A DNA stretch of 64,000 nt from Dethiosulfovibrio peptidovorans (GTDB lineage Bacteria; Synergistota; Synergistia; Synergistales; Dethiosulfovibrionaceae): the NCBI GenBank assembly GCA_002748665.1, contig PDTB01000015.1, positions 62,001-126,000 of the forward strand. The letters run 5' to 3'. Under the pieces are notes generated by a model. That model had not been told where the DNA came from. It ran no database searches and saw only the letters and a program-made list of their open reading frames with translations. The position numbers were made by a program, and so were the translations under genes. This document shows positions 1 to 64,000 of the stretch, piece by piece (position 1 is the first letter of the stretch; every line of letters begins with the position of its first letter).

Positions 1-1053
1 TCGGCACCAAGCCACTCAGGCCCTATCAACCTCGGCCTCACCCAACCGGAGAAACGTCGCTTGGCCAATGCCGTCGAGTTGCTCATGCTCACCAGCATGC
101 AAACAAAGGACTCTTTTAACAAACTGGAGGCTCTGAACGAGCGGAAGGGATCAAAGGAGGAGATGCTGGCCAGGCTGAAGCACACACAAGAATGTTGCGA
201 GGCCATGGCCAAGGCAGGGAAAAAACTGGAGGATACCGTGGACTTGGTCATGGTGACCTGGAGCACTCGAGCCGAACCTGAGCAGCGACTCGCTCTTTTG
301 ACCGGACTCTTCGGGACTTCTCCAGCCTGGGCTCGATACCGATCAAGCAACTTCAAAGACGCTCCCTCCCTCACCACGCAGCTTAAAAATGTGGCAAAAG
401 CGACCTACTATGTGGCTGTTGAAGCCGGGAAACTCGCTAAGAAAGGCATCCGTAAGATTACCTCGACCGTGGGGTACGGTCACCGTCGCATAGGCGATGT
501 TGTGGGACAAAAAAACTGGGCCAAGATAATGGCTTTCACCAAGGCAACGGCGGCCTTTTCGGTAGGGACGGGAGGCCTTATACTGACAACGGTTTCTCTG
601 CCCGCCACGGGGGCCCTTACAGCCGTCGGCGCAGTAGCCGCTGTCGGACTTTGGACCGCTGGAAATATCAGTACCGCGATGACCTTGGCAGACGATTTAA
701 TCGCGATCGATGGGGGAAGAACGAGAAAGAAGAATGCCATCGATAAGGCCACGCAAGTTGCTACGTACATCGGGGTTGTAACCTCTGGCAATAAAGCGGA
801 ACTTTTCGTCAATATCCTGGGAGCTACCGGAGGCGACATCGCCGAAGAACTCGATCTGGGCGAAATGTCCGACGAAGAACTTGCCGCGTTTCTGGACAAA
901 CCACACATCAGGCGAATTTTAGAACAGAAAGGACTGAAGAAGAACTACCGTCCGCCATCCAAAACCCACGGCGGAAGGGATCATGACGGCAGAGGCGACA
1001 GGGACCACAGTGGCGGTGGTGGGGGCAGCTGTAGCGATGGCTGCGGCAATTGA
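1..1053 (+). CDS. unknown protein, 5'-truncated by window edge
   Basis: The reading frame is open from base 1, so the TTG at 61 need not be the start and the gene probably begins before the window. About 350 residues are visible. The first half is charged and helical (Lys, Glu, Gln rich). A hydrophobic Gly/Ala-rich stretch of about 40 residues (roughly 530-670 nt) could be a membrane hairpin. The last 35 residues are His, Asp, Gly and Arg rich and end in GGGGGSCSDGCGN, with two cysteines. I do not recognise the family. An intrinsic terminator follows 24 bases after the stop, so it ends its own transcript. Confidence 0.6.
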   Translation, partial: SAPSHSGPINLGLTQPEKRRLANAVELLMLTSMQTKDSFNKLEALNERKGSKEEMLARLKHTQECCEAMAKAGKKLEDTVDLVMVTWSTRAEPEQRLALLTGLFGTSPAWARYRSSNFKDAPSLTTQLKNVAKATYYVAVEAGKLAKKGIRKITSTVGYGHRRIGDVVGQKNWAKIMAFTKATAAFSVGTGGLILTTVSLPATGALTAVGAVAAVGLWTAGNISTAMTLADDLIAIDGGRTRKKNAIDKATQVATYIGVVTSGNKAELFVNILGATGGDIAEELDLGEMSDEELAAFLDKPHIRRILEQKGLKKNYRPPSKTHGGRDHDGRGDRDHSGGGGGSCSDGCGN

Positions 1054-1076
1054 TTTTTTGAGTCTTTTTCATTCAA

Positions 1077-1106
1077 GGCGGGCCGGCTAGTCCAGCCCGC
1101 CTTTTT
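1077..1106 (+). terminator. intrinsic terminator
   Basis: GGCGGGC (1077-1083) pairs with GCCCGCC (1095-1101), followed by TTTTT. It lies just after the first gene's stop. Confidence 0.85.
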
Positions 1107-1273
1107 GTTATTCCCGCTCTCCCTTGGCGCCTAACGCCTTACAGCAATCTCGCCGCCGAATTTATCCCATACACGTACAAAGTTGGATACTGCCCTCTGT
1201 TTTTGAGGACTACACACATTGACGTATCGCTTTTTGCTCATCCAACAACTCCGTCAGATTCTTTCGCCATATC

Positions 1274-1302
1274 TTGCAGCCAATGCTCGACGATGATAAA
1301 GT
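1274..1302 (+). promoter_or_regulatory. candidate promoter of aminotransferase gene
   Basis: TTGCAG, a 17-base spacer and TAAAGT sit 27 bases before the ATG at 1329. The -10 is a moderate match. The region 1107-1273 shows nothing else I can support. Confidence 0.35.
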
Positions 1303-1328
1303 TTTGATTTGACTTGGAGGGATATCGT

Positions 1329-2552
1329 ATGCTCAAAACATCGGAATCGTTGTTCACAGGAAAAATCCGCCGTCTGGAACCATCCATGATTACCAAGATG
1401 CAGGCCCTGGGCAACCGTTGGAACGCCCTGTCCTTCACCGCCGGGCAACCCAGCTCTGATCTGTACCCTCTGGAAGGGCTCCAGGCCTCCTTTGCCCGGT
1501 CTTTAGGCAACGCCGACCTCCTCCCCTACTCTCCGTATAACGGAGGATACCCCAAGCTTCGACAGTGGATCGTCCAATGGATGAGGGACGACGGGCTCGT
1601 TCCAGATTGGGTTACCGAGGATCAGGTCATGCTCATTGAAGGCGCCCAGGAGGGAATTCACCTCGCCGCCGAGGCCTTCATCGAACTGGGTGACGGGATC
1701 GTCGTCGAGAGCCCCACATATACCGAGGCCTTGTGTACCTTCCGCCGTCAGGGGGCTAGCATCTTCCAGGTAGCCATGGACGACGAGGGGATTATCCCCC
1801 ACGACCTCGAACGAGTGTTGAGCGTGGCTGGTCAGGTGAAGTTTCTGTATACAGTCGTTAACTTTCAAAACCCATCGGGCTGCACGACAACCGACACTCG
1901 CAAGAAAGAGATATTGGCCTTGGTCCGACGCTACGGCACGATCATTCTGGAGGACGACCCTTACCGCCATCTTCGCTACGAGGGGGAACACCAGGGAAGC
2001 TACATGGCACTCGCGGGCAACGGCATGGACGTCATCTATCTGGGAAGTTTCTCAAAGATCATCGCCCCGGGCCTTCGAGTGGGGTGGATGGTGACACCAC
2101 CGAAGATGATCCAGCCTCTTGTGGACCTTCAGGCATCGTCCAACTCAAGCCTGCCAGCGGTCAATCAATACGCAGTGTGGGATTTTATGAGCAACCAGGA
2201 CGTGAACGCTTATCTGGAACCCCTGAAAAACGTCTATCGAGAGCGTCGGGATGCCCTGGCCCAGGCTCTTCGAGACGAGTGTGCCCCACTGGGGCTTGAG
2301 TTCGTCACTCCAAACGGCGGTTTCTTCCTCTGGGGACAGATCCCCTGGCTGGACGACGACCTTCGGTTCGCCAGATACGTCGTGGAACACGAGCAGGTCG
2401 CTCTGCTCCCGGGAAGCGTCTTCTTTGCGGATCCGTCTCAGGGGTTGGGCACCCTTCGTTTTTCCTTCGCCCAGTCAAGCCCCGAGAACTCAAAAGAGGG
2501 AACCCAGCGCCTGGCACGAGCCATGAAAGCCTACCGGGACAGTATCAAATAA
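1329..2552 (+). CDS. PLP-dependent class I/II aminotransferase (LysN/MocR type, no HTH)
   Basis: A 407-residue fold-type I aminotransferase of the group that includes 2-aminoadipate aminotransferase and the catalytic half of MocR regulators; it has no N-terminal DNA-binding domain. Visible motifs are NFQNPSG, the acidic ILEDDPYRHLRYEG segment, the PLP-lysine motif SFSKIIAPGLRVG, and a C-terminal Arg in GTLRFSF expected to bind the substrate carboxylate. The ATG at 1329 has GGAGGGA seven bases upstream, so I prefer it to the in-frame TTG at 1314. It is monocistronic between two terminators. The amino donor cannot be read from sequence; branched-chain, aromatic or aminoadipate substrates are all possible. 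Confidence 0.85.
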   Translation: MLKTSESLFTGKIRRLEPSMITKMQALGNRWNALSFTAGQPSSDLYPLEGLQASFARSLGNADLLPYSPYNGGYPKLRQWIVQWMRDDGLVPDWVTEDQVMLIEGAQEGIHLAAEAFIELGDGIVVESPTYTEALCTFRRQGASIFQVAMDDEGIIPHDLERVLSVAGQVKFLYTVVNFQNPSGCTTTDTRKKEILALVRRYGTIILEDDPYRHLRYEGEHQGSYMALAGNGMDVIYLGSFSKIIAPGLRVGWMVTPPKMIQPLVDLQASSNSSLPAVNQYAVWDFMSNQDVNAYLEPLKNVYRERRDALAQALRDECAPLGLEFVTPNGGFFLWGQIPWLDDDLRFARYVVEHEQVALLPGSVFFADPSQGLGTLRFSFAQSSPENSKEGTQRLARAMKAYRDSIK

Positions 2553-2570
2553 ACTTCAAACCTGTTAAGA

Positions 2571-2605
2571 AAAAACGGGAGCATCGGTGAGAGCTCCCGT
2601 TTTTT
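2571..2605. terminator. bidirectional terminator
   Basis: CGGGAGC (2576-2582) pairs with GCTCCCG (2593-2599), flanked by A and T runs on both sides. It serves the aminotransferase gene (+) and the convergent methyltransferase gene (-). Confidence 0.85.
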
Positions 2606-2613
2606 GGATTGTC

Positions 2614-3948
2614 TTATGCACCTCTTTTGTCATTGTCAAAAACAACATGGACCACGTGGTTAGACATGTTCTCCCGAAGCCATCGAATCTTGCCGAAAAG
2701 CCTCATCCACCGCCATCGGGGAAGAGCGTAGTCAAAGATATTCCACTTCTCCAGGAAATGAATGTGTCGAGACCAGTTCACCACCTGGGCCGGGTCCTTG
2801 GGACCCCAGAGAAACTCCAGTCCGGGACTGACCCTGGGCAAGGAATCGTGGAATCGGGCCTTGCCTACCAGAGCCGATCCCAGGATCTCGTAGAGCATCT
2901 CCCCACCGGGAAACCGCCGGGCCAGATCAACGAACAGGGAGCGCACCTCCCCCTCTGTGAAGTACATGAGAAGCCCCTCAGCGATGAACAGGACAGGAGC
3001 GTCCTTTGGAATATCATCCATCCATGAGACGTCGAAGACAGATCGGGCCAGATATCGCCTGTGCTCCGTCTCGGGGAGGTAGCGACTTCGGACCTCAATG
3101 GCCTCCGGCAGGTCCAGGTCATACCACCGAACATCAAGTGCGTCGATGCGCTCCTGCCGGAAGTCCAGCCCCGAGCCCAGACTCACCACGATGCCGTCGG
3201 GGTGCCTGCGGAGGAAGTTTTTTGTCTCTCGGTCGAAGATCATGGACCGGATCGCCACTCCAACCTGGGATTTCCAACAACTGTCGAAAACCGAGAAATC
3301 ATAGTCAATAGCATCCACCATCTGGGCAGCCCTGTGATCCGTCAGGATAGGGTTCTCCCGCTTGGTCTCCACTGCCTTGGCCCAAAGGGTGATGAGCATG
3401 GTCGCCGGGATGCCCGTGAGGTTCTCTCGTAATTCGGTGCCCTGCGTCCTCCTTCGGGATGAAGCCTCTCGGCGTCTAAGGCGGGGAACAATGCGGGGCA
3501 CCGAGCGTAAGTAGTCGTTATACGCTCGACCGAATCGGTCCCTGAGCCAGGCCTCCTCCTGCGGCAAGAGCTGTCCCAGACAGATATACATGGCAACCGG
3601 GATCAGGAGAAGGAACAGGTCACCCTTGATGAGGAGTACAAATCCCGGAATGATAAACAGGATCCAGGCCCCATAGATGGGGTTTCGGCACAAACTAAAG
3701 ACCCCGGAGGTACACAGGGTTCCCTGAGCAAAGTGGCGACGGACAGCTTGAGCTCCTGCAGCACAGAAAAGGAATCCCAAGACAAGCAGGATCGCCCCGA
3801 TGACGGCGGTCGTTCGGGGCATGACTGCCCCCAGGGGCAAGACTCCACCGGATATCCTGGAGCAGTAGACGATGGGCAGAGCCCACAGGACACTTCGAAC
3901 GATCCAGGGGGGACCTACGCCCCAGATCGTCATCCTCGTGTTGTTCAT
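2614..3948 (-). CDS. fused ICMT-like membrane methyltransferase and LCM-type O-methyltransferase
   Basis: A 444-residue two-domain protein. Residues 1 to about 165 form a multi-pass membrane domain with RNPIYGAWILFIIPG and a following EEAWLRDRFG..YNDYLRSVPR segment, typical of isoprenylcysteine carboxyl methyltransferase-like enzymes. Residues 170-444 resemble the leucine carboxyl methyltransferase / polyketide O-methyltransferase family, with the SAM-binding LGSGLDFRQERID, YDLDLPEAIEVR and FIAEGLLMYF motifs. The start at 3948 overlaps the upstream TetR stop as ATGA; the frame is open further upstream but that part lies antiphase to the regulator. The substrate is unknown. Two SAM-dependent methyl-transfer modules in one chain is unusual. 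Confidence 0.75.
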   Translation of the reverse strand: MNNTRMTIWGVGPPWIVRSVLWALPIVYCSRISGGVLPLGAVMPRTTAVIGAILLVLGFLFCAAGAQAVRRHFAQGTLCTSGVFSLCRNPIYGAWILFIIPGFVLLIKGDLFLLLIPVAMYICLGQLLPQEEAWLRDRFGRAYNDYLRSVPRIVPRLRRREASSRRRTQGTELRENLTGIPATMLITLWAKAVETKRENPILTDHRAAQMVDAIDYDFSVFDSCWKSQVGVAIRSMIFDRETKNFLRRHPDGIVVSLGSGLDFRQERIDALDVRWYDLDLPEAIEVRSRYLPETEHRRYLARSVFDVSWMDDIPKDAPVLFIAEGLLMYFTEGEVRSLFVDLARRFPGGEMLYEILGSALVGKARFHDSLPRVSPGLEFLWGPKDPAQVVNWSRHIHFLEKWNIFDYALPRWRWMRLFGKIRWLRENMSNHVVHVVFDNDKRGA

Positions 3949-4586
3949 GTTTGTGTACCTCCTTCGTCGTCGTTCGTCGAGATCCCCAACCCCGTGATGA
4001 AGAGATCCGTCAGCTGATTCATGTACGCCTCGTCGCTGACAACTTGGCAGTTTCCTTGCTGTATGTGCTCCCGAAACTCCCACCAGATGTGGATGGCCCC
4101 ACAGATGGCGGTGGCTATGGTCATAGGAGCTATGTCGGATCGAACATCTCCCCGTTCCTGGGCCTCTTGGATGAACTGCTTGCATTGTCTATGATATCGA
4201 TCCTCTTCGCCCCAAGGCTCGTTGTCTCCTTCAAGGCGCCCCCAGTTTGCCAGGAGGATCATCGTTGGGTTGTCCCTGTAGAAAGCGAAGGAGTTCTCTA
4301 TCATATGACGAAAAAAATCCTTTGTTGAGCCCGAGAATTCGGGATCCATGACGAACGACTGGCTCTCATACCATCGACGGCAAATCTCTTCTTTGACGGT
4401 CTCGTAGACCCCCTCCTTACTCTGAAAATGAAACAGAATCAGGGGCCCCGACACGCCACTTCGCCGGGCAATCTCCCGGATGGAGGTACCGGCGAAGCCC
4501 CTCTCGGCGAAAGTCGTCTCAGCGGCCTGAAGCACCTTTCGTTTCGTCCCCTCCGGGTCCCGGTCCCGGGATGTTTTTTTCGTCAT
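3945..4586 (-). CDS. TetR/AcrR family transcriptional repressor
   Basis: 213 residues. The N-terminal helix-turn-helix spans about residues 12-60 (AAETTFAERGFAGTSIREIA, then RRSGVSGPLILFHFQSKEG), typical of TetR. The C-terminal half is all-helical and divergent, as expected for a ligand domain. It overlaps the methyltransferase gene by four bases, so it most likely controls that gene and itself. A promoter and an imperfect palindrome lie just upstream. Confidence 0.9.
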   Translation of the reverse strand: MTKKTSRDRDPEGTKRKVLQAAETTFAERGFAGTSIREIARRSGVSGPLILFHFQSKEGVYETVKEEICRRWYESQSFVMDPEFSGSTKDFFRHMIENSFAFYRDNPTMILLANWGRLEGDNEPWGEEDRYHRQCKQFIQEAQERGDVRSDIAPMTIATAICGAIHIWWEFREHIQQGNCQVVSDEAYMNQLTDLFITGLGISTNDDEGGTQT

Positions 4587-4610
4587 GGGAGTCCTCTCCT
4601 CTCAAACCCA

Positions 4611-4655
4611 TTACTTACCAATCAATAAATTAGCCTCGCCAAACACATCTGTCAA
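4611..4655 (-). promoter_or_regulatory. promoter and candidate TetR operator
   Basis: On the minus strand, TTGACA (4650-4655), a 17-base spacer and TAATTT (4627-4632) form a good sigma-70 promoter. An imperfect palindrome, TTACTTACC-AATCAATAA (4611-4628), overlaps the downstream edge of the -10 and resembles TetR-family half-sites (ACTTACC), which suggests autorepression. The promoter is more certain than the operator. Confidence 0.55.
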
Positions 4656-4683
4656 GCCCCTTGTTGAAAAAACGTGATGAGAC

Positions 4684-4711
4684 AAAAAACCCCCCGGTCT
4701 CAAACCGGGGG
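4684..4711 (-). terminator. terminator of the cobalt/nickel importer operon
   Basis: ACCGGGGG (4704-4711) pairs with CCCCCGGT (4691-4698), followed on the minus strand by a run of T. It begins a few bases past the stop of the ATPase gene. Confidence 0.85.
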
Positions 4712-4716
4712 AGTTT

Positions 4717-5382
4717 TTACGGTGCTTTAATGGGGCGTTCATCCAAAATGGTGCCATCTCTGACCTCCAGTCCCGAGGAGACCACCAAGTTAAGGAAGTC
4801 CGCATCGTGGGAGGAGACCAAAAATCCGCCGGGGAAGTCTCCCAGAGCCTGGATAAGACGCTGAGTCGCCGCAACGTCCAGACCGGCCGATGGCTCGTCT
4901 AAGAGGAGAAAGGCCGGGTTCATGGACAGGACAGTGCCCAGAGATCCCAGTTTTTTCTGACCTCCTGAGAGGATATGAGGTGGCTTTTCGGCCAGGTGAT
5001 CCATGCCCAGAGACTCCAGAACCCTGTGGGATCGTTCTTTTACCTGAGACCGGGGGAGCCCCATATTGAGAGGCCCGAAGGCCACATCATCCAACAGGGT
5101 CGGACAGAAAAGCTGGTCATCCGGATCCTGAAAAACGAGCCCAACCTGACGGCGAAGAGTTCTCCAATCCTTAGCAGATTCGACAGGCTCGCCGTCCAGA
5201 AGGATGCTTCCACTCTGGAGAGGCAGAAGACCAACCAGGGTCCGAAACAATGTGGTTTTTCCCGCCCCATTGGGTCCCTTGAGGAACAGACGATCAGTTA
5301 CGGTAAGGCGAAGGGAGATGTCTCTGAGAACCGGAGTCGCACCATATCCGATGTCAGCGTCCTGAAGCTCCAGCGTTTTCAT
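4717..5382 (-). CDS. cbiO: ECF cobalt/nickel importer ATPase
   Basis: 221 residues, one ABC ATPase domain. Walker A is GPNGAGKTT (about residues 37-45), the signature is LSGGQKKLG and Walker B is FLLLDEPSAGLD. It is somewhat shorter than usual CbiO/NikO proteins (about 250-280). The gene order CbiM, NikL-like, CbiQ, CbiO with four-base overlaps makes this the energising subunit. It overlaps the CbiQ gene by ATGA at 5379-5382 and is the last gene of the riboswitch-controlled operon. Confidence 0.88.
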   Translation of the reverse strand: MKTLELQDADIGYGATPVLRDISLRLTVTDRLFLKGPNGAGKTTLFRTLVGLLPLQSGSILLDGEPVESAKDWRTLRRQVGLVFQDPDDQLFCPTLLDDVAFGPLNMGLPRSQVKERSHRVLESLGMDHLAEKPPHILSGGQKKLGSLGTVLSMNPAFLLLDEPSAGLDVAATQRLIQALGDFPGGFLVSSHDADFLNLVVSSGLEVRDGTILDERPIKAP

Positions 5383-6101
5383 ATCAACAATCCCCCTCCA
5401 AATATCACGACAATCGCACCGAAGAGGGCCATATCGACAGCGGCCGTCCCGGAGTCGTCCTGGATAGACGGGAAAGTTCCGTCAAAGCCCCGAAGAACAA
5501 GGGCATCGTGAACCCGAACGGAGCGATCATGACTTTTAACCAGGAGGGAGCCCACCAGAGACGCCACAGCCCATATACCCATTCGGGAGAGAATCGGACG
5601 AAATCCCCTCAAGGTAGCGGCTTCCTGAATTCGTCGTTTTTCCTCTCGAATAACGTGAATGTACCGGGAGCAAAAATGTAGAAGCATGACAAGCTTGACG
5701 GGGACGCCCAACTGTCCCATGCCCCGAAGAACCTTGTGCAGAGGGCTTGTCCCCAAAAGGGCCATGAGCCCCAGGACCATAGCACTGCTTTTCAAGGTGA
5801 TGACCGCCGAGAGGACCAACCCCTCGACCGAGAGGGGCAAGGGACCAATCAAGACGGTTGCTCCTCCGGTAGTAAAAGGCAGGGTGAACCACAGTGAGAT
5901 GAGAAGCCCGTTCACCGCAACAAGTCGAAGGAGAACCGTCTTAAGGGGGAGCCAAGCCGCAAGAGCCAGGATCAGGCCATACACCAGAAGCCATAGGCTC
6001 CCCCTGAGATCTCTGGTAACCGAGACTGCCACGGACATGGCCATGGCCAGCAGGATTTTCCAGCGGGGATCGACTCGACGGAGAAAGGTCTCAAACACCA
6101 C
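5379..6101 (-). CDS. cbiQ: ECF cobalt/nickel importer transmembrane coupling protein
   Basis: 240 residues with about five or six hydrophobic segments and the cytoplasmic coupling region RRIQEAATLRGFRP, which contains the Ala-Arg-Gly type motif of T components in ECF transporters; a second similar motif (VHDALVLRGFDG) follows. It couples CbiO ATP hydrolysis to the CbiM metal-binding subunit. It overlaps both neighbours, by 11 bases upstream and 4 bases downstream, implying translational coupling. Confidence 0.88.
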   Translation of the reverse strand: MVFETFLRRVDPRWKILLAMAMSVAVSVTRDLRGSLWLLVYGLILALAAWLPLKTVLLRLVAVNGLLISLWFTLPFTTGGATVLIGPLPLSVEGLVLSAVITLKSSAMVLGLMALLGTSPLHKVLRGMGQLGVPVKLVMLLHFCSRYIHVIREEKRRIQEAATLRGFRPILSRMGIWAVASLVGSLLVKSHDRSVRVHDALVLRGFDGTFPSIQDDSGTAAVDMALFGAIVVIFGGGLLI

Positions 6102-6663
6102 GCCGGGCCTTACCCCACAGGAAGGCCCCGACGATTCCGATGATATACCCGATACCCCCCAGGATCCTTGGCAGATCCGGTTTAGACATAGCCTTGGAGA
6201 TGTCCATAACCATGTGCTTGACCGGTGCGATCTCCGCAGCTACAGCCTTTCGGATGTCCTCCTGAGAGATCGACGTGACCGCCACGGTGGAGGGGGGGGG
6301 AAAGGCAGAGTCCTCCGCTACCAAAGCCTGTGTGACCTCCTCAGCGGAGGGGACGTCCTCCCTGGTCAGGTCCTCGTGTACCACGTGCCCCATGCCGGCA
6401 TTGATCGTGACCCGTACAGCGGTGAGCCCAGCCGGGATAGGTACGGAGAAGCCCCCCTCGTCGGAGGTCGTCCCTTTGGCGACCTCGGCTCCGTTCGACT
6501 CGATGAGAACTTCGGCCTTCACAACTGGGTCGCCGGTACTGAAGTACGCCTCACCGGTTATGGTATCACCCTCAAAGGCCGAGAGAAGGCACACCTTGTG
6601 GGCCCAAGCGGGGGCCGCACAGAGCAGACACAGGGTCATCAACACCGCGTATTTTTTGATCAC
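6091..6663 (-). CDS. NikL-like accessory subunit of the metal importer
   Basis: 190 residues. Residues 1-21 are a signal peptide ending ...APAWAHK; the His just after the cleavage site is notable because periplasmic metal-handling subunits often expose an N-terminal His. The middle is a beta-rich carboxypeptidase-regulatory-like fold (EGDTITGEAYFSTGDPV..), and a single C-terminal membrane helix (GGIGYIIGIVGAFLWGK) anchors it. NikL replaces NikN/CbiN in some nickel importers. Here it sits in a cobalamin-riboswitch operon, so the metal is uncertain. Confidence 0.7.
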   Translation of the reverse strand: MIKKYAVLMTLCLLCAAPAWAHKVCLLSAFEGDTITGEAYFSTGDPVVKAEVLIESNGAEVAKGTTSDEGGFSVPIPAGLTAVRVTINAGMGHVVHEDLTREDVPSAEEVTQALVAEDSAFPPPSTVAVTSISQEDIRKAVAAEIAPVKHMVMDISKAMSKPDLPRILGGIGYIIGIVGAFLWGKARRGV

Positions 6664-7277
6664 AGAAGGTCACCTTGCTTTCTTCCGATCATCTCTGGCT
6701 TTGTTTTTGCCAGATAACCAATCACCAGCGAGCCAACAAAACCTTCGATGGCAGCCACAGGCAGGTGAGCCCATACGATGAGCTTGGCCGCAACGATAAA
6801 ATTCTCCCCGGTAAAGATCATAACACCGGCGGTCATGACCGCCGTGAGGATAACCGAGGCTGCGCTACAGACGAAAGCCCCAACGTACAGAGCTTTTTTA
6901 CCTCGGGGAACGAAAAACCATCGAAACAAAAGGCCGAAAAGCAGCCCCGGGAAGGCCATGTCCATGGCGTTAACCCCTAAAACCATCAGTCCCCCAAATT
7001 GAAAGAGAACTGCCTGGAGGAAGAGCGCAACGACACAGGCCGGGAATATAGCCCAGCCGAGAATGACCCCAGACACCCCGTTGAGAAGCATGTGAACGCT
7101 GGACGGGCCAATCGAAAAATGGATCAAGGACGCCACGAAAATCCCCGCTGAGACGACTCCAGTAGCTGGAACATCGTCGGCCTTAATCGATCGAAGGCCC
7201 TGAGCGGTGAAACCTGCGGCCAAAGCTGCCCCGGCCACAAGAACCGGTGCTGAGAGCACCCCTTCAGATATGTGCAT
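6660..7277 (-). CDS. cbiM: ECF cobalt/nickel importer substrate-binding membrane subunit
   Basis: 205 residues, about seven membrane segments. I place the start at the ATG giving MHISEG, because in CbiM/NikM the N-terminal Met-His pair binds the metal and must be at the true N-terminus; AGGAGGTGG lies eight bases before it. An in-frame GTG at 7289 would add four residues and bury that motif inside the ribosome-binding site. The internal SIGPSSVHMLLNG segment supplies the other conserved His. It is the first gene of the operon and follows the riboswitch and two terminators. Confidence 0.9.
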   Translation of the reverse strand: MHISEGVLSAPVLVAGAALAAGFTAQGLRSIKADDVPATGVVSAGIFVASLIHFSIGPSSVHMLLNGVSGVILGWAIFPACVVALFLQAVLFQFGGLMVLGVNAMDMAFPGLLFGLLFRWFFVPRGKKALYVGAFVCSAASVILTAVMTAGVMIFTGENFIVAAKLIVWAHLPVAAIEGFVGSLVIGYLAKTKPEMIGRKQGDLL

Positions 7278-7340
7278 ATATCGATCCACCTCCTAAAAGT
7301 GTACCTCGATTTTTCAGGTACCATAGCTATGTGAGTCCGC

Positions 7341-7375
7341 GCAAATAAAAAGAGACGTCTCTTGAGGACGTCTCT
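7341..7375 (-). terminator. second intrinsic terminator in the importer leader
   Basis: AGAGACGTC (7367-7375, minus reading) pairs with GACGTCTCT (7351-7359), a 9-bp perfect stem followed on the minus strand by TTTTATTTG. It lies between the riboswitch terminator and the cbiM start. Confidence 0.65.
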
Positions 7376-7389
7376 AAATCAGCAAAACG

Positions 7390-7422
7390 AAAAAACACCC
7401 CGTCCGCTTAGAATGGACGGAG
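7390..7422 (-). terminator. riboswitch expression-platform terminator
   Basis: On the minus strand CTCCGTCC (7422-7415) pairs with GGACGGGG (7405-7398), with a TTTTTT tract at 7395-7390. Its position just after the aptamer suggests cobalamin-dependent termination. Confidence 0.75.
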
Positions 7423-7463
7423 CCCCTCCGCTTGCCCCGAATCCTCGCAGGGGTCGTAGATCT

Positions 7464-7609
7464 CATTCTCAGGCCGGTATCCTGGCTTCCATCGTTCGTC
7501 CGCCAAGCCTTCCCGGAAGAACCTCCAGTGGCCACCATCGACGGACGTCAGGTACACAGTAGCGGGCCCGCGCCGGATTCTCACCGGTCTTCCCTGTCAC
7601 CTGAGAACG
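7464..7609 (-). ncRNA. cobalamin (B12) riboswitch
   Basis: On the minus strand the order of conserved pieces fits the cobalamin aptamer: AGGGAAGACCGGTGAGAATC, then a CCCGCTACTGT segment, the B12 box core GCCACTGGAGG, and GGGAAGGC...GAAGCCAGGATACC. The ends pair as a 10-bp P1 helix (7600-7609 with 7464-7473, one G-T pair). A promoter lies just upstream and a terminator just downstream, so B12 probably switches off the metal importer. Confidence 0.93.
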
Positions 7610-7626
7610 CTTACATTATAAACGTT

Positions 7627-7654
7627 ATTATACTCACTTTTTTCGAAAAGGCAA
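7627..7654 (-). promoter_or_regulatory. promoter of the riboswitch operon
   Basis: Minus-strand TTGCCT (7649-7654), a 16-base spacer and TATAAT (7627-7632) place the transcript start about ten bases before the aptamer. Confidence 0.7.
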
Positions 7655-8028
7655 CTCTTTCTACAGAATAAAGCACATATTGTTGAGTTTTTATTTTAAA
7701 TATTTAAAAAAACAAGATTGATTTATTTGAACAGAATTGTGAAGCTGATTTTGCGACGAAGTCCGAAAGACGTGTCATAATATTGGCCGGAATGACTACG
7801 GGAAATGGAGGAGCAACTATCGTTTTCTTTACGATATCTACAGGCTTTCTGCGGAAGTTATGCTCTAGCTGTCTTTCGTCGAGATGTTTGCCAAAGGCAA
7901 TGTATTTTTAACAGATACCTACTATGACCGCTGTGGTAACTGGGCCAACGTGACGGCCCTTTTGGGAGGCATAGCCCTCATCGGCCTCATAGGAGTCATG
8001 GGCCTGAGTCTTCTCCTCATGCAGGAGA
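7655..8028. other. 374-base stretch with possible small membrane ORF remnants
   Basis: No gene here is secure. On the plus strand a 40-codon frame begins at an ATG within AATGGAGGAGCAAC (about 7806), and an overlapping frame from ATG 7884 encodes a hydrophobic segment (TALLGGIALIGLIGVMGLSL) followed by basic residues, then runs antisense into the iron ATPase gene as far as 8237. It could be a decayed or small membrane protein, or chance. No terminator is visible for the iron operon that ends at 8029. Confidence 0.3.
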
Positions 8029-8676
8029 TCAGGAGAGATGAGAAAAATCCACAGTTCGATCAGCGAAGAGGCGGGCATCTTCCTGATCGTGTGTTACCAA
8101 AAGAGCCGTCGTTTTGGCATCGCTCAGGATGGATCGAAGATCCTGACGTATCCGGGCTTTTAGATGAGCATCGAGATTCGAGAAGGGCTCATCCAAAAGA
8201 AGAATGCGAGGCGATGGGGCCAAGGCACGAGCGATAGCCACCCGCTGTTGCTGACCGCCGCTGAGCTCGTGAGGGTAGGCGTCCTCATGACCGTCCATAT
8301 GGCAGAGCTCCAGGGTTTCTCGAACCCGCCGACGACGTTCGACTTCTTTCTGTCCATGAAGACCGAAGGCCACGTTTTTACGGACTGTCATATGAGGAAA
8401 CAAGGCGTAGTCCTGAAAGACCATGCCGACCTGGCGGTGCTCAGGCTCGACAAAAACAGTCTCGGAGGCTACGACTTCATCGCCGATGCAGATCCTCCCT
8501 GCCTGATTTCGCTCCAATCCCGCCACCAACCGAAGAAGCGTGCTTTTTCCACAACCGCTGGGCCCCAAAAGCGCCACAATCTCCCGATCCGAAATAGAGA
8601 GAAACAGGTCGTGAAGGACGGCACGCTCCTGAGAGACATACCAAAATCCAACCTCCTCCAACATGAGACAGGCCAT
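8029..8676 (-). CDS. fbpC: Fe3+ ABC importer ATPase, short form
   Basis: 215 residues. Walker A GPSGCGKSTLL (about 38-48), Q-loop VFQDYALFPHMTV, signature LSGGQQQRVAIARAL, Walker B ILLLDEPFSNLD and the H-loop VTHDQEDA are all present, in the style of FbpC/PotA-group ATPases. The protein stops soon after the H-loop, so the C-terminal regulatory (TOBE-like) region of about 100-130 residues found in most FbpC proteins is missing. It overlaps the permease gene by one base (TAATG) and is the last gene of the operon. Probably functional, since the catalytic core is complete. Confidence 0.85.
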   Translation of the reverse strand: MACLMLEEVGFWYVSQERAVLHDLFLSISDREIVALLGPSGCGKSTLLRLVAGLERNQAGRICIGDEVVASETVFVEPEHRQVGMVFQDYALFPHMTVRKNVAFGLHGQKEVERRRRVRETLELCHMDGHEDAYPHELSGGQQQRVAIARALAPSPRILLLDEPFSNLDAHLKARIRQDLRSILSDAKTTALLVTHDQEDARLFADRTVDFSHLS

Positions 8677-10280
8677 TAACGTGGACTCCTTTTTTTCATG
8701 ATATGAAGAAAGACCATAGGCAAGGCACTCAAGCCCACAATCATCAGAGATGCCATTGAGGATTCAGGGAGCATCTCGTCGTGAGCGTACTCAAAAACCT
8801 TGGTAGCCAGGGTGGAAAAATTGAAGGGCCGGAGGAGGAGGACCAGAGGGAGTTCCTTCACTATATCCACAAAGGTGAGGATATACGCAGTCACTAAGGC
8901 GTCTTTCATCATAGGGATGTCGATTTGGAGAAGGCTGGCCAGGCGACCATGGCCCAGAGTGCGAGCCGTCTCGGTGAACCGGGTGCCGATTCCCTCAAAA
9001 CCGCTTTCCACTGCCTGAAAGGCCACGGCCATATACCGGATAGAGTACCCGGTGATAACCATGATCAGAGTCCTGCTGAGGCCGGTCGACAACAATCGGT
9101 CAGCCTCGACGAAAAAAAGAAGCACCGTCACGGCAATGACGGCCCCCGGTATGGAATACCCCGTCACTGCCAGTCGGGAGCATACGGATGAGAGCCTATT
9201 AGGGAAGTGGCGCCGGTAGTTGGCGACGATAAGGGCAAACACCAGAATGATTGCACTGCACGAGAGCCCCAAAGCCATAGAATTAAAGGTTATCGCCTCC
9301 AAATCATGGTAGCGAATTGCGTGGCGACTGGCCACAGCCCATACGATCATCTGCCCCAAAGGCACCAGAACACCTATGGCAAAAACCCCATAGGTAAAGA
9401 GCATGATCCCCACCTTGGTCCATCCTCTGGCCCTGATCGTCTGAATGGGGCGTGGTCTGGTTGACGCTGCAACAGATCGTCGGGGATCCCTGAGCGCTCG
9501 CTCGGACCAGGTGATCAGGAGGACAACCACGAGGAGGATCGCCGAGAGCCTCAGAGCCGCCTGAACATCGGAGAAGGATATCCAAGCCTTGAAAATAGCC
9601 GTTCCAAAGACGGGCAAACCGAAAAATGACACCACCCCATAGTCGCTGAGGACCTCCAGAACAACGAGGGTACCGCCAGCAACGACAGCGTTTCTGGCCA
9701 GAGGAAGAACGACAAAAAGAAAGACTCCTCCAGGGGAACGGCCCAGGGTCCGTCCCGCCTCAATGAACTGGGAGGATTGGCCGGCCAGAAAGGAACGAAC
9801 GATCATGTACGTATAAGGATAGAGAAACACGGAAAAGAGAACCACGGCACCCTTCAGAGACATGATGTCCAGAGCCCCCGGAGGAACCTGTACACCCAGA
9901 CCCCGAAGCCCCGACTGGACCATCCCCGTGTATCCCAGGAATCCAACGTAGGTGGTGGCACCGATGAAAGGAGGAATTGCCAAGGGGAGGACTAACCCTA
10001 CAGACAGGAGCCTTCGCCCCGGAAAGTCGTAGACCGTGACAAACCACGCCAGAGAGACGGCGACAACCGTACTCAGGATCAGGACGCCGAGAGCCAGTTG
10101 CGTTGACGTAACGACGTACTCCCAGAGCAACACATCCCGAATATGAACCCATGTCTGGGAGGAGGCATCCAGGAGATGCAGAATTACATTAAGACCAAGC
10201 AGCACGATCATCGAGACGATGATCGTGCTGCTTATAGCCCATCCGTTGCAACGCAGAGAACCGAACGGTTTTATTTCCAT
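8676..10280 (-). CDS. fbpB: Fe3+ ABC importer permease, two fused domains
   Basis: 534 residues with about twelve membrane segments in two tandem permease modules, the usual form of FbpB. Each half carries an EAA-like loop: EAGRTLGRSPGGVFLFVVLP in the first, and ETARTLGHGRLASLLQIDIP in the second. These loops dock the ATPase. The gene overlaps the binding-protein gene by ten bases and the ATPase gene by one base. Confidence 0.9.
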   Translation of the reverse strand: MEIKPFGSLRCNGWAISSTIIVSMIVLLGLNVILHLLDASSQTWVHIRDVLLWEYVVTSTQLALGVLILSTVVAVSLAWFVTVYDFPGRRLLSVGLVLPLAIPPFIGATTYVGFLGYTGMVQSGLRGLGVQVPPGALDIMSLKGAVVLFSVFLYPYTYMIVRSFLAGQSSQFIEAGRTLGRSPGGVFLFVVLPLARNAVVAGGTLVVLEVLSDYGVVSFFGLPVFGTAIFKAWISFSDVQAALRLSAILLVVVLLITWSERALRDPRRSVAASTRPRPIQTIRARGWTKVGIMLFTYGVFAIGVLVPLGQMIVWAVASRHAIRYHDLEAITFNSMALGLSCSAIILVFALIVANYRRHFPNRLSSVCSRLAVTGYSIPGAVIAVTVLLFFVEADRLLSTGLSRTLIMVITGYSIRYMAVAFQAVESGFEGIGTRFTETARTLGHGRLASLLQIDIPMMKDALVTAYILTFVDIVKELPLVLLLRPFNFSTLATKVFEYAHDEMLPESSMASLMIVGLSALPMVFLHIMKKRSPR

Positions 10281-11284
10281 CCTGCCTTATCAAAGATCAT
10301 TGCAGCCTCTGCGGAGAACTTGCCCAGATTCTCGAAGTCTACTTTCTGAGTGGAGAAAGAGCCCCATGAGGCCTGAACTTTCGGAAGAGCAACGGCCGGG
10401 TTCAGGGGGAACTCACCGTTGGCTTCGGCATAAAGCCTCTGCACGGGCTCACTGGAGAGGTACTCCAGGAACTTCACGGCGTTATCCCGGTTTTTAGCAC
10501 CGGCCACCATGGCAGCCACACTCAGGTTCAGATGGGTGTTCTTCGGGAAGATCAGCCCGATCTTTCCGGGAACCGCCGCCTCGGCCTGGTCAGAAGAACG
10601 AAGCATCTTGATGTAATAATAAGAGTTCATGATAGCCAGATCGCCCTCACCGGCCACTATTGCCTTGGCCTGGGCCCGATCGTTGCCCTTAGGGGTTCTG
10701 GCGAAGTTTGCCACTATGCCCTTGGCCCACTGAGCGGCTTTCTCAGGACCGTAGAGCTGGATAAACGAGGCAAGAAGGGTGACGTTATAGGACGAGGAGG
10801 AGCTCCGGACCAAAACCTTGCCCTTCCAGCGAGGAGCGGTCAGATCATCGTACGTTTTGATGGTCGACGGGTCCACCCGATCCAGGCTGTAGGCGATAAT
10901 CCGGGCTCGGGATGTGATGCCCATCCAGCCCTTGCCACGGTAGTTTTGAGGGATGTTTTTCTCCACGGTTTTTGAGCTATACTCGCCCAGAAGCCCCCGA
11001 TCCTTCAGGGGATAGAGGATCTCGGCCCCCACAGAGAGGAACAGATCAGCCTCGGACTGCCCCTTCTCCCTGGTAAGACGCTCCAGGAGCTGATTCCCTT
11101 TGCCCTCGACCACGTTGATCTTTATTCCTGTCTCTTTTTCGAAAGACGCATAGACCTCTTTGTCCACATCGTAGTGTCGTGCCGAGTATATGTTCAGGGT
11201 GTTCCCGTCGGCACTCCACGCACTCAGAGGCGAAAAAACGGCCAGAATGGCTACAAGGGCGCACATATTTCTAAAGTTCTTCAT
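10271..11284 (-). CDS. fbpA: Fe3+ ABC importer periplasmic binding protein
   Basis: 337 residues with a signal peptide of about 24 (cut near SAWSADG). LNIYSARHYDVDKEVYASFE near the mature N-terminus is characteristic of the FutA/FbpA group, and NSYYYIKML contains the adjacent tyrosines that bind ferric iron in this family. It is the first gene of the iron operon, with AAAGGTGG nine bases before the ATG and a strong promoter upstream. Confidence 0.9.
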   Translation of the reverse strand: MKNFRNMCALVAILAVFSPLSAWSADGNTLNIYSARHYDVDKEVYASFEKETGIKINVVEGKGNQLLERLTREKGQSEADLFLSVGAEILYPLKDRGLLGEYSSKTVEKNIPQNYRGKGWMGITSRARIIAYSLDRVDPSTIKTYDDLTAPRWKGKVLVRSSSSSYNVTLLASFIQLYGPEKAAQWAKGIVANFARTPKGNDRAQAKAIVAGEGDLAIMNSYYYIKMLRSSDQAEAAVPGKIGLIFPKNTHLNLSVAAMVAGAKNRDNAVKFLEYLSSEPVQRLYAEANGEFPLNPAVALPKVQASWGSFSTQKVDFENLGKFSAEAAMIFDKAGWK

Positions 11285-11368
11285 CGATTTATGCCACCTT
11301 TCTCAGTGATTGGGAGGCCTCAAGACCTCCAGACGGGGCTCGTGTTTGAGCCTTAAAACTTTTACAAA

Positions 11369-11396
11369 AGTATATATGATGAGACCGTCTTGTCAA
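11369..11396 (-). promoter_or_regulatory. promoter of iron importer operon
   Basis: Minus-strand TTGACA (11391-11396), 16-base spacer, TATACT (11369-11374). The 85-base leader holds two small inverted repeats (GGCTC/GAGCC and GAGG/CCTC) but no clear Fur box. Confidence 0.75.
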
Positions 11397-11500
11397 CATC
11401 GATTTTTATTCCAGGAAACGTACGATCGATGGAACTTCAGTGGTATGATCTGTCATAACAAAGATCGCCCCGGCGGCGACGAAAAGGCAGGTGAGTCATC

Positions 11501-11998
11501 GTGGCGTTTGCAACTGGGTGGCAGTTCTGGACGCTTCTTGCGATCCTCCTCCTTCTGGGAGAGATCGTATCACCGGGGTTTGTCCTGGGGTGCTTTGCCC
11601 TGGGATGTTTCCCGCCCCTTATCCTGAGCTTTGTATGGCCTCGTTTGTTTCAAGTGACCATGAACGGCAAGGTGACTATGGTCCTCTTTGCTCTGTCGTC
11701 GGTGCTGGGACTGTGGCTTCTCCGTCCCAGCCTGGTCCGTCGGCTCTACGGCCAATCTCATAGAAAATCGGACGTGGACGCTATGGAAGGAGCCCGGGCA
11801 ATGGTAACAGTGGCTATTCCCAGTGGGTCCCAGGGAGGGTACGTGAAAGTCCGGGGCACCGAGTGGTGGGCCTTCCACCAGGACGGGGACCCCGTCCCGG
11901 TAGGGCGGGAGGTCGAGATCGTAAGGATTTCAGGCGCTAAGGTGATCGTTCGGGATACTCAGGATACCGGCGCCCTATCGAAGAACGGTTCGAACTGA
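11501..11998 (+). CDS. NfeD-family membrane protein
   Basis: 165 residues from a GTG start with AGGTGAG upstream. The first 75 residues hold about three membrane segments; the last 75 form the small beta-barrel (OB) domain of NfeD proteins (ARAMVTVAIPSGSQGGYVKV, then VGREVEIVRISGAKVIV). Short NfeD proteins work with the SPFH protein encoded next door in membrane organisation. An extended -10 (TGGTATGAT, 11441-11449) may be its promoter. Confidence 0.87.
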   Translation: MAFATGWQFWTLLAILLLLGEIVSPGFVLGCFALGCFPPLILSFVWPRLFQVTMNGKVTMVLFALSSVLGLWLLRPSLVRRLYGQSHRKSDVDAMEGARAMVTVAIPSGSQGGYVKVRGTEWWAFHQDGDPVPVGREVEIVRISGAKVIVRDTQDTGALSKNGSN

Positions 11999-12016
11999 AA
12001 GGAGAGGATGAAACCT

Positions 12017-12964
12017 ATGTCTCAGGTCTTTGGGGTAATCGATAGCCTTATGGACTCGGCCCTGATCTGGGCCCTGGTCTTTTTGGCGGTGGCCCTGCTG
12101 GTCTCTGGAGTAAAGATCGTTCCTCAGGCTCATCGGATGGTGGTGGAGCGACTCGGTAAGTTTCACAGGATCTTGACTCCGGGAGTCAACGTCATCTTTC
12201 CCGTTTTGGACCGGACCAAAAAGGTCGAATGGTACTTCGGGGCCTCCCTGCGCAGCACCGCCAGTCTTGATATGAGGGAGCAGGTACTGGACTTTCCCAA
12301 ACAAAACATCATCTCCAAAGACAACGTGGTCATGGAGATCAACGCCCTGCTCTACTTCCAGATCAGCGATCCCTTTAAAGCGATCTACGAGATAGCCAAC
12401 CTTCCCCTGGCCCTGGAGAAGCTTACCCAGACCTCCCTGCGAAGCGTCATGGGTGAGATGGAGCTGGACGAGATCTTCAGCAAGAGAAGCGAGATCAATG
12501 AACGGCTTCGGACCACCCTGGATGAGGCCAGCGACGTCTGGGGCGTGAAGGTAAGCCGGGTGGAGATTCAGGACGTAAACCCTCCGGCATCGGTTCAGGA
12601 AGCCATGCAGCGACAAATGGAAGCTGAACGGACCCGGAGGGCGGTGGTGACCGAGGCCAACGGCCAAAGGGACGCCGAGATGAATCGAGCTGAGGGGAGA
12701 AAACGAGCTATCGAGCTGGAGGCTGAGGGAAAGGCCAACGCCCGAATCAGGCTGGCCCAAGCCGAAGCTGAGGCGTTGTCGGCTGTGGCCGTGGCCCTGT
12801 CAGCTCATGGAGGAAAGGACCCAGCAGCCTATCTCATCGCTGTGAAGTACCTGGAGTCGTTAAAGGAGATGGCCGCTGGGGACGGGACCAAAACAGTCTA
12901 CCTGCCCTATGAAGCGTCGTCTATTCTGAGTTCGGTTGGAGCAATGAAGGAGGTATTTAAGTGA
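12017..12964 (+). CDS. SPFH/Band 7 (stomatin/paraslipin-like) membrane protein
   Basis: About 315 residues. One N-terminal membrane helix (ALIWALVFLAVALLVSGV), the SPFH domain (QAHRMVVERLGKFHRILTPG, then NVVMEINALLYFQISDPFKA), and a C-terminal coiled coil rich in Ala, Glu and Arg. Residues ..WGVKVSRVEIQDVNPP.. are typical. I prefer the ATG at 12017 because the GGAGAGG sequence directly abuts the ATG at 12008. It is co-transcribed with NfeD, the usual pairing, and likely scaffolds membrane microdomains. Confidence 0.88.
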   Translation: MSQVFGVIDSLMDSALIWALVFLAVALLVSGVKIVPQAHRMVVERLGKFHRILTPGVNVIFPVLDRTKKVEWYFGASLRSTASLDMREQVLDFPKQNIISKDNVVMEINALLYFQISDPFKAIYEIANLPLALEKLTQTSLRSVMGEMELDEIFSKRSEINERLRTTLDEASDVWGVKVSRVEIQDVNPPASVQEAMQRQMEAERTRRAVVTEANGQRDAEMNRAEGRKRAIELEAEGKANARIRLAQAEAEALSAVAVALSAHGGKDPAAYLIAVKYLESLKEMAAGDGTKTVYLPYEASSILSSVGAMKEVFK

Positions 12965-12995
12965 CGGTCGCACTGGCACGAGGAAAGGGGCCGAC

Positions 12996-13307
12996 CTATA
13001 CTCCGCCCTTCAGGACGGTAACCAGGGCCGAGGCGGCGATGGCGCCGAAGACAACCGCAGTGGGGTTCAAGCCCCGCCAGGCCAGAAAAACTGCCGCGGC
13101 GGCACCTGCAACGGAGCTCAGACGCTCCCCCGTAGCGATGAAGACATCCGGCACAATTAAGGCGCCTAAAACAGCGTAGGGGACGGAGCGAAAAAAATCG
13201 TCCCAGAAGGGGTGGAGCTTGCGGCCTCCCAAAAAGATCATGGGGATCACGCGAGGTATGGCGGTGACCAGAGCCATACCCAACGCCACGAGAATCGGCC
13301 GAGTCAT
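12996..13307 (-). CDS. azlD: AzlD-type small subunit of branched-chain amino acid exporter
   Basis: 103 residues with about four hydrophobic segments (ILVALGMALVTAIPRVIP.., AVLGALIVPDVF.., VAGAAAAVFLAWRG.., AVVFGAIAASALVTVL). The ATG at 13307 overlaps the AzlC stop as ATGA; an upstream in-frame start at 13343 would lie inside azlC. AzlC and AzlD together export branched-chain amino acids. Confidence 0.87.
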   Translation of the reverse strand: MTRPILVALGMALVTAIPRVIPMIFLGGRKLHPFWDDFFRSVPYAVLGALIVPDVFIATGERLSSVAGAAAAVFLAWRGLNPTAVVFGAIAASALVTVLKGGV

Positions 13308-14017
13308 GGAGCGCTCCCCGTGGTGTCCGATGCTCTTCGCCATGCACCTACCGATGCGGCGCCCACCGTCGCTGCGACGATGCCCCAGCCTGTTCCCAGG
13401 GTACGCAGGGGAGAGAGACGGAAGAGCAGGTGGAGCCCCATAGCGGTTAAGGCCACGATCAGGGCGTGGCGATCAACCCTGATCCGGGGAACCAGGAGAG
13501 TGATAAACATGGCATACAGGGCTATACCCATGCTGTTTCGAATCACAGAGGGCATAGCCGACGCCACCAGAGCCCCCGCAGCCGTGCCTCCACACCAGGC
13601 CAGATAGGCTACGATGTTGAGACTCAGGCAGAAGCTCGGGGAGATGGGCCCCTCATCCCGCAAAGAAGCCACGGAAAAGGTCTCGTCGGTGATCCCCAAC
13701 GCCACGAGAGCGGCGATCCCTTTGCCCGTCTCGGGTTCCATTCGCCGGGAGAGGGTCGATGTCATAAGGAAATTGCGGATGTTGAGCACCAGGGTGGTCA
13801 GGACGATCTCCCCGGTAGATGCCCCCAAAGCCATGAGATTCACCGCCACGAACTGACTGGCACCAGCGAAGACCAACAGAGACAGACACAGGGTCTCCAT
13901 GGCTGTAAGACCTGCCGATGTTCCCACAAGTCCAAAGGTAACGCCAATAGGCAGGTATCCCACGGCGATAGGGACGCCTGCTCTTAATCCGGCTATGGCA
14001 TTCTGATACCTGGTCAT
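13304..14017 (-). CDS. azlC: AzlC-type branched-chain amino acid exporter large subunit
   Basis: 237 residues with about six or seven membrane segments. AGLRAGVPIAVGYLPIGVTF near the N-terminus and FAGASQFVAVNLMALGAS are typical AzlC motifs. GGAGGGG lies five bases before the ATG. The pair is convergent with the SPFH gene. Confidence 0.9.
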   Translation of the reverse strand: MTRYQNAIAGLRAGVPIAVGYLPIGVTFGLVGTSAGLTAMETLCLSLLVFAGASQFVAVNLMALGASTGEIVLTTLVLNIRNFLMTSTLSRRMEPETGKGIAALVALGITDETFSVASLRDEGPISPSFCLSLNIVAYLAWCGGTAAGALVASAMPSVIRNSMGIALYAMFITLLVPRIRVDRHALIVALTAMGLHLLFRLSPLRTLGTGWGIVAATVGAASVGAWRRASDTTGSAP

Positions 14018-14334
14018 GGGATCCCCTCCGTCGATAAAAATTTAGAAAATTTTACCACAGATTGACATGGTTTTTGTTTTTTAGAAGGGGTATCGCTACG
14101 ACTTCATTGACAAATAGCCAATCATCGTCAAAACGAGGATGGCGAACTCACCCAGAGCGACATTATGGCACCTCATGTCGACGAGCACCGAGTTCCTCAA
14201 CTCCACTGGTGAAGCAATTGACAGAGGTGCTCTCAGCAGCTATTCTGATGAAACGCGCGTGGACACGACCTTTGGCCTTCGTCGCCATATGTCGCCTGGA
14301 GTGAATCTGGAAAAGAACACAAGGGAGAGACGCC
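14018..14334. other. 317-base intergenic stretch, no supported gene
   Basis: This stretch separates the divergent azlCD and LysE-type genes. An AT-rich segment with TAAAAT near 14053-14058 (minus) could be the azlC -10, without a clear -35. The rest carries open frames on both strands without recognisable protein, and no riboswitch that I can support. Confidence 0.4.
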
Positions 14335-14940
14335 ATGGAATCGGTGGACATAACGGCCCTTTTAACCTACGTAATCGCCACAAACTACAGCCCGGGGCCC
14401 AACAACATCAGCGCCGCTGCCATGGGAGCCCGTTGGGGTCTGCGTCGGAGCTGGGGATATATCTTGGGTATCGTCGTTGGATTTTTCGTCATCATGTTCC
14501 TCTGTGGTTTTTTATCGTCAGTTCTGACGACGATCCTACCCGGGATCGTCCCCACGATGCGCTGGATCGGCGGAGCCTACATCCTGTGGCTGGCCTATTC
14601 TGTGGCCAAAAGTGCCCCCACCTCGCAATCCCTGGACGAGGGCATTGCCCTTCGCGGGTTTGTCAAAGGGCTTGCCCTCCAGTTCGTGAACCCCAAAGTC
14701 ATCCTTTACGGACTTACCCTGTACGGGGCCTTTCTGGCCCCCATTCTGGGACAACCCGGACCGGTGCTCCTGTCCTCAGTCCTCCTCTCCCTCCTGGCCC
14801 TGACGTCCCTTATCCTGTGGACCGCCTTCGGTGCCGGAATCAACCGGTACTTTCAGAGCCACACCAGACAGAGGCTCCTGAACGGTGCCTTCGCCCTGCT
14901 CTTAATCTACACTGCCGCATCAGTTGTGGGCCTACTCTGA
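14335..14940 (+). CDS. LysE/RhtB-family amino acid exporter
   Basis: 201 residues with about six membrane segments. The N-terminal NYSPGPNNISAAAMGARWG is the conserved SPGP-type motif of LysE exporters; LALQFVNPKVILYGLTLYG is the second family motif. AAGGGAGAG precedes the ATG. Together with azlCD it suggests that excess amino acids released from peptides are pumped out. Confidence 0.88.
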   Translation: MESVDITALLTYVIATNYSPGPNNISAAAMGARWGLRRSWGYILGIVVGFFVIMFLCGFLSSVLTTILPGIVPTMRWIGGAYILWLAYSVAKSAPTSQSLDEGIALRGFVKGLALQFVNPKVILYGLTLYGAFLAPILGQPGPVLLSSVLLSLLALTSLILWTAFGAGINRYFQSHTRQRLLNGAFALLLIYTAASVVGLL

Positions 14941-14963
14941 TCCCACAAACGTCTCTTCACCAT

Positions 14964-15000
14964 AAAATGACGGGCACCCCTCTGGGATGCCCGTCATTTT
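14964..15000. terminator. bidirectional terminator
   Basis: AAAATGACGGGCA (14964-14976) pairs perfectly with TGCCCGTCATTTT (14988-15000). It ends the exporter gene (+) and the convergent binding-protein gene (-). Confidence 0.88.
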
Positions 15001-15008
15001 TAGATCTG

Positions 15009-16541
15009 TCATTGTACAAAGGTCACGATAGAGAAGTCATTCAAACAACCGTCGCAGAAGCGATCGACGCCTTTCACGTCCTTTCGAACCCCGTAGAGTT
15101 CCTCAGGAACTGCCAAAGCCACCACTGGATGAAGTTCATCCAGACGGAGCCAGATTTTCTGCAGAATTTTTTCCCGTTCGACAGGGTCTACCGTAGCGTT
15201 CGCCCTGTCGATCTCTTCGTCCACGACGGTGTCCTTCAGGAGCGTCCAGTTGGTGGACCCTATGCTTTCCGAATGAAACAGGGAGAGCCAGAACTGTCCG
15301 GCGTCGCGGTTCGTCTGCATACCCCAGGCGCTGATGATGAGATCCTGTTCGCTGCTCTTCATCTTCTCATCGAAAACACCGGACTCGAAGACCTTGATAT
15401 TCACTTTAATCCCCACCTGAGCCAGCATGGACTGAAGGACCGTGGCCCCGTTCACTCGATCCTGGAAGTTACTGATCCACAGATCCAGCTCCATGCCGTC
15501 ACCGTATCCCGCCTCCATAAGGAGGGCTTTAGCTTTTTTGGGATCGTAAGGGTAGACACAGGATTCGGCCGGTGTGAACGTGCTGAGGGGAACGACGGGT
15601 CCAGAAGGCTGTTCAGAATTGCCCTGATAGACCACTTGATTGAAGGCTTCCTTGTTGATGGCATAGTCGATGGCCAGACGAACCTTTGGGTTATCCAAAG
15701 GTTTTTTCTGGGTATTCATGCCAAGATATATCAGACGCAGGCCCTGGGCTTTTACCACCTGAACCTGGGACGACTCGTTCAGCCGATCGTAGTCGCTGGG
15801 AGGTACCGAGTAGACCAGATCAACCTTGTCGGTTTCCAGGGCGATGATCCGGCTGCTATCGTCAGGCAGGACAACCACCGTGAGGTTTTCGAAGGCAGGT
15901 TTTTTCCCGTGGTAACCTTCAAAGGTCTTGAGCTCAACCTTCTCGCCCTTCACCCATTTCTTGAAGGAGAAGGGGCCGGTCCCCACGGGATTCCTGAAGT
16001 ATTCCGCTCCGCTTGTCTCCACAGCCTTTTTGCTGTAGATGCTGGCATAGGGGTGTTTCATGGACTCAAGCCATCCGCCCACGGGCCCCCTGGTCTTTAC
16101 GATGAAGGTATAAGGATCGATGATCTCGAATCCATCGGGGTCCATGTACTTCGCTTTCGACCCAGCATAGACTGAATCCTTGGACATGGCCCGCTTCAAC
16201 GAAAAGACCACGTCCTCAGCTGTTAGTTCCTCTCCGTTGTGGAACTTAACCCCTTTTTTCAGGTAGAATTTGTACGTCTGAGGGTCTAGAATTTCCCAGC
16301 GCTCGGCCAGGACGGGAACGAGCTTTTTCGTGTGACCATCGACTGTGACCAGGGGCTCGTTGATCTGTTTGATGACGGCGAAGGAAATAGTGTCAACAGC
16401 CTGTAAAGGATCCAGGGTCTTGGCATCGCCTCGGAGTCCCACCCGCAAATCCTTCTGCTCTCCGCTGAAAGCACAGGTCGCCGATACCCCAAGCACACAC
16501 AACAACAACACGCTCTTCCATACGTTCGTACCTCTTCTCAT
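15009..16541 (-). CDS. peptide ABC transporter substrate-binding protein (family 5), orphan
   Basis: 510 residues; signal peptide of about 26 (ends ATCAFSGE). The SBP family 5 pattern is clear: LVPVLAERWEI, GVKFHNGEELTAEDVVFSLKRA and NPVGTGPFSFKKWVKGEKV. It is a close paralogue of the protein at 33332-34864, with long identical stretches. It starts two bases after the stop of the M20 gene, whose last codons contain its ribosome-binding site. No permease or ATPase genes accompany it, so it probably borrows those of the 29.4-33.2 kb operon. Confidence 0.9.
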   Translation of the reverse strand: MRRGTNVWKSVLLLCVLGVSATCAFSGEQKDLRVGLRGDAKTLDPLQAVDTISFAVIKQINEPLVTVDGHTKKLVPVLAERWEILDPQTYKFYLKKGVKFHNGEELTAEDVVFSLKRAMSKDSVYAGSKAKYMDPDGFEIIDPYTFIVKTRGPVGGWLESMKHPYASIYSKKAVETSGAEYFRNPVGTGPFSFKKWVKGEKVELKTFEGYHGKKPAFENLTVVVLPDDSSRIIALETDKVDLVYSVPPSDYDRLNESSQVQVVKAQGLRLIYLGMNTQKKPLDNPKVRLAIDYAINKEAFNQVVYQGNSEQPSGPVVPLSTFTPAESCVYPYDPKKAKALLMEAGYGDGMELDLWISNFQDRVNGATVLQSMLAQVGIKVNIKVFESGVFDEKMKSSEQDLIISAWGMQTNRDAGQFWLSLFHSESIGSTNWTLLKDTVVDEEIDRANATVDPVEREKILQKIWLRLDELHPVVALAVPEELYGVRKDVKGVDRFCDGCLNDFSIVTFVQ

Positions 16542-16542
16542 C

Positions 16543-17748
16543 TTATTCTCCTCCTCTCAAGGCTTCCAACGCAGCTTTTGCCAGAACCTCAACGCCGATG
16601 GCGATCGCCCGATCATCGGCATAAAAATTGACGGAATGCGTGGGACAGTGAGGTCCATCGGGAGTCCTGCACCCCAGGCGGAAGAGGGTTCCTGGGGCCT
16701 TTTCCAAAAAGTAGGCGTAGTCCTCCCCTCCCATGGCTGGCGATGCCAGGTCGACGACCCTATCCACCGACGCGACATCCCGACAGGCCCGACGGACGTG
16801 GTCGACCCATCGTTTATCTACTTCAGTTGGGATGATCCCCGGCGTGATCTCCACCGTAACCGTCGCCTTGAGTCCCTGCCCAACGGCGGTTGAAAGCTCC
16901 TTAACTCTGCGATGGAAGAGATCCCTTGTAGTCTTGCGAAGATAGCGAATCGAACCCTCCAGGACGACAGGACCACCAATGTATGAGTTGGAGATTCCCC
17001 CCTCAATGCGCCCAAAGGTAACAAGGGCGCAATCAGTGGGAGCAAGTTCCCGAGACCCCAGACTCTGGAGAGACGTCACTATAGACGCCGCCGCCAAGAT
17101 GGTATCGACACCGTAATGGGGGTAGCCACCGTGAGCCTGCTTGCCCTCCACCGTGATCGTCACGACATCCACACCGGCCGTCATAAAATCATCCCGAACG
17201 CCGATCTCGCCTAAGAACAGGTCAGGCAGGACGTGGAGAGCCAGGACTCCATCCACCAAGGGGTTCTCCATGACGCCAGCCTGGATGAACTCCTGGGCTC
17301 CCCCCAGTTCCTCCTCGGCATGCTGAAAAAAAAACTTTACACAGCCATCGAAAAGATCCCTATGCTCACCGAGAAGCCTCGCGACCCCCAAAAGGACAGC
17401 AGTGTGGACGTCGTGTCCACATCCATGGAATACGCCGTCCTTCTTTGAGGCGAAAGGAACTCCAGATTGCTCCCGTATGGGGAGAGCATCCATGTCGGCC
17501 CTGAGACCGACGCACCGCCTTTTTTCTGACGAAACGGGGCTCTCACCGTGGAGTTCGGCAAACACACCCGTTCCACTCCTGCCGATTCGGCGAATTCCAC
17601 TGAGGCCAAAAAGACGGAGCTGAGATTCCACCAAGTCGGCAGTATCGAACTCGTTGAAACTCAGCTCAGGGTTCTCGTGAATCTGATGGCGCCATTGAAT
17701 CACCTCTGACGCTATTTCCTGCACCTTGCTTTCCAGAGCCCCACCCAT
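16543..17748 (-). CDS. M20D-family amidohydrolase/aminoacylase
   Basis: 401 residues. Metal-binding motifs: the His of FHGCGHDVHTAVLLGVARLL, QHAEEELGGA, and MGGEDYAYF near the end; GLRADMDALPIREQSG is the M20D hallmark. Family members hydrolyse N-acyl or aromatic amide amino acids (hippurate, indole-acetyl amino acids, N-acetyl amino acids). I choose the ATG at 17748 because GGAGAGGGGG lies eight bases before it. It is first in a two-gene operon with a peptide-binding protein. Confidence 0.87.
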   Translation of the reverse strand: MGGALESKVQEIASEVIQWRHQIHENPELSFNEFDTADLVESQLRLFGLSGIRRIGRSGTGVFAELHGESPVSSEKRRCVGLRADMDALPIREQSGVPFASKKDGVFHGCGHDVHTAVLLGVARLLGEHRDLFDGCVKFFFQHAEEELGGAQEFIQAGVMENPLVDGVLALHVLPDLFLGEIGVRDDFMTAGVDVVTITVEGKQAHGGYPHYGVDTILAAASIVTSLQSLGSRELAPTDCALVTFGRIEGGISNSYIGGPVVLEGSIRYLRKTTRDLFHRRVKELSTAVGQGLKATVTVEITPGIIPTEVDKRWVDHVRRACRDVASVDRVVDLASPAMGGEDYAYFLEKAPGTLFRLGCRTPDGPHCPTHSVNFYADDRAIAIGVEVLAKAALEALRGGE

Positions 17749-17808
17749 GTAGAAATCCCCCTCTCCGAACACCATAGGACTTGATGTACATGATTAGTTT
17801 GCTCAGTT

Positions 17809-17837
17809 AACATATCATTCTGAGGTTTTCTTGTCAA
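17809..17837 (-). promoter_or_regulatory. promoter of M20/binding-protein operon
   Basis: Minus-strand TTGACA (17832-17837), 17-base spacer, TATGTT (17809-17814). The remaining bases up to 18080 hold no supported gene. Confidence 0.75.
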
Positions 17838-18080
17838 TTCTCCTGTAGTATACGCCGATTTTTTTAATTTATAGGATTTTGCCCCGTGCGGAGTTTTGAG
17901 AGTTACAAGGATCTTTTGGAAGAAGACGAGCTTCCGTCTCTCCATCGGGCAATTCTATGATCTGTCTGGTGGGGAGTTGTATTGTCCGACCCTGCCCTTG
18001 TAACAGAGCCATCCCAGGAGTATCATGCCCCCATGACTAATGTCTGGCACGGTGAATCGTTCCATGGTATTATGGGAATG

Positions 18081-18096
18081 AGATCATATATGATCT
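18081..18096. promoter_or_regulatory. perfect palindrome, candidate operator of TRAP operon
   Basis: AGATCATATATGATCT is a perfect 16-base palindrome 28 bases before the dctP ATG, in AT-rich DNA that also holds possible -10 sequences. The overlapping ATATGATCTTATATAT (18088-18103) resembles the sequence over the promoter at 29239-29260. Confidence 0.5.
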
Positions 18097-18123
18097 TATA
18101 TATTTTGTGAGGGGGTCTGTGTG

Positions 18124-19134
18124 ATGAAAAAGTTTTTCGGCTCTGCCCTTCTGTTGTGCGTGATCGTTCTGGGAGTCTCATCGGGATTTGCCGGCGAGAA
18201 AGTGTACAAGCTCAAGATGGCGACGGTCGTCAGCCCTCCTCACCCATGGATCGTCGCAGCTGAGGAGATGGTGAAACAGGTAAAGGATGAGACAGACGGC
18301 AAAGTTCAGATCACCCTGCAACACAGTGCCGCCCTGGGAAGTGATCAGAGCACCATCGACGGCATGAGAATGGGCGTCGTGGACATGGTCGTAGGGGGCA
18401 CCTCGCCTGCCTCGACCTTCGTCCCTGAGTTTGCCATCTTCAGCCTGCCTTTCCTGTTCGACGGATACGACTCCTTCAACAAAGCTATGGACAAGGAGAG
18501 CGCTGTCTTCGCCTTTTTTGCCGATGTCATCCGGGAGAGAGGTCTGGGGTTCACGCTCCTCTCCCTGTGCGGAGGCGGCGTCCGGGACGTCTCCAACAAC
18601 CTGCGCCCCATCGTCAAACCTGACGACATGAAGGGGATAAAGATGCGAGTTCCCGCCAACCCGATCGTCTCCAAGATCTGGTCAGCCACCGGTGCCTTGC
18701 CCAGCCCCATGGCCTGGAGCGAGATCTACTCGGCTATGCAAACCGGTGTCGTAAACTGTTTCGACAGCTCCATCAGTGGTTATTACGGAAGCAAGTACTA
18801 CGAGGTCGCACCGTTCCACTCTCTAACCCAGCATCAGTTCATGGTTTCCTACATCGCTATCAGCGACATCGCGTGGAAGAAGCTTCCTGAAAAATACCGG
18901 GAGATCCTGTCAAAAGCCGTGGAAAAAGCCGGTCAAAGGGTAACGGTTGTCGGCTCGGAGTTCGACAAGGCCAAACTGAGTGAGCTTCAGGAGAAAGGCT
19001 TGGTTAAGGTGAACGAGGTCGACGCCCAAGCGTGGGTCGATCTATATAAACCCCTTCAGGATGAGTTGGCAACCAACCTGAAAGGAACGAAGAACGGTCC
19101 AAAGGTACTGAAGCTCATTCGCAGCGTGCAATAG
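18124..19134 (+). CDS. dctP: TRAP transporter periplasmic binding protein DctP
   Basis: 336 residues; signal peptide of about 24 (ends SSGFAGE). Typical DctP features are VYKLKMATVVSPPHPW, FAIFSLPFLF, and KMRVPANPIVSKIWSATGAL, whose Arg normally binds the carboxylate of the ligand. GAGGGGG lies eight bases before ATG 18124; a GTG precedes it directly. The ligand is some organic or amino acid that the sequence does not reveal. Confidence 0.92.
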   Translation: MKKFFGSALLLCVIVLGVSSGFAGEKVYKLKMATVVSPPHPWIVAAEEMVKQVKDETDGKVQITLQHSAALGSDQSTIDGMRMGVVDMVVGGTSPASTFVPEFAIFSLPFLFDGYDSFNKAMDKESAVFAFFADVIRERGLGFTLLSLCGGGVRDVSNNLRPIVKPDDMKGIKMRVPANPIVSKIWSATGALPSPMAWSEIYSAMQTGVVNCFDSSISGYYGSKYYEVAPFHSLTQHQFMVSYIAISDIAWKKLPEKYREILSKAVEKAGQRVTVVGSEFDKAKLSELQEKGLVKVNEVDAQAWVDLYKPLQDELATNLKGTKNGPKVLKLIRSVQ

Positions 19135-19148
19135 CCGCTGTATTGTAT

Positions 19149-19183
19149 AAGGAGAGCCTGACAAGTGGGGGCAGGCTCTCCTT
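19149..19183 (+). repeat. 12-bp hairpin between dctP and dctQ
   Basis: AAGGAGAGCCTG (19149-19160) pairs perfectly with CAGGCTCTCCTT (19172-19183). No T run follows, so it is more likely a partial terminator or mRNA stabiliser that keeps dctP message more abundant than dctQM. Confidence 0.7.
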
Positions 19184-19207
19184 CACATTGTTTTGAGGGG
19201 GAACGAC

Positions 19208-19702
19208 ATGCGTTTTATCGAAAAGGTGAACGATTTCATAGAAATCATCGTAAAAAGGATGTGCGCCCTTTTCCTGATGATCTTTGCAGCCATGGTCCTG
19301 CTTCAGGTGATCGCCCGAAATTATCTCGCCATGGCCTTTACCTGGACCATAGAGCTCTCCCTGATGTTGTTCATGTGGGTGGTCTTTCTCGGTGCGGCAG
19401 TCGCCTTCAGACAGCGGCGACACTACATCATAGAGGTCTTCCCGGCCAAGTGGGAAAAGTTGAACGCTCTTCTGGATGTAATCGCTGACGGTGTGTGCTT
19501 TCTCCTCGTCTACGTTCTGGCCTTCGGAGGATGCCATTTTACTATCATGTCGTTCCAGAGATTGTGCAGCAGCGTTGATCTGAGTCAATCGTGGTTAGTG
19601 GGAGTCATGCCGATCTCCGCTGCCCTTATGACTCTCTTTGGCGTCGAAATCATCCTGGGAGACCTCCGGCGTCTCCTCTCAATCCGTCGAGAGGGCATAT
19701 AA
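19208..19702 (+). CDS. dctQ: TRAP transporter small membrane subunit DctQ
   Basis: 164 residues and four membrane segments, as usual for DctQ. ATG 19208 follows GAGGGG by seven bases and replaces an in-frame TTG at 19193. The family segment AFTWTIELSLMLFMWVVFLGA is clear. It ends two bases before the dctM start. Confidence 0.9.
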   Translation: MRFIEKVNDFIEIIVKRMCALFLMIFAAMVLLQVIARNYLAMAFTWTIELSLMLFMWVVFLGAAVAFRQRRHYIIEVFPAKWEKLNALLDVIADGVCFLLVYVLAFGGCHFTIMSFQRLCSSVDLSQSWLVGVMPISAALMTLFGVEIILGDLRRLLSIRREGI

Positions 19703-19704
19703 CC

Positions 19705-20997
19705 ATGGATGCTCTGGCCCTTCTCATGGGGAGTTTCTTCCTGATGATCGTCATCCGGGTCCCCATCGCCTTTGCCCTGACGGTCTCATCTATCGGTACC
19801 CTGGCATATCTCGACCTGCCCCTGTGCTCAGCTCTCAACCAGATGTACTCGGGGATCAACTCGTTTCCCTTGCTGGCCGTCCCTTTCTTCATGCTTCTCG
19901 GACGCCTCATGAACGACGGCGGGATCACCGATCGTCTTATGAAGGTATCGGACGCATGGGTAGGCCATATTCGCGGAGGTCTCGGCCACGTAAACGTCAT
20001 GGTCAGCATGCTTTTTGCAGGTCTCTCTGGGTCAGCAGCCGCTGATACCGCCGGCATCGGCTCGATGATCATCCCAACCATGGTCCGGTCGGGATTCGAC
20101 AAACCCTTTTCCGTTGCGATCACGGCAGCATCCTCGACATTGGGTGTGATCATTCCGCCAAGCATCATGATGGTGGTCTACGGAGCCTTAGGACAGGTAT
20201 CCATCGGTGCCCTTTTCCTGGCCGGAGTCGTCCCCGGAGTGATGATCGGCCTTGCACAGATGGGCTACTGCTACTACAGAGCGGTCAGGTACGACTATCC
20301 TCGCTGCAAACGGGTTCCCATGCTTCAGCGCCTGAAGGTGACGTTTTTCGCCCTGCCACCTCTGTGTCTTCCCATGATCATCCTCGGAGGCATCACCATG
20401 GGCATTTTCACAGCCACCGAAGCAGCGGCCATCGCCGTGGGGGTCGGCCTGATTCTGGTGTTGGCTGTATACAGACACATCGGCTTTCGGGATCTGCCCG
20501 AGGTCTTTTCAGACGCCGCAGTCGGTTTTGCCCTGCCCATGTTTCTGGTCTCGGGCGCAAGTGTCATGGGGTGGATCATCGCCTATCTGGATACACCTCA
20601 GCTTATATCGGATTATATTTTGTCCATCACCCACTCGTACTATGGCATATACGCCATGATCGTGCTTTTTCTGCTGATCATGGGGACGTTTCTCAGCCCT
20701 CTGTCCACCGTGATCATCTTCATGCCCATCCTTCAGGGCTTGGGCAGCGCAGCCAATCTGGATCCGATCCATCTGGGGATTATCGTAAACCTGACTTTAT
20801 CTCTCGGGATGATCACCCCACCGTATGGGATCTGTCTCCTGATAGGCGCTCAGCTCGGCAATATCTCCGCCCCTCGGGCTTTCGTAGCTCTGATACCCAT
20901 GCTTCTTCTCGCCCTGGGCATCATCCTCCTGGGCATCGTTTTCCCCGATCTGTTTCTGTTCTTGCCGAAACTGATCATGCCGGAAGCCTTCGCATGA
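19705..20997 (+). CDS. dctM: TRAP transporter large membrane subunit DctM
   Basis: 430 residues, about twelve membrane segments. AVPFFMLLGRLMNDGGITDR, LFAGLSGSAAADTAGIGSMI and TASSTLGVIIPPSIMMV-type motifs mark DctM (the last appears as AASSTLGVIIPPSIMMV). The ATG at 19705 is the first sensible start because the upstream open frame lies inside dctQ. DctM is the sodium-driven channel subunit. Confidence 0.92.
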   Translation: MDALALLMGSFFLMIVIRVPIAFALTVSSIGTLAYLDLPLCSALNQMYSGINSFPLLAVPFFMLLGRLMNDGGITDRLMKVSDAWVGHIRGGLGHVNVMVSMLFAGLSGSAAADTAGIGSMIIPTMVRSGFDKPFSVAITAASSTLGVIIPPSIMMVVYGALGQVSIGALFLAGVVPGVMIGLAQMGYCYYRAVRYDYPRCKRVPMLQRLKVTFFALPPLCLPMIILGGITMGIFTATEAAAIAVGVGLILVLAVYRHIGFRDLPEVFSDAAVGFALPMFLVSGASVMGWIIAYLDTPQLISDYILSITHSYYGIYAMIVLFLLIMGTFLSPLSTVIIFMPILQGLGSAANLDPIHLGIIVNLTLSLGMITPPYGICLLIGAQLGNISAPRAFVALIPMLLLALGIILLGIVFPDLFLFLPKLIMPEAFA

Positions 20998-21026
20998 TCG
21001 ATCTTAATATATAAGGGAGTGGTTCT

Positions 21027-22016
21027 GTGTTAACTCATATGGAGCGCGTCCGAAGGGCCCTTGCCTTTCAGGAGACGGATCGAATCCCGTACAGCCTGTG
21101 GATGCACTACCCGAATCGGGATCGCCACCCTCGACGTCTCGCAGAGCTGGCTTGTGCCGACCAGAAAAAATATGACCTGGACTTCGTCAAGTTCATGCCC
21201 TACGGCATGTACTCCACCGTCGATTTCGGCATGGACCTCGACGTGTTCTCCGGGTTCGTGGATCCTCCGGTCGGCCACAAACCTCTCATCGAGACTGCGA
21301 AGGACTGGGACAAGATTCGTCCCGTCTCCGGGACTGAAGGGGAGTTTGCTATCGTTCTTGAGGCTCAAAGGATCTTTTTCGGTCTTACAGATCAAAGAAT
21401 TCCCTTTCTCCAGACGGTCTTTAGTCCCCTCACAACAGCGCTCAAGATGTGCGGGGGACCCGCTCTCCTCAAGGGGCATCTGGACGAAAACCCCGAGAAG
21501 GTCTGTCGTGCCTTGGAGATCATCACCAAGACGACCAGGGACTTTGCTCAAGCTGCGGTATCCCTGGGGGCTGACGGGCTGTTCTTCGCCAGTCAGATGT
21601 CGAGCTATAGCCTGTTAACCGTTGCGGAACACGAACGATACGTCAAAACATACGATATGGAGATCCTGAACGCCGTGGCCGCCCATACCTGGTTCAACGT
21701 ACTCCACCTTCACGGCTCCAACGTCATGATCAAGGAAGTTCAGGAATATCCCGTTCACGCTCTGAGCTGGCATGATCGGGACGACGGTCCCTCCATGGAC
21801 GAGGTTCGATCCTTCAGCGAAAAGGCCTTCGTTGGCGGTCTCAGTTGGGGAGAAAACTGGCTTGGAAAAACCGACGCCGAGGTCGAGGCGGAGGTTCGGG
21901 AGGTTGCCGCTCGCCACGAGGGCAAGGGAATTCTACTGGGTCCGGGCTGTGTCATTTCTCCGTCGACTCCACCAGAGCGACTGGATTTGGTCCGACGGGT
22001 CGTCTGTTCCCTGTAA
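21027..22016 (+). CDS. uroporphyrinogen-decarboxylase-like (URO-D superfamily) protein
   Basis: 329 residues from a GTG start with AAGGGAG seven bases upstream. MERVRRALAFQETDRIPYS at the N-terminus and HLHGSNVMIKEVQEYPVHAL, then GILLGPGCVISPSTPPERL, place it in the URO-D superfamily. It lacks the HemE substrate-binding N-terminal motif, and the His-x-Cys zinc motif of MtaA/CmuA methyltransferases is HLH here. It follows the TRAP genes by 29 bases and ends at a terminator, so it may act on the imported compound. Function unknown. Confidence 0.75.
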   Translation: MLTHMERVRRALAFQETDRIPYSLWMHYPNRDRHPRRLAELACADQKKYDLDFVKFMPYGMYSTVDFGMDLDVFSGFVDPPVGHKPLIETAKDWDKIRPVSGTEGEFAIVLEAQRIFFGLTDQRIPFLQTVFSPLTTALKMCGGPALLKGHLDENPEKVCRALEIITKTTRDFAQAAVSLGADGLFFASQMSSYSLLTVAEHERYVKTYDMEILNAVAAHTWFNVLHLHGSNVMIKEVQEYPVHALSWHDRDDGPSMDEVRSFSEKAFVGGLSWGENWLGKTDAEVEAEVREVAARHEGKGILLGPGCVISPSTPPERLDLVRRVVCSL

Positions 22017-22035
22017 ACAGGAAGAAGTATACGAC

Positions 22036-22064
22036 AGGGGGACGCCCAAGCGTCCCCCTTTTTT
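22036..22064 (+). terminator. terminator of TRAP/URO-D operon
   Basis: AGGGGGACGC (22036-22045) pairs with GCGTCCCCCT (22050-22059), loop CCAA, followed by TTTTT. Confidence 0.88.
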
Positions 22065-22084
22065 AGTACACAGGTGGTGGTCAC

Positions 22085-23014
22085 GTGCAGGGAATCCTTA
22101 CGACGTTACCGATTGTTTTCATCATAACTCTGGGATGGGGACTTCGACATCTCGGAAAAATCGACGGACAAGAGGTATCGAAAGTCAACTCCGTGCTTTT
22201 TTGGTGCATCATGCCAACCATCCTCTTTCGGGGAGGGTTGGACATCGACGCCTCGGTCTTCTTTGACGGGAACTATCTTACAGCCCTGTACGGCTCATTT
22301 GTCGCCGTGATTGCTTTGGCATTGTGCACGGTACGAGTGCTACGGTTCCCACAAAAGCGCGGAGCGGTGTTCGTTCTGGGGGCTATCCGAAGCAACGTGG
22401 TGTTCATCGGAATTCCCCTGGTATCAGTTCTGTTAGGGGACTCGGGGCTTCGGGCCTTGTATGTCTATCTTTCCGTTGGGATGCTCGTGTACAACAGCCT
22501 GCCCATCGCGTGTGCTCAGATGGTGATGGAAGGGCACTTTTCCCTGCGAACCGTTAGGAATGCCCTGGGCAGGACGATTCGGACTCCCTTGATCATTGCC
22601 GGGGTTTTGGGGATCCTCCTCTCCCTCACCGGCTTGAAAGACTTTTTGCCCGGGTGGTTTCTTCAAGGCATTGATCTCATCGCCGACGCAGGAAGTGGGC
22701 TGGCCCTCATCGTCATCGGTGCTTCCCTTCAATTGAGAGGGCTTTTAAGATCCCTGCGAACCACCTGGTTGCTCATGGGCTACAAACTGATCCTGCTGCC
22801 AATCGTCCTTACCGGTGCTTTTTGGCTCTTCCCGCCACAGGATCCTCTCCTGGGGAAGGTATCTATCCTCATAGGAGGCCTATCTCCGGCGTTCAACACC
22901 TTTATCATGGCCGCAGGCATGGAGATGGACAGCGAGTACGCCGCCGACTACGTGGCGACCTCTACCGTCGTAGGAGTCGCGGCTGCAGCTTTGTGGATAG
23001 AGATTCTATTTTAA
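22085..23014 (+). CDS. AEC-family transporter (auxin efflux carrier/malate permease type)
   Basis: 309 residues from a GTG start after AGGTGGTGG. About ten membrane segments. LRHLGKIDGQEVSKVNSVLF followed by IMPTILFRG is the usual AEC N-terminal pattern; the C-terminal half repeats the fold (..GLSPAFNTFIMAAGMEMDSEYAADYV). AEC proteins move organic anions such as malate or malonate. It is convergent with the GntR gene and starts just after the TRAP operon terminator, so it may be partly co-expressed with that operon. Confidence 0.85.
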   Translation: MQGILTTLPIVFIITLGWGLRHLGKIDGQEVSKVNSVLFWCIMPTILFRGGLDIDASVFFDGNYLTALYGSFVAVIALALCTVRVLRFPQKRGAVFVLGAIRSNVVFIGIPLVSVLLGDSGLRALYVYLSVGMLVYNSLPIACAQMVMEGHFSLRTVRNALGRTIRTPLIIAGVLGILLSLTGLKDFLPGWFLQGIDLIADAGSGLALIVIGASLQLRGLLRSLRTTWLLMGYKLILLPIVLTGAFWLFPPQDPLLGKVSILIGGLSPAFNTFIMAAGMEMDSEYAADYVATSTVVGVAAAALWIEILF

Positions 23015-23041
23015 ATTAATAGCAAGACACCCGCACACAAG

Positions 23042-23686
23042 CTACTCGTCGGCGATGAAATAACTGATTCGATCGCAGGCATTCGCAAGACTCTCGCGAA
23101 GAAGGGAGACAGCCCGATCCCGATCTCCAGCCATCCCAGCCAGAACGATCTCCTTGTGGGTACTATGATGATGCTCCCGATCCACCATCTGGTGGTAAAT
23201 TCTGACGTATCGAACGATGGGGGCCCTCAGAGAGTCGATGATTTGATAGAGCTTGGGAAGCTCGGCCTGTTGATACATGTACGAGTGAAAATCCCAGTTG
23301 ATGGCGCTGAGTTTCGTCGGATCCTCCTCATGAATGCCTTGCTCGGCCAGGCCCAAAGCGATCTCATATTTCTCTTTAGTCATCCTCCGGAGAGCCATGT
23401 CCAGGGCCAGGCATTCCAGCACCGATCGAATGAGAAAGATCTCCTTGACATCCTGCTTAGAGAGGTTCCGCACTACAGCACCCCGGTAGGGTGCATAGGA
23501 GATATACCCCTCTCCATCCAGCTGAATGAGAGCCTCCCGAACCGGCGTACCGCTCACATGATATGCCTTGGCGATCTCAGCGACCCGAATCTGTTGCCCC
23601 CCCTGAAGCTGACCGTTCAAAATTTTGTTTTTAAGAGCTGAGTAAATAAGTTCCTTGTTTGTCTGAGCAACTAAGGGGGCCCCCAC
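23042..23686 (-). CDS. GntR-family regulator, FCD subfamily
   Basis: 214 residues from a GTG start with GGGAGG nine bases upstream. The winged helix-turn-helix (GQQIRVAEIAKAYHVSGTPV then REALIQLDGEGYISYAPYRG) covers about residues 1-75; the helical FCD ligand domain follows (IRSVLECLALDMALRRMT.., with His-containing metal-site helices such as WDFHSYMYQQ). FCD regulators usually sense organic acids or sugar acids. It lies 70 bases after the opine-dehydrogenase gene and probably controls the operon upstream; the gap contains an imperfect palindrome around CGTACG (near 23737-23754). Confidence 0.88.
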   Translation of the reverse strand: MGAPLVAQTNKELIYSALKNKILNGQLQGGQQIRVAEIAKAYHVSGTPVREALIQLDGEGYISYAPYRGAVVRNLSKQDVKEIFLIRSVLECLALDMALRRMTKEKYEIALGLAEQGIHEEDPTKLSAINWDFHSYMYQQAELPKLYQIIDSLRAPIVRYVRIYHQMVDREHHHSTHKEIVLAGMAGDRDRAVSLLRESLANACDRISYFIADE

Positions 23687-23756
23687 GATTATATGCCTCC
23701 CAACTTGGTATGATTAGACGCTTCCTTTCACAGAGATGTATTGCGTACGTAGTATA

Positions 23757-24869
23757 TCATTCCTCCCCGTGCCGGACATACCGAAGAAGATCGGGAAGAG
23801 AGAAGGAGAGGCCCATAGACGCCAAGGTCCTCGCCTGCCCTCGGAGATCGAGCCCCGTGGCATAGTCCATAACGGAGGTCATGCCCGTACAGACCGGGTG
23901 AGCAAGCCCGCACGTTTCCAGAAGCTCCTCCAGAGGACAGAGGCCATAGGGCACGTCCTCCACGATGTATCGATGTCCCGTCGTCCTCGGAAGTTTGCTG
24001 TTTTTATACAGGGGATTCGTGGTCATGATGTCGTACAGAGAGTCCCCGCTGGCACCCTGTTCAGCGTACCAGGCGCGGATCATCTCACCCACCGGCGTGA
24101 GAGAACCGACGACGTCGGGCAGTGATGCCAGCTCCATACGCTCGCCATCCAAGGCCTCCACCAAGGACGCTACCCCACGAGTGAAGGCCCCGTGATACGA
24201 GTGCATATCCAGACCTCGTTCCACGTTCGCCAGGTTGAGAAGAGTCAAGGGCGTGTGGAGAAAAACGTTGGGGTTGGATACTCCCGTGGCCAGGATATTA
24301 TCGCGTACCGTCAAGGTTGGATAGAGCTCTCGGATAGGGCGAAGCGTCTCGTCAGTCATAGCGGAGGGAAAGACCGCCGCTCCGAGACCCCGTTTAAACC
24401 CTCGGATACGTACCCAGTCGTCGCCCCTCGTCGCGGTGTAAATCAGGCATTCCAACTCAGCCACGGCCTGTACCGCGTGATTACCCTTCTGTCGAATGGT
24501 CCGAAGGAACTCCACGGAACCATATGCGTTGCCGGGCATGAGACAGACTGTCTGATCCCTCCTCAGAAAGGGAGCACACAACGATGCCATAGCCTTTTGC
24601 CCGTAGGCAGGGACCACGACCAACACGACCTCACTGTCCTGAAGCCCTCGTTCTGGATCGGTAGTGACGAGCTCAAGAGACGCCGCCCCTGATGGACGGC
24701 CACTGGACTCCAGACTTTGCAGGTCGATACACTTCGTCCGGCTCACCGTCTCCACGCTGGAGCCCCAATCCCTGTGCTCTAAAATCGTGACTTGGTGCCC
24801 AGACAGAGAGAGGTCAGCAGCGACAGCAAATGCGCCGTTTCCACCTCCTACAATCGTGATAGCGGTCAT
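23757..24869 (-). CDS. opine dehydrogenase family oxidoreductase
   Basis: 370 residues. The NAD(P)-binding Rossmann domain starts at GGGNGAFAVAADLSLSGHQV (about 8-27), and VVLVVVPAYGQKAM fits the family. The C-terminal octopine-dehydrogenase domain has NPNVFLHTPLTLLN, with the catalytic His after the Asn-Pro, and HRYIVEDVPYGLCPLEEL. Relatives join or split an amino acid and a keto acid by reductive condensation (octopine, nopaline, staphylopine-type opines). The start overlaps the tctA stop as ATGA, so it is tied to the tricarboxylate-type importer. Confidence 0.83.
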   Translation of the reverse strand: MTAITIVGGGNGAFAVAADLSLSGHQVTILEHRDWGSSVETVSRTKCIDLQSLESSGRPSGAASLELVTTDPERGLQDSEVVLVVVPAYGQKAMASLCAPFLRRDQTVCLMPGNAYGSVEFLRTIRQKGNHAVQAVAELECLIYTATRGDDWVRIRGFKRGLGAAVFPSAMTDETLRPIRELYPTLTVRDNILATGVSNPNVFLHTPLTLLNLANVERGLDMHSYHGAFTRGVASLVEALDGERMELASLPDVVGSLTPVGEMIRAWYAEQGASGDSLYDIMTTNPLYKNSKLPRTTGHRYIVEDVPYGLCPLEELLETCGLAHPVCTGMTSVMDYATGLDLRGQARTLASMGLSFSLPDLLRYVRHGEE

Positions 24870-26362
24870 GATGTACTCCTCCTTCCTCTACGGAGTGTCG
24901 GTCCAACTAGGGTCACTATGATGAGCCCCAGAAGAAAGATGGAAAGCGGACTCTGGCAAAAAAATGACCATTCCCCTCTCGAGAGCATCAGAGCTCGACG
25001 GAACTCCCCCTCTGCCATGGGACCAAGGATAACTCCGAGGATCATCGACGGGGTTGAAAAATCCCAGCGCTTCATCAAGTAGCCGACAACGCCGAAAAGG
25101 ATCATGACTCCCATGTCGAAGGAGTTATTTCTGATAGCATAACTCCCCACCACACAGAGGACCATGATGACCGGCGCCAGGAGGTCAGTGGAGACCTTTG
25201 TAATACGGGCCACGTGCTTGGCCGCACAGATACCCACCACGAACATCATGACGTTGGCGATGAAAAGCCCACACAGAAGGGCGTAGGAGACGTCGGCATG
25301 TTTCGTAAAGAGCTGAAGCCCCGGCTTGAGGCCGTGAATGAGGAGCCCTCCCAGAAAGATCGCCGAGACGGTATTCCCCGGGATACCCAACGTAAGCAGG
25401 GGGACAAGAGAGCCGCCTGTCACGCCGTTATTGGCCGACTCGGATGCTATGACGCCCTCGATAGTGCCCTGACCAAAACGCTCTGGATGTTTTGAAGCTC
25501 TCTTCGCCTCGTTGTACGAGATCGCACAGGCGATGCTCATACCAGCAGCAGGGATAATTCCCACCAAGGTCCCGAGAAAAGACGAACGGATGAAGTTAAA
25601 CCAATTGGCCTTGATATCGGCCAACCGAGGCAGAGCACTGTCCGAAAAAGTCGCGATATCCTGAACGATGGTCTTTCGTTTTTGAGCACCCAAGACCAGA
25701 ACCTGGCACATTGAGAAGAGGCCAATGACCAAGGGAATGATCGGAATGCCCTCGAAGAGGGAGACGTTGTCAAAGGTATACCGGTAGACCCCTGAGATCG
25801 TATCCACCCCCACGGTCGCCAGAAGGAGCCCCACGACGCCAGAGATCATCCCTTTGATTAAGGACCCCTTTGAGAACCCCACGATGATAGAGAGACCGAA
25901 GAGAGCTAGGTAGAAAATCTCCACCGGGCCGAACAGGAGGACGATCCGCGACAGGGGCGGCGCCAGAAGCAACAGGGCCAGGGCACTGAAGAGACCTCCG
26001 ATCAAGGAGGCAAAGGCACTCATCGCCAGGGCTCGGCCACCTTCCCCCTTTTTTGTCATCTCATACCCATCCAGCGTCGTGATCACCGCTGCTGGAGTTC
26101 CCGGCGTGTTGATCAGTATCGCCGATATCGAGCCCCCATACGTGGACCCACAATAGATGCTGATAAGAAAAATCATCCCTCCCGCCGGCGATAGAGAGTA
26201 GGTAAATGGGATAAAGAGGGCAATGCCCATGGTTGAGGTGAAACCTGGCAGGGCTCCAACCACGATCCCCGTAATCGTTCCAAGAAAACATAACAGCAAA
26301 TTCGCAGGAGCGATGGCGGTCAATGCACCATGTGCGAGGACAGAAGCTATATCTATATCCAC
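24866..26362 (-). CDS. tctA: TTT transporter large membrane subunit TctA
   Basis: 498 residues, about twelve membrane segments. GTITGIVGALPGFTS-like (here GTITGIVVGALPGFTSTMG), YCGSTYGGSISAILINTPGT and GTLVGIIPAAGMSIACAISY are hallmark TctA segments. GTG start with AAGGAGG upstream. Works with TctB and TctC; ligands in this family range from citrate to dicarboxylates and aromatic acids. Confidence 0.92.
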   Translation of the reverse strand: MDIDIASVLAHGALTAIAPANLLLCFLGTITGIVVGALPGFTSTMGIALFIPFTYSLSPAGGMIFLISIYCGSTYGGSISAILINTPGTPAAVITTLDGYEMTKKGEGGRALAMSAFASLIGGLFSALALLLLAPPLSRIVLLFGPVEIFYLALFGLSIIVGFSKGSLIKGMISGVVGLLLATVGVDTISGVYRYTFDNVSLFEGIPIIPLVIGLFSMCQVLVLGAQKRKTIVQDIATFSDSALPRLADIKANWFNFIRSSFLGTLVGIIPAAGMSIACAISYNEAKRASKHPERFGQGTIEGVIASESANNGVTGGSLVPLLTLGIPGNTVSAIFLGGLLIHGLKPGLQLFTKHADVSYALLCGLFIANVMMFVVGICAAKHVARITKVSTDLLAPVIMVLCVVGSYAIRNNSFDMGVMILFGVVGYLMKRWDFSTPSMILGVILGPMAEGEFRRALMLSRGEWSFFCQSPLSIFLLGLIIVTLVGPTLRRGRRSTS

Positions 26363-26380
26363 ACCAAGTCCTCCTTTGGT

Positions 26381-26827
26381 TTACAAACTCATACCCGCTA
26401 TGGTCAGGGTTGGCAGAGGCACCTTGAGCAAGAAACGGAAACCCAGATACACAGCAGTCACTATAACCCCTGAAACGAGGAAGGCCCTTCTCTTATGAGG
26501 ATAACCCAAAATCAAGGCTGTTACCGGACAAAACACCATGGAGGCAATCAAGAATCCAAAAAACCACACCGAGGGCACGTAGAGCAACGCAGAGCAGAGC
26601 ACGATGACAAATCGACGAGGCGAAGGACTATCTGAGCTCCTCCCTGCTCTGATCTTCTTCAGAACCGTGGCTCCGAGGAGAAAGGTGCTCAACACCAAAA
26701 GGATGTAGGCCAGGTACTGAGGATACCGCAAAGCGTCCTCGGTAAAATCTTTCGTGTCCAGAAGAAAATACGCCCCAAGGGCGTATAGAACAATAATGGG
26801 AAGGTACGCATCGAAAAAATTGGACAT
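26381..26827 (-). CDS. tctB: TTT transporter small membrane subunit TctB
   Basis: 148 residues, four hydrophobic segments, the size and topology of TctB (YLPIIVLYALGAYFLLDTKD at the N-terminus; GYPHKRRAFLVSGVIVTAVY near the end). TctB is poorly conserved, so the call rests largely on position between tctC and tctA, with an 18-base gap to tctA. Confidence 0.85.
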   Translation of the reverse strand: MSNFFDAYLPIIVLYALGAYFLLDTKDFTEDALRYPQYLAYILLVLSTFLLGATVLKKIRAGRSSDSPSPRRFVIVLCSALLYVPSVWFFGFLIASMVFCPVTALILGYPHKRRAFLVSGVIVTAVYLGFRFLLKVPLPTLTIAGMSL

Positions 26828-26851
26828 AGGTACATATCACCTCACAAGCAA

Positions 26852-26873
26852 GGGCGAAGCATAAGCTTCGCCC
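26852..26873 (-). repeat. 9-bp hairpin between tctC and tctB
   Basis: GGGCGAAGC (26852-26860) pairs with GCTTCGCCC (26865-26873), loop ATAA. There is no T run after it on the minus strand, which suggests an expression-balancing or stabilising hairpin below the binding-protein gene. Confidence 0.65.
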
Positions 26874-26885
26874 CTGGATCGTCCA

Positions 26886-27839
26886 TTACCAAGGATTGCT
26901 CTTCCACTGCTTCGAGAGATCCTTATCGATATCCTGAAGGAATGTGGTGTACTTCTCGGCGTTCATGTAGTGAACGGGCATCTGAAGTTGTTCGGCCTTG
27001 GCTTTGAACTCCGGGTCAGCGAGGGCTTTCTCGATGGCCGATTCGATTGCTTTGAGAGCATCCTTGGGGAAACCCTTGGGTGCGGCCACGCCCCTGAGAG
27101 CGATCTGGAGAAAGTCATATCCCTGCTCTTTGTAGGTTGGCACATCGGGAACGGTGGTATCCCGCTCTGGAGAACCGATGCCAAGAAGCCGAAGGTTGCC
27201 GTCCTGAAGGTAGGTATACGTCTCCGAGACATTCATCGCCACGGCATCCACATGTCCTCCCATAAGGGCCACCATACCTGGGGCAGAGCCGTCAAAGGGA
27301 ACCTTATTGAGGGTCACACTGTCCTGCTGTTCCAGTCGACTCAGGAGCATGGCCTCGGAGGTTCCAGGACCAGTGTACGCGATGGATACCGCATTGGTCT
27401 TCTTCTTTGCTGCAGTCATAAGGTCTTTGAGGGACTTGAACGGACTATCCGGCCTGACACCGATAACCCCCGGGTCCATGACAATATTGCCGATCAGGTC
27501 GAAATCTTCCAATGCATACTTACAGCCTTTGCGCTGGATGGGGATCATGAGAAAGGCAGGAGGATTAATGAAGCCTATGGTATATCCGTCCGGCTTTGCA
27601 TTGGCGATGGCGGTCCATCCGATCTCGCCGGAAGCCCCAGGCTTGTTGATGATGGCAAAGCTCTGGCCGAAATACTTTTCGGCGAACTTGAAGACCGTCC
27701 GGGCAGCGATGTCGGTTCCCCCACCGGGCTGGAAAGCGACAATAACCTCAACAGGCTTCTCTGGATACTGAGCCCAGAGAGGAGCAGCGCTCATACACAA
27801 AACAGCGATGGCAGCGACAATGTACAGACTTCTTTTCAC
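26886..27839 (-). CDS. tctC: TTT transporter periplasmic binding protein TctC (Bug family)
   Basis: 317 residues from a GTG start with AAAGGAGG upstream; signal peptide of about 23 (ends APLWAQ). YPEKPVEVIVAFQPGGGTDI followed by NKPGASGEIGW is the signature of Bug-type binding proteins. High-abundance component of the importer. Confidence 0.92.
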   Translation of the reverse strand: MKRSLYIVAAIAVLCMSAAPLWAQYPEKPVEVIVAFQPGGGTDIAARTVFKFAEKYFGQSFAIINKPGASGEIGWTAIANAKPDGYTIGFINPPAFLMIPIQRKGCKYALEDFDLIGNIVMDPGVIGVRPDSPFKSLKDLMTAAKKKTNAVSIAYTGPGTSEAMLLSRLEQQDSVTLNKVPFDGSAPGMVALMGGHVDAVAMNVSETYTYLQDGNLRLLGIGSPERDTTVPDVPTYKEQGYDFLQIALRGVAAPKGFPKDALKAIESAIEKALADPEFKAKAEQLQMPVHYMNAEKYTTFLQDIDKDLSKQWKSNPW

Positions 27840-27927
27840 GATGAACCTCCTTTTGTCAAAAAGAACATCTCTCCCAACATCCCACGTCTTTTCCCTCGGA
27901 TTCTACCCCTTCGACACCCCCCTCCTC

Positions 27928-29214
27928 TCAGTTGAGACGTTTAGACACGATATCGATGATAACGCCGTCGACGTCCTTCATTCCTTCGACGTTCAGAGCC
28001 ACAGCGTTTTCCACTGTTTTAGAGATATCGGACGGATCGACAACACCCTGGGCCCCCTTCAGACTATCTCCCGCTAAAACCACCATCGCAGCACAATACG
28101 CCTCAGCAGCCCCAGTGGAGACCTTGAGAGCACAGGTTTCCTTGGCTCCGTCGCAGACCATTCCCACCAAGTTGCCAAGGATGATCTCCATCGCCTTCGT
28201 CGATTGCTCGACGGAACCGCCGAGAAGGTGCGTGATCCCAGCTGCAGCTCCAGCTCCAGCCGCCACGGCACAGCCACAGACCGGACTGAGCCGCCCCATT
28301 CGGCTCTTGACAAAACTCGTGCTGAGATGGCTGAAGGCTAAGGCCTCGGCGATCTCCTCCCGGGATTTCTTGTGAAACACGCCGGCCACATAGACCGGCA
28401 GGATCGCCGTGATACCGTGGTTGCCGCTGCCAGCACTGCTCATAACCGGAAGCGGAGCCCCATCCATCCTGGCATCCGAGGCTGCGGCAGAAAACGACCG
28501 AATCTGAGCCGCCAGATCCCGCTCAAACAGATCACCCGACATACGCCGAATATTCTTGCCGAAGTTCAGTCCGACATCGTTTTTCAGTCCGTAATCGGCG
28601 ATGGCCATGTTCATGTCTACCCCTGCCATGAGGACATCCCTGTCTTCCTCATCCAACGTATCGACAAGCGCGACGAGAGAGTCATAATCCATGGATGAGA
28701 CCTGAGCAGAGACTGACGGCGTCGATGCTGTCTGGGACTCAGATGTTTTTTGAAAGACGTTGGCCCCGTCTTTGTCGACAGAGACGATATTCGTGTGACT
28801 CCCTTGAATGACGCAACGAGCCTGATGATCCTCAGAAAAGACATCGGCCAAGACGTAGACACCATGCTTCGTCATGTCAGCCTCAAGGGAGACCGCTCCC
28901 CGCTCTACCATAGCCTGAGCATCTTGAATATCTCTATCCGAGACCTCCCGCAGCACCTCCAGACCATACTCCGATTTGCCGCAGCTGGCACCCAAGGCCG
29001 CCGCTATAACGTTTCCCCGAAGTCCTCCCGTTCCAGGTATACCTACGGCAACTCCGTTTTTGAAAATGCTGTCACTGACCACCACGTCGATGGAGTTCAC
29101 CGGTTGAGCCAATTCCTCAGCTGCCCGGGCCACAGCCAATGCCACGGCACCGGGCTCGGTACAGCCAAGTGCTGGCTTTACTTCCTGCGCAAGAAATTCT
29201 TTAATGGTAAACAT
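27928..29214 (-). CDS. cyuA: L-cysteine desulfidase (CyuA/UPF0597, serine dehydratase-like)
   Basis: 428 residues. KPALGCTEPGAVALAVARAA at the N-terminus is the family motif with the first conserved Cys (residue 18); further cysteines in PVCGCAVAAGAGAAAG and MVCDGAKETCALKV are positioned to hold an iron-sulfur cluster. Family enzymes break L-cysteine to pyruvate, ammonia and sulfide. It is first in the operon with tctCBA and the opine-dehydrogenase homologue, separated by 88 bases. Sulfide production would fit this phylum. A related amino-acid lyase activity cannot be excluded. Confidence 0.83.
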   Translation of the reverse strand: MFTIKEFLAQEVKPALGCTEPGAVALAVARAAEELAQPVNSIDVVVSDSIFKNGVAVGIPGTGGLRGNVIAAALGASCGKSEYGLEVLREVSDRDIQDAQAMVERGAVSLEADMTKHGVYVLADVFSEDHQARCVIQGSHTNIVSVDKDGANVFQKTSESQTASTPSVSAQVSSMDYDSLVALVDTLDEEDRDVLMAGVDMNMAIADYGLKNDVGLNFGKNIRRMSGDLFERDLAAQIRSFSAAASDARMDGAPLPVMSSAGSGNHGITAILPVYVAGVFHKKSREEIAEALAFSHLSTSFVKSRMGRLSPVCGCAVAAGAGAAAGITHLLGGSVEQSTKAMEIILGNLVGMVCDGAKETCALKVSTGAAEAYCAAMVVLAGDSLKGAQGVVDPSDISKTVENAVALNVEGMKDVDGVIIDIVSKRLN

Positions 29215-29238
29215 GGGCGCTCCCCCTCCGATACAGGT

Positions 29239-29277
29239 TGATATATGAGATTATATATCATTTTTTATGCACAACAA
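29239..29277 (-). promoter_or_regulatory. promoter with overlapping palindrome, cysteine desulfidase/TTT operon
   Basis: Minus-strand TTGTTG (29272-29277), 16-base spacer, TATAAT (29250-29255). TGATATAT and ATATATCA (29239-29246, 29253-29260) form an inverted repeat covering the -10, a natural repressor site. The nearby GntR regulator is the obvious candidate. Confidence 0.65.
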
Positions 29278-29286
29278 GGGTTTTTC

Positions 29287-29300
29287 CTCCTCATGAGGAG
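29287..29300. promoter_or_regulatory. 14-base perfect palindrome in divergent intergenic region
   Basis: CTCCTCATGAGGAG lies between the cyuA promoter and a plus-strand TTGACA (29344) / TACAAT (29375) region that probably begins the dipeptide operon. It may be an operator, or chance. Confidence 0.3.
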
Positions 29301-29447
29301 AGAAAGACAACAGCACTGTGCCTTGTAACCATGACAGTTGAGGTTGACAGCGTTTTTTTGCCGTGGTAAAGGTGTACAATAATTTCGGATGTTCGTTTTG
29401 GGGGCAACCTAAACTCCGTGAGGGGGAATATCAAGGGAGGGGTCGTA

Positions 29448-30371
29448 TTGATTCGGTATATTGTAAAGAGAGTCGTCCTACTGATTCCGGTACTTCTCAG
29501 CGTCATGATCATTCTTTTCACAATTTTATATTTTACACCTGGTGATCCAGCCCGTATCGCACTGGGCCAGGAGGTCTCCCCAGAGGCCATCCAATCCTTT
29601 CGAGCAGAGCATGGCCTGGATCAACCCTACTTTGTTCAGCTGGGACGATACCTGTACGGTGCTGTGTTTCATGGCGATCTCGGGTATTCCTTCGTCATGA
29701 AGAGCTCGGTAAGTTCCGAGCTCGCTAACAGGATCCCCACAACCATGAAGCTGGCCTTCTGGGCCGTAGTTTTCAGCACACTGGTGGGAATCCCTATGGG
29801 GGTCATATGTGCCGTCAGGCAGTACTCCCTTCTGGACAGCGTAGTAACGTTGATTACCCTGCTGGGGATCTCTATGCCCACGTTCTGGACGGGGTTGTTA
29901 TTCATCGTGGCATTCAGCGTCAAACTCGGCTGGCTGCCCTCAATGGGCTTCAGCTCAGTGAGCGAGATGATCCTCCCCATTCTGACCCTTTCAGGCTCGT
30001 CGGTCGCGATCATCGCCAGAATCACCCGATCGAGTATGCTTGAAGTCGTCAGATCCGATTACGTGCGAACCGCTCGGGCTAAGGGACAGAAGGAAAGCTC
30101 TGTCATATTCCGACATGCTCTTCCAAACGCGATGATCCCCATCATGACGATCATCAGCATGCAATTCGGGATGCTCCTCGGAGGTTCCATCATCACCGAA
30201 GCCATCTTCTCCATATCAGGGGTGGGCCGTCTGCTGCTGGAGGCTATCAACATGAGGGACTATCCTATCATTCAGGGGGCCGTCCTTTTCATCTCGGTGT
30301 CCTTCTGCCTCATCAACCTCGCGGTCGATATTCTGTACGCCTTCGTCGATCCGAGAATTCACGTGAGATAA
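29448..30371 (+). CDS. dppB: dipeptide/oligopeptide ABC importer permease 1
   Basis: 307 residues with six membrane segments. The family start LIRYIVKRVVLLIPVLLSVM, then GDPARIALG.. and the EAA-like loop YVRTARAKGQKESSVIFRHA are clear. I take TTG 29448 as start because AAGGGAGG is seven bases upstream; the GTG at 29418 has no ribosome site. First gene of a seven-gene peptide-use operon running to 37300. Confidence 0.9.
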   Translation: MIRYIVKRVVLLIPVLLSVMIILFTILYFTPGDPARIALGQEVSPEAIQSFRAEHGLDQPYFVQLGRYLYGAVFHGDLGYSFVMKSSVSSELANRIPTTMKLAFWAVVFSTLVGIPMGVICAVRQYSLLDSVVTLITLLGISMPTFWTGLLFIVAFSVKLGWLPSMGFSSVSEMILPILTLSGSSVAIIARITRSSMLEVVRSDYVRTARAKGQKESSVIFRHALPNAMIPIMTIISMQFGMLLGGSIITEAIFSISGVGRLLLEAINMRDYPIIQGAVLFISVSFCLINLAVDILYAFVDPRIHVR

Positions 30372-30383
30372 AGGGGACTCAAA

Positions 30384-31241
30384 ATGGCACTGCTTAAGAG
30401 TAATTCTCTATGGCGATACACCCTCATTCGGCTTCGACGAAACTATCTCGCCGTCTTCGGTGTTTTCGTCCTTCTTACCCTCATTCTTGTCTCCATCTTT
30501 GCCGAACAGGTAGCCCCTTACGGGTACGCCGAGCAGGACTACACCATGATCCGAAAGGGGCCATCGGCCCAACACATCCTGGGGACCGACGAGTTTGGTC
30601 GAGATGTCTTCAGTCGTCTCGTATACGGTTCCAGAGTCTCCCTGCAGGTCGGGTTGGTCGCTGTCTCCATCTCCCTCCTCGCAGGGGGAGCCATTGGAGC
30701 TGTGGCTGGATACTTCAGCGGACGGATGGATAACATTCTCATGCGCATTATGGACGTTCAGCTTGCCATACCGACGATCCTCCTGGCCATCGTCATCTCG
30801 TCAGTCCTTGGACCGGGACTCTTCAACCTCATGGTTGCAGTGGGTATTACGTCCATCCCGCGATTCGCTCGCCTCATGAGGGCTTCTGTCCTCTCCATAA
30901 AGGAGATGGAGTTCATTGAAGCCGCTCGAGCCATGGGAGCCAGCCATCTTCGTATTATCCTCCTCTACATCCTCCCCAACTGTATGGCCCCCCTGATCGT
31001 TCAATCTACTCTGAGCGTGGCCAACGCGATACTGTTTGCTGCGACCCTCAGTTTCCTGGGGCTTGGCGTTCAGCCTCCATTCCCCGAATGGGGGGGAATG
31101 CTCTCAGCAGCCAGACCCTACCTTCGGAGTAACGCCTACCTCAGCGTTTTCCCTGGATTGGCGATCATGATCACTATCCTAGCTCTGAATTTCCTGGGCG
31201 ACGGTTTACGGGATGCCTTAGATCCCAAACAAAAACGGTAA
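30384..31241 (+). CDS. dppC: dipeptide/oligopeptide ABC importer permease 2
   Basis: 285 residues, six membrane segments, with the N-terminal cytoplasmic LIRLRRNYLAVFGVFVLLTL and the periplasmic HILGTDEFGRDVFSRLVYGS motif shared by DppC proteins. The EAA-like loop is EAARAMGASHLRIILLYILP. Twelve-base gap after dppB. Confidence 0.92.
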   Translation: MALLKSNSLWRYTLIRLRRNYLAVFGVFVLLTLILVSIFAEQVAPYGYAEQDYTMIRKGPSAQHILGTDEFGRDVFSRLVYGSRVSLQVGLVAVSISLLAGGAIGAVAGYFSGRMDNILMRIMDVQLAIPTILLAIVISSVLGPGLFNLMVAVGITSIPRFARLMRASVLSIKEMEFIEAARAMGASHLRIILLYILPNCMAPLIVQSTLSVANAILFAATLSFLGLGVQPPFPEWGGMLSAARPYLRSNAYLSVFPGLAIMITILALNFLGDGLRDALDPKQKR

Positions 31242-31256
31242 GGCGGTGTAGATCCG

Positions 31257-32258
31257 ATGGGAAAAACATCCAATAGACCGCTTTTGGATATTCGAGAGCT
31301 CTCCGTCCGGTTTGAGACTGACTCGGGTATCGTCCATGCGGTAAACGACCTCAACCTGACCCTGCAATCAGGAAAGGCCCTGGGTTTCGTTGGTGAAACC
31401 GGTGCTGGAAAGACAACGACGGCCCTCGCTGTACTTCAGCTTATACAGAGCCCCCCGGGAGTCATTGAAAAAGGGGAGATCTACTTCGAGGGACAGGACA
31501 TACTGAGGATGAGCGAGCTGGAGCGACGACAAATGAGGGGGAGCCAGATATCCATGATCTTTCAGGACCCCATGACCTCCCTCAACCCCATTATGACCGT
31601 CGAGGATCAAATCATGGAGATGTTGTCCCTTCACGCCAGCGAGGGCGTCAAAGTGCGGCTGGAGCAAGCCCACGAGATGCTGAGCTTGGTTGGGATCCAA
31701 CCAGATCGGGGTAAAGAATATCCCCATCAATTCTCCGGCGGAATGCGCCAGAGGGTTGGTATCGCCATCGCCCTGGCCTGCAAGCCTGCCTTGCTCATCG
31801 CCGACGAGCCGACTACAGCTCTGGATGTAACTATTCAAGCTCAGGTCATCGACCTTATAAAAAACCTTCAGAAGAAGGTCAACACGTCCCTTCTCCTGAT
31901 CACCCATGATCTGGGAATCGTAGCGGAAATCTGCGATGATGTCGCCATCATGTATGCTGGACGATTGGTGGAGTACGGTCCAATTTGTACACTTTATGAA
32001 AACCCCCTTCACCCCTATACCCAAGGGCTTTTCGACGCCGTTCCGCGTTTGGACAGCACCCCGGGAGGCCGCCTGAGCGTTATTCCCGGCCGTATGCCGG
32101 ACCCCACGGACCTTCCTACGGGATGTCGATTTTCACCTCGGTGTTTCTGGGCCAAGGAGATCTGCCACAATACTCCTTGTGGGATGAGGGAGTATGAGCC
32201 CAACCATTTTGTGGATTGCTACTTCCCTATTAACAGGAAAGAGGGGACTTCTCCATGA
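31257..32258 (+). CDS. dppD: dipeptide/oligopeptide ABC importer ATPase 1
   Basis: 333 residues. Walker [10 protein letters not shown] (about 44-52), the Q-loop [14 protein letters not shown], signature [15 protein letters not shown], Walker [13 protein letters not shown], and the C-terminal oligopeptide-ATPase extension with [15 protein letters not shown]. Canonical LSGG-type signature (FSGGM), unlike its partner. Overlaps dppF by ATGA. Confidence 0.92.
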
Positions 32259-33232
32259 ATCCTGCAGAAACTCGCACGATTGACCTTATTCAAATCAGAG
32301 CACTGAAGAAACACTTCCCCGTTGCAGGAGGTCTTTTGCACGCCGTGGATGATGTCTCCCTCGCCATCAAGAAAGGGAGTACTCTGGGCCTCGTAGGTGA
32401 ATCAGGTTGTGGAAAATCGACCCTTGGACGAGTGGTCATTGGCTTGCTTAACGCCACCGCAGGGGAAGTCCTCTTCGACGGACAGAACGTCCTGAATATG
32501 TCCACTCAAGAACTGAAGGAATTTCGGCGTCATGCCCAGATCGTCTTCCAGGACCCCTTCTCCTCATTGAACCCCAGGATGTCGGTCTACCAGCTGATCG
32601 CCGAGCCCTTACTGATCAACAAGGTCTTTAACACAAACCAGAAGGTCGTGGTCAAAGTCCAGGAACTCATGGAGACCGTCGGCCTGGCCGAAAGGCTGAT
32701 CACATCCTTTCCCCACGAGCTTGACGGCGGTCGTCGTCAGAGAATTGGCGTCGCACGAGCCCTTGCTCTTGACCCCGACTTTATCGTCCTGGACGAGCCT
32801 GTCTCCGCCTTGGACGTCTCCATCCAGGCCCAGATATTAAATCTCCTTGCCGATCTGAAGGAGCAGCGAGGGTACACCTATCTTTTCATCTCCCATAACC
32901 TGAGCGTGGTGCGCTACGTCTCTGACGAGGTGGCCGTCATGTACCTTGGTCAGGTGGTCGAAAAGGCCCCCAACGTGGAACTTTTCCAAAAGCCGATTCA
33001 TCCCTATACCCAGGCTCTTCTCTCCGCCGTTCCAACTATTGAGGTCGGACGTGACAAGGGCCGCATCATCCTTGAGGGAGACGTCCCAAGCCCCATAAAC
33101 CCTCCCGACGGTTGTCGCTTCGCTCCTCGCTGCCGCTATAGGCAGGAGAGCTGTACCGAGGCAACACCTACTTTGCAAGAGATTGACCAACGTCACTACG
33201 TGCGGTGTCATCGTTCCGGTGAACTGGTCTAG
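32255..33232 (+). CDS. dppF: dipeptide/oligopeptide ABC importer ATPase 2, variant signature
   Basis: 325 residues. Walker [10 protein letters not shown] (48-56), Q-loop VFQDPFSSLNPRM, Walker [13 protein letters not shown] (about 176-187), C-terminal GCRFAPRCRYRQESC. The ABC signature is LDGGR (156-160) rather than LSGGQ; the Ser that contacts ATP gamma-phosphate is Asp. Since DppD keeps a normal motif, the pair should have one consensus and one degenerate ATP site. Confidence 0.9.
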   Translation: MNPAETRTIDLIQIRALKKHFPVAGGLLHAVDDVSLAIKKGSTLGLVGESGCGKSTLGRVVIGLLNATAGEVLFDGQNVLNMSTQELKEFRRHAQIVFQDPFSSLNPRMSVYQLIAEPLLINKVFNTNQKVVVKVQELMETVGLAERLITSFPHELDGGRRQRIGVARALALDPDFIVLDEPVSALDVSIQAQILNLLADLKEQRGYTYLFISHNLSVVRYVSDEVAVMYLGQVVEKAPNVELFQKPIHPYTQALLSAVPTIEVGRDKGRIILEGDVPSPINPPDGCRFAPRCRYRQESCTEATPTLQEIDQRHYVRCHRSGELV

Positions 33233-33331
33233 AAGGGGGGCGAGAGATGAGATAACCGCTGTTGGTAGAACAAGCATACATAGCCTATGAAGACAGGTCT
33301 GTGTGGTTGATGAGTGGAGGTGCGTTTTGTG

Positions 33332-34864
33332 ATGAAGAAAAACCTGTGCACAGCATTAATTCTTGTCTGCGCTCTGGTTTTGAGCGGCTTAGCAACTGTG
33401 TATGCAGCTCCTATGGAGAGCTTTAACATGGGATTGGAGGGGGATGCGAAAAACCTCGATCCTCACCGGGCAACGGACACCATGTCCTTCACCGTTTTGA
33501 GGCACATCAACGAACCCCTGGTAACCGTTGACGGCAGAACAAAAAAACTGGTCCCGGTCCTGGCGGAGCGCTGGGAGATGCTTGATCCCGAGACGTACAA
33601 ATTCTACCTGAAGAAGGGCGTCAAATTCCACAACGGCGAGGAACTCACCGCTGAGGACGTGGTCTTTTCACTCAAACGCGCCACCCAGAAGGAGTGCGTT
33701 CACGCGGGGAGTCGGGGACGACTGATCGATCCTGACGGATTCAAGATCGTCGATCGCTACACCGTGATCGTGAAAACTCGTGGCCCCATTGGTGGATGGC
33801 TTGGATCCATGAAACACCCCTTCGCAAGCATCTTCAGTAAAAAGGCCGTCGAGGAAGGCGGAGAAGAATATTTCCGTAATCCCGTCGGCACCGGGCCTTT
33901 CGTCTTTAAAAACTGGGTCAAGGGAGAGAAAATTGAGCTTGAGCGTTTTGAGGACTACCATGGCAAACCCGCCAACTTCAAAAAGCTCACCTTCCGTGTC
34001 ATGCCCGATGACAGCAGCCGCGTCATCGCCCTGGAGACCGGCAAGGTTGACATGATTTACGGCGTTCCGCCAAGTGAGGTCGAGAGGTTGAACAACTCAC
34101 CCAAGACAAAGGTGGTCCTGGCTCCAGGATTACGGCTTCGCTACCTCGGCATGAACACTCAGAAGAAGCCTCTGAGCGATCCGAAAGTTCGCCTGGCTAT
34201 CGAATACGCCATCAACAAGGAAGCCTACGGTCAAGTGGTCTACCAGGGAAATTCGGACCAACCAGACGGCCCTCTGATTCCGGCAAGCACCTTTACCCCC
34301 AAGAATGCCAAGCCATTCCCCTACGATCCCAAGAAGGCCAAGGCTCTTTTGAAAGAGGCTGGATATCCGGACGGCTTCACCATGGAGCTACGGACCGGTA
34401 ACCTCCAGGACAACGTCAACGGTGCCACAGTTATCCAGTCTATGCTCAGCCAGATTGGTATTACCGTTGACATCAAAGTCTTCGAGCCCGGAGCCCTCGT
34501 ATCCAAGATGGTGAACGAGGACGACTACGACTCCTACATTGCCCAGTGGGGAATGCAAACGTCTCGAAGCGCCGGGACGTTCTGGCTCAGCCTCTTTTCC
34601 TCGGGCGGCATCGGTTCGTCAAACTGGGCTCGCCTCAACGATGCCAAGGTCGACGAGTATATACAGGCTGCCCAACACTGTGTCGACGCTAAAAAACACG
34701 AGGAACTTCTCCAAAAGATTTGGGATCGCCTGAACACCGTCCATCCGATAGTGCCTTTGGTCGTGCCCAAGGAGCTCTACGGGGCCCGCAAGGACCTCGG
34801 CGGCTTAGAAGAACTTGCTGACGGACAGCTGAACTACTTGGGCAATCTCTACCTGAAAGACTAA
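33332..34864 (+). CDS. dppA: peptide ABC importer substrate-binding protein (family 5)
   Basis: 510 residues with a signal peptide of about 26 (ends ATVYAAP) and no lipobox Cys, so it is probably free in the periplasm. EPLVTVDGRTKKLVPVLAER and GVKFHNGEELTAEDVVFSLK are nearly identical to the orphan paralogue at 15009-16541. TGGAGG sits 11 bases before ATG 33332; an adjacent GTG at 33329 is possible. Cognate receptor of the DppBCDF upstream. Confidence 0.92.
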   Translation: MKKNLCTALILVCALVLSGLATVYAAPMESFNMGLEGDAKNLDPHRATDTMSFTVLRHINEPLVTVDGRTKKLVPVLAERWEMLDPETYKFYLKKGVKFHNGEELTAEDVVFSLKRATQKECVHAGSRGRLIDPDGFKIVDRYTVIVKTRGPIGGWLGSMKHPFASIFSKKAVEEGGEEYFRNPVGTGPFVFKNWVKGEKIELERFEDYHGKPANFKKLTFRVMPDDSSRVIALETGKVDMIYGVPPSEVERLNNSPKTKVVLAPGLRLRYLGMNTQKKPLSDPKVRLAIEYAINKEAYGQVVYQGNSDQPDGPLIPASTFTPKNAKPFPYDPKKAKALLKEAGYPDGFTMELRTGNLQDNVNGATVIQSMLSQIGITVDIKVFEPGALVSKMVNEDDYDSYIAQWGMQTSRSAGTFWLSLFSSGGIGSSNWARLNDAKVDEYIQAAQHCVDAKKHEELLQKIWDRLNTVHPIVPLVVPKELYGARKDLGGLEELADGQLNYLGNLYLKD

Positions 34865-34894
34865 ACACTTCTTCAAGCGTCCACTTTTTAAAGA

Positions 34895-34924
34895 GCGGTA
34901 GCCTCTACATTCAGAGGCTACCGC
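34895..34924 (+). repeat. 12-bp hairpin after the binding-protein gene
   Basis: GCGGTAGCCTCT (34895-34906) pairs perfectly with AGAGGCTACCGC (34913-34924). The following bases are ATACCTCTG, not a T run, so it probably stabilises the dppA message or attenuates read-through to the peptidases. Confidence 0.7.
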
Positions 34925-34956
34925 ATACCTCTGTTATGTTGGGAGGAGAGACGTTC

Positions 34957-36051
34957 ATGCTTCGAGAGGATCGATTTAACGGAGCCATAGACCTCCTGCG
35001 TGATAACAAATTGGACGCCGTCTTTTTAGCACCATCCGCCGACCTGAAGTACGTCACGGGGCTTTCTCTGAAACCCGACTCCAGGTTGAAAGGACTCGTA
35101 CTTTCCCGACAGGGAGGGGCTTTTTTCCTCTGCCCTTCCCTGTATCGAGATGACGTTCAGAGCGTTGAGAATACCGTTCCGATTGAGGAATGGGCTGACG
35201 GAGAGGGGGCACCTTCAGCCTTCTTTCGCGGCCTGAAAAAGCTCGCACTGACCGGCCCCGTCACGATGGCCTTCTCTCGAGGTATTGAAGCAGGGGAGAT
35301 GATGGATCTCGTTCACGGAACGGAGATCACCCCCAAAAACGGGGCCTACCTCTTGTCCCCCCTGCGATCGGTCAAAAGCAAAGAGGAACAGTCTCTCATG
35401 CGGAAAGCCTCGAGAATGAACGATCGTATGATGGAGGCTCTTACAGGCTACCTCACACCAGGTTTACGAGAGCGTGATGTCGTGCGGTTTATCATGAACT
35501 TTCACGAGTCCCACGGAGGTAACCCGAGAATTCCATGCGTAGCCTGCGGAGAAAACAGTGCATCACCCCACTACGACGGCAGAGCGAACAGCGTCCTAGC
35601 AGAACAAGACATGATCATGGTCGACTCGGGCGGGTGGTATGACGGCTACAGCCATGACATGACGAGGATGTTTTTCTTAGGCCCGCCCACGGATGAACAG
35701 AGACGAATCTACGAAATTGTGCTTGAGGCACAGAATACAGCGGAAAAACACGCCATCACCGGAGCAATCCCAGCGGATCTCGACGCTATCGCCAGAGGGA
35801 TCATCCGTCGCGAGGGATACGGAGAGGCGTTTTGTCACAGATTGGGACATGGTATAGGGTTGGACGGCCACGAGATGCCGTATATCGCTCCAGATAACCG
35901 TGTTCCTCTACAAGAGGGCAACTGTTTCAGCATTGAGCCCGGTATCTATTTGAGAGGGATGTTCGGCATCCGAATCGAAAACCTCGTTATGCTGACCTCT
36001 TCAGGACAGGAAGTCTTAAACCTGTTTCCTAAGGAGATCACGGTCATATAG
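34957..36051 (+). CDS. M24-family Xaa-Pro aminopeptidase/dipeptidase
   Basis: 364 residues. N-terminal creatinase-like domain (LREDRFNGAIDLLRDNKLDA..) then the pita-bread catalytic domain with all five metal ligands readable: two Asp in DSGGWYDGYSHD, His in HRLGHGIGLDGHE, Glu in FSIEPGIY and Glu in GIRIENLV. ATG 34957 has GGGAGGAGA seven bases upstream. Cytoplasmic; would cut proline-containing peptides delivered by the importer. Confidence 0.9.
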   Translation: MLREDRFNGAIDLLRDNKLDAVFLAPSADLKYVTGLSLKPDSRLKGLVLSRQGGAFFLCPSLYRDDVQSVENTVPIEEWADGEGAPSAFFRGLKKLALTGPVTMAFSRGIEAGEMMDLVHGTEITPKNGAYLLSPLRSVKSKEEQSLMRKASRMNDRMMEALTGYLTPGLRERDVVRFIMNFHESHGGNPRIPCVACGENSASPHYDGRANSVLAEQDMIMVDSGGWYDGYSHDMTRMFFLGPPTDEQRRIYEIVLEAQNTAEKHAITGAIPADLDAIARGIIRREGYGEAFCHRLGHGIGLDGHEMPYIAPDNRVPLQEGNCFSIEPGIYLRGMFGIRIENLVMLTSSGQEVLNLFPKEITVI

Positions 36052-36091
36052 GAGCATTTTTTGTCCCGTCCAAAAGAAGGGAGATGGAGGT

Positions 36092-37300
36092 ATGGCGGCC
36101 CCTGATGTTTTGAGGTTATCTAAGGATCTCTCGGACTATATCGTACACGCAAAAAGGAAAATTCATCAAAACCCAGAGCTCGGCATGGCCGAGTTCGCCA
36201 CGACAGAATTTGTCCGATCAGAGCTGAAGTCCTTTGGAATCGACGTAGCGCCCTGGGGTGAGGGAACTGTAGGAGCTCTCGGACTTCTCAAAGGCTCTGG
36301 CCCCGGTACAGGCTCTGCCATCGCTCTTCGGGCAGATATGGACGCACTTCCCATACAGGAGGTAACCGGTCTCCCCGACGAATCAAAGGTCCCAGGCGTT
36401 ATGCACGCCTGCGGGCACGACTGTCACACCGCCATGCTTTTAGGGGTGGCGAAGATTTTGTCGGGCATGAGAGATCGTTTCGCCGGCACGGTCAAATTCC
36501 TCTTCCAACCTGCAGAGGAAACCTTGAACGGCGCACGATACATGATCGAACGGGGCGTCCTTGATGATCCTAAAGCTGACTGTATCGTGGGACTTCACGG
36601 TCATTCAGGGTTTGACGTGGGCGAGCTGGCCTTTCGATCCGGTCCCTCCATGGCCTCTTCTGATTTCTTCACCGCCACCATAACGGGAACCAGTGGACAT
36701 GGCGCCTACCCTCATAGAATCCAGAAAGATCCAATTCTGGCAGCCTCCAACGCCACACTCGCCATTCAGAGCATCATCACTCGCCAGGTAGACGCCATAG
36801 ACAGCGTTGTCATCTCCATTTGCGAGATTCATGGAGGTTCGGCGAAAAACATCATCCCCGAAGTGGTCCAGTTTGGAGGATCAGTGCGATGTCAACGCGA
36901 GGAGACCAGGAAAACCATTGAAGGGCGCATTCGAGATATTGTCAATCATTCAGCGGCACTGTACAAATGCACGGCTGACCTGAACTATCACTACGGAGTT
37001 CCTCCTTTGGTCAACGACTCAGACCTGGTAGCAATAGCCCGAGAGAGCGCCCGGAAAATCGTCGGAGATGAACGCGTACGATCAATAGACGTTCCCGCCA
37101 TGGGCTCCGAGGATTTTGCCGAATATCTTCAGGTCCTCCCCCGTGGGCTTTTCGTCAGGCTTGGGGTTCATTCCCCAGGACAACCCAACCCCATATTCCA
37201 CAACGGCTCTTTCGTTTTTTCAGAGGAAGCCCTCCCTTACGGAACGGCCTTCTTCGTCCAGTTCGTCCTGGATATGAACGGCGACGACGGACGACAGTAA
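36092..37300 (+). CDS. M20D-family amidohydrolase
   Basis: 402 residues. ALRADMDALPIQEVTG, HACGHDCHTAMLLGVAKIL, FQPAEETLNGARYM and MGSEDFAEYL are the metal and catalytic motifs of the hippurate-hydrolase/aminoacylase group. It is a paralogue of the gene at 16543-17748. Last gene of the peptide operon, 40 bases after the M24 peptidase. Likely frees amino acids from N-acylated or aromatic amides. Confidence 0.88.
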   Translation: MAAPDVLRLSKDLSDYIVHAKRKIHQNPELGMAEFATTEFVRSELKSFGIDVAPWGEGTVGALGLLKGSGPGTGSAIALRADMDALPIQEVTGLPDESKVPGVMHACGHDCHTAMLLGVAKILSGMRDRFAGTVKFLFQPAEETLNGARYMIERGVLDDPKADCIVGLHGHSGFDVGELAFRSGPSMASSDFFTATITGTSGHGAYPHRIQKDPILAASNATLAIQSIITRQVDAIDSVVISICEIHGGSAKNIIPEVVQFGGSVRCQREETRKTIEGRIRDIVNHSAALYKCTADLNYHYGVPPLVNDSDLVAIARESARKIVGDERVRSIDVPAMGSEDFAEYLQVLPRGLFVRLGVHSPGQPNPIFHNGSFVFSEEALPYGTAFFVQFVLDMNGDDGRQ

Positions 37301-37382
37301 CTCAGACGAGAAAATCTCACAACGAGCATGTCCCCCTCCGGGGCATCCATTGTCGATTTATTCAAGGGGGGGGAGGAATATC

Positions 37383-37978
37383 ATGACGACCAACATGAAC
37401 GACAGACGACGATACTGGAGAGTCCTCACCCTCTTGACCACCGTGGCGGTCCTCTGTGCAGGCCAGGCCTGTGCCCTGTCCGTGGGAGCCTTGAACATCG
37501 AATACTTTATCGTATCGGGGAAAAAAGCCTACTCCCTCAACGACTGTACCACACTGACCTCAAGGACGGGCGCCGCCTCACCCTGGTCAACGTCCACCTC
37601 AAGAGCCCGAGTACCAGAGGCAAGAAAGACAAAAAACTCGCCCAACGATACAACGACGCCAAGCGTCAGGCCCAGATTCAGGGGCTCAACGTCCTTGTGC
37701 AATCGCTGGAGGGGCCCGTCCTCGTCCTTGGCGACTTCAACCAGGAGGACCCACCGGGCCTGGCCTTTCCACTGCTCTCCCTCCCCGAGGGGAGCTACAG
37801 CTATGACGACCGCCGAAGCCGACTGGACTTCATCGGCTACTCGGGCATACACAGAGATCCCCGATGGCGAATCCGGGAGGTTGAGACAGCCATCCCAACC
37901 CGTTCCTCAAAGAGATCCCAGTCACCGGACCACGACATGGTCATCCTGGACATGGACGGCGTCATGAAACAGCATTGA
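37383..37978 (+). pseudogene. endonuclease/exonuclease/phosphatase (EEP) family gene, broken
   Basis: A good ribosome site and ATG start a frame with a signal peptide (VLTLLTTVAVLCAGQACA) and the EEP start GALNIEYFIVSGKKAYSLND. At about 37546 the homology jumps to another frame, which carries the family's C-terminal half: RLTLVNVHLKS, VLVLGDFNQEDP, LDFIGYSG and SPDHDMVILDM. The join removes the middle of the domain, so an internal deletion (I estimate 80-100 residues) plus a frame change has inactivated it. An intact relative is at 59907. Confidence 0.8.
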
Positions 37979-38001
37979 CATGATTATAAATACTCTCTTT
38001 T

Positions 38002-38030
38002 TTGACTCGTCTGTCTTTTGATTCTATAAT
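38002..38030 (+). promoter_or_regulatory. strong promoter of cyclase gene
   Basis: TTGACT, 17-base spacer, perfect TATAAT, 39 bases before the ATG at 38070. Confidence 0.85.
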
Positions 38031-38069
38031 GAAATAAAGTTACAAAAATCAAGAGGGGGAGTGTTGTAT

Positions 38070-38801
38070 ATGACGTTGCTTGAGATGTATCAGGAGTTGA
38101 AGACCAAGACCTTTGTGGACCTGACCCATGCGTTCGGCCCAGGGATACCGCACTTTCCGGCCTTGCCTAACATGGAGCAAGACACCATCTACACCGTCGA
38201 AAAGGACGGTTTCTGGGTGGAGAAGATGACCATCGTGGGCCAGTGGGGAACTCACGCAGACTCGCCGCGGCATTTCTCCGTTGGAAAGCGGACCCTGGAC
38301 GAGATCGACGTGAAGGAGATGTTCCTTCCCCTTGTGGTCATCGACATGTCTCAGGAGGCAGCCCAAAACCCCGATAAAGCTCTCTCGGTGGAGGACATCA
38401 AAAAATGGGAGAGCGTCCACGGTCCCGTGCCCGAAGGGTGTTTTGTGGCCCTTCGAACCGACTGGTATAAGCGGTGGCCCGATTGCGACGCCATCGACAA
38501 CAAGGACGAGCAAGGGGTGCCCCACTATCCAGGATACAGCCTTGAGTCCCTGGCCTATCTGTACGAGGAACGGAAGATCACGGCATCAGGGCACGAGACC
38601 CCGGACACCGACTGCGGAATCTCCTCGGCTCGAGGTGAGCTTCCCTGCGAGTTCTACATCCTCGACCAAAACCACTACCAGATCGAGTTCATGGCCAACC
38701 TCGACAAGGTACCCCCGACAGGAGCTCTTATCGTGGCGGCTTTTCCCAAACTCCACAAAGGTTCTGGCTTCCCTGCACGTTGCTTCGCCATCCTGCCGTA
38801 A
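38070..38801 (+). CDS. cyclase-family metal hydrolase (kynurenine formamidase-like)
   Basis: 243 residues. FVDLTHAFGPGIPHFP at the start and the metal motif GTHADSPRHF define the cyclase family (PF04199), which includes kynurenine formamidase and isatin hydrolase. ITASGHETPDTDCG carries the second conserved His. The segment before GTHAD reads QWGTHAD where many members have HxGTHxD, so one ligand may differ. Alone behind its own strong promoter; the substrate is unknown. Confidence 0.82.
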   Translation: MTLLEMYQELKTKTFVDLTHAFGPGIPHFPALPNMEQDTIYTVEKDGFWVEKMTIVGQWGTHADSPRHFSVGKRTLDEIDVKEMFLPLVVIDMSQEAAQNPDKALSVEDIKKWESVHGPVPEGCFVALRTDWYKRWPDCDAIDNKDEQGVPHYPGYSLESLAYLYEERKITASGHETPDTDCGISSARGELPCEFYILDQNHYQIEFMANLDKVPPTGALIVAAFPKLHKGSGFPARCFAILP

Positions 38802-38880
38802 ACGATAACGCACAAAGAAGGCCTCGAAGGATTCTCCTTCAACAGTAATGCAGAAACTAAAATAGACTGAAAGGAGATGG

Positions 38881-39435
38881 ATGTTATTGGAGTTTAGAAC
38901 GAACGTTTTCATCGATGGAGGGTACATTAGAAATATAAATAAAAAAACGAATAGACTATAATTCATTCAAAAACTCGTCGATAGCTCACGTGGAACTCTT
39001 TTCAAAGCTTATTACTATGACTGTCTCCCATATATTGATCCTAAGACCCCAAGCGAAGAGGACAAAGAACGCCAAAGAAAAGCAAAAAGTTTTTTGAGTA
39101 GCCTCGAAAAAAATGATAATTTCCATACCCGTTTGGGCGTCTTGAAAAAACGAGGTGAAAATGCCGACGGTAAACCTATTTTTGTTCAAAAAGGGGTCGA
39201 TCTGCAATTAGGGTTGGATGTCGCCGTTGCTTGTTTGTCTGGCAGAATTGACCAGGTTATTTTCATCGCAGGAGATGGCGATTTTCTTCCCGCCTCCAAT
39301 TTTGCTCGGGATGCTATGGTACGAGTAGTCTTGGCTCATGGGGATAGGAAAACATATGACTACAACCTATGGGAAAGTGCAGATGAGCGGATTTTTCTTG
39401 ACAGCGCTTTTTTTGACATGATACGTCTTTCCTGA
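38881..39435 (+). pseudogene. NYN/LabA-like domain protein with in-frame stop
   Basis: AAGGAG precedes the start, and the frame begins RTNVFIDGGYIRNINKKTNR, the classic NYN (PIN-like ribonuclease) opening with its first Asp. A TAA at 38959-38961 interrupts it, and the same frame then resumes with FIQKLVDSSRGTLFKAYYYD and reaches the second acidic motif FIAGDGDFLPA and KGVDLQLGLDVAVACLSG. Frame is kept on both sides, so a single substitution explains it. Either a fresh pseudogene, a sequencing error, or two-part translation. Confidence 0.75.
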
Positions 39436-39443
39436 GAAGAAAT

Positions 39444-39479
39444 AAGAAAAGTCGGGGCTTTGAAGCTCCGACTTTTCTT
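39444..39479 (+). terminator. terminator after the NYN gene
   Basis: AAGAAAAGTCGGGGC pairs with the complementary segment ending GACTTTTCTT (one G-T), giving a long stem with a T-rich 3' side. The following 190 bases (39480-39669) show no supported feature. Confidence 0.75.
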
Positions 39480-39669
39480 CATCATCAACTGGCTTCGCTC
39501 GACTAAGAGCTAACCGCTCATTATGAGTTTAAGATACAGCGTAACATAGATTTTGTCAATATCTTTGAAGGCTGTCCCTCAAGGATACATGGGGTTTCTC
39601 CTCATCTGTATCGAATTGTGATTCCGACATGTCAGTGAATCGAAAATACCCCGCTGGAGACTTGTTTGT

Positions 39670-41616
39670 TCAGTTTTTAAGGTATTTATCAAACCATCGG
39701 GAAATTTCCTCCAGTCGGGCCAGTCGCTCCCGGGGCTTGCCTCCCCGGCTCAGCTCGTGGTTTTCGCCCTTGAAGACACACATCCTGGTCGGGACGCCGT
39801 GCTGTTTCAAGGCCGTAAACATCTGTAACCCCTGCGAGAGCTCACACCGATAATCCTCCTCGGAGTGGATAAACAACGTCGGAGTGACGACCTTGTCGGC
39901 ATATTTCAGGGGCGAGTGATCCCACAAGGTCTCGATTCCCCCTTCGTCCCAGAGGTCGGCTCCCTGCTGATCCGCCACGAAGAAATAACCGATATCGGAC
40001 ACCCCCACCTTTGAGATCCAGTTGGAGATGCTGCGCTGCGCCACCGCCGCCTTGAACCGGTCGGTATGACCGATGACCCAGTTCGTCATAAAGCCGCCAT
40101 AGGAGCCACCGGTGATCCCCATGCGGTGCTGATCCACGAACGGCAGAGCAGCCACGGCATCGGTAAAAGCCATGATGTCGTCGTAATCGACGGAGCCATA
40201 TCGCCCCCGAATATCGTCAAAATCGTTCCCCCGGCCGTCGCTCCCCCGTGGATTGCAGAAGGCCACGACATAGCCTCGGGCAGCCCAAAGCTGCATCTCG
40301 TGGAAATACACGTCGCTGAAGGTGGTCTTGGGACCACCATGGACGTGGACGATAGCCGGATACGTACTCCCCTCTCGAAAATCCGTGGGTTTCATCACCC
40401 AGCCGTCGATATCCCACCCTGGATCGGCCCGACTCGAAAGAAACACAGGTGTCGAGATACTCCGTTCCCGTGAAAGCCATCCGTTCCAATCCGTGACGGG
40501 ATGTTCACGACCGTCTCGAAGCAGGTAGAGCTCCTGAAGGGCCTGCCCCTCCAGACCGACCACGGCGACAACACCGGAGCGCACGTGGTAGTCGTCCACC
40601 GACGACAGACGAGAGGTCACCTGATGGACGCTCCCGTCCGGATCCAGCCTGTGAAGACGGGATCGGGTTCGGTCCGTGGAGACAAACCAGAGGGAGCCGC
40701 CGTCCACGAAGAAACCCAGGTTCAGGTCGGCGGTGCCGTACCGGCAGTCACAGCCGATGGAGTTGCGAAGCCCTCGATCCAGCCATGGCGTGAACTCCAC
40801 GAGCTCGCCCTCCTCAAGGCCATAGAAGGAGACGTTCTCGTTCACCCCGTGGCGATCCAACCGGGAACCGCTCAGAACAACTCGATTATCAAGATAGTCG
40901 GCACATCGACAACAGAGCTGACCGTCGGGAATCAGCTCTGTCACGATACCTGTGGACAGGTTGATTTCCCGAAGCCCCGGCCGGACCGGGCGCACATCCC
41001 GAAAATCGGGGCCCACGACCAGGACCTTTGACCGATCTGGAGAGAGGCGATAACGAACCACGTCCAGTGTCTCCGCGCTGATGAGCTTGGGAATCGAGCC
41101 CGGGCGATACAGGTACAGACCACCTCTCGCCTGGGCAATGTAGCCTTTGCCGTTGGCACAGAAGGGGATATTCTCAAAAACCATGTACTCAGCCTCTTCC
41201 AGATGGGGGGCCGTCCTGGGATTGACTCCAGCCAGGAGATACCGTTCCTCTCCAAGATGGATCAGAGACGTCACACGTATGTCGACTCGATCCAAGAATT
41301 GAGCTTCACCACCATCGACACGTATCGAGAAAAGATCGGTCGAGCCCTTGGGCGGATCATGCCGGTCGCTGGCGAAGAGAATCCGTTTGCCGTCGGCTGC
41401 CCAACAGAAACATTTTTCCCTGCCTGAAGCAGTCAGTGCGACCGACCTGTCGTTCTCCACGTTGTAGAGCCAGAGTCGAGAGTCATACCGATTGGCCTCC
41501 TGATCGGCTTTATGAAGGGCGTAGCACACCGACGAACCGTCGGGGGACACCTGGGGCGTGCTTAAAAAAGCGAAACGAAGCAAATCCGACGGGACAACGG
41601 GCGTTGTACAAATCAT
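39670..41616 (-). CDS. S9-family prolyl oligopeptidase/acylaminoacyl peptidase
   Basis: 648 residues. Residues about 1-370 form a beta-propeller with repeated Trp and Asp-rich blades (FCWAADGKRILFASDRHDPP). The alpha/beta-hydrolase domain follows: GGSYGGFMTNWVIG with the nucleophile Ser, an Asp in HSEEDYRCELSQG, and His in FKGENHELSRGG. No signal peptide, so cytoplasmic. AGGAG precedes ATG 41616; the longer open frame upstream overlaps a terminator. Adjacent to a peptide-binding protein, it probably digests imported peptides. Confidence 0.9.
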   Translation of the reverse strand: MICTTPVVPSDLLRFAFLSTPQVSPDGSSVCYALHKADQEANRYDSRLWLYNVENDRSVALTASGREKCFCWAADGKRILFASDRHDPPKGSTDLFSIRVDGGEAQFLDRVDIRVTSLIHLGEERYLLAGVNPRTAPHLEEAEYMVFENIPFCANGKGYIAQARGGLYLYRPGSIPKLISAETLDVVRYRLSPDRSKVLVVGPDFRDVRPVRPGLREINLSTGIVTELIPDGQLCCRCADYLDNRVVLSGSRLDRHGVNENVSFYGLEEGELVEFTPWLDRGLRNSIGCDCRYGTADLNLGFFVDGGSLWFVSTDRTRSRLHRLDPDGSVHQVTSRLSSVDDYHVRSGVVAVVGLEGQALQELYLLRDGREHPVTDWNGWLSRERSISTPVFLSSRADPGWDIDGWVMKPTDFREGSTYPAIVHVHGGPKTTFSDVYFHEMQLWAARGYVVAFCNPRGSDGRGNDFDDIRGRYGSVDYDDIMAFTDAVAALPFVDQHRMGITGGSYGGFMTNWVIGHTDRFKAAVAQRSISNWISKVGVSDIGYFFVADQQGADLWDEGGIETLWDHSPLKYADKVVTPTLFIHSEEDYRCELSQGLQMFTALKQHGVPTRMCVFKGENHELSRGGKPRERLARLEEISRWFDKYLKN

Positions 41617-41670
41617 AGTATCGCTCCTCTCAGAGAATAATCTTCTCCCAGTATAATACGAACCAAGCAC

Positions 41671-41704
41671 AAAAAAACGGGGAGCCCGAAAGCTCCCCAT
41701 TTTT
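41671..41704 (-). terminator. terminator between binding protein and S9 peptidase
   Basis: GGGGAGC (41679-41685) pairs with GCTCCCC (41692-41698); on the minus strand a TTTTTTT run follows. It separates the binding-protein transcript from the peptidase gene. Confidence 0.85.
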
Positions 41705-41717
41705 CGATGTCGATAGC

Positions 41718-43340
41718 TTATTTCTTGTCGAGCCAGACCTGCGTCAACTCGGTCATGTAGTCGCCCAGAAAAGCGAGCTTCAGCCCCTGAACCTCGGGAC
41801 GAGCCACGAGGCTGGTCGTCTGATAGAAGAGGAACATCCACACGGCATCGTCCACGATCTGTTGTTCCGCCTTTTTGTACAGCTCCCAGCGCTTGGCTGG
41901 GACGGTCTCCCGACGGGCCTCTTTAAGCCAGGCATCGACCTGGTCGTTCTTATAGCGGCAATAGTTGCCCTTGGGGCCAAAGTTATCGGAACAGAACAAC
42001 GTGTAGAGGAAATTGTCCGGGTCGGCATAGTCCCCGGCCCAACCGGCACGGAAGAAGCCAAAATCACCCCGGCGAACCGCTTCGTAGTGGGCACCGACTT
42101 CGGAGGAGGCCAACTTGAGGGTGATCCCCACCTCGGCAAGCTGGGCCTGCATGGCCTCGGCGATGGAACGGTGCCTCGGGTTGTTGTTGAAGTGCAGAGT
42201 CAACTCCAGCCCGTCGCCGTAGCCCGCCTCCTTCAAGAGGGCCTTTGCCTTGGCCGGGTCGTATTCGTAGGCCCTCAGGTCAGGGGTGTAGCCCGGCATG
42301 CCCGGAGGCAACACACCCTTTGCGGGCTCATATCGTCCGTTGAGGACGAGTTCGTTGATCGCCTTTCTGTTGACGGCGCAGTTCATCGCCTGACGAAGCT
42401 TCAGGTTTTCCTTGAAAGGCTCGCCAAGCTGACTCATACCGTAGTAGTACGTGTTCAGACCGGGACGCTCCTGAAAACCATCAGGGAAGTCCTTCTGAAG
42501 AGGCTCGTAGTACTCGTCGGGGATATCGGGAAGCACGTCGATATTTCCCTTCTTGAACTCCATGAAGGCCACGCCGTTATCCGGCAAGACGACCAGGTCC
42601 ACACCCTCAAGATAAGGAAGCTGAGTTCCGTTCTCGTCCACAGCCCAATAGTCAGGATTGCGACGGAAGGCAGCCAGGCTGTCGTGTTTCCACTCTGCAA
42701 GAGCGAAGGGCCCCGTGCCCACGGGGTGGAAAGAAAACTCCTTGCCCCACTTCTCGGCGTCCTCTTTGGGAACGACGCCAAAAGACGGATAGGTCAGCAC
42801 GGCCAAAAACGGTGCAAATGGCTCCTCCAGGGTGAACTGAACCGTGTGGTCATCGATGACCTTGATACCCGACCACTCGGACGCCTCACCATCGTTCAGG
42901 GCATTGTAGCCTTTGATCTTGTCGGCGAAGAAAACACGAGCGGACTTCATCTTGACCAGACGCTCGAAGGAATACTTCACGTCCTCAGCGGTCATCTTCC
43001 GGCCACCGTTCAACGTGGGCTCGCCCAAGACCGTCTTCTGGAACCGAACCTCCGGCCGCAGATGGAACGTCCAGACCGTGGAGTCGTCGTTCACATCCCA
43101 GTTTTTTGCCAGAGAGGGAAGGATCTCTCCTTCGGAGCTCGTCTTGACAAGAGTTTCAAGATACAGGTTCGTACCTCGTGTGGCGGTCGTGATGTTAGAC
43201 GTGACTGGATCCAATGCGGGCGGGTCATTGATAATCCGCCACTTGAGCACCCCGCCGGAGCGAGGAGCGGCGATAGAACCCGCTGCTGCGACGGCCAGGA
43301 TCGACAGTACCGCGACCGTCAGGAATAGAGCTTTTCTCAT
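41718..43340 (-). CDS. peptide ABC importer substrate-binding protein (family 5)
   Basis: 540 residues; signal peptide of about 24 (AAAGSIAAP) without lipobox. Family 5 motifs include GRKMTAEDVKYSFERLVK, HPVGTGPFALAEWKHDSLAA and AMNCAVNRKAINELVLNGRY. It is only distantly like the two other family 5 proteins here. GGGAGGG lies nine bases before ATG 43340. It is divergent from, and presumably the receptor of, the DppBCDF genes at 43715-47530. Confidence 0.92.
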   Translation of the reverse strand: MRKALFLTVAVLSILAVAAAGSIAAPRSGGVLKWRIINDPPALDPVTSNITTATRGTNLYLETLVKTSSEGEILPSLAKNWDVNDDSTVWTFHLRPEVRFQKTVLGEPTLNGGRKMTAEDVKYSFERLVKMKSARVFFADKIKGYNALNDGEASEWSGIKVIDDHTVQFTLEEPFAPFLAVLTYPSFGVVPKEDAEKWGKEFSFHPVGTGPFALAEWKHDSLAAFRRNPDYWAVDENGTQLPYLEGVDLVVLPDNGVAFMEFKKGNIDVLPDIPDEYYEPLQKDFPDGFQERPGLNTYYYGMSQLGEPFKENLKLRQAMNCAVNRKAINELVLNGRYEPAKGVLPPGMPGYTPDLRAYEYDPAKAKALLKEAGYGDGLELTLHFNNNPRHRSIAEAMQAQLAEVGITLKLASSEVGAHYEAVRRGDFGFFRAGWAGDYADPDNFLYTLFCSDNFGPKGNYCRYKNDQVDAWLKEARRETVPAKRWELYKKAEQQIVDDAVWMFLFYQTTSLVARPEVQGLKLAFLGDYMTELTQVWLDKK

Positions 43341-43423
43341 AATGATGTTCCCTCCCTGGTGGATCTTTCCTCCGGGGTCATCACCCCAATGCAGGAAAAA
43401 TCCTTTTTTGTGTATCGATTTTG

Positions 43424-43452
43424 AGTATATCGACACCTCGTCGCCAATGCAA
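43424..43452 (-). promoter_or_regulatory. promoter of binding-protein gene
   Basis: Minus-strand TTGCAT (43447-43452), 17-base spacer, TATACT (43424-43429). A plus-strand TATAAT at 43500-43505 probably serves the permease operon, without a clear -35. Confidence 0.65.
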
Positions 43453-43714
43453 GGGGGGCGGTCACAAAAGACTGATGCATCTTCCCTGGCAAAAGGCTGT
43501 ATAATAAAGCAATCAGGATCATGCACGCCCCTGACATCTACGCTCAACCTATTCGAGGGGGTCCCGTGGCTACCGGGATGTATGGAGGTGGTATGAGTGT
43601 TCTACTGCGATGCGCGTCGGTCGATCGGAGCTCTTTGACGAGAAGGGGAGAGTCATACGTCTTTTTAAAGAGAGCGAGCGCTTTTTTCCGAATTTCGACC
43701 GGAGGTGATTGTGC

Positions 43715-44641
43715 GTGTTTACCTACATCATGCGGCGAATTTTATACACGATCCCCGTCGTCTGGGGCGTGGTCACCGCTGTGTTCATTCTCATCAACGT
43801 CGTTCCGGGAGACCCCGCCATGATCATGATGGGTCAACGGGGCGATCCCGAAACCCTGGCCAAGATCCGGCACGATCTCGGCCTCGACTTGCCCCTGCAC
43901 AAGCAATACTTCAACTTCATGGGGCAGCTTCTCAAGGGCGATCTCGGCACATCCTACCGTACCAACGAAAAGGTATCCACGGCCATCATGGATCGTCTGG
44001 GTGCCACGGCTCGTTTGGCCCTGTGGGCGCTTATCCTGGGGACGATCATCGGGATCATCGCAGGGATAGTCTCGGCGGTCAAACAATACTCGGTGTTCGA
44101 CTACTCCGCGATGTTCATCGCCATAGCGGGGGTGAGCGCCCCGGTCTTCTGGGTGGGGCTGCTGCTCCTGCTGGTCTTCGCCTACGGCCTGGGCTGGGTT
44201 CCCGGGGCGGGATACGGCGACGGCTCGTGGAAATACCTCCTCCTGCCCGTCGTTACCCTGGGCGTTCGACCCGGCGCGCTCACGGCCCGACTCACCCGCT
44301 CCTGCATGCTTGAGGTCCTCAACCAGGATTACATCCGAACCGCAAAGGCCAAAGGCCTCTCAAACAACGTCGTCGTCCTGAAGCACGCTCTGAAAAACGC
44401 CATGATCCCGGTTGTCACGATCGTGGGCACCCAGATCGCCTCGCTGCTCTCGGGAGCCGTCCTCACCGAGACCATCTTCGCCTGGCCGGGCATCGGTCGC
44501 CTCTCGGTCGAGGCCCTCATCGCGCGGGACTTCCCCATGATTCGGGGAACGGTGATATTCATGGCCCTCATCTTCCTTCTGGCAAACCTGATCGTGGACA
44601 TCTCCTACGGTCTGTTCGATCCCAGGATCCGATACGAATAA
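43715..44641 (+). CDS. dppB: dipeptide/oligopeptide ABC importer permease 1
   Basis: 308 residues, six membrane segments; MRRILYTIPVVWGVVTAVFI and VPGDPAMIMMG are typical. The coupling loop is YIRTAKAKGLSNNVVVLKHA. GTG 43715 has GGAGGTG seven bases upstream, better than TTG 43709. The region 43548-43714 also holds a small frameshifted frame described in the findings. Confidence 0.9.
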   Translation: MFTYIMRRILYTIPVVWGVVTAVFILINVVPGDPAMIMMGQRGDPETLAKIRHDLGLDLPLHKQYFNFMGQLLKGDLGTSYRTNEKVSTAIMDRLGATARLALWALILGTIIGIIAGIVSAVKQYSVFDYSAMFIAIAGVSAPVFWVGLLLLLVFAYGLGWVPGAGYGDGSWKYLLLPVVTLGVRPGALTARLTRSCMLEVLNQDYIRTAKAKGLSNNVVVLKHALKNAMIPVVTIVGTQIASLLSGAVLTETIFAWPGIGRLSVEALIARDFPMIRGTVIFMALIFLLANLIVDISYGLFDPRIRYE

Positions 44642-44652
44642 GGGGTGCGGAC

Positions 44653-45549
44653 ATGACCGACACAACTCAGAAAAAAGAGCGCAAGCACGGCAGCCTCTGG
44701 TACGAAGCGTGGGTTCGATTCAGACGAAATCGTCTCGCCATGCTGGGACTCATCATGGTCCTGGCCCTGGCGGTCATCGCCATACTGGCACCCCAGATCG
44801 CCCCTTACGACCCCTTCAAACAGCTCATCTGGACCGAGGGCAAAGCGGCCAAGCTGGCTTCTCCCTCGATGGCCCATTTCATGGGAACCGACCTCTACGG
44901 ACGAGACATCCTGAGCCGGGTCATCTATGGGGCCCGGATTTCCCTTCAGATCGGTATCTTCGCCACACTCGTCTCCCTCATAATCGGCGTACCTCTGGGA
45001 GCCCTGGCGGGATACTTTGGCGGGTGGATCGACGACCTCATATCCTGGCTCATCAACGTTATCTTCGCCTTTCCCTTCTTTCTGTTCGTCCTCGCCATCA
45101 TCGCCGTCTTCAACAACCCGAGCATGATGGTGGTCTTCGTCGCGATCGGCCTGGTCACCTGGGTACCCATCGCCCGGGTCACCCGCGCCCAGTTCATCAC
45201 CCTTCGGGAACGGGAATACGTCGAAGCCGCCAAAGCCCTGGGAATCCCAACACGACGAATCATCTTCTTCCACGTGCTGCCCAACGCCGTTGCCCCAGTG
45301 ATCGTTCAGGCAACGCTGCGTCTGGGAAGCATCATCATGATCGAGGCAGGACTTGCCTTCCTGGGCTTCGGCGCTCAGCCGCCCACCCCAAGCTGGGGGC
45401 TCATGATCTCCGTGGGACAGAAATACCTGGCCACCGGTCAGTGGTGGTGGGCCATCTTCCCGGGGCTCGCCATCATGTACACCGTTCTGGCCTTCAACTT
45501 CGTCGGAGACGGACTGAGAGACGCCCTGGACGTCCGGCTTAAGAGGTAG
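44653..45549 (+). CDS. dppC: dipeptide/oligopeptide ABC importer permease 2
   Basis: 298 residues. [20 protein letters not shown] in the N-terminus, [20 protein letters not shown] in the periplasmic loop and [20 protein letters not shown] as the coupling loop are all family hallmarks. Eleven bases after dppB. Confidence 0.92.
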
Positions 45550-45560
45550 GGGGTGGCAGC

Positions 45561-46553
45561 ATGGCATTGCTTGAAGTGAAAGGACTCAAAACCTATTTCG
45601 ACACCGACGCCGGCACGGTCAAAGCGGTTGACGGCGTTTCCTTCTCCATCGAATCGGGCAAAACCCTGGGCATCGTCGGCGAATCGGGCTGTGGTAAATC
45701 CGTCACATCGCTGTCCATCATGCAGCTCCTTCCCAAACCAGTGGGACGAGTGGCCGGGGGATCGGTCACCATGAACGGCACCGACCTTCTGGACCTCTCC
45801 GAGCCCGAGATGCGGGCCATTCGGGGCAACGATATATCCATGATCTTTCAGGAGCCCATGACCAGCCTGAACCCCGTTTTCACCATAGGAGAACAGATCA
45901 TGGAACCCCTGCGGCTTCATCAAAACATGAAAGACACACAGGCAAAAAAACGGGCCGTCGAGATGCTGGACCTCGTGGGCATCCCCTCGCCCAACCAGCG
46001 AGTGGACGACTACCCTCACCAGCTCTCCGGCGGAATGCGCCAGCGAGCCATGATCGCCATGGCTCTGGCCTGCAATCCAGCTCTGCTCATCGCGGACGAA
46101 CCCACGACGGCCCTCGACGTCACCGTCCAGGCCCAGATCCTCGACCTGATGAACGACCTTCGGGAAAAGCTGAACTCGGCCATCATGTTCATCACCCACG
46201 ACCTGGGCGTCATCGCTCAGATGGCCCAACGAGTCGTCGTCATGTACGCCGGTAAAGTCGTGGAAGAGGCCGACGTCGTTCCCCTCTACGGAGGCCCCCT
46301 GCACCCGTACACTCAGGGGCTCCTTCGATCCATCCCCCGGATGGACTGCGAGAAAGAACGGCTGGACGTCGTTCCCGGCGTCGTTCCCAACCCTCTGAAC
46401 TTTCCCGAGGGCTGCAAATTTCACAACCGATGCGATCAGTGCTCCGATCGCTGTCTCCAGGAGGAACCGCCCATCTACAGACTCAGCTCCAACCGTCGTG
46501 TTCGATGCTGGCTGTACGAGAACAGTGCTGAAAGAGAGGGGGCTGACGCATGA
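45561..46553 (+). CDS. dppD: dipeptide/oligopeptide ABC importer ATPase 1
   Basis: 330 residues. Walker [13 protein letters not shown]-loop [14 protein letters not shown], signature [15 protein letters not shown], Walker [14 protein letters not shown]-terminal [15 protein letters not shown] extension. The four-base ATGA overlap with the next gene implies coupled translation. Confidence 0.92.
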
Positions 46554-47530
46554 GCAGCGACAGCAAAACCTTGCTGGAGGTGAAAAACCTCCAGAAATAC
46601 TTTCCCATCCGCAAGGGTATCCTGAAAAAAATCGTCGGGCACGTTCAGGCCGTCGACGGCGTCTCCTTCTCCATCCGTCGGGGCGAGACCCTCGGGGTCG
46701 TCGGCGAATCCGGCTGTGGCAAATCAACCACCGGTCGAACCCTGATGCACCTTCTCAAGCCCACAGGCGGTTCCGTCTACTACCAGGGGCAGGAACTGGG
46801 CACGATGCTGGCGGAGGACCCGGGACAGGTGCGGCAAAAAATTCAGATTATCTTTCAGGACCCCTACGGAAGCCTGAACCCCCGAATGACCGTCCGCGAA
46901 ATCGTGGGCGAGGCGGTCAAGCTCTACGGCCTGGCCCGAGGTAAAGCCCTCGACCAGTACGTCAGCGACGTCATCGTCAAGGCAGGGCTCCGGCCCGAGC
47001 ATCGCTTCCGCTATCCTCACGAGTTCTCCGGCGGGCAGCGTCAGAGAATCGGCATTGCCCGTGCCCTGGCACTGAACCCCGAGTTTATCGTGTGTGATGA
47101 ACCCGTCTCGGCCCTCGACGTCTCCATCCAAAGCCAGGTTCTCAACGAACTGCGAGACCTTCAGCAGGAGCTGGGGCTGACGTATCTCTTCATCACCCAC
47201 GACCTCTCCGTGGTCAAGCACATATCCGACCGGATCGCCATCATGTACCTTGGAAAAATCGTGGAGATCACCTCCAAACACTCCATGTTCTCCAACCCGC
47301 TCCATCCCTACACCAGGGCCCTCATGTCGGCAATTCCCTTACCAGACCCCACGGTGAAAGTGACCAGAGTGCCTCTGGAGGGAGACATCCCCTCCCCCAT
47401 CAACCCGCCGTCGGGCTGCCGTTTCCACACCCGGTGTCCCAATGCCATGGACCGCTGCGCCCAGGAGGAACCTCTTCTCGCCGAAATGGAGACCGATCAC
47501 CAGGTCGCCTGTTTTCTGTACGAGAGATAA
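46550..47530 (+). CDS. dppF: dipeptide/oligopeptide ABC importer ATPase 2
   Basis: 326 residues. Walker [13 protein letters not shown]-loop [14 protein letters not shown], canonical signature [15 protein letters not shown], Walker [13 protein letters not shown] and [15 protein letters not shown]. Here both ATPases keep normal signatures, in contrast with the dppF at 32255. Confidence 0.92.
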
Positions 47531-47543
47531 GCAACTGGAACAC

Positions 47544-47576
47544 AAAGAGAGAGGTATCTTCGGATGTCTCTCTCTT
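47544..47576 (+). terminator. probable terminator of the permease/ATPase operon
   Basis: AAAGAGAGA..TATC and GAT..TCTCTCTTT form an imperfect stem closed by a TTCG tetraloop (47559-47562). The T tract is weak. Confidence 0.5.
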
Positions 47577-47675
47577 TCTGTGCCGGTGAGGTCGTTCCGC
47601 CGAAGCCCTGAGAGATATACCCTAAGCAGCAAAGAGCTATGAGCACTTGTTCAGAAACTGACGAAAGGACTTCGC

Positions 47676-47716
47676 AAAAAAGAAGTGTCCGAGATGTCTT
47701 TCGACATCTCGGACAC
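47676..47716 (-). terminator. terminator of the Synergist-CTERM gene
   Basis: GTGTCCGAGATGTC (47685-47698) pairs perfectly with GACATCTCGGACAC (47703-47716); on the minus strand TTCTTTTTTG follows. Confidence 0.88.
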
Positions 47717-47773
47717 CGTGTTTCAAATGGTTCTCCTCAGCTGATGTTCAGCTTTGGATGATTCTGATGGTTC

Positions 47774-50608
47774 TTATTTCTTAAGGAAGCCCAGAGGGGC
47801 CAGAAGGAGCAGAGCTGCCGGGGCAAAGCCCAGGTTACATCCGCCGCCACCGGAAGAGCCGCCGGCGTTCTTACTGACGATAACGGACGCCTTCGCCTCG
47901 CCGTTGACCGTAGGATCGGCCTTCAGCTTAGCGGTGACGACAAGGTTCATAGTTCCTTCATTCTCGGCCTTGACAGTCAGCTTACCAGCAGCCACATCGG
48001 CCGTCTTGTCCACACCATCAAGCGTCCAGACGACATCCTGAACCTCGACATCGTCGGAGGTCTTGTAGGTCCATTTGCCCAGTTCGAAGGTCACGTTAGC
48101 ACCCAACTGAACCTGAGAAGGAGCCGTCACGACACCGGTCAGGTCAGGAGTAGGCACGGGGGGGGTACCGGGGTTCACCGGATCGACGATATCCTGACCA
48201 ACCTCGACAAGAATCGTGTAGCTGTTCTCGTCCAGATGCGCCACCGCATTCTTCACGATGTCGGAGGTCGTCGTCCAGGTGATGCGGACCTTTGCGTAGT
48301 CCTCGTACTCGACAGTGCTGTTCTCACGCAGGAAGTGCAGCGCATTCCAGTTAACCGCATCAGGTGAATAGACCAGCTTGATCCAGCCCTTCTTGATCTT
48401 ATCGCCGGTGAGGTGAGAGGGATCCAGCTGGATGGCCAGACGCCGGTCGCGGTTTACTTCGCCATAGCCGATCGCAGTGTAGTCGATCTCACGGGCCTCG
48501 AAGACCGCAGGCTTGGCCATGGCTTCGGCGCGAGTCGCGGCGATGTCATCATTGCGCAGGACCATGCGGATACGAGAGTCGTTATTGATCGTCAGATCCA
48601 TGTAGGGCTTAAAGTCGTTGACGTCCTTGCCCAGAGACAGAGTCGCACCATCAACCAGGGTTACGTCCATAAAGGGATCCTCGTTGGCGGCCTGCTGAGC
48701 AGCGGTCCGAACAGGGAAGCTGTTGAGCTGCAACACGCCACGGTCGACAAAAACATCGCTGGGGTTGATCATAACACCAGCAGCCCTGTATACCGCATCA
48801 GTTGACACGGGCGCACCGAAGAGCACCGTCCCTTGCCAATTCTTGGGCATTAAATTACCAGCAAGGGGAAGACCATTCGTAGTGGGAACATCGGCAGGGT
48901 TGATGGTCAGCCGCCCATTATCCAAGGTGATATCTCTGAAAGACAGAGTCTGTCCACGCTCGGCAGCGAGGGCAGCCCCACTGCCTCCACCATCCTTCGT
49001 AAAGGTATCGCCACTCACCTTAAGAGTCTTAGATGCAGTCAAGGTCGCCAAGTTTGCGGTAGTAAAATCACGATCAGCACCGCCAGTAGCACCAACGGTC
49101 ACATTACCGTTACCGATCGATTCATTGCCAGCAATCTCCAGAACGCCGTTGGCGACAAGGGTCTCACCAACGATGTCATTCGACAGGTTGGAGACGAACA
49201 AAACAGTTTGACCATCATCTGTGATGTTGGGATCCTGAGGATCGCCAGTCGGACGAGCAGGCGAAGGAAGCGAATTGAGCACCAGATCAAACTGCCCTTT
49301 CAAGAGACCGTCAGCGTGGGAATACCTTCGGTCAAGCGTTACGGCAATCTGAGGCTTGTAATTCGTACCAGCCAGGGTGTACTCGTTAGCCTGGAAGGTA
49401 GCCCCCCCGGCGACGTTGAAGTCGCTGAAGAACTGCGACCGGTCAACTTTGACCCGAGCAGTGTCCTGAACATGCAACGGATTGTAAATTGCGCCACCAG
49501 CAGCAACCCCACCAATTGCCATAGCTACATACTGACGAGGCGTGTTCGCAACAGCGCCCGGAGCGGAGGTCGAGCCCTCAAACGTATTCCAAACCTTACC
49601 CAAAGAGCCGCGGAAATGGTCGCCCACGACAGCAGAGACACCGCCAATAACCTCAAGGAGACCGCCGTCCCTGACGACCGTACCACCGAAATGATGCACC
49701 CCGTCAACAGGAGCGGTGGAACCACCATTCGGCGCCAAGCCAGGCTCACCGCCGTTTACCCACAAACGACCGTCGCCGGTTTTTACCAAACGAACATAAG
49801 TGTTCGCCCCCGCAGCAGCAAAACCAGCGAGAGTGTCAGCTCCAGCACCAACCACATAGGTAGGGGCGGTATAATCACGCTGATCCAAACCATGTCGAAG
49901 CATCAGGCCGTTGTTGGACGCAGAAGTCTGGGGCACGTTAACCTCGACGTACCGCAAGTCAGTGTTAGCGGCAGGAGGATCAGCTGCCCACAGAAGATAA
50001 AAAGGCTGAACCGTAGCAGCCCCAGTGGGATCGTTTTTACCCAACTGGACTTCGTTGACGCCCTCTGTCTGGAAAACAGGAGCCGAGGCTTCATTGACGT
50101 TACCAAGAACGGCGACCCAAGCCTGACCCAGCGCATTGCCCCGCGTCACGCCCAGAGTACCGGACTCCAGAACCGTTCCACCGGAATACTCCGTCATGTT
50201 AGCGCCGCCAGCATCACCGGGATTATCGCCGTTGGAAGCCTTCATCACGACCTTACCCGGCGCATCAGCATCGTTGACCACAACCTGAATGTTTGCCGCA
50301 GCCCCCGCTGTCACGGCCGCAAGACGATAGGGGCCGCCAGGAATCCCAGCACCGCCAGGTGCCAAGGTGACGACATTGCCGTCAGCCGCGTTGAGACGGA
50401 GAATCTTGTCGACTGCAACCACAAGATCAACGCCACCCCTCTGGGTGCCGTTTCCGGTAATGATACCAGTACTCGTAGCACCAGCGGCCAAATCCACAGT
50501 TACATCGTTATTCCCACTAAGTACGAGCGTATCGAACGCCCAAAGCACCCCTGCTCCCAGCACTAAGGCCAGTGTCACAAGGCTAAATACTTTCAATGTC
50601 TTTCTCAA
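47774..50608 (-). CDS. secreted repeat protein with Synergist-CTERM sorting signal
   Basis: 944 residues from a TTG start that has AAGGAGG eight bases upstream. Signal peptide: RKTLKVFSLVTLALVLGAGV then LWAFD. The body is Gly, Ala, Asn and Val rich with passenger-type repeats, for example YSGGTVLESGTLGVTRGNAL (near residue 140), FGGTVVRDGGLLEVIGG (near 307) and GETLVANGVLEIAGNESIG (near 480), suggesting a beta-solenoid. A Big/PKD-like domain precedes the C-terminal GGGGCNLGFAPAALLLLAPL then GFLKK. That tail should be recognised by a phylum-specific sorting enzyme. Likely an abundant surface protein; the role is unknown. Confidence 0.85.
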   Translation of the reverse strand: MRKTLKVFSLVTLALVLGAGVLWAFDTLVLSGNNDVTVDLAAGATSTGIITGNGTQRGGVDLVVAVDKILRLNAADGNVVTLAPGGAGIPGGPYRLAAVTAGAAANIQVVVNDADAPGKVVMKASNGDNPGDAGGANMTEYSGGTVLESGTLGVTRGNALGQAWVAVLGNVNEASAPVFQTEGVNEVQLGKNDPTGAATVQPFYLLWAADPPAANTDLRYVEVNVPQTSASNNGLMLRHGLDQRDYTAPTYVVGAGADTLAGFAAAGANTYVRLVKTGDGRLWVNGGEPGLAPNGGSTAPVDGVHHFGGTVVRDGGLLEVIGGVSAVVGDHFRGSLGKVWNTFEGSTSAPGAVANTPRQYVAMAIGGVAAGGAIYNPLHVQDTARVKVDRSQFFSDFNVAGGATFQANEYTLAGTNYKPQIAVTLDRRYSHADGLLKGQFDLVLNSLPSPARPTGDPQDPNITDDGQTVLFVSNLSNDIVGETLVANGVLEIAGNESIGNGNVTVGATGGADRDFTTANLATLTASKTLKVSGDTFTKDGGGSGAALAAERGQTLSFRDITLDNGRLTINPADVPTTNGLPLAGNLMPKNWQGTVLFGAPVSTDAVYRAAGVMINPSDVFVDRGVLQLNSFPVRTAAQQAANEDPFMDVTLVDGATLSLGKDVNDFKPYMDLTINNDSRIRMVLRNDDIAATRAEAMAKPAVFEAREIDYTAIGYGEVNRDRRLAIQLDPSHLTGDKIKKGWIKLVYSPDAVNWNALHFLRENSTVEYEDYAKVRITWTTTSDIVKNAVAHLDENSYTILVEVGQDIVDPVNPGTPPVPTPDLTGVVTAPSQVQLGANVTFELGKWTYKTSDDVEVQDVVWTLDGVDKTADVAAGKLTVKAENEGTMNLVVTAKLKADPTVNGEAKASVIVSKNAGGSSGGGGCNLGFAPAALLLLAPLGFLKK

Positions 50609-50932
50609 TCTGAATTCCTCCTTACCAACTTCCATCCTCATCCATAGCAGCATCCGCTCACTCAAGAGCCTTGATACAACATGGAATCTCCACAGCTCAA
50701 CGCGCATCCGTCCTTTTGCCTACGACGGAGAGGCACTGTACGTGCCTGTCATTCCTCCTCTGAATTGACGATATACGTCAATCAGGAGTTCTCCGAAGAC
50801 CACGCATCGCAATCATCAAAAACCTCGCCCAATGCCTGCAACCACTCCTTTCTGCGATTCACTCGTTTTGTTGGGGGACTCCTTTTCGGAGCTTTTTGAT
50901 AATAACGACCCAAGCCACCCTTGTTGGGTCAG
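50609..50932 (-). promoter_or_regulatory. long 5' leader of the surface protein gene
   Basis: About 320 bases lie between the promoter and the TTG start. Visible stems are GACCCAA/TTGGGTC (50907-50913 with 50924-50930) near the 5' end and AGGCAC/GTGCCT (50731-50736 with 50742-50747). No open frame in it looks like a gene. Such leaders are common for abundant surface-layer messages and may stabilise the RNA. Confidence 0.5.
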
Positions 50933-50962
50933 ATTATACATGACTGAATACAACCAACGCAA
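50933..50962 (-). promoter_or_regulatory. promoter of surface protein gene
   Basis: Minus-strand TTGCGT (50957-50962), 18-base spacer, perfect TATAAT (50933-50938). Confidence 0.7.
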
Positions 50963-51090
50963 GGGTTTTCTCGACATTTTGCAGCATTCCCGCCCCCATC
51001 GGTTTGAAGCTGCTTTATTCAAGTCGAGTGTAGCAGCTTTGGGACATCAATGCAAATGTTGACATGCCCCTATTCCAAACTTGAGTATAT

Positions 51091-51120
51091 CATAAAGCCC
51101 CTGGGCTCAGGGGCTTTATG
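51091..51120 (-). terminator. hairpin after the sigma-factor gene, probable terminator
   Basis: CATAAAGCCCCT (51091-51102) pairs perfectly with AGGGGCTTTATG (51109-51120), six bases past the stop. The 3' T content is low, so termination may be partial. Confidence 0.6.
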
Positions 51121-51126
51121 AGAAAA

Positions 51127-51624
51127 TTACAGACACAGGTTCTTTTTCAGCGGCCTCAGCTTTTTCTGGAGTTTGCGAACCATGTAGCTGACGTTTTGTT
51201 GTGTGCAGCCAAGCATCTGGGCTATTTCTCTTTGTGTGTCGCCATCGAGCAGGCAGTCGATGAGCTCGCGTTCCCCAGGGGTGAGGTCGATACCGGTGAG
51301 CAGAAGCTGAGGACTGTAGTATGGCCTTTGGTCGTGAGGTTCTACGCCAGCTTCGGCGAGGACGTCAAGACGATCATGCGAGGCCTGGCGTCTGAGGCGC
51401 CTGGCGACGTCGCGAACCCGACCGGGAAGCATGTTTGACATGTACAGGGGCAGGGGGGTCCCTTCGGGGCATCTCACGATGAGGTCGAGGACTTCGCAAA
51501 ATCCCTGTGAGAGGAGGTCTTCCCACTCGGCCCCTCTGCCGGAGTATCTCCCGGCGGTTTTTTTGATGAGGGGAAGGTAGTTCATGGCTGTCTGCATCAG
51601 TTCCTGATGGGTGTACTCGCTCAT
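51127..51624 (-). CDS. sigma-70-like factor of the YvrJ/DUF2922 cassette
   Basis: 165 residues. Residues about 10-85 resemble sigma region 2 (NYLPLIKKTAGRYSGRGAEW then EDLLSQGFCEVLDLI); residues about 110-160 are a region 4 helix-turn-helix (LTPGERELIDCLLDGDTQRE then IAQMLGCTQQNVSYMVRKLQ). AAGGAG precedes the ATG. It closes a five-gene run and starts 23 bases after the M15 peptidase. It probably directs or tunes transcription of the cassette, but whether it is a true sigma factor is untested. Confidence 0.75.
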   Translation of the reverse strand: MSEYTHQELMQTAMNYLPLIKKTAGRYSGRGAEWEDLLSQGFCEVLDLIVRCPEGTPLPLYMSNMLPGRVRDVARRLRRQASHDRLDVLAEAGVEPHDQRPYYSPQLLLTGIDLTPGERELIDCLLDGDTQREIAQMLGCTQQNVSYMVRKLQKKLRPLKKNLCL

Positions 51625-51647
51625 TTATTTGTTTTCTCCTTTCATTA

Positions 51648-51998
51648 TTATGCGGTGTCCGTTCGAATTGCAAGGTGGACAAAGCCCCGTGCGCCATAGG
51701 GTATGACCTGCTCGAAGCCCTGTTTTTTCGCCAGGCGAGCGAACCGCCCCTGTTCGACCGGTGTAACGGCAATGTCTGCCGCTGCACCGATGAGATGGCG
51801 GCTCCCCGGGATACCGCCGACGTCTCTGTTGTGTCTGGTGCATCGGTATCCGCTCGTGATACGCAGCGGGCCCCAGATGCCCCGAAGGGCCTCCAGCCGG
51901 AGGAGCAATTCCGGCTGGAGGCGAACCCTGAGACAGCAGGGGCACTGAAATTCGCTGAGCGTGAAGTGCGGCGAGATGCGCAGGTGGTTATCGTGCAT
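51648..51998 (-). CDS. M15-family D-Ala-D-Ala carboxypeptidase/endolysin-like peptidase
   Basis: 116 residues. ISPHFTLSEFQCPCC at the start and SGYRCTRHNRDVGG, SRHLIGAAADIAV and GFVHLAIR carry the zinc and catalytic residues (His and Asp of HLIGAAAD, His of FVHLAIR) of M15A enzymes. No signal peptide is evident. This compact form is usual among phage endolysins. Its start lies inside the last codons of the YvrJ gene, an 11-base overlap. Confidence 0.83.
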   Translation of the reverse strand: MHDNHLRISPHFTLSEFQCPCCLRVRLQPELLLRLEALRGIWGPLRITSGYRCTRHNRDVGGIPGSRHLIGAAADIAVTPVEQGRFARLAKKQGFEQVIPYGARGFVHLAIRTDTA

Positions 51999-52143
51999 TG
52001 GCCGGCCCTTCGGCTATGGCGATTTTCAGGTCGTTTATGGCCTGGCTGAGTTTTTCGAGCCGGTTTTCCATTCGTATCAGCAAATACGCTGCCACGGCGA
52101 CGGAGAACCCGTTCTGGAGCACGCCGGCCAGAAACTCTTCCAT
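51988..52143 (-). CDS. YvrJ-family small membrane protein
   Basis: 51 residues, starting MEEFLAGVLQNGFSVAVAAY and continuing LLIRMENRLEKLSQAINDLK. One N-terminal hydrophobic segment with the Gly-Phe-x-x-Ala-Val pattern followed by a charged amphipathic helix matches the YvrJ family (PF12841). GGGAGGTGA precedes the ATG; it starts 15 bases after the DUF2922 stop. Topology is holin-like, and it sits just before a cell-wall peptidase gene, but no lytic role is shown for YvrJ. Confidence 0.8.
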   Translation of the reverse strand: MEEFLAGVLQNGFSVAVAAYLLIRMENRLEKLSQAINDLKIAIAEGPANAR

Positions 52144-52158
52144 TTATTCTTCACCTCC

Positions 52159-52362
52159 CTAGGCGACGATGTCGGTGACGACTCGGTCGATGAGCTGCGC
52201 GCTTACGATGGACGTGACAGCGGGCTCAAGGGCCTGGATATCGATGACGGTCTGCATGGCATCCCGAACGTCTTCTTCGTTCTGGGTCTCTTTGGCATGC
52301 CGAAGGCTCACACTGACCTTATGGCCGTCTGCACGGGCGAATGTCATCCGAAGGGTTTTCAT
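52159..52362 (-). CDS. DUF2922-family small protein
   Basis: 67 residues beginning KTLRMTFARADGHKVSVSLR, with NEEDVRDAMQTVIDIQAL in the middle and a VVTDIVA end, the pattern of DUF2922. The ribosome site CGAAAGGAGGTGAA is very strong and identical to that of the next gene upstream. Function unknown. It shares length, hydrophobic spacing and a T-D-x-V-A end with the DUF1659 product, suggesting distant paralogy. Confidence 0.78.
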   Translation of the reverse strand: MKTLRMTFARADGHKVSVSLRHAKETQNEEDVRDAMQTVIDIQALEPAVTSIVSAQLIDRVVTDIVA

Positions 52363-52406
52363 TCAGTTTCACCTCCTTTCGTTTCCCCAGGTGGGGGGGG
52401 GCGGCT

Positions 52407-52625
52407 CTAGGCCACGACGGTGTCGGTGTCCGTTTTTCGAACCTCGACGACCGGCACAGAGAGGAGGCCGCCCAGTTTTTGGGACAGGCTGTCAATCTGG
52501 TCTGCGGTGAGGTTGGGGTTGACCCTGGAGATGGAGAGTCGCCCCAGTTCGGGCTGGCCATCGGCTCCAGTTCCCACCTGGCAGATAAGGCTGATGCGGC
52601 TGCCCATGGGGTTGTATGTCGCCAT
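52407..52625 (-). CDS. DUF1659-family small protein
   Basis: 72 residues: SRISLICQVGTGADGQPELG and RLSISRVNPNLTADQIDSLS, ending VVEVRKTDTDTVVA, which fits DUF1659. First gene of the cassette. AAGGAGGTG lies eight bases before the ATG and can pair with CACCTCCTT in its own leader. Function unknown; DUF1659, DUF2922 and YvrJ genes are habitual neighbours in Firmicutes. Confidence 0.78.
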   Translation of the reverse strand: MATYNPMGSRISLICQVGTGADGQPELGRLSISRVNPNLTADQIDSLSQKLGGLLSVPVVEVRKTDTDTVVA

Positions 52626-52632
52626 ATGTGTT

Positions 52633-52678
52633 CACCTCCTTTCGTTTGGGAGTCACTCTGTAGAGTGGGAAGGAGGTG
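52633..52678 (-). promoter_or_regulatory. leader hairpin that can hide the DUF1659 ribosome site
   Basis: On the minus strand CACCTCCTT (52678-52670) is a perfect 9-base complement of the Shine-Dalgarno AAGGAGGTG (52641-52633). Between them CACTC/GAGTG (52667-52663 with 52658-52654) forms an inner stem. The structure would block translation when folded. Confidence 0.55.
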
Positions 52679-52844
52679 GGATGTTCACAAAGGAGCGAAG
52701 GAGGGGCTTTTTAAAGGACGGGGTACTGAACGAGAGAAGCCCCTGCTCTCAGGGGGCCTGTGTTATGGTGATTTGTGATTCATATGGAGGATTTACGGGG
52801 AAAGAGGGAAGGGAAGGCATGGTACGCTTGATTGTCCTGAAGAT

Positions 52845-52882
52845 ACAGAAAGAGCCCGACCTCCCGGTCGGGCTCTTTCTGT
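52845..52882 (-). terminator. 17-bp perfect hairpin, terminator-like
   Basis: ACAGAAAGAGCCCGACC (52845-52861) pairs with GGTCGGGCTCTTTCTGT (52866-52882), loop TCCC. It lies after the decayed Rpn gene and before the cassette, so it may end Rpn transcription. Confidence 0.65.
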
Positions 52883-52916
52883 ACTCGGGCGCTTTTGTGT
52901 TGCTTAGGGTAGCAAG

Positions 52917-53444
52917 CTAGGTTGGGAGGGGGGCCTGATTCCGAAGCTGGACGATATCCTTGGGCGAGAGGCCCGTGATGTCGCAGATTTCTGCATCTTT
53001 CCAGCCTCGCTTTAGCAATTTGCGGGCCATCGCACACCGTTCCTCTCTCTGACCTGTAACGATGCCTTCCGCTCTGCCTTCTCCTCGAGCTTCTTTGATA
53101 CGCTGTTCCTGAACCGCCTCAAGGCTCAGGTCGTCTATGAGGCGTTTTTGTTCTGCAAAGTAATGGAATCTCTCCTGTTCATCCGACCAGTAGGTTTGCC
53201 CCACCTTTAATGTCTGGGCAATTTCATGGTCCATTTCCGCTATTTCTTTCATTTTCTCTCCCTCCACATTACTCAAGTAGGTGAGCCAGCGTTGAAGCCC
53301 CGTCTGCTAGGGCAGGGGGTCTTCTTTCTGGAATTTGTCCAGCTCAAGATAGATGATTTGCATGTCGTCACACAGGGGCTTGCCGCTTTTAAGGTTCGCT
53401 ATTCCATAGACGTTCAAATTTATAATACCTTGATTATAGCAGGT
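52917..53444 (-). pseudogene. Rpn/PD-(D/E)XK nuclease-transposase family remnant
   Basis: The intact end of the frame reads QTYWSDEQERFHYFAEQKRL then IDDLSLEAVQEQRIKEARGE, the C-terminal helical part of Rpn-type recombination-promoting nucleases. Reading upstream in the same frame gives INLNVYGIANLKSGKPLCDD then MQIIYLELDKFQKEDPLP, interrupted by a TAG at 53308-53310, and the frame is lost at a TGA at 53445. The catalytic N-terminal domain is gone, so this is a decayed, truncated copy. Its presence marks past mobile-element activity. Confidence 0.75.
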
Positions 53445-53498
53445 TCACAGCAGAGAGCAGAACACCTCTCTTGTATTCATGCATAAGCCTATGTGGGA

Positions 53499-53527
53499 TT
53501 GTCGTTTTCAATCACATGTGAGATACT
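53499..53527 (+). promoter_or_regulatory. candidate promoter of vapD
   Basis: TTGTCG, 17-base spacer, GATACT, 26 bases before the ATG. Confidence 0.5.
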
Positions 53528-53552
53528 TTATATGGGAAAGGAGGTTTTCTTG

Positions 53553-53840
53553 ATGTACGCCATAGCGTTTGACTTAGAAGTTGCCAAGCTCAAAGAAAAC
53601 TATGGAGATCCTTACAATAACGCCTACCTCGAAATAAACAAGGAACTAAAAAACATAGGCTTCAACTGGACTCAGGGTAGTGTGTATCTCCTTTCTGACC
53701 CAGAGAATAATTTAGCGACAGTATACAAAGCCATTAGCATTTTAAGTGGCATCAAATGGTTCAAAAGATCCGTTCGAGATATCAGGGTTTTCAAGGTAGA
53801 GGACTGGTCTGATTTTACCGAAATAGTGAAGGGTTCTTAG
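53553..53840 (+). CDS. vapD: VapD-family endoribonuclease toxin
   Basis: 95 residues, the usual VapD length. [40 protein letters not shown] and GSVYLL then [18 protein letters not shown] follow the family closely, including the N-terminal Asp at residue 7 that parallels the Cas2 catalytic Asp. AAAGGAGG lies eight bases before the ATG. VapD is a Cas2-fold mRNA-cleaving toxin; no obvious antitoxin (VapX type) is encoded beside it. Base composition is lower in GC than its neighbours, consistent with transfer. Confidence 0.88.
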
Positions 53841-53885
53841 AATGTACTCACGAGGACGACCGAGCTGATTTTTGCCTTATAAATA

Positions 53886-53922
53886 CGAAGCGCCCGGGCT
53901 CTTTGCGAGCCCGGGCGCTTCG
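53886..53922. terminator. 16-bp hairpin between vapD and the symporter gene
   Basis: CGAAGCGCCCGGGCTC (53886-53901) pairs perfectly with GAGCCCGGGCGCTTCG (53907-53922). It can end both converging transcripts, although T runs are short. Confidence 0.7.
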
Positions 53923-53959
53923 TGTGGCGTTCAGGTGTATATGACAGGCAGCCCTGACC

Positions 53960-55405
53960 TTATGCTTCAGAGGGAAGAGGGGCGCGGCGCATGCCGTTGC
54001 CCACATATCCAAGAATTAAGTAGACAATGCAGCCACCCACACCGGCCATGATGGGAGCCTCGACCCAACCGACCTTGGCGAACAGAACCAGGTAAACGTT
54101 GAGAGAGAAGCCGACGATCATGGAGGAGAAGCAGGCCAAAAGGTTGGCCTCCACGAGAACCCGCATGATGATGGGCCCGACGAACATGGAGATCAGTCCA
54201 CCGGTTCCGATGTAGGCGATATGGTTCAACATCCCCTGGGGAACGAGATAGGTGAATATGATGCCGAGAAGCGCCGTGACGGCAACCGCACCGCGGTTAA
54301 AGAGGTCCTTATACTTGGAGTGACGGTCGGCCACGGCGACGAACATATCGTAGGACAGTGCCGACGCCAAGGCCTGGAGCACCGAGCTGATCGTCGAGAG
54401 CATGGCGAACATGATGAACAGCGAGATGATGCTCCCCACAGCCGGATGGAGATAGGTGTTCAAGAACACGGGCATGGCGCTGTCTGGGTTCGTCAAGTTG
54501 GGGTTTTTGTAAAACATGTACAGCCCAACGAAGGGAACCAGGCTGAGAAGAATGCCCATGGGGGCCATCATGAGGGCCATGACATGCACCTTTAAATTCT
54601 TCTTAAAGGCCAAAAATCGAACGGACATATAGGGCAGTGTCGTAGTGAAAAGCAGAGCATAGATGAAGACCAAGAAGACGCTGTATTTCCCCTGACCGTA
54701 TGGAACCGACGTCGTGGGGTTGATGAACTCAGGTTTCGACGCGGAGACATTCGCTATAAGCTCGGTGAGGGAGACGTCCTGTATGATGGTGAAATACACG
54801 ATGACGGAGGCCACCAGCATCCCCATACACATGAGGGTGTCGGTTATGGCAACGGCCAGAAGTCCGCCCTGCATGGTGAAGATGACGATAACGACCATAA
54901 AGAGCATAGCCGACAGCTCAGCTGAGATACCGAGCCACTCAGACGCTACGTAGCCGACGGCACGAATCTGCCCCACGATATAGACAGAGAGAAAGATAAA
55001 GGTAGCAAGGCCAGCAAAGAAGTGAACACACCGTTTGAGCCCGTGAGGCCCTTTGTGGGTTGCAGCAAGATACTCGGGGACGGTGAGCCCGCCACACTCC
55101 TCGCCCTTCTTTCTCATGAAGTTGGCAAAGAAAAGGGCACCAAACGTGATGGCCGGAGCGAAGAAGAAGTTACCGAGAATTTCGATGGTCCCATATGCGT
55201 AGGTGGTTCCGGGAGAACCGATAAAACCCCAGCCACTGTATCCCGTAGCCATCAAGGTTCCAGCAGCAACAAAGGGCCCCATCTCCTTAGCGCCGAGCAG
55301 GAACCCCTCCTCGGAGTCCGCAGCTTTTTTTATCCTTCTGTTCGTCCAGAATCCAATCCCGATAAGTATAGCGGACGCAATACCAAAAACGATCCATCGT
55401 GACAT
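53960..55405 (-). CDS. sodium:solute symporter (SSS family)
   Basis: 481 residues, about thirteen membrane segments. LLGAKEMGPFVAAGTLMATG, YSGWGFIGSPGTTYAYG and GGLTVPEYLAATHKGPHGLK are typical SSS sequences. AGGAGGT precedes ATG 55405. It follows a 33-residue membrane protein in the same transcript and is close to guanidino-compound genes, so it may import one of their substrates; family relatives carry proline, pantothenate, carboxylates and others. Confidence 0.88.
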   Translation of the reverse strand: MSRWIVFGIASAILIGIGFWTNRRIKKAADSEEGFLLGAKEMGPFVAAGTLMATGYSGWGFIGSPGTTYAYGTIEILGNFFFAPAITFGALFFANFMRKKGEECGGLTVPEYLAATHKGPHGLKRCVHFFAGLATFIFLSVYIVGQIRAVGYVASEWLGISAELSAMLFMVVIVIFTMQGGLLAVAITDTLMCMGMLVASVIVYFTIIQDVSLTELIANVSASKPEFINPTTSVPYGQGKYSVFLVFIYALLFTTTLPYMSVRFLAFKKNLKVHVMALMMAPMGILLSLVPFVGLYMFYKNPNLTNPDSAMPVFLNTYLHPAVGSIISLFIMFAMLSTISSVLQALASALSYDMFVAVADRHSKYKDLFNRGAVAVTALLGIIFTYLVPQGMLNHIAYIGTGGLISMFVGPIIMRVLVEANLLACFSSMIVGFSLNVYLVLFAKVGWVEAPIMAGVGGCIVYLILGYVGNGMRRAPLPSEA

Positions 55406-55457
55406 AGACAAAGACCTCCTGACATAAATCTTAATAAATGTAAATTGCCGACAAAAA

Positions 55458-55559
55458 TCACTCTGGGTTCTTCTTCGCCATGATGCAAGCGATCAAAGGA
55501 ACGGCGACAAGAATCACGGAACCGATGAGAAAGGCGTTTAAAGTCCACGAATTCAGCAT
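55458..55559 (-). CDS. symporter small accessory membrane protein
   Basis: 33 residues: MLNSWTLNAFLIGSVILVAV then PLIACIMAKKNPE. A single membrane helix with a short basic tail, preceded by AAGGGGGGTG, and located 52 bases before an SSS symporter gene. Tiny proteins of this design are known companions of SSS-type symporters. It is below common gene-length cut-offs. Confidence 0.7.
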   Translation of the reverse strand: MLNSWTLNAFLIGSVILVAVPLIACIMAKKNPE

Positions 55560-55591
55560 ACAAACACCCCCCTTCGTTTCAGAAGAGTCAC

Positions 55592-55645
55592 AAGAAAAAG
55601 AGCAAGGGGCAAAAAATACAAGCCCTCGTATCCATTGCCCCTTGC
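55592..55645 (-). terminator. terminator between permease and symporter operons
   Basis: GCAAGGGGCAA (55602-55612) pairs with TTGCCCCTTGC (55635-55645); on the minus strand CTCTTTTTCTTG follows. It ends the amidinotransferase-creatininase-permease transcript. Confidence 0.75.
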
Positions 55646-55689
55646 CCGCTCAACGACTACCAATATACCAAATTTTCTTGCAAAATACC

Positions 55690-57006
55690 TTATGCAGCCT
55701 CAGCGACATCCTCACGAACGACGTGGTCTTTCTGAATACCGAGGCTCAAAAGCAGTTTATCCAGGATAGGATATGCAACGAAGGCAACCACGATACCGTT
55801 GATGGGCGGAATGCCAGGGCTGAATACTGCCGCCAATGCACCAGCGATATAGGCACTGATACCGGTATAGTTGAAGTTCTGGAATTCAGTCTCTGCGATT
55901 TTGGGATAGCGTCTTTTATGCTTGATGAGCCAGTCCGCAAACATAGTTCCACCAATCGGAGGGATGACCGTCCCGGAAATCATGATAAATGGTATGAGCT
56001 GGTTATAGATTCCACCAATCGCAAGAACGATAGCGATACCGGCACCAACAAGAGTAATCATTTTCCTTTTTTCGGTTCTGAAGAAATTACACCCAGCAAC
56101 CGAGAAACAATAGATCTCGTTGTCCTGCGTTGTCCAGACGTTGGCGATGAGAAGTATAAACGCAGGAACGCTGAGACCCTGCAACGTCAAGACCTTGACG
56201 ATATCAGGCTCCTGATAGGTGTAGGAGCCATAGGCGCCGGCAAAAATCATCAATCCGTTGCCGATGAAGAATGCAACAAAGCTGGCTATAACAGCAGCCC
56301 GTCCTGTCCTGGAGAATCTTGACCAGTTGGTCGACTGCGTCGCTCCAGCAACAAAGGTACCGAAGACCAACGTCAAAGCCTGAGCAAAGCTCATAGACTC
56401 TGTCGGAACGATTTTCTCAAGCCCGGCAATACCTCCGACCTTTTTAGTAGCAAGCCATATGCTCCACAGAATCAGAGCCGTCATAAGAGGAACGGTCACA
56501 ATTGAGAGAAGCTCCATGGCCTTATACCCTCGATAGGCTGTCCAGACGAAGAAAAATCCGAAGAAGATCATCAGCGGAAGTATGAGATTTTCCGGTAGAT
56601 GCAGAAGCTGAACGAAGAGCTTTGCGATAAGAGCCGTACCCCATGCGTACCAGCCAATCTGCGTAAACCCATACAGGAAGTCACTCCAGCGGCTTCCCTT
56701 GTTACCGAAAACAAACCGCCCCAACAGACCGGAATGCAGCCCCGTCGAATGTGCGATATACGCCAGAGTGGCAGCGTACAAACCAAGCAGGAAGTTACCG
56801 AGGATAACTACGTAAAAAAGATCGGGCCAGAATTTGTATGATACACCAAGCTTACCGCCGGCCCACATAACCGACGTGAAAAAGGTAAATCCCGCCAAAA
56901 CCATCGAAAGCGAAAATGTGCTTACTCGTGCAGAACTAGGCACCTCAACCAACGGGTAGTCCTGGTTACTTTCAACCGACATATTTGTATCTTTCGCCTT
57001 AGACAT
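55690..57006 (-). CDS. NCS1-family permease (cytosine permease CodB-like)
   Basis: 438 residues, twelve membrane segments. FSLSMVLAGFTFFTSVMWAG, LGRFVFGNKGSRWSDFLYGF and QIGWYAWGTALIAKLF are typical CodB/NCS1 motifs. ATG 57006 follows AGGAGGAGA; the gene is 33 bases after creatininase. CodB relatives move cytosine, but those beside creatininase genes are plausible creatinine importers, which is my preferred reading here. Confidence 0.85.
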   Translation of the reverse strand: MSKAKDTNMSVESNQDYPLVEVPSSARVSTFSLSMVLAGFTFFTSVMWAGGKLGVSYKFWPDLFYVVILGNFLLGLYAATLAYIAHSTGLHSGLLGRFVFGNKGSRWSDFLYGFTQIGWYAWGTALIAKLFVQLLHLPENLILPLMIFFGFFFVWTAYRGYKAMELLSIVTVPLMTALILWSIWLATKKVGGIAGLEKIVPTESMSFAQALTLVFGTFVAGATQSTNWSRFSRTGRAAVIASFVAFFIGNGLMIFAGAYGSYTYQEPDIVKVLTLQGLSVPAFILLIANVWTTQDNEIYCFSVAGCNFFRTEKRKMITLVGAGIAIVLAIGGIYNQLIPFIMISGTVIPPIGGTMFADWLIKHKRRYPKIAETEFQNFNYTGISAYIAGALAAVFSPGIPPINGIVVAFVAYPILDKLLLSLGIQKDHVVREDVAEAA

Positions 57007-57039
57007 AACATCTCCTCCTGGAAAAAACTCTCAAGTTAT

Positions 57040-57813
57040 CTAAACCAAAAACTCTTTCTTCAAGAAAACCAAAAAGTTCTTTACAACATCGTCTACGATG
57101 ATTTTGCCTTTTTCTGCGGTGCTCGTCATCGATGTATACAAGGCACCGGATGGGGGGATCAAGGTCTTTGAAACAGGATAGCGCTGATATTTTGGGACAT
57201 CACCGATCCCCTCATCAGACATTTTCTCGTTATGAACAAGCTCAGGAGCAAAGTACATCATCAAAGACGTCTCAGTGATCGCAGCATGCTCGAGATCCCA
57301 ACCCCTGAAGGGCTTATTATCAAAGAGCGACGGGATGACTTCGTCAGAGACGTTATCCCACCAACTGGTCAATATGATCTTTGGGAACTCCTCTTCCTGA
57401 TCTCCAATGACGAGATCGGCAGCCTCGGCTAAAAATGCCTGGTTCTCATAGTGACTGTTCAGGATGACAATTTTTTTCCAGCCGTCTTTGAGGAATTCCT
57501 TGAGGATATCCATCACTAAAAGGACCAGGGTATTCCCGTTCAGGTCGATCGTCCCAGGGAAAAGAGGCCCCCCCCCGCTTGTCGGGTTCGATTTGTACCC
57601 ATACGAAATACACGGAGCGATATACGCGTTAAGCTCCTCGTCCTCTGACAGTCTTTGAGCAAATCCTTTGGATATCATAGCGTCTACAGACAGAGGGAGA
57701 TGAAGACTATGTTGCTCCGTTGCACCAACAGGAATGATTAAAACGCCGTCCTCCGCCCCCTTGGCATACTCAGGCCACGTGATGTTTTCTATGTTTCTTT
57801 TGTTGTAGTCCAC
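57040..57813 (-). CDS. creatininase-family amidohydrolase
   Basis: 257 residues from a GTG start with GAGGGGG upstream. Metal ligands of creatininase are in place: E33, H35 and D44 in EQHSLHLPLSVD, H121 and E123 in NSHYENQAF; the tryptophan-rich TSWWDNVSDEV matches the substrate lid of true creatininases. Creatininase interconverts creatinine and creatine. Other family members open different lactams, so the substrate needs proof. It sits between an amidinotransferase gene and a CodB-type permease gene. Confidence 0.85.
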   Translation of the reverse strand: MDYNKRNIENITWPEYAKGAEDGVLIIPVGATEQHSLHLPLSVDAMISKGFAQRLSEDEELNAYIAPCISYGYKSNPTSGGGPLFPGTIDLNGNTLVLLVMDILKEFLKDGWKKIVILNSHYENQAFLAEAADLVIGDQEEEFPKIILTSWWDNVSDEVIPSLFDNKPFRGWDLEHAAITETSLMMYFAPELVHNEKMSDEGIGDVPKYQRYPVSKTLIPPSGALYTSMTSTAEKGKIIVDDVVKNFLVFLKKEFLV

Positions 57814-57844
57814 AGCAATGCCCCCTCAGGCCCATTCGATAAAC

Positions 57845-57910
57845 ATTTGGGCCATGTTCGGCATATAACACGGAGTTTCCGTTTGTCATATACACAAACA
57901 TGGCCCAAAT
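57845..57910 (-). repeat. 14-bp inverted repeat between amidinotransferase and creatininase genes
   Basis: ATTTGGGCCATGTT (57845-57858) pairs perfectly with AACATGGCCCAAAT (57897-57910) around a 38-base loop that holds a smaller stem, ACGGA/TCCGT. It lies in the operon and has no T run, so a processing, stability or attenuation role is more likely than termination. Confidence 0.65.
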
Positions 57911-57945
57911 AACTTACAGACTCAACACGTTCAGCTTGCGGCTAA

Positions 57946-59085
57946 CTATTTTCCCTGAAACGTGACAAGGGTCGGGTCGTCACCCTGGTTGGAGAAGTAG
58001 TCCTCGCAGGTACCCTCACGATAGACGTCGGCAGTGGCGCAGTGCAGGCCGCCTCCGAAGGGGTAGGCATCCCGGAAGGGAACGGGGATAACGTTCATAC
58101 CCAGTTTATCCATCTGCTCAAGCTGATTGGTCTCGCTGGCCTCGACAAGAACCGTCTTGTGGTCAAGCACCAGGCAGTTCATGGACAGCCAGACGCTGGA
58201 GTAGCACAGTGCCGGCGGCTCTTTATGAGCGGGCATGGCAGCATCGACGATCTCCCAACCGTTCTTTTCAAAGATCTTCCGCTGCTCCGTGGGCAGTTTC
58301 CGGTGAGGGTTGTTCAGAATAAGACCGGGGCGAAGCGGGACAAAGGTGGCATCGATGTGGATGGGATAGGGATCGCCGGGGAAGTTAACCGCATGGACCC
58401 GGAAGTCAGGATACTGACGGCGCATCCATTCCATGGCCTTCCTGTTGGTCGTCAAGCCATGCTGGACAAAGAGGTCTTTACCGAGACGCATAACGTCCGC
58501 AGCATCAAAGAGGATCTCGTGCTCGGTGGTAACCATCTCAAGTCTGGCCGTACGCTCAAGAAGGATCTCCTCTGTGATCTCTCCATCATAGTAGTGCATG
58601 TCGTAGCTGGCGTCGCCAAGCTCGGGACGGGGCGAGAAGTACCATCTGAACTCCGGATCCTCATCGAAGTACTTACGCAGAACCTTGGAGTAGGCAAGAT
58701 ACTCAAAGAAACGAGACCGGAAGGACATAGAGGCACAGATGATGTCGTTTCCGATGGTAAGAAGGACATCCCGGGGAGGCATACAACCGAACATGCTGCC
58801 GGTCATAAAGTGGGGGGTCACCACGGCCTGGTTCCACTGAATGGGCTCAGGGCGGTCCACCTTGACTCCATGCTTCTCAAGGATACTGACAAGGTTATCA
58901 AGCTGGGCATTGGCCTTCTCGACGGTGTCCAACGGACGGGGACCAGTCATTCCACGCATGGGGCTGTCCAGCGGCACCTTGGCCTTGGACGCCGGCTCAG
59001 ACGGCGCGATGCAGCAGTTGTCGGCACGTCCGACGATAACGTGCTTCAGAGGATCAAAGTCATTCCACGAGTTAACTACTTTCAT
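57946..59085 (-). CDS. glycine amidinotransferase (AGAT) family protein
   Basis: 379 residues, the size of bacterial amidinotransferases and close in motif order to animal AGAT. The catalytic set is readable: D194 and D197 in FDAADVMRLG, H243 in PIHIDATF and the nucleophile C349 in GGGLHCATADV. AGAT moves an amidino group between arginine and glycine (or ornithine). TAAGGAGGAG precedes the ATG. First gene of the operon with creatininase and a CodB-like permease, which points to guanidino-compound metabolism. The direction of the reaction in this cell is inference. Confidence 0.85.
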   Translation of the reverse strand: MKVVNSWNDFDPLKHVIVGRADNCCIAPSEPASKAKVPLDSPMRGMTGPRPLDTVEKANAQLDNLVSILEKHGVKVDRPEPIQWNQAVVTPHFMTGSMFGCMPPRDVLLTIGNDIICASMSFRSRFFEYLAYSKVLRKYFDEDPEFRWYFSPRPELGDASYDMHYYDGEITEEILLERTARLEMVTTEHEILFDAADVMRLGKDLFVQHGLTTNRKAMEWMRRQYPDFRVHAVNFPGDPYPIHIDATFVPLRPGLILNNPHRKLPTEQRKIFEKNGWEIVDAAMPAHKEPPALCYSSVWLSMNCLVLDHKTVLVEASETNQLEQMDKLGMNVIPVPFRDAYPFGGGLHCATADVYREGTCEDYFSNQGDDPTLVTFQGK

Positions 59086-59453
59086 AACGAACTCCTCCTT
59101 AAAATGGGTACACGTTGCACAATACTAAAACCGCTGTTTACCAGGCCCGGCACAGACAAAAAACGTAAAAAACTCCATACCTCCCCGCAACGCATCCGAG
59201 GTTCGGGATACGCCTTTCGCTGGTCAGTAAAATCATACAAGATCGTGGTTCATTTCTCACTGTCATGAACCGACAAACGAAGGGGCATTTCGCCCCCCTT
59301 ATGTTGTGTTCTTCGCACAAAGACACCCTCCAGATGAGCACTTAAAAAGCGGATATCAACGTGGGCTTCCCCGTATCGGCTCCTCAGCATCGCAAGCTGA
59401 CAGGCGTAAACCCTAAAACCTTTATGATTCACAAAAAACTCGCCTTTTTAAAG
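59086..59453. other. intergenic stretch with one doubtful small frame
   Basis: This stretch lies between the amidinotransferase start and the cold-shock terminator. On the minus strand a 60-codon frame (59250-59432, GTG start) reads KGFRVYACQLAMLRSRYGEA and looks somewhat protein-like, but its ribosome site is weak and I recognise nothing. A short AAGGGG/CCCCTT hairpin lies at about 59280-59300. The amidinotransferase promoter is not clear. Confidence 0.3.
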
Positions 59454-59480
59454 AAAAAAAACGACGACCAGAGGCCGCCG
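59454..59480 (-). terminator. terminator of cold-shock gene
   Basis: Minus-strand CGGCGGCC (59480-59473) and GGTCGTCG (59469-59462) pair with two G-T pairs, followed by eight T. Confidence 0.8.
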
Positions 59481-59504
59481 CTTTTCGCTGTGCGTGATTT
59501 TCAG

Positions 59505-59705
59505 TTAAACTGGAGATACGTCCGATGCCTGAGGCCCCTTCTGGCCCTCTTCGATCGTGAAGGTTACCGCCTGCCCCTCGTTGAGGGTCTTAAAACCATC
59601 GACGTTGATAGCGCTGAAGTGGACAAAATAGTCTTTTCCGTCCTCGCCGGTGATAAACCCATAGCCCTTGGTGTCGTTGAACCATTTCACTGTTCCCTGA
59701 GTCAA
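59505..59705 (-). CDS. cspA: cold shock protein (CspA family)
   Basis: 66 residues from a TTG start preceded by [25 protein letters not shown] includes RNP1 (KGYGFI) and YFVHFSAI contains RNP2. One OB fold that binds single-stranded nucleic acid as an RNA chaperone. Monocistronic with its own promoter and terminator and a 5' leader of about 45 bases, shorter than in classic cold-inducible genes. Confidence 0.93.
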
Positions 59706-59757
59706 AGTGTTGCCTCCTAAAATGTTTTTTCGCCACATATGCTTCTGCAGCAGGCTC

Positions 59758-59786
59758 AGTGTATCCTGATTACGACGACATGTCAA
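59758..59786 (-). promoter_or_regulatory. promoter of cspA
   Basis: Minus-strand TTGACA (59781-59786), 17-base spacer, TACACT (59758-59763). Confidence 0.8.
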
Positions 59787-59906
59787 GAACTATTTATGAA
59801 CACACAAAGACGCTGGCTTAATATAAACCTTGACTAAAATTTAACTATTTTTCGAAATTGGATATGTGGTATGGTGTACGTAAGATCTTGTAAGGAGGCT
59901 TCATCA

Positions 59907-60659
59907 ATGCGCATTGTCCTGTATAACGTCCGGTACGGTACGGGGACGGGCCTCTCGTATCACATGCCGATCCCCTTTGTCGGAACGTTGAGGCGCTCCA
60001 CACGCCGGTTTGAGACCATCGGTCATTATCTGGCCGATCTCTGCCCCGATTTGGTCGGACTCGTAGAGGTCGACAGCGGATCGTATCGCTTCAAAGGTAA
60101 GTGCCAAGCCAAGAGCGCAGCGACAACGATAGGCGGCGTGGCCAATTTCGTGGTCAAGTACGGGGGCTCTCTCTCAGGCCTTCCCGTTCTTCGATCACAG
60201 GGAAATGCCGTTATCTCGAAACAGATTCCCAACAAGATTTTGCGTCACGACCTGGGGAGGGGGCTCAAGAGGGCGGCTTTGGAGGTGCGCTTTTCGTCTC
60301 ATTCTTTTATGTTGGTTCACCTGTCCCTGGGGCGAGCGAGCCGGCGCCATCAGATAGCGGAGTTGGCTCGACTCTGTTCCGAACGTACTCAGCCCCTCAT
60401 CCTGGCAGGGGATTACAATACTCTTCACGGCTCCCAAGAACTCTCCCCTCTGATCGACGAGGGAATGACAAGCGTCAACCAGCACGGATTCCCGACGTTT
60501 CCGTGCCAGCGACCACATCGAGAGCTGGATTTCGTTTTGGTCTCCCCGGAGATAGGCCTGCAACGTCTATCGATACCACAAATCCAATTCTCCGACCATC
60601 TTCCTCTTGTCTGTGATCTTCACATCCCAGGCGAAAGGGAAAAGGAGGCTGTACCATGA
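59907..60659 (+). CDS. endonuclease/exonuclease/phosphatase (EEP) family protein
   Basis: 250 residues; ATG 59907 follows AAGGAGG by eight bases. MRIVLYNVRYGTGTG, the Glu of GLVEVDSGS, FMLVHLSLG, LAGDYNT and SDHLPLVCDL are the conserved metal and catalytic segments. No signal peptide, so cytoplasmic. It overlaps the cardiolipin synthase gene by four bases, which suggests a phospholipid or phosphodiester substrate rather than DNA, but that is inference. Confidence 0.85.
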   Translation: MRIVLYNVRYGTGTGLSYHMPIPFVGTLRRSTRRFETIGHYLADLCPDLVGLVEVDSGSYRFKGKCQAKSAATTIGGVANFVVKYGGSLSGLPVLRSQGNAVISKQIPNKILRHDLGRGLKRAALEVRFSSHSFMLVHLSLGRASRRHQIAELARLCSERTQPLILAGDYNTLHGSQELSPLIDEGMTSVNQHGFPTFPCQRPHRELDFVLVSPEIGLQRLSIPQIQFSDHLPLVCDLHIPGEREKEAVP

Positions 60660-62119
60660 ACCTGCAGGAGCTCCTGAGCGATTATCAGTTTTGGCTGATG
60701 GTTTTCTGGATTCATGGCATATCGTCCTGGCTTATACGTCTTTGTATGCTGGCTGCGGTGCCTTTGCGTCATTCAGCAGGTGCTGCAATGGCCTGGCTCA
60801 TCGTTATTTTTTTCTGGCCATGGCCGGGTGTTATTTTGTATCTCGCCATGGGGTCCAGGCTCTTACCCCAAAAGCGGATCCAACGTCATCAGGAGCTTTT
60901 GAAACGTACCTCCGCTGCACGGGGCACGTGTCGGAACGCACTGTGCGAGACAACGCCGGAACTCCCCCCAGCACTGCACCGGATCTCGTCCCTGGCTCAG
61001 TCTCTGGGACATATGACGATCGTCGGGGGCAACGACGGACGATTGATTTTTGACGCCGAGACACTGTCTCGCGATGTGACCCGGGATATCGACCGAGCGC
61101 GTTACACGGTTGACCTTCTCTATTACATTTTTTCCGACGACAACATAGGAGGCCCCGTGATGGAAGCGTTGATCCGGGCAGCTCGGAGAGGGGTTAATTG
61201 CCGCCTGCTCCTGGACAGCGTTGGCTCATCTCAATTTATCAAGCTCGGCCGAGCCCGCTGGCTGCGAACTCAGGGGATCCAGGTCGTCGAGGCCCTGCCA
61301 GCCAGGCTCTTTCGCTATCACGCCGCCCGATTTGATCTCCGAAACCACAGAAAACTGGCCGTCGTGGACGGGAAAATTGCCTATACTGGGTCTCATAACA
61401 TGATCGACTCTCACTATGGCCATAACGACCTGATCTGGCGAGATCTTTCGGTTCGTCTGGAGGGGCCTGTCGCCCGGCAGCTTCAGGCCGTGTTTCTGGA
61501 AGATTGGTTTGTGGAAACTCAGGAGGAACCCAATCTGGACTGTCTTGCCGCACCAACGGAGTATCGGGGCTCCGTAGCGGTCCAGACCGTACCGAGTGGA
61601 CCGAACTACAAGACCGAGAACTATCAACGTCTGATCGTCTGCGCTCTTCACGATGCTACCAACCGGGTCGTGATCACAACGCCCTATCTCATCCCCGACG
61701 AGAGTCTGCTTCAAGCTCTTCAAGTGGCCGCTCTGCGAGGCGTAACAGTTCAAATGATAGTGCCAGAGCGCAGTGACCAGTTTTTCGTGGGGCATGCCGC
61801 ACGATCATATTACGAGGAGCTTCTGAACATGGGGGTTGAGATTCACCAGTTTCAGCACGGTCTTCTTCATGCCAAGACGATGACTGTCGACGGCAAGCTG
61901 ACCTTTTTCGGCTCCAGTAATTTCGATATTCGATCCTTTGCCCTCAACTTCGAGATCAATTTGGTGTTCTACGGCGAAGAGGAAACTCAATCACTCCTTC
62001 GAGCCCAGGAGTTTTTCCTGTCCCGATCAGTTCAGCTCACGTCCCAACGCTGGGAAGGCCGCCGCTGGATTTTCCGTCCTCTGGAAGGAGCCGCCAGAAT
62101 CCTCAGTCCCCTTCTATAA
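60656..62119 (+). CDS. cls: cardiolipin synthase, phospholipase D superfamily
   Basis: 487 residues. Two N-terminal membrane segments, then two HKD motifs: HRKLAVVDGKIAYTGSHN (near residue 230) and HAKTMTVDGKLTFFGSSN (near 404). This is the architecture of Cls, which joins two phosphatidylglycerols at the membrane. Starts inside the EEP gene by ATGA overlap. Confidence 0.9.
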   Translation: MNLQELLSDYQFWLMVFWIHGISSWLIRLCMLAAVPLRHSAGAAMAWLIVIFFWPWPGVILYLAMGSRLLPQKRIQRHQELLKRTSAARGTCRNALCETTPELPPALHRISSLAQSLGHMTIVGGNDGRLIFDAETLSRDVTRDIDRARYTVDLLYYIFSDDNIGGPVMEALIRAARRGVNCRLLLDSVGSSQFIKLGRARWLRTQGIQVVEALPARLFRYHAARFDLRNHRKLAVVDGKIAYTGSHNMIDSHYGHNDLIWRDLSVRLEGPVARQLQAVFLEDWFVETQEEPNLDCLAAPTEYRGSVAVQTVPSGPNYKTENYQRLIVCALHDATNRVVITTPYLIPDESLLQALQVAALRGVTVQMIVPERSDQFFVGHAARSYYEELLNMGVEIHQFQHGLLHAKTMTVDGKLTFFGSSNFDIRSFALNFEINLVFYGEEETQSLLRAQEFFLSRSVQLTSQRWEGRRWIFRPLEGAARILSPLL

Positions 62120-62135
62120 ATCTATAAAATTGAGC

Positions 62136-62163
62136 TTGAAAAAAACAGCCAAAGTGGTACAAT
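62136..62163 (+). promoter_or_regulatory. promoter of DAACS symporter gene
   Basis: TTGAAA, 16-base spacer, TACAAT, about 90 bases before the ATG at 62256. Confidence 0.6.
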
Positions 62164-62255
62164 ATATAATAATTAAAAGAAAGCTCTTTGATTAGCTATT
62201 GACGGGATTTTTGGGAGTTAGTCTCTACATAATTTCATAATCAGGAGGGATTTTC

Positions 62256-63467
62256 ATGCAGGACAAGAAAAAAATAGGGCTTCTTCCACGACTCATCATC
62301 GCTATCATCGCAGGTATCCTCATAGGCAGCTTCACACCCGAGCATGTGGTTCGGGCTTTTGCGACTTTCAACAGCATTTTCGGGAACTTCCTCGGCTTCG
62401 CTATCCCCCTGATCATCGTGGGGTTCGTGGCTCCGGGCATCGGAGACCTGGGCTCAAACGCCGGAAAAATCCTGGGTATGACCGTAGCCATCGCCTACGG
62501 ATCAACGATTTTTGCCGGGACATTGGCCTTTTTTGTGGACAGCACATTTTTTCCTCAACTGCTTAAAATCGGTGCGATGACCAGCAACGCAGCAGCTCAC
62601 GGAAACCCTGAGGAGGCGCTTCTCGCCCCCTTCTTCAAGGTTGAGATGCCTCCAATCATGGGGGTCATGACGGCTCTTCTCATGGCCTTTACACTGGGTA
62701 TTGGCATGGCAGCTATCAACGGCACTAAGCTGAACGAGGTGATGCATGAATTTCAGAGGATCATCGAGAAGCTCATCTCGTCCATCATCATCCCACTCCT
62801 GCCCCTGCACATCTGCGGGATCTTCGCTAACATGACCTATGCCGGCGAGGTTCAGACTATCATGTCGGTGTTCATTAAGGTCTACGCCGTGATCATAGCT
62901 CTCCACATCGGGATGATCCTGATACAGTACGTCATCGCCGGATCCATAGCGGGAGTCAATCCCTTCTTAGCCATCAAGAACATGCTCCCCGCCTACTTCA
63001 CAGCCATCGGGACCCAGTCCTCGGCAGCCACCATCCCGGTGACCCTGGGGCAAACCAAGATAAACGGTGTCCGAGAAGATGTGGCCGACTTCGTCGTTCC
63101 TTTGTGCGCCACCATCCACCTTTCGGGGAGTACCATCACCCTGACAAGCTGTGCTATGGCCGTTATGATGCTTCATGGTATGAACGTATCCTTCGCCACT
63201 ATTTTTCCCTTCGTCATGATGCTGGGTATCTGCATGGTGGCCGCTCCGGGCGTCCCAGGAGGGGCTGTCATGGCCGCTTTGGGGGTTCTGGAATCCATGC
63301 TCCACTTCAGCCCGACCATGTTGTCTCTCATGATCGCCCTGTACCTGGCTCAGGACAGCTTCGGCACGGCGTGTAACGTCACTGGTGACGGTGCCATTGC
63401 TCTGCTGGTCAATAAGCTGACGGGAAAGACCACGACTACACATACAACAGGCAGTAACACTGCATAA
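62256..63467 (+). CDS. dicarboxylate/amino acid:cation symporter (DAACS)
   Basis: 403 residues, about eight membrane segments plus re-entrant loops. TAIGTQSSAATIPVTLGQTK holds the serine-rich hairpin motif and NVTGDGAIALLVNK the binding-site segment near the C-terminus. GltP, SstT and related proteins import glutamate, aspartate, serine or threonine with sodium or protons. A threonine dehydrogenase gene follows the terminator, so threonine/serine uptake is an attractive guess. Confidence 0.87.
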   Translation: MQDKKKIGLLPRLIIAIIAGILIGSFTPEHVVRAFATFNSIFGNFLGFAIPLIIVGFVAPGIGDLGSNAGKILGMTVAIAYGSTIFAGTLAFFVDSTFFPQLLKIGAMTSNAAAHGNPEEALLAPFFKVEMPPIMGVMTALLMAFTLGIGMAAINGTKLNEVMHEFQRIIEKLISSIIIPLLPLHICGIFANMTYAGEVQTIMSVFIKVYAVIIALHIGMILIQYVIAGSIAGVNPFLAIKNMLPAYFTAIGTQSSAATIPVTLGQTKINGVREDVADFVVPLCATIHLSGSTITLTSCAMAVMMLHGMNVSFATIFPFVMMLGICMVAAPGVPGGAVMAALGVLESMLHFSPTMLSLMIALYLAQDSFGTACNVTGDGAIALLVNKLTGKTTTTHTTGSNTA

Positions 63468-63477
63468 CAAGAGGTTC

Positions 63478-63508
63478 GGGGGAGAGTTTTCCTCTCCCCC
63501 CTTTTTTA
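63478..63508 (+). terminator. terminator after DAACS gene
   Basis: GGGGGAGAG (63478-63486) pairs with CTCTCCCCC (63492-63500), loop TTTTC, followed by a T run. Confidence 0.88.
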
Positions 63509-63558
63509 TGGCCGTATGGCCACATGTGCTCTACAGATGTTGAAAGGAGATATGTATC

Positions 63559-64000
63559 ATGAAAAGGATCGTAGTCACGGGTGGGCTTGGTCAGATCGGC
63601 GTCGAGCTGATTCGCCGTCTGAGGCAGGAGTATGGCACCGACCTCGTGCTGGCTACCGACGTTAAATCCCAAGGAGCGGACAAACTCGGTCAGGGCCCCT
63701 TCGAGCTTCTGGACGTTCGTGACGGACAGGCCCTGGCGAATGTCGTGAAAAAGCATCGAGCCAACACGGTCGTTCACCTGGCGGGGATCCTCTCAGCCAA
63801 CGCCGAAAAGAACCCTCAGTTTGCATGGGCAGTGAACATGAACGGGCTCTATAACGCCCTTGAGGTTGCCAGGCAGGAGAACTGCTCCTTCTTCTTCCCC
63901 AGCTCTATCGCCGCCTTTGGCCCCGGGACCCCCTCAGATAAGACCCCTCAGGACACCATTCAGAGGCCTAATACGATTTACGGGGTGGCCAAGGTTGCCG
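63559..64000 (+). CDS. tdh: L-threonine 3-dehydrogenase, SDR/epimerase type (3'-truncated by window edge)
   Basis: 147 residues are visible before the window ends. KRIVVTGGLGQIGVELIRRL is the NAD-binding GxxGxxG segment; VVHLAGILSANAEKNPQFAW, SSIAAFG and YGVAK (active-site Tyr and Lys) match short-chain threonine dehydrogenases rather than zinc enzymes. AAGGAG lies nine bases before the ATG. It would oxidise threonine to 2-amino-3-oxobutyrate, normally passed to a CoA ligase (Kbl) whose gene may lie beyond the window. Confidence 0.8.
   Translation, partial: MKRIVVTGGLGQIGVELIRRLRQEYGTDLVLATDVKSQGADKLGQGPFELLDVRDGQALANVVKKHRANTVVHLAGILSANAEKNPQFAWAVNMNGLYNALEVARQENCSFFFPSSIAAFGPGTPSDKTPQDTIQRPNTIYGVAKVA

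What the first reader, a model, noticed from the sequence alone, without database searches (positions are those of the whole stretch)
51127..52625. Five-gene cassette: DUF1659, DUF2922, YvrJ, M15 peptidase, sigma-like factor
Three tiny protein families of unknown function that travel together in Firmicutes are here locked in one transcript with a cell-wall peptidase and a dedicated sigma-70-like factor, with overlaps and very strong ribosome sites. The set reads like a small self-regulated module: two abundant small proteins, a membrane peptide, a murein hydrolase and a transcription factor. A lysis, secretion or phage-derived particle role is possible but unproven. Outside Firmicutes this arrangement is worth tracing.
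Basis: partly seen in the sequence, partly recalled or inferred. Interest (0 to 1): 0.7.

Follow-up and report, generated by a model that had tools for sequence, protein, structure and literature searches.

The report
Self-regulated sigma–holin–wall-enzyme gene module
A five-gene bacterial operon carries two uncharacterised small proteins, a holin-like membrane peptide and a cell-wall-cutting enzyme, apparently switched on by a sigma factor encoded in the same operon, which suggests a controlled release system that appears to be unstudied.

Summary
All five genes are real at the stated coordinates (DUF1659, DUF2922, YvrJ, Peptidase_M15_3, ECF-like sigma). Two results go beyond it.

(1) A rigid bipartite element, TTTGT-N19-CACT, lies 42 nt before the first gene. 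It precedes DUF1659 in 33 of 53 sigma-linked Synergistota loci (0.03 expected) and 4 of 82 others; all four of those genomes carry the sigma elsewhere. It also precedes both halves of two split operons, an unlinked GH108 muramidase in two sister genomes whose operon lacks M15, and five orphan sigma copies, three with a one-base variant. It is very probably the sigma's own promoter and defines a small regulon.

(2) Around the constant small pair, the wall hydrolase is replaced by unrelated families (M15_3, GH108, VanY/M15_4, Amidase_3, CHAP), and in three loci without YvrJ a recognised holin is present. This points to a holin/endolysin-like release module.

What the pair does is unknown; it also occurs alone (48 of 140 loci). 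I propose, at low confidence, that it is released cargo. No paper found describes the module.

The parts
52659..52691 (-). Predicted promoter of the operon's own sigma: TTTGT (52691-52687) - N19 - CACT (52667-52664)
   Evidence: conserved with exact spacing; one match to TTTGTN{18,20}CACTNTAYA in the whole 2.06-Mb genome
52407..52625 (-). DUF1659 protein, 72 aa, predicted beta-beta-alpha-beta; SD AGGAGGTGA at 52640-52632
52159..52362 (-). DUF2922 protein, 67 aa, predicted beta-beta-alpha-beta; SD AGGAGGTGA upstream
51988..52143 (-). YvrJ, 51 aa, one N-terminal hydrophobic segment plus charged C-terminal stretch (read by eye); proposed holin-like component
   Evidence: PHROG holin 4898 E=0.005
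51648..51998 (-). Peptidase_M15_3, 116 aa, endolysin-like, no visible signal peptide; invariant H68/D75/H108; overlaps yvrJ by 11 nt
   Evidence: (phrog_894 endolysin 9.4e-32)
51127..51624 (-). ECF-like sigma factor, 165 aa (regions 2 and 4 only)
51091..51120 (-). Perfect 13-bp inverted repeat after the sigma gene, terminator-like (not listed by the terminator scan)
   Evidence: sequence read directly; one search does not list it

Best explanation
A cellular, sigma-controlled release module. The fifth gene encodes an ECF-like sigma that recognises TTTGTA-N18-CACTNTTATA and so transcribes its own operon and, where the operon is split, its scattered parts (strongly inferred from sequence, not shown biochemically). 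When switched on, the cell makes large amounts of two small cytoplasmic beta-beta-alpha-beta proteins (DUF1659, DUF2922), plus a one-segment membrane peptide (YvrJ) and a leaderless peptidoglycan hydrolase (here an M15 peptidase). YvrJ would act like a BhlA/UviB-type holin that lets the hydrolase reach the wall; local wall opening or lysis of a few cells would release the DUF1659/DUF2922 proteins, as cargo or as a small assembly. Shown here: gene content, conserved order, promoter element, replaceable hydrolases and holins. Inferred: high expression (from ribosome sites), YvrJ as holin, release, and the pair as what is released.
For: Promoter: TTTGT-N19-CACT in 33 of 53 sigma-linked loci and 4 of 82 others; shuffles give 0.03 per 53; at other spacings from 10 to 28, at most one sigma-linked locus. 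Motif log-likelihood 290 against 72-80 for three shuffled sets. The four exceptions (genomes G119, G120, G164, G166) all hold the sigma elsewhere. Split operons: G166 (pair on one contig; YvrJ-M15-sigma on another) and G164 (pair+YvrJ; M15-sigma) carry the element before both halves. Unlinked target: G015 and G016 (same genus) lack M15 in the operon, and a second element sits 27-28 nt before a GH108 muramidase. Autoregulation: five orphan sigma copies in G134 each have TTTGT (two) or GTTGT (three) -N19-CACT, always 57 nt before the start. Module logic: hydrolases of five families beside the pair, and Phage_holin_4_1 (L111, L175) or Phage_holin_Dp1 (L180) in loci without YvrJ. YvrJ and hydrolase co-occur: 75 loci with both, 10 YvrJ only, 5 hydrolase only, 50 neither, of 140. 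Published parallel: UviA sigma, UviB BhlA-family holin, amidase endolysin and Bcn5 bacteriocin without Sec signal (PMC9527704, passages seen). B. subtilis yvrJ is transcribed by the alternative sigma SigO-RsoA (PMC8103513, passage seen).
Against: The pair occurs without YvrJ, hydrolase or sigma in 48 of 140 Synergistota loci, mainly one genus. In Firmicutes I identified an adjoining co-directional hydrolase in 12 of 67 DUF2922 loci (Pfam run on four of the 12; the other loci's neighbours were not all scanned). The pair must therefore have a role that does not need the release genes in cis. Of the five Synergistota loci with M15 but no YvrJ, a holin was found in two (L111, L175); in L135 and L171 I saw none, and in L133 the contig ends. 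YvrJ's holin likeness by profile is weak (E=0.005). Twenty of 53 sigma-linked loci lack the exact element, several with near variants. Genome-wide, TTTGTN19CACTNTTA is hardly above its reversed control (60 against 55 matches); the signal is its position. One sigma-70-like match lies inside the operon just before the sigma gene (51673-51644; 1 found, 1.2 expected), so some sigma expression by the housekeeping enzyme is possible. No cargo activity is known. A 2010 study placed DUF1659 among sporulation-associated domains (PMC2955703, passage seen), which the model does not explain.
Confidence: 0.5

Rival explanations
1. DUF1659-DUF2922 is a stand-alone intracellular pair (for example a nucleic-acid- or RNA-polymerase-binding heteromer). 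YvrJ, the hydrolase and the sigma are optional partners that use it as a regulator or timing factor of lysis, not as cargo.
Confidence: 0.28
2. A domesticated prophage lysis cassette whose purpose is programmed cell lysis (altruistic death or turnover), with the small pair as bystanders.
For: Endolysin-type M15 (phrog_894 9.4e-32). Some Synergistota copies lie with tail-fibre-like (L133, L175) or holin genes (L111, L175); a YvrJ-M15-sigma copy in G119 follows phage-like holin/DUF4376 genes (L274). A gut virome study names PF11148 and PF12841 among the most common viral functions that differ between groups, with an amidase and a middle operon regulator (PMC11170907, passage seen).
Against: Around the window locus, four of six neighbouring ORFs scanned are transporter or Cas2-like and two have no match. 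No credible match to the pair in 50,697 phage records. The pair, not the lysis genes, is the most constant part.
Confidence: 0.17
3. The conserved element is an ordinary sigma-A or other regulator site and the linked sigma acts elsewhere.
For: The sigma has not been tested; 20 of 53 sigma-linked loci lack the exact element.
Against: The element tracks the sigma across 19 genera and 7 families, also when unlinked. The scan for sigma-70-like promoters found none before the operon.
Confidence: 0.05

Closest known systems
UviA-UviB-amidase-Bcn5 module of Clostridium perfringens plasmid pIP404
   Same: Dedicated alternative sigma, small BhlA-family holin, endolysin, and a co-expressed protein without a Sec signal (PMC9527704, passages)
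   Different: YvrJ was not matched to BhlA by the libraries used. The hydrolase here is M15 or GH108. The co-expressed partner is the DUF1659-DUF2922 pair, not a large bacteriocin. The sigma gene is last in the operon.
Type 10 secretion (Serratia ChiW/ChiX and relatives; PMC9527704, passages)
   Same: Holin plus endolysin used by the cell, not by a phage, in a Gram-negative
   Different: No Sec-dependent chitinase cargo in the operon; own sigma with own promoter; spanins not looked for
SigO-RsoA (YvrI-YvrHa) of Bacillus subtilis, which transcribes yvrJ
   Same: YvrJ gene under an alternative sigma (PMC8103513, passage)
   Different: Single-chain sigma here; no oxdC in the operon; B. subtilis gave no DUF1659/DUF2922 match (controls)
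Geobacillus/Parageobacillus plasmid cassette: ComK-like or unnamed regulator-sized gene, DUF1659, DUF2922, YvrJ, VanY-type M15
   Same: Same small core followed by a leaderless M15-type enzyme
   Different: ComK-like protein upstream instead of a sigma; peptidase of another M15 subfamily; near an integrase

Membership tests
DUF1659 / DUF2922 / YvrJ (Pfam) | Score above the curated cut-off over most of the model | tested here: met
   53.5/24.1, 62.5/25.5, 51.6/29.5 bits
Peptidase_M15_3 / phage-type endolysin | Profile match above cut-off | tested here: met
   74.4/23.2 bits; phrog_894 endolysin 9.4e-32
Peptidase_M15_3 / phage-type endolysin | His-Asp-His metal-binding positions (motif roles recalled) | tested here: met
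   H68, D75, H108 invariant in 22 aligned proteins
ECF-like sigma factor | Sigma regions 2 and 4 only, short protein | tested here: met
   TIGR02937 53.2/42.9 bits over residues 11-157; Pfam r2 24.7/24.0 met but Pfam r4 19.8/24.1 under cut-off
Group V (TcdR/UviA) sigma | Relation to that subgroup by sequence or promoter exchange | not tested
   Toxin-locus sequences were not fetched as yardsticks
Sigma-holin-endolysin release module (UviAB / type 10 secretion) | Recognised holin gene | tested here: inconclusive
   YvrJ only weakly hits PHROG holin 4898 (E=0.005); three loci without YvrJ have Phage_holin_4_1 or Dp1
Sigma-holin-endolysin release module (UviAB / type 10 secretion) | Leaderless peptidoglycan hydrolase | tested here: met
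   N-termini read by eye; no signal-peptide program was available
Sigma-holin-endolysin release module (UviAB / type 10 secretion) | Demonstrated release of a cargo protein | not testable with these tools
   needs experiment
Prophage lysis cassette at this locus | Phage structural or replication genes close by | tested here: not met
   six ORFs within about 7 kb scanned: ABC ATPase, SSF symporter, purine/cytosine permease, Cas2-like, two without Pfam match; the rest of the window was not scanned
phi29 p6-like fold | Structural match standing above unrelated folds | tested here: inconclusive

The most novel reading that the evidence does not exclude
DUF1659 and DUF2922 are the two subunits of an undescribed small extracellular assembly or two-component effector made in bulk by a subpopulation. 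They are released through a YvrJ holin and a replaceable wall hydrolase under an autoregulated, partly mobile sigma factor: a phylum-wide cellular secretion or lysis system shared by Synergistota and Bacillota.
Probability: 0.25. Interest if true: 0.85.

Novelty: new variant of a known kind. Interest (0 to 1): 0.62.

Why it matters
DUF1659 and DUF2922 are almost absent from the papers searched, yet DUF2922 is in 130 of 185 Synergistota genomes and both also occur in Bacillota and Thermotoga. The promoter, its sigma and the exchangeable hydrolases give the families a concrete, testable context: a dedicated sigma regulon for holin/endolysin-like release outside phages and outside the toxin loci where such systems are known. 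A sigma with so short and rigid a promoter, with a single match to the longer pattern in this genome, is also a candidate orthogonal expression tool.

Tried and rejected
Phage origin of the pair: seven viral-contig scans (five with DUF2922; two with YvrJ) found no relative. Six phage-collection tblastn searches gave none, or one chance hit at E=5. PHROG 21372 matches DUF2922 (5.5e-4) and a virome paper lists the families, so divergent phage copies probably exist.

Solved relatives by sequence: none credible for DUF1659 or DUF2922. Homology of the two families: hhalign probability 71% over 40 columns; suggestive only. Fold matches are weak.

Wider regulon: of 60 phylum matches to TTTGTN19CACTNTTA I place 31 before pair, YvrJ, M15, sigma or GH108 genes. 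Twelve others were read: eight are inside or antisense to coding ORFs, three have no plausible target, one lies 76 nt before a 231-aa ORF in G166 (possible member). The other 17 were not inspected. The reversed-pattern total of 55 and the split of the 60 are my own counts from the table.

ComK boxes: AAAA-N5-TTTT in 2 of 10 plasmid-type upstream regions, not supported. Bacillaceae upstream element (TCCTTTTT-N11-CCTATATAAAAG): likelihood 189 against 114-126 for shuffles, 11 of 28 at the favoured spacing; suggestive only.

Second sites of the f3 genus (G019, G021, G022) looked conserved, but the two that were read are antisense to a gene: rejected.

Paraclostridium sordellii plasmid hits were not opened because such plasmids can carry toxin genes; one P. 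bifermentans soil-isolate plasmid stretch was read instead.

Selection notes: of the 140 Synergistota loci, 130 are the best match per genome and 10 are further copies; other further copies were not fetched. For the promoter count only the 135 loci with a DUF1659 start and at least 120 nt upstream were used (53 sigma-linked, 82 not). The 80 Firmicutes genome loci are the best 80 of 155 found through YvrJ, so they say nothing about DUF2922 without YvrJ.

Full report
What is there. The minus strand at 52625-51127 carries five consecutive genes. Pfam supports DUF1659, DUF2922, YvrJ and Peptidase_M15_3 well above their cut-offs and sigma region 2 just above; NCBIfam calls the last protein a sigma70-ECF family member. 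The first three genes have near-perfect Shine-Dalgarno sequences (read by eye). The M15 gene starts inside yvrJ and shows none, so it is probably translated by coupling. Six neighbouring ORFs are transporter, Cas2-like or unmatched. The whole genome has one match each to DUF1659, DUF2922, YvrJ and the sigma profile.

How widespread. In 185 Synergistota genomes DUF2922 is in 130, DUF1659 in 132, YvrJ in 87 and the cassette's sigma in 74 (profile A6, E<=1e-12). I fetched 140 loci around DUF2922 (best match of each of the 130 genomes plus 10 further copies). DUF1659 is in 137 of them. The exact order DUF1659-DUF2922-YvrJ-M15-sigma is in 42. YvrJ, a hydrolase and sigma are all present in 50, and none of the three in 48, the latter mostly from one genus. 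In Bacillota, 56 of 80 loci found through YvrJ carry the pair. Plasmid records of Geobacillus, Parageobacillus, Peribacillus, Lactobacillus, Aerococcus and Paraclostridium carry it too. Thermotoga maritima, a control genome, matches DUF1659 and DUF2922; its context was not read.

A dedicated promoter. In 41 non-redundant upstream regions of sigma-linked loci an unsupervised two-block search finds CcaTTTGTa - CACtcTTAtAga (log-likelihood 290 against 72-80 for three shuffled sets). The core TTTGT-N19-CACT occurs in 33 of 53 sigma-linked loci and 4 of 82 others; shuffles give 0.03 per 53. At the other spacings from 10 to 28 there is one sigma-linked locus in all (N26) and three others. The 33 loci come from 15 genera in 6 families; with the four exceptions, 19 genera in 7 families (assigned by me from the table). 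The four exceptions are genomes in which the sigma lies elsewhere (G119, G120, G164, G166; in G120 probably a contig break). In the window the element is at 52691-52664, with CACT 42 nt before the DUF1659 start; the longer pattern is unique in the genome.

Natural experiments. In G166 the pair is on one contig and YvrJ-M15-sigma on another; each has the element. In G164 the pair with YvrJ and the M15-sigma half are on separate contigs; each has the element. The distances to the YvrJ and M15 starts (131 and 85 nt by simple ribosome-site calling) are longer than usual. In G015 and G016 the operon lacks M15, and a second copy of the element sits 27-28 nt before an unlinked 184-aa GH108 muramidase in both. 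As the two genomes share a genus, this may be one evolutionary event. In G134 five orphan sigma genes, four of them next to the same IS3-like transposase genes, each have the element 57 nt before the start, two exact and three as GTTGT-N19-CACT. This is what an autoregulated sigma should look like. Against over-reading: genome-wide, TTTGTN19CACTNTTA has 60 matches against 55 for the reversed control (my count). It is the position, not the number, that is special. A sigma-70-like match just before the sigma gene (51673-51644) is at chance level.

Exchangeable release genes. Beside the pair the wall hydrolase is M15_3 in 76 of 140 Synergistota loci (own profile); GH108 in four loci of one genus (Pfam on L086; the others share its sequence start); VanY/M15_4 on Geobacillus-type plasmids (Pfam on L178); Amidase_3 in Peribacillus and B. 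taeanensis (Pfam) and four further Bacillaceae loci (by sequence start); and CHAP in Aerococcus. In loci where YvrJ is missing, L111 and L175 have Phage_holin_4_1 and Aerococcus has Phage_holin_Dp1; L135 and L171 have M15 without a holin that I could see. The regulator changes too: sigma, or a ComK-like protein upstream. The hydrolases appear to start directly with their catalytic domain (read by eye). YvrJ is the only evident membrane protein of the unit. Five hydrolase families in one slot argue that wall cutting is the selected function there.

The small pair. AlphaFold models of DUF1659 (pLDDT 90) and DUF2922 (pLDDT 83) are both beta-beta-alpha-beta, and profile comparison gives 71% probability, so they may be distant paralogues. 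The nearest solved folds are at insignificant levels. The proteins are near neutral or slightly acidic.

Mechanism and limits. The best reading is an autoregulated sigma that turns on a holin/endolysin-like release unit together with two small, probably abundant proteins. It resembles the UviA-UviB-amidase-Bcn5 arrangement described in PMC9527704 (passages) and the SigO control of yvrJ in B. subtilis (PMC8103513, passage). The regulon inference is strong (about 0.85), holin/endolysin-like action moderate (about 0.6), and the pair as cargo weak (about 0.25-0.3), because the pair also exists alone. Literature searches for the family names and accessions returned seven papers. The passages seen were a 2010 clustering of DUF1659 with sporulation domains, the SigO sentence and a gut-virome mention of PF11148 and PF12841; the other four were seen as listings only. 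Further searches on holins, sigma factors, type 10 secretion and Synergistota were seen as listings apart from PMC9527704 and PMC4885068 (passages) and PMC8103513 (passage). None of the material seen describes the module; the library lacks most subscription papers.

Noticed in passing
L296-L300 (genome G134): Five orphan copies of the cassette-type sigma, each with TTTGT/GTTGT-N19-CACT 57 nt before its start, four beside the same IS3-like transposase genes: a self-activating sigma gene that seems to spread with an insertion sequence.
   Followed up: partly
L301 (genome G124), L306-L307 (genome G161): Cassette-type sigma paralogues lie near a YadA-type trimeric autotransporter (L301) or repeat-rich ORFs without Pfam match (L306) or unscanned (L307); G161 has eight sigma matches. 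A link between this sigma family and surface proteins is possible.
   Followed up: partly
window 47774-50707 (-): 977-aa probably secreted protein with a GGGGC...LLLLAPLGFLKK C-terminus, just downstream of the cassette; no Pfam match.
   Followed up: no
L284 around 2001 (genome G166): A further TTTGT-N19-CACTCTTA site 76 nt before a 231-aa ORF with a likely signal peptide; possible extra regulon member.
   Followed up: no
L111, L133, L175, L274: Pair or YvrJ-M15-sigma copies beside tail-fibre-like and/or holin genes in Synergistota, prophage-like.
   Followed up: partly
L184 and PMC11170907: A Paraclostridium plasmid carries the triplet with an amidase and a Mor-type activator nearby; a gut virome passage lists PF11148, PF12841, an amidase and a middle operon regulator together. 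A phage or plasmid version with Mor-type control may exist.
   Followed up: partly
L203, L215, L224, L242, L251, L252, L259 and 19 loci without the full pair: sbcD/sbcC-like genes (by sequence motif) occur in 26 of 90 Firmicutes loci, seven with the full pair. In nine Domibacillus loci YvrJ lies apart from the pair.
   Followed up: partly
window 53493-53840 (+): 115-aa protein with a Cas2 profile match (6.6e-7); CRISPR genes were not looked for.
   Followed up: no
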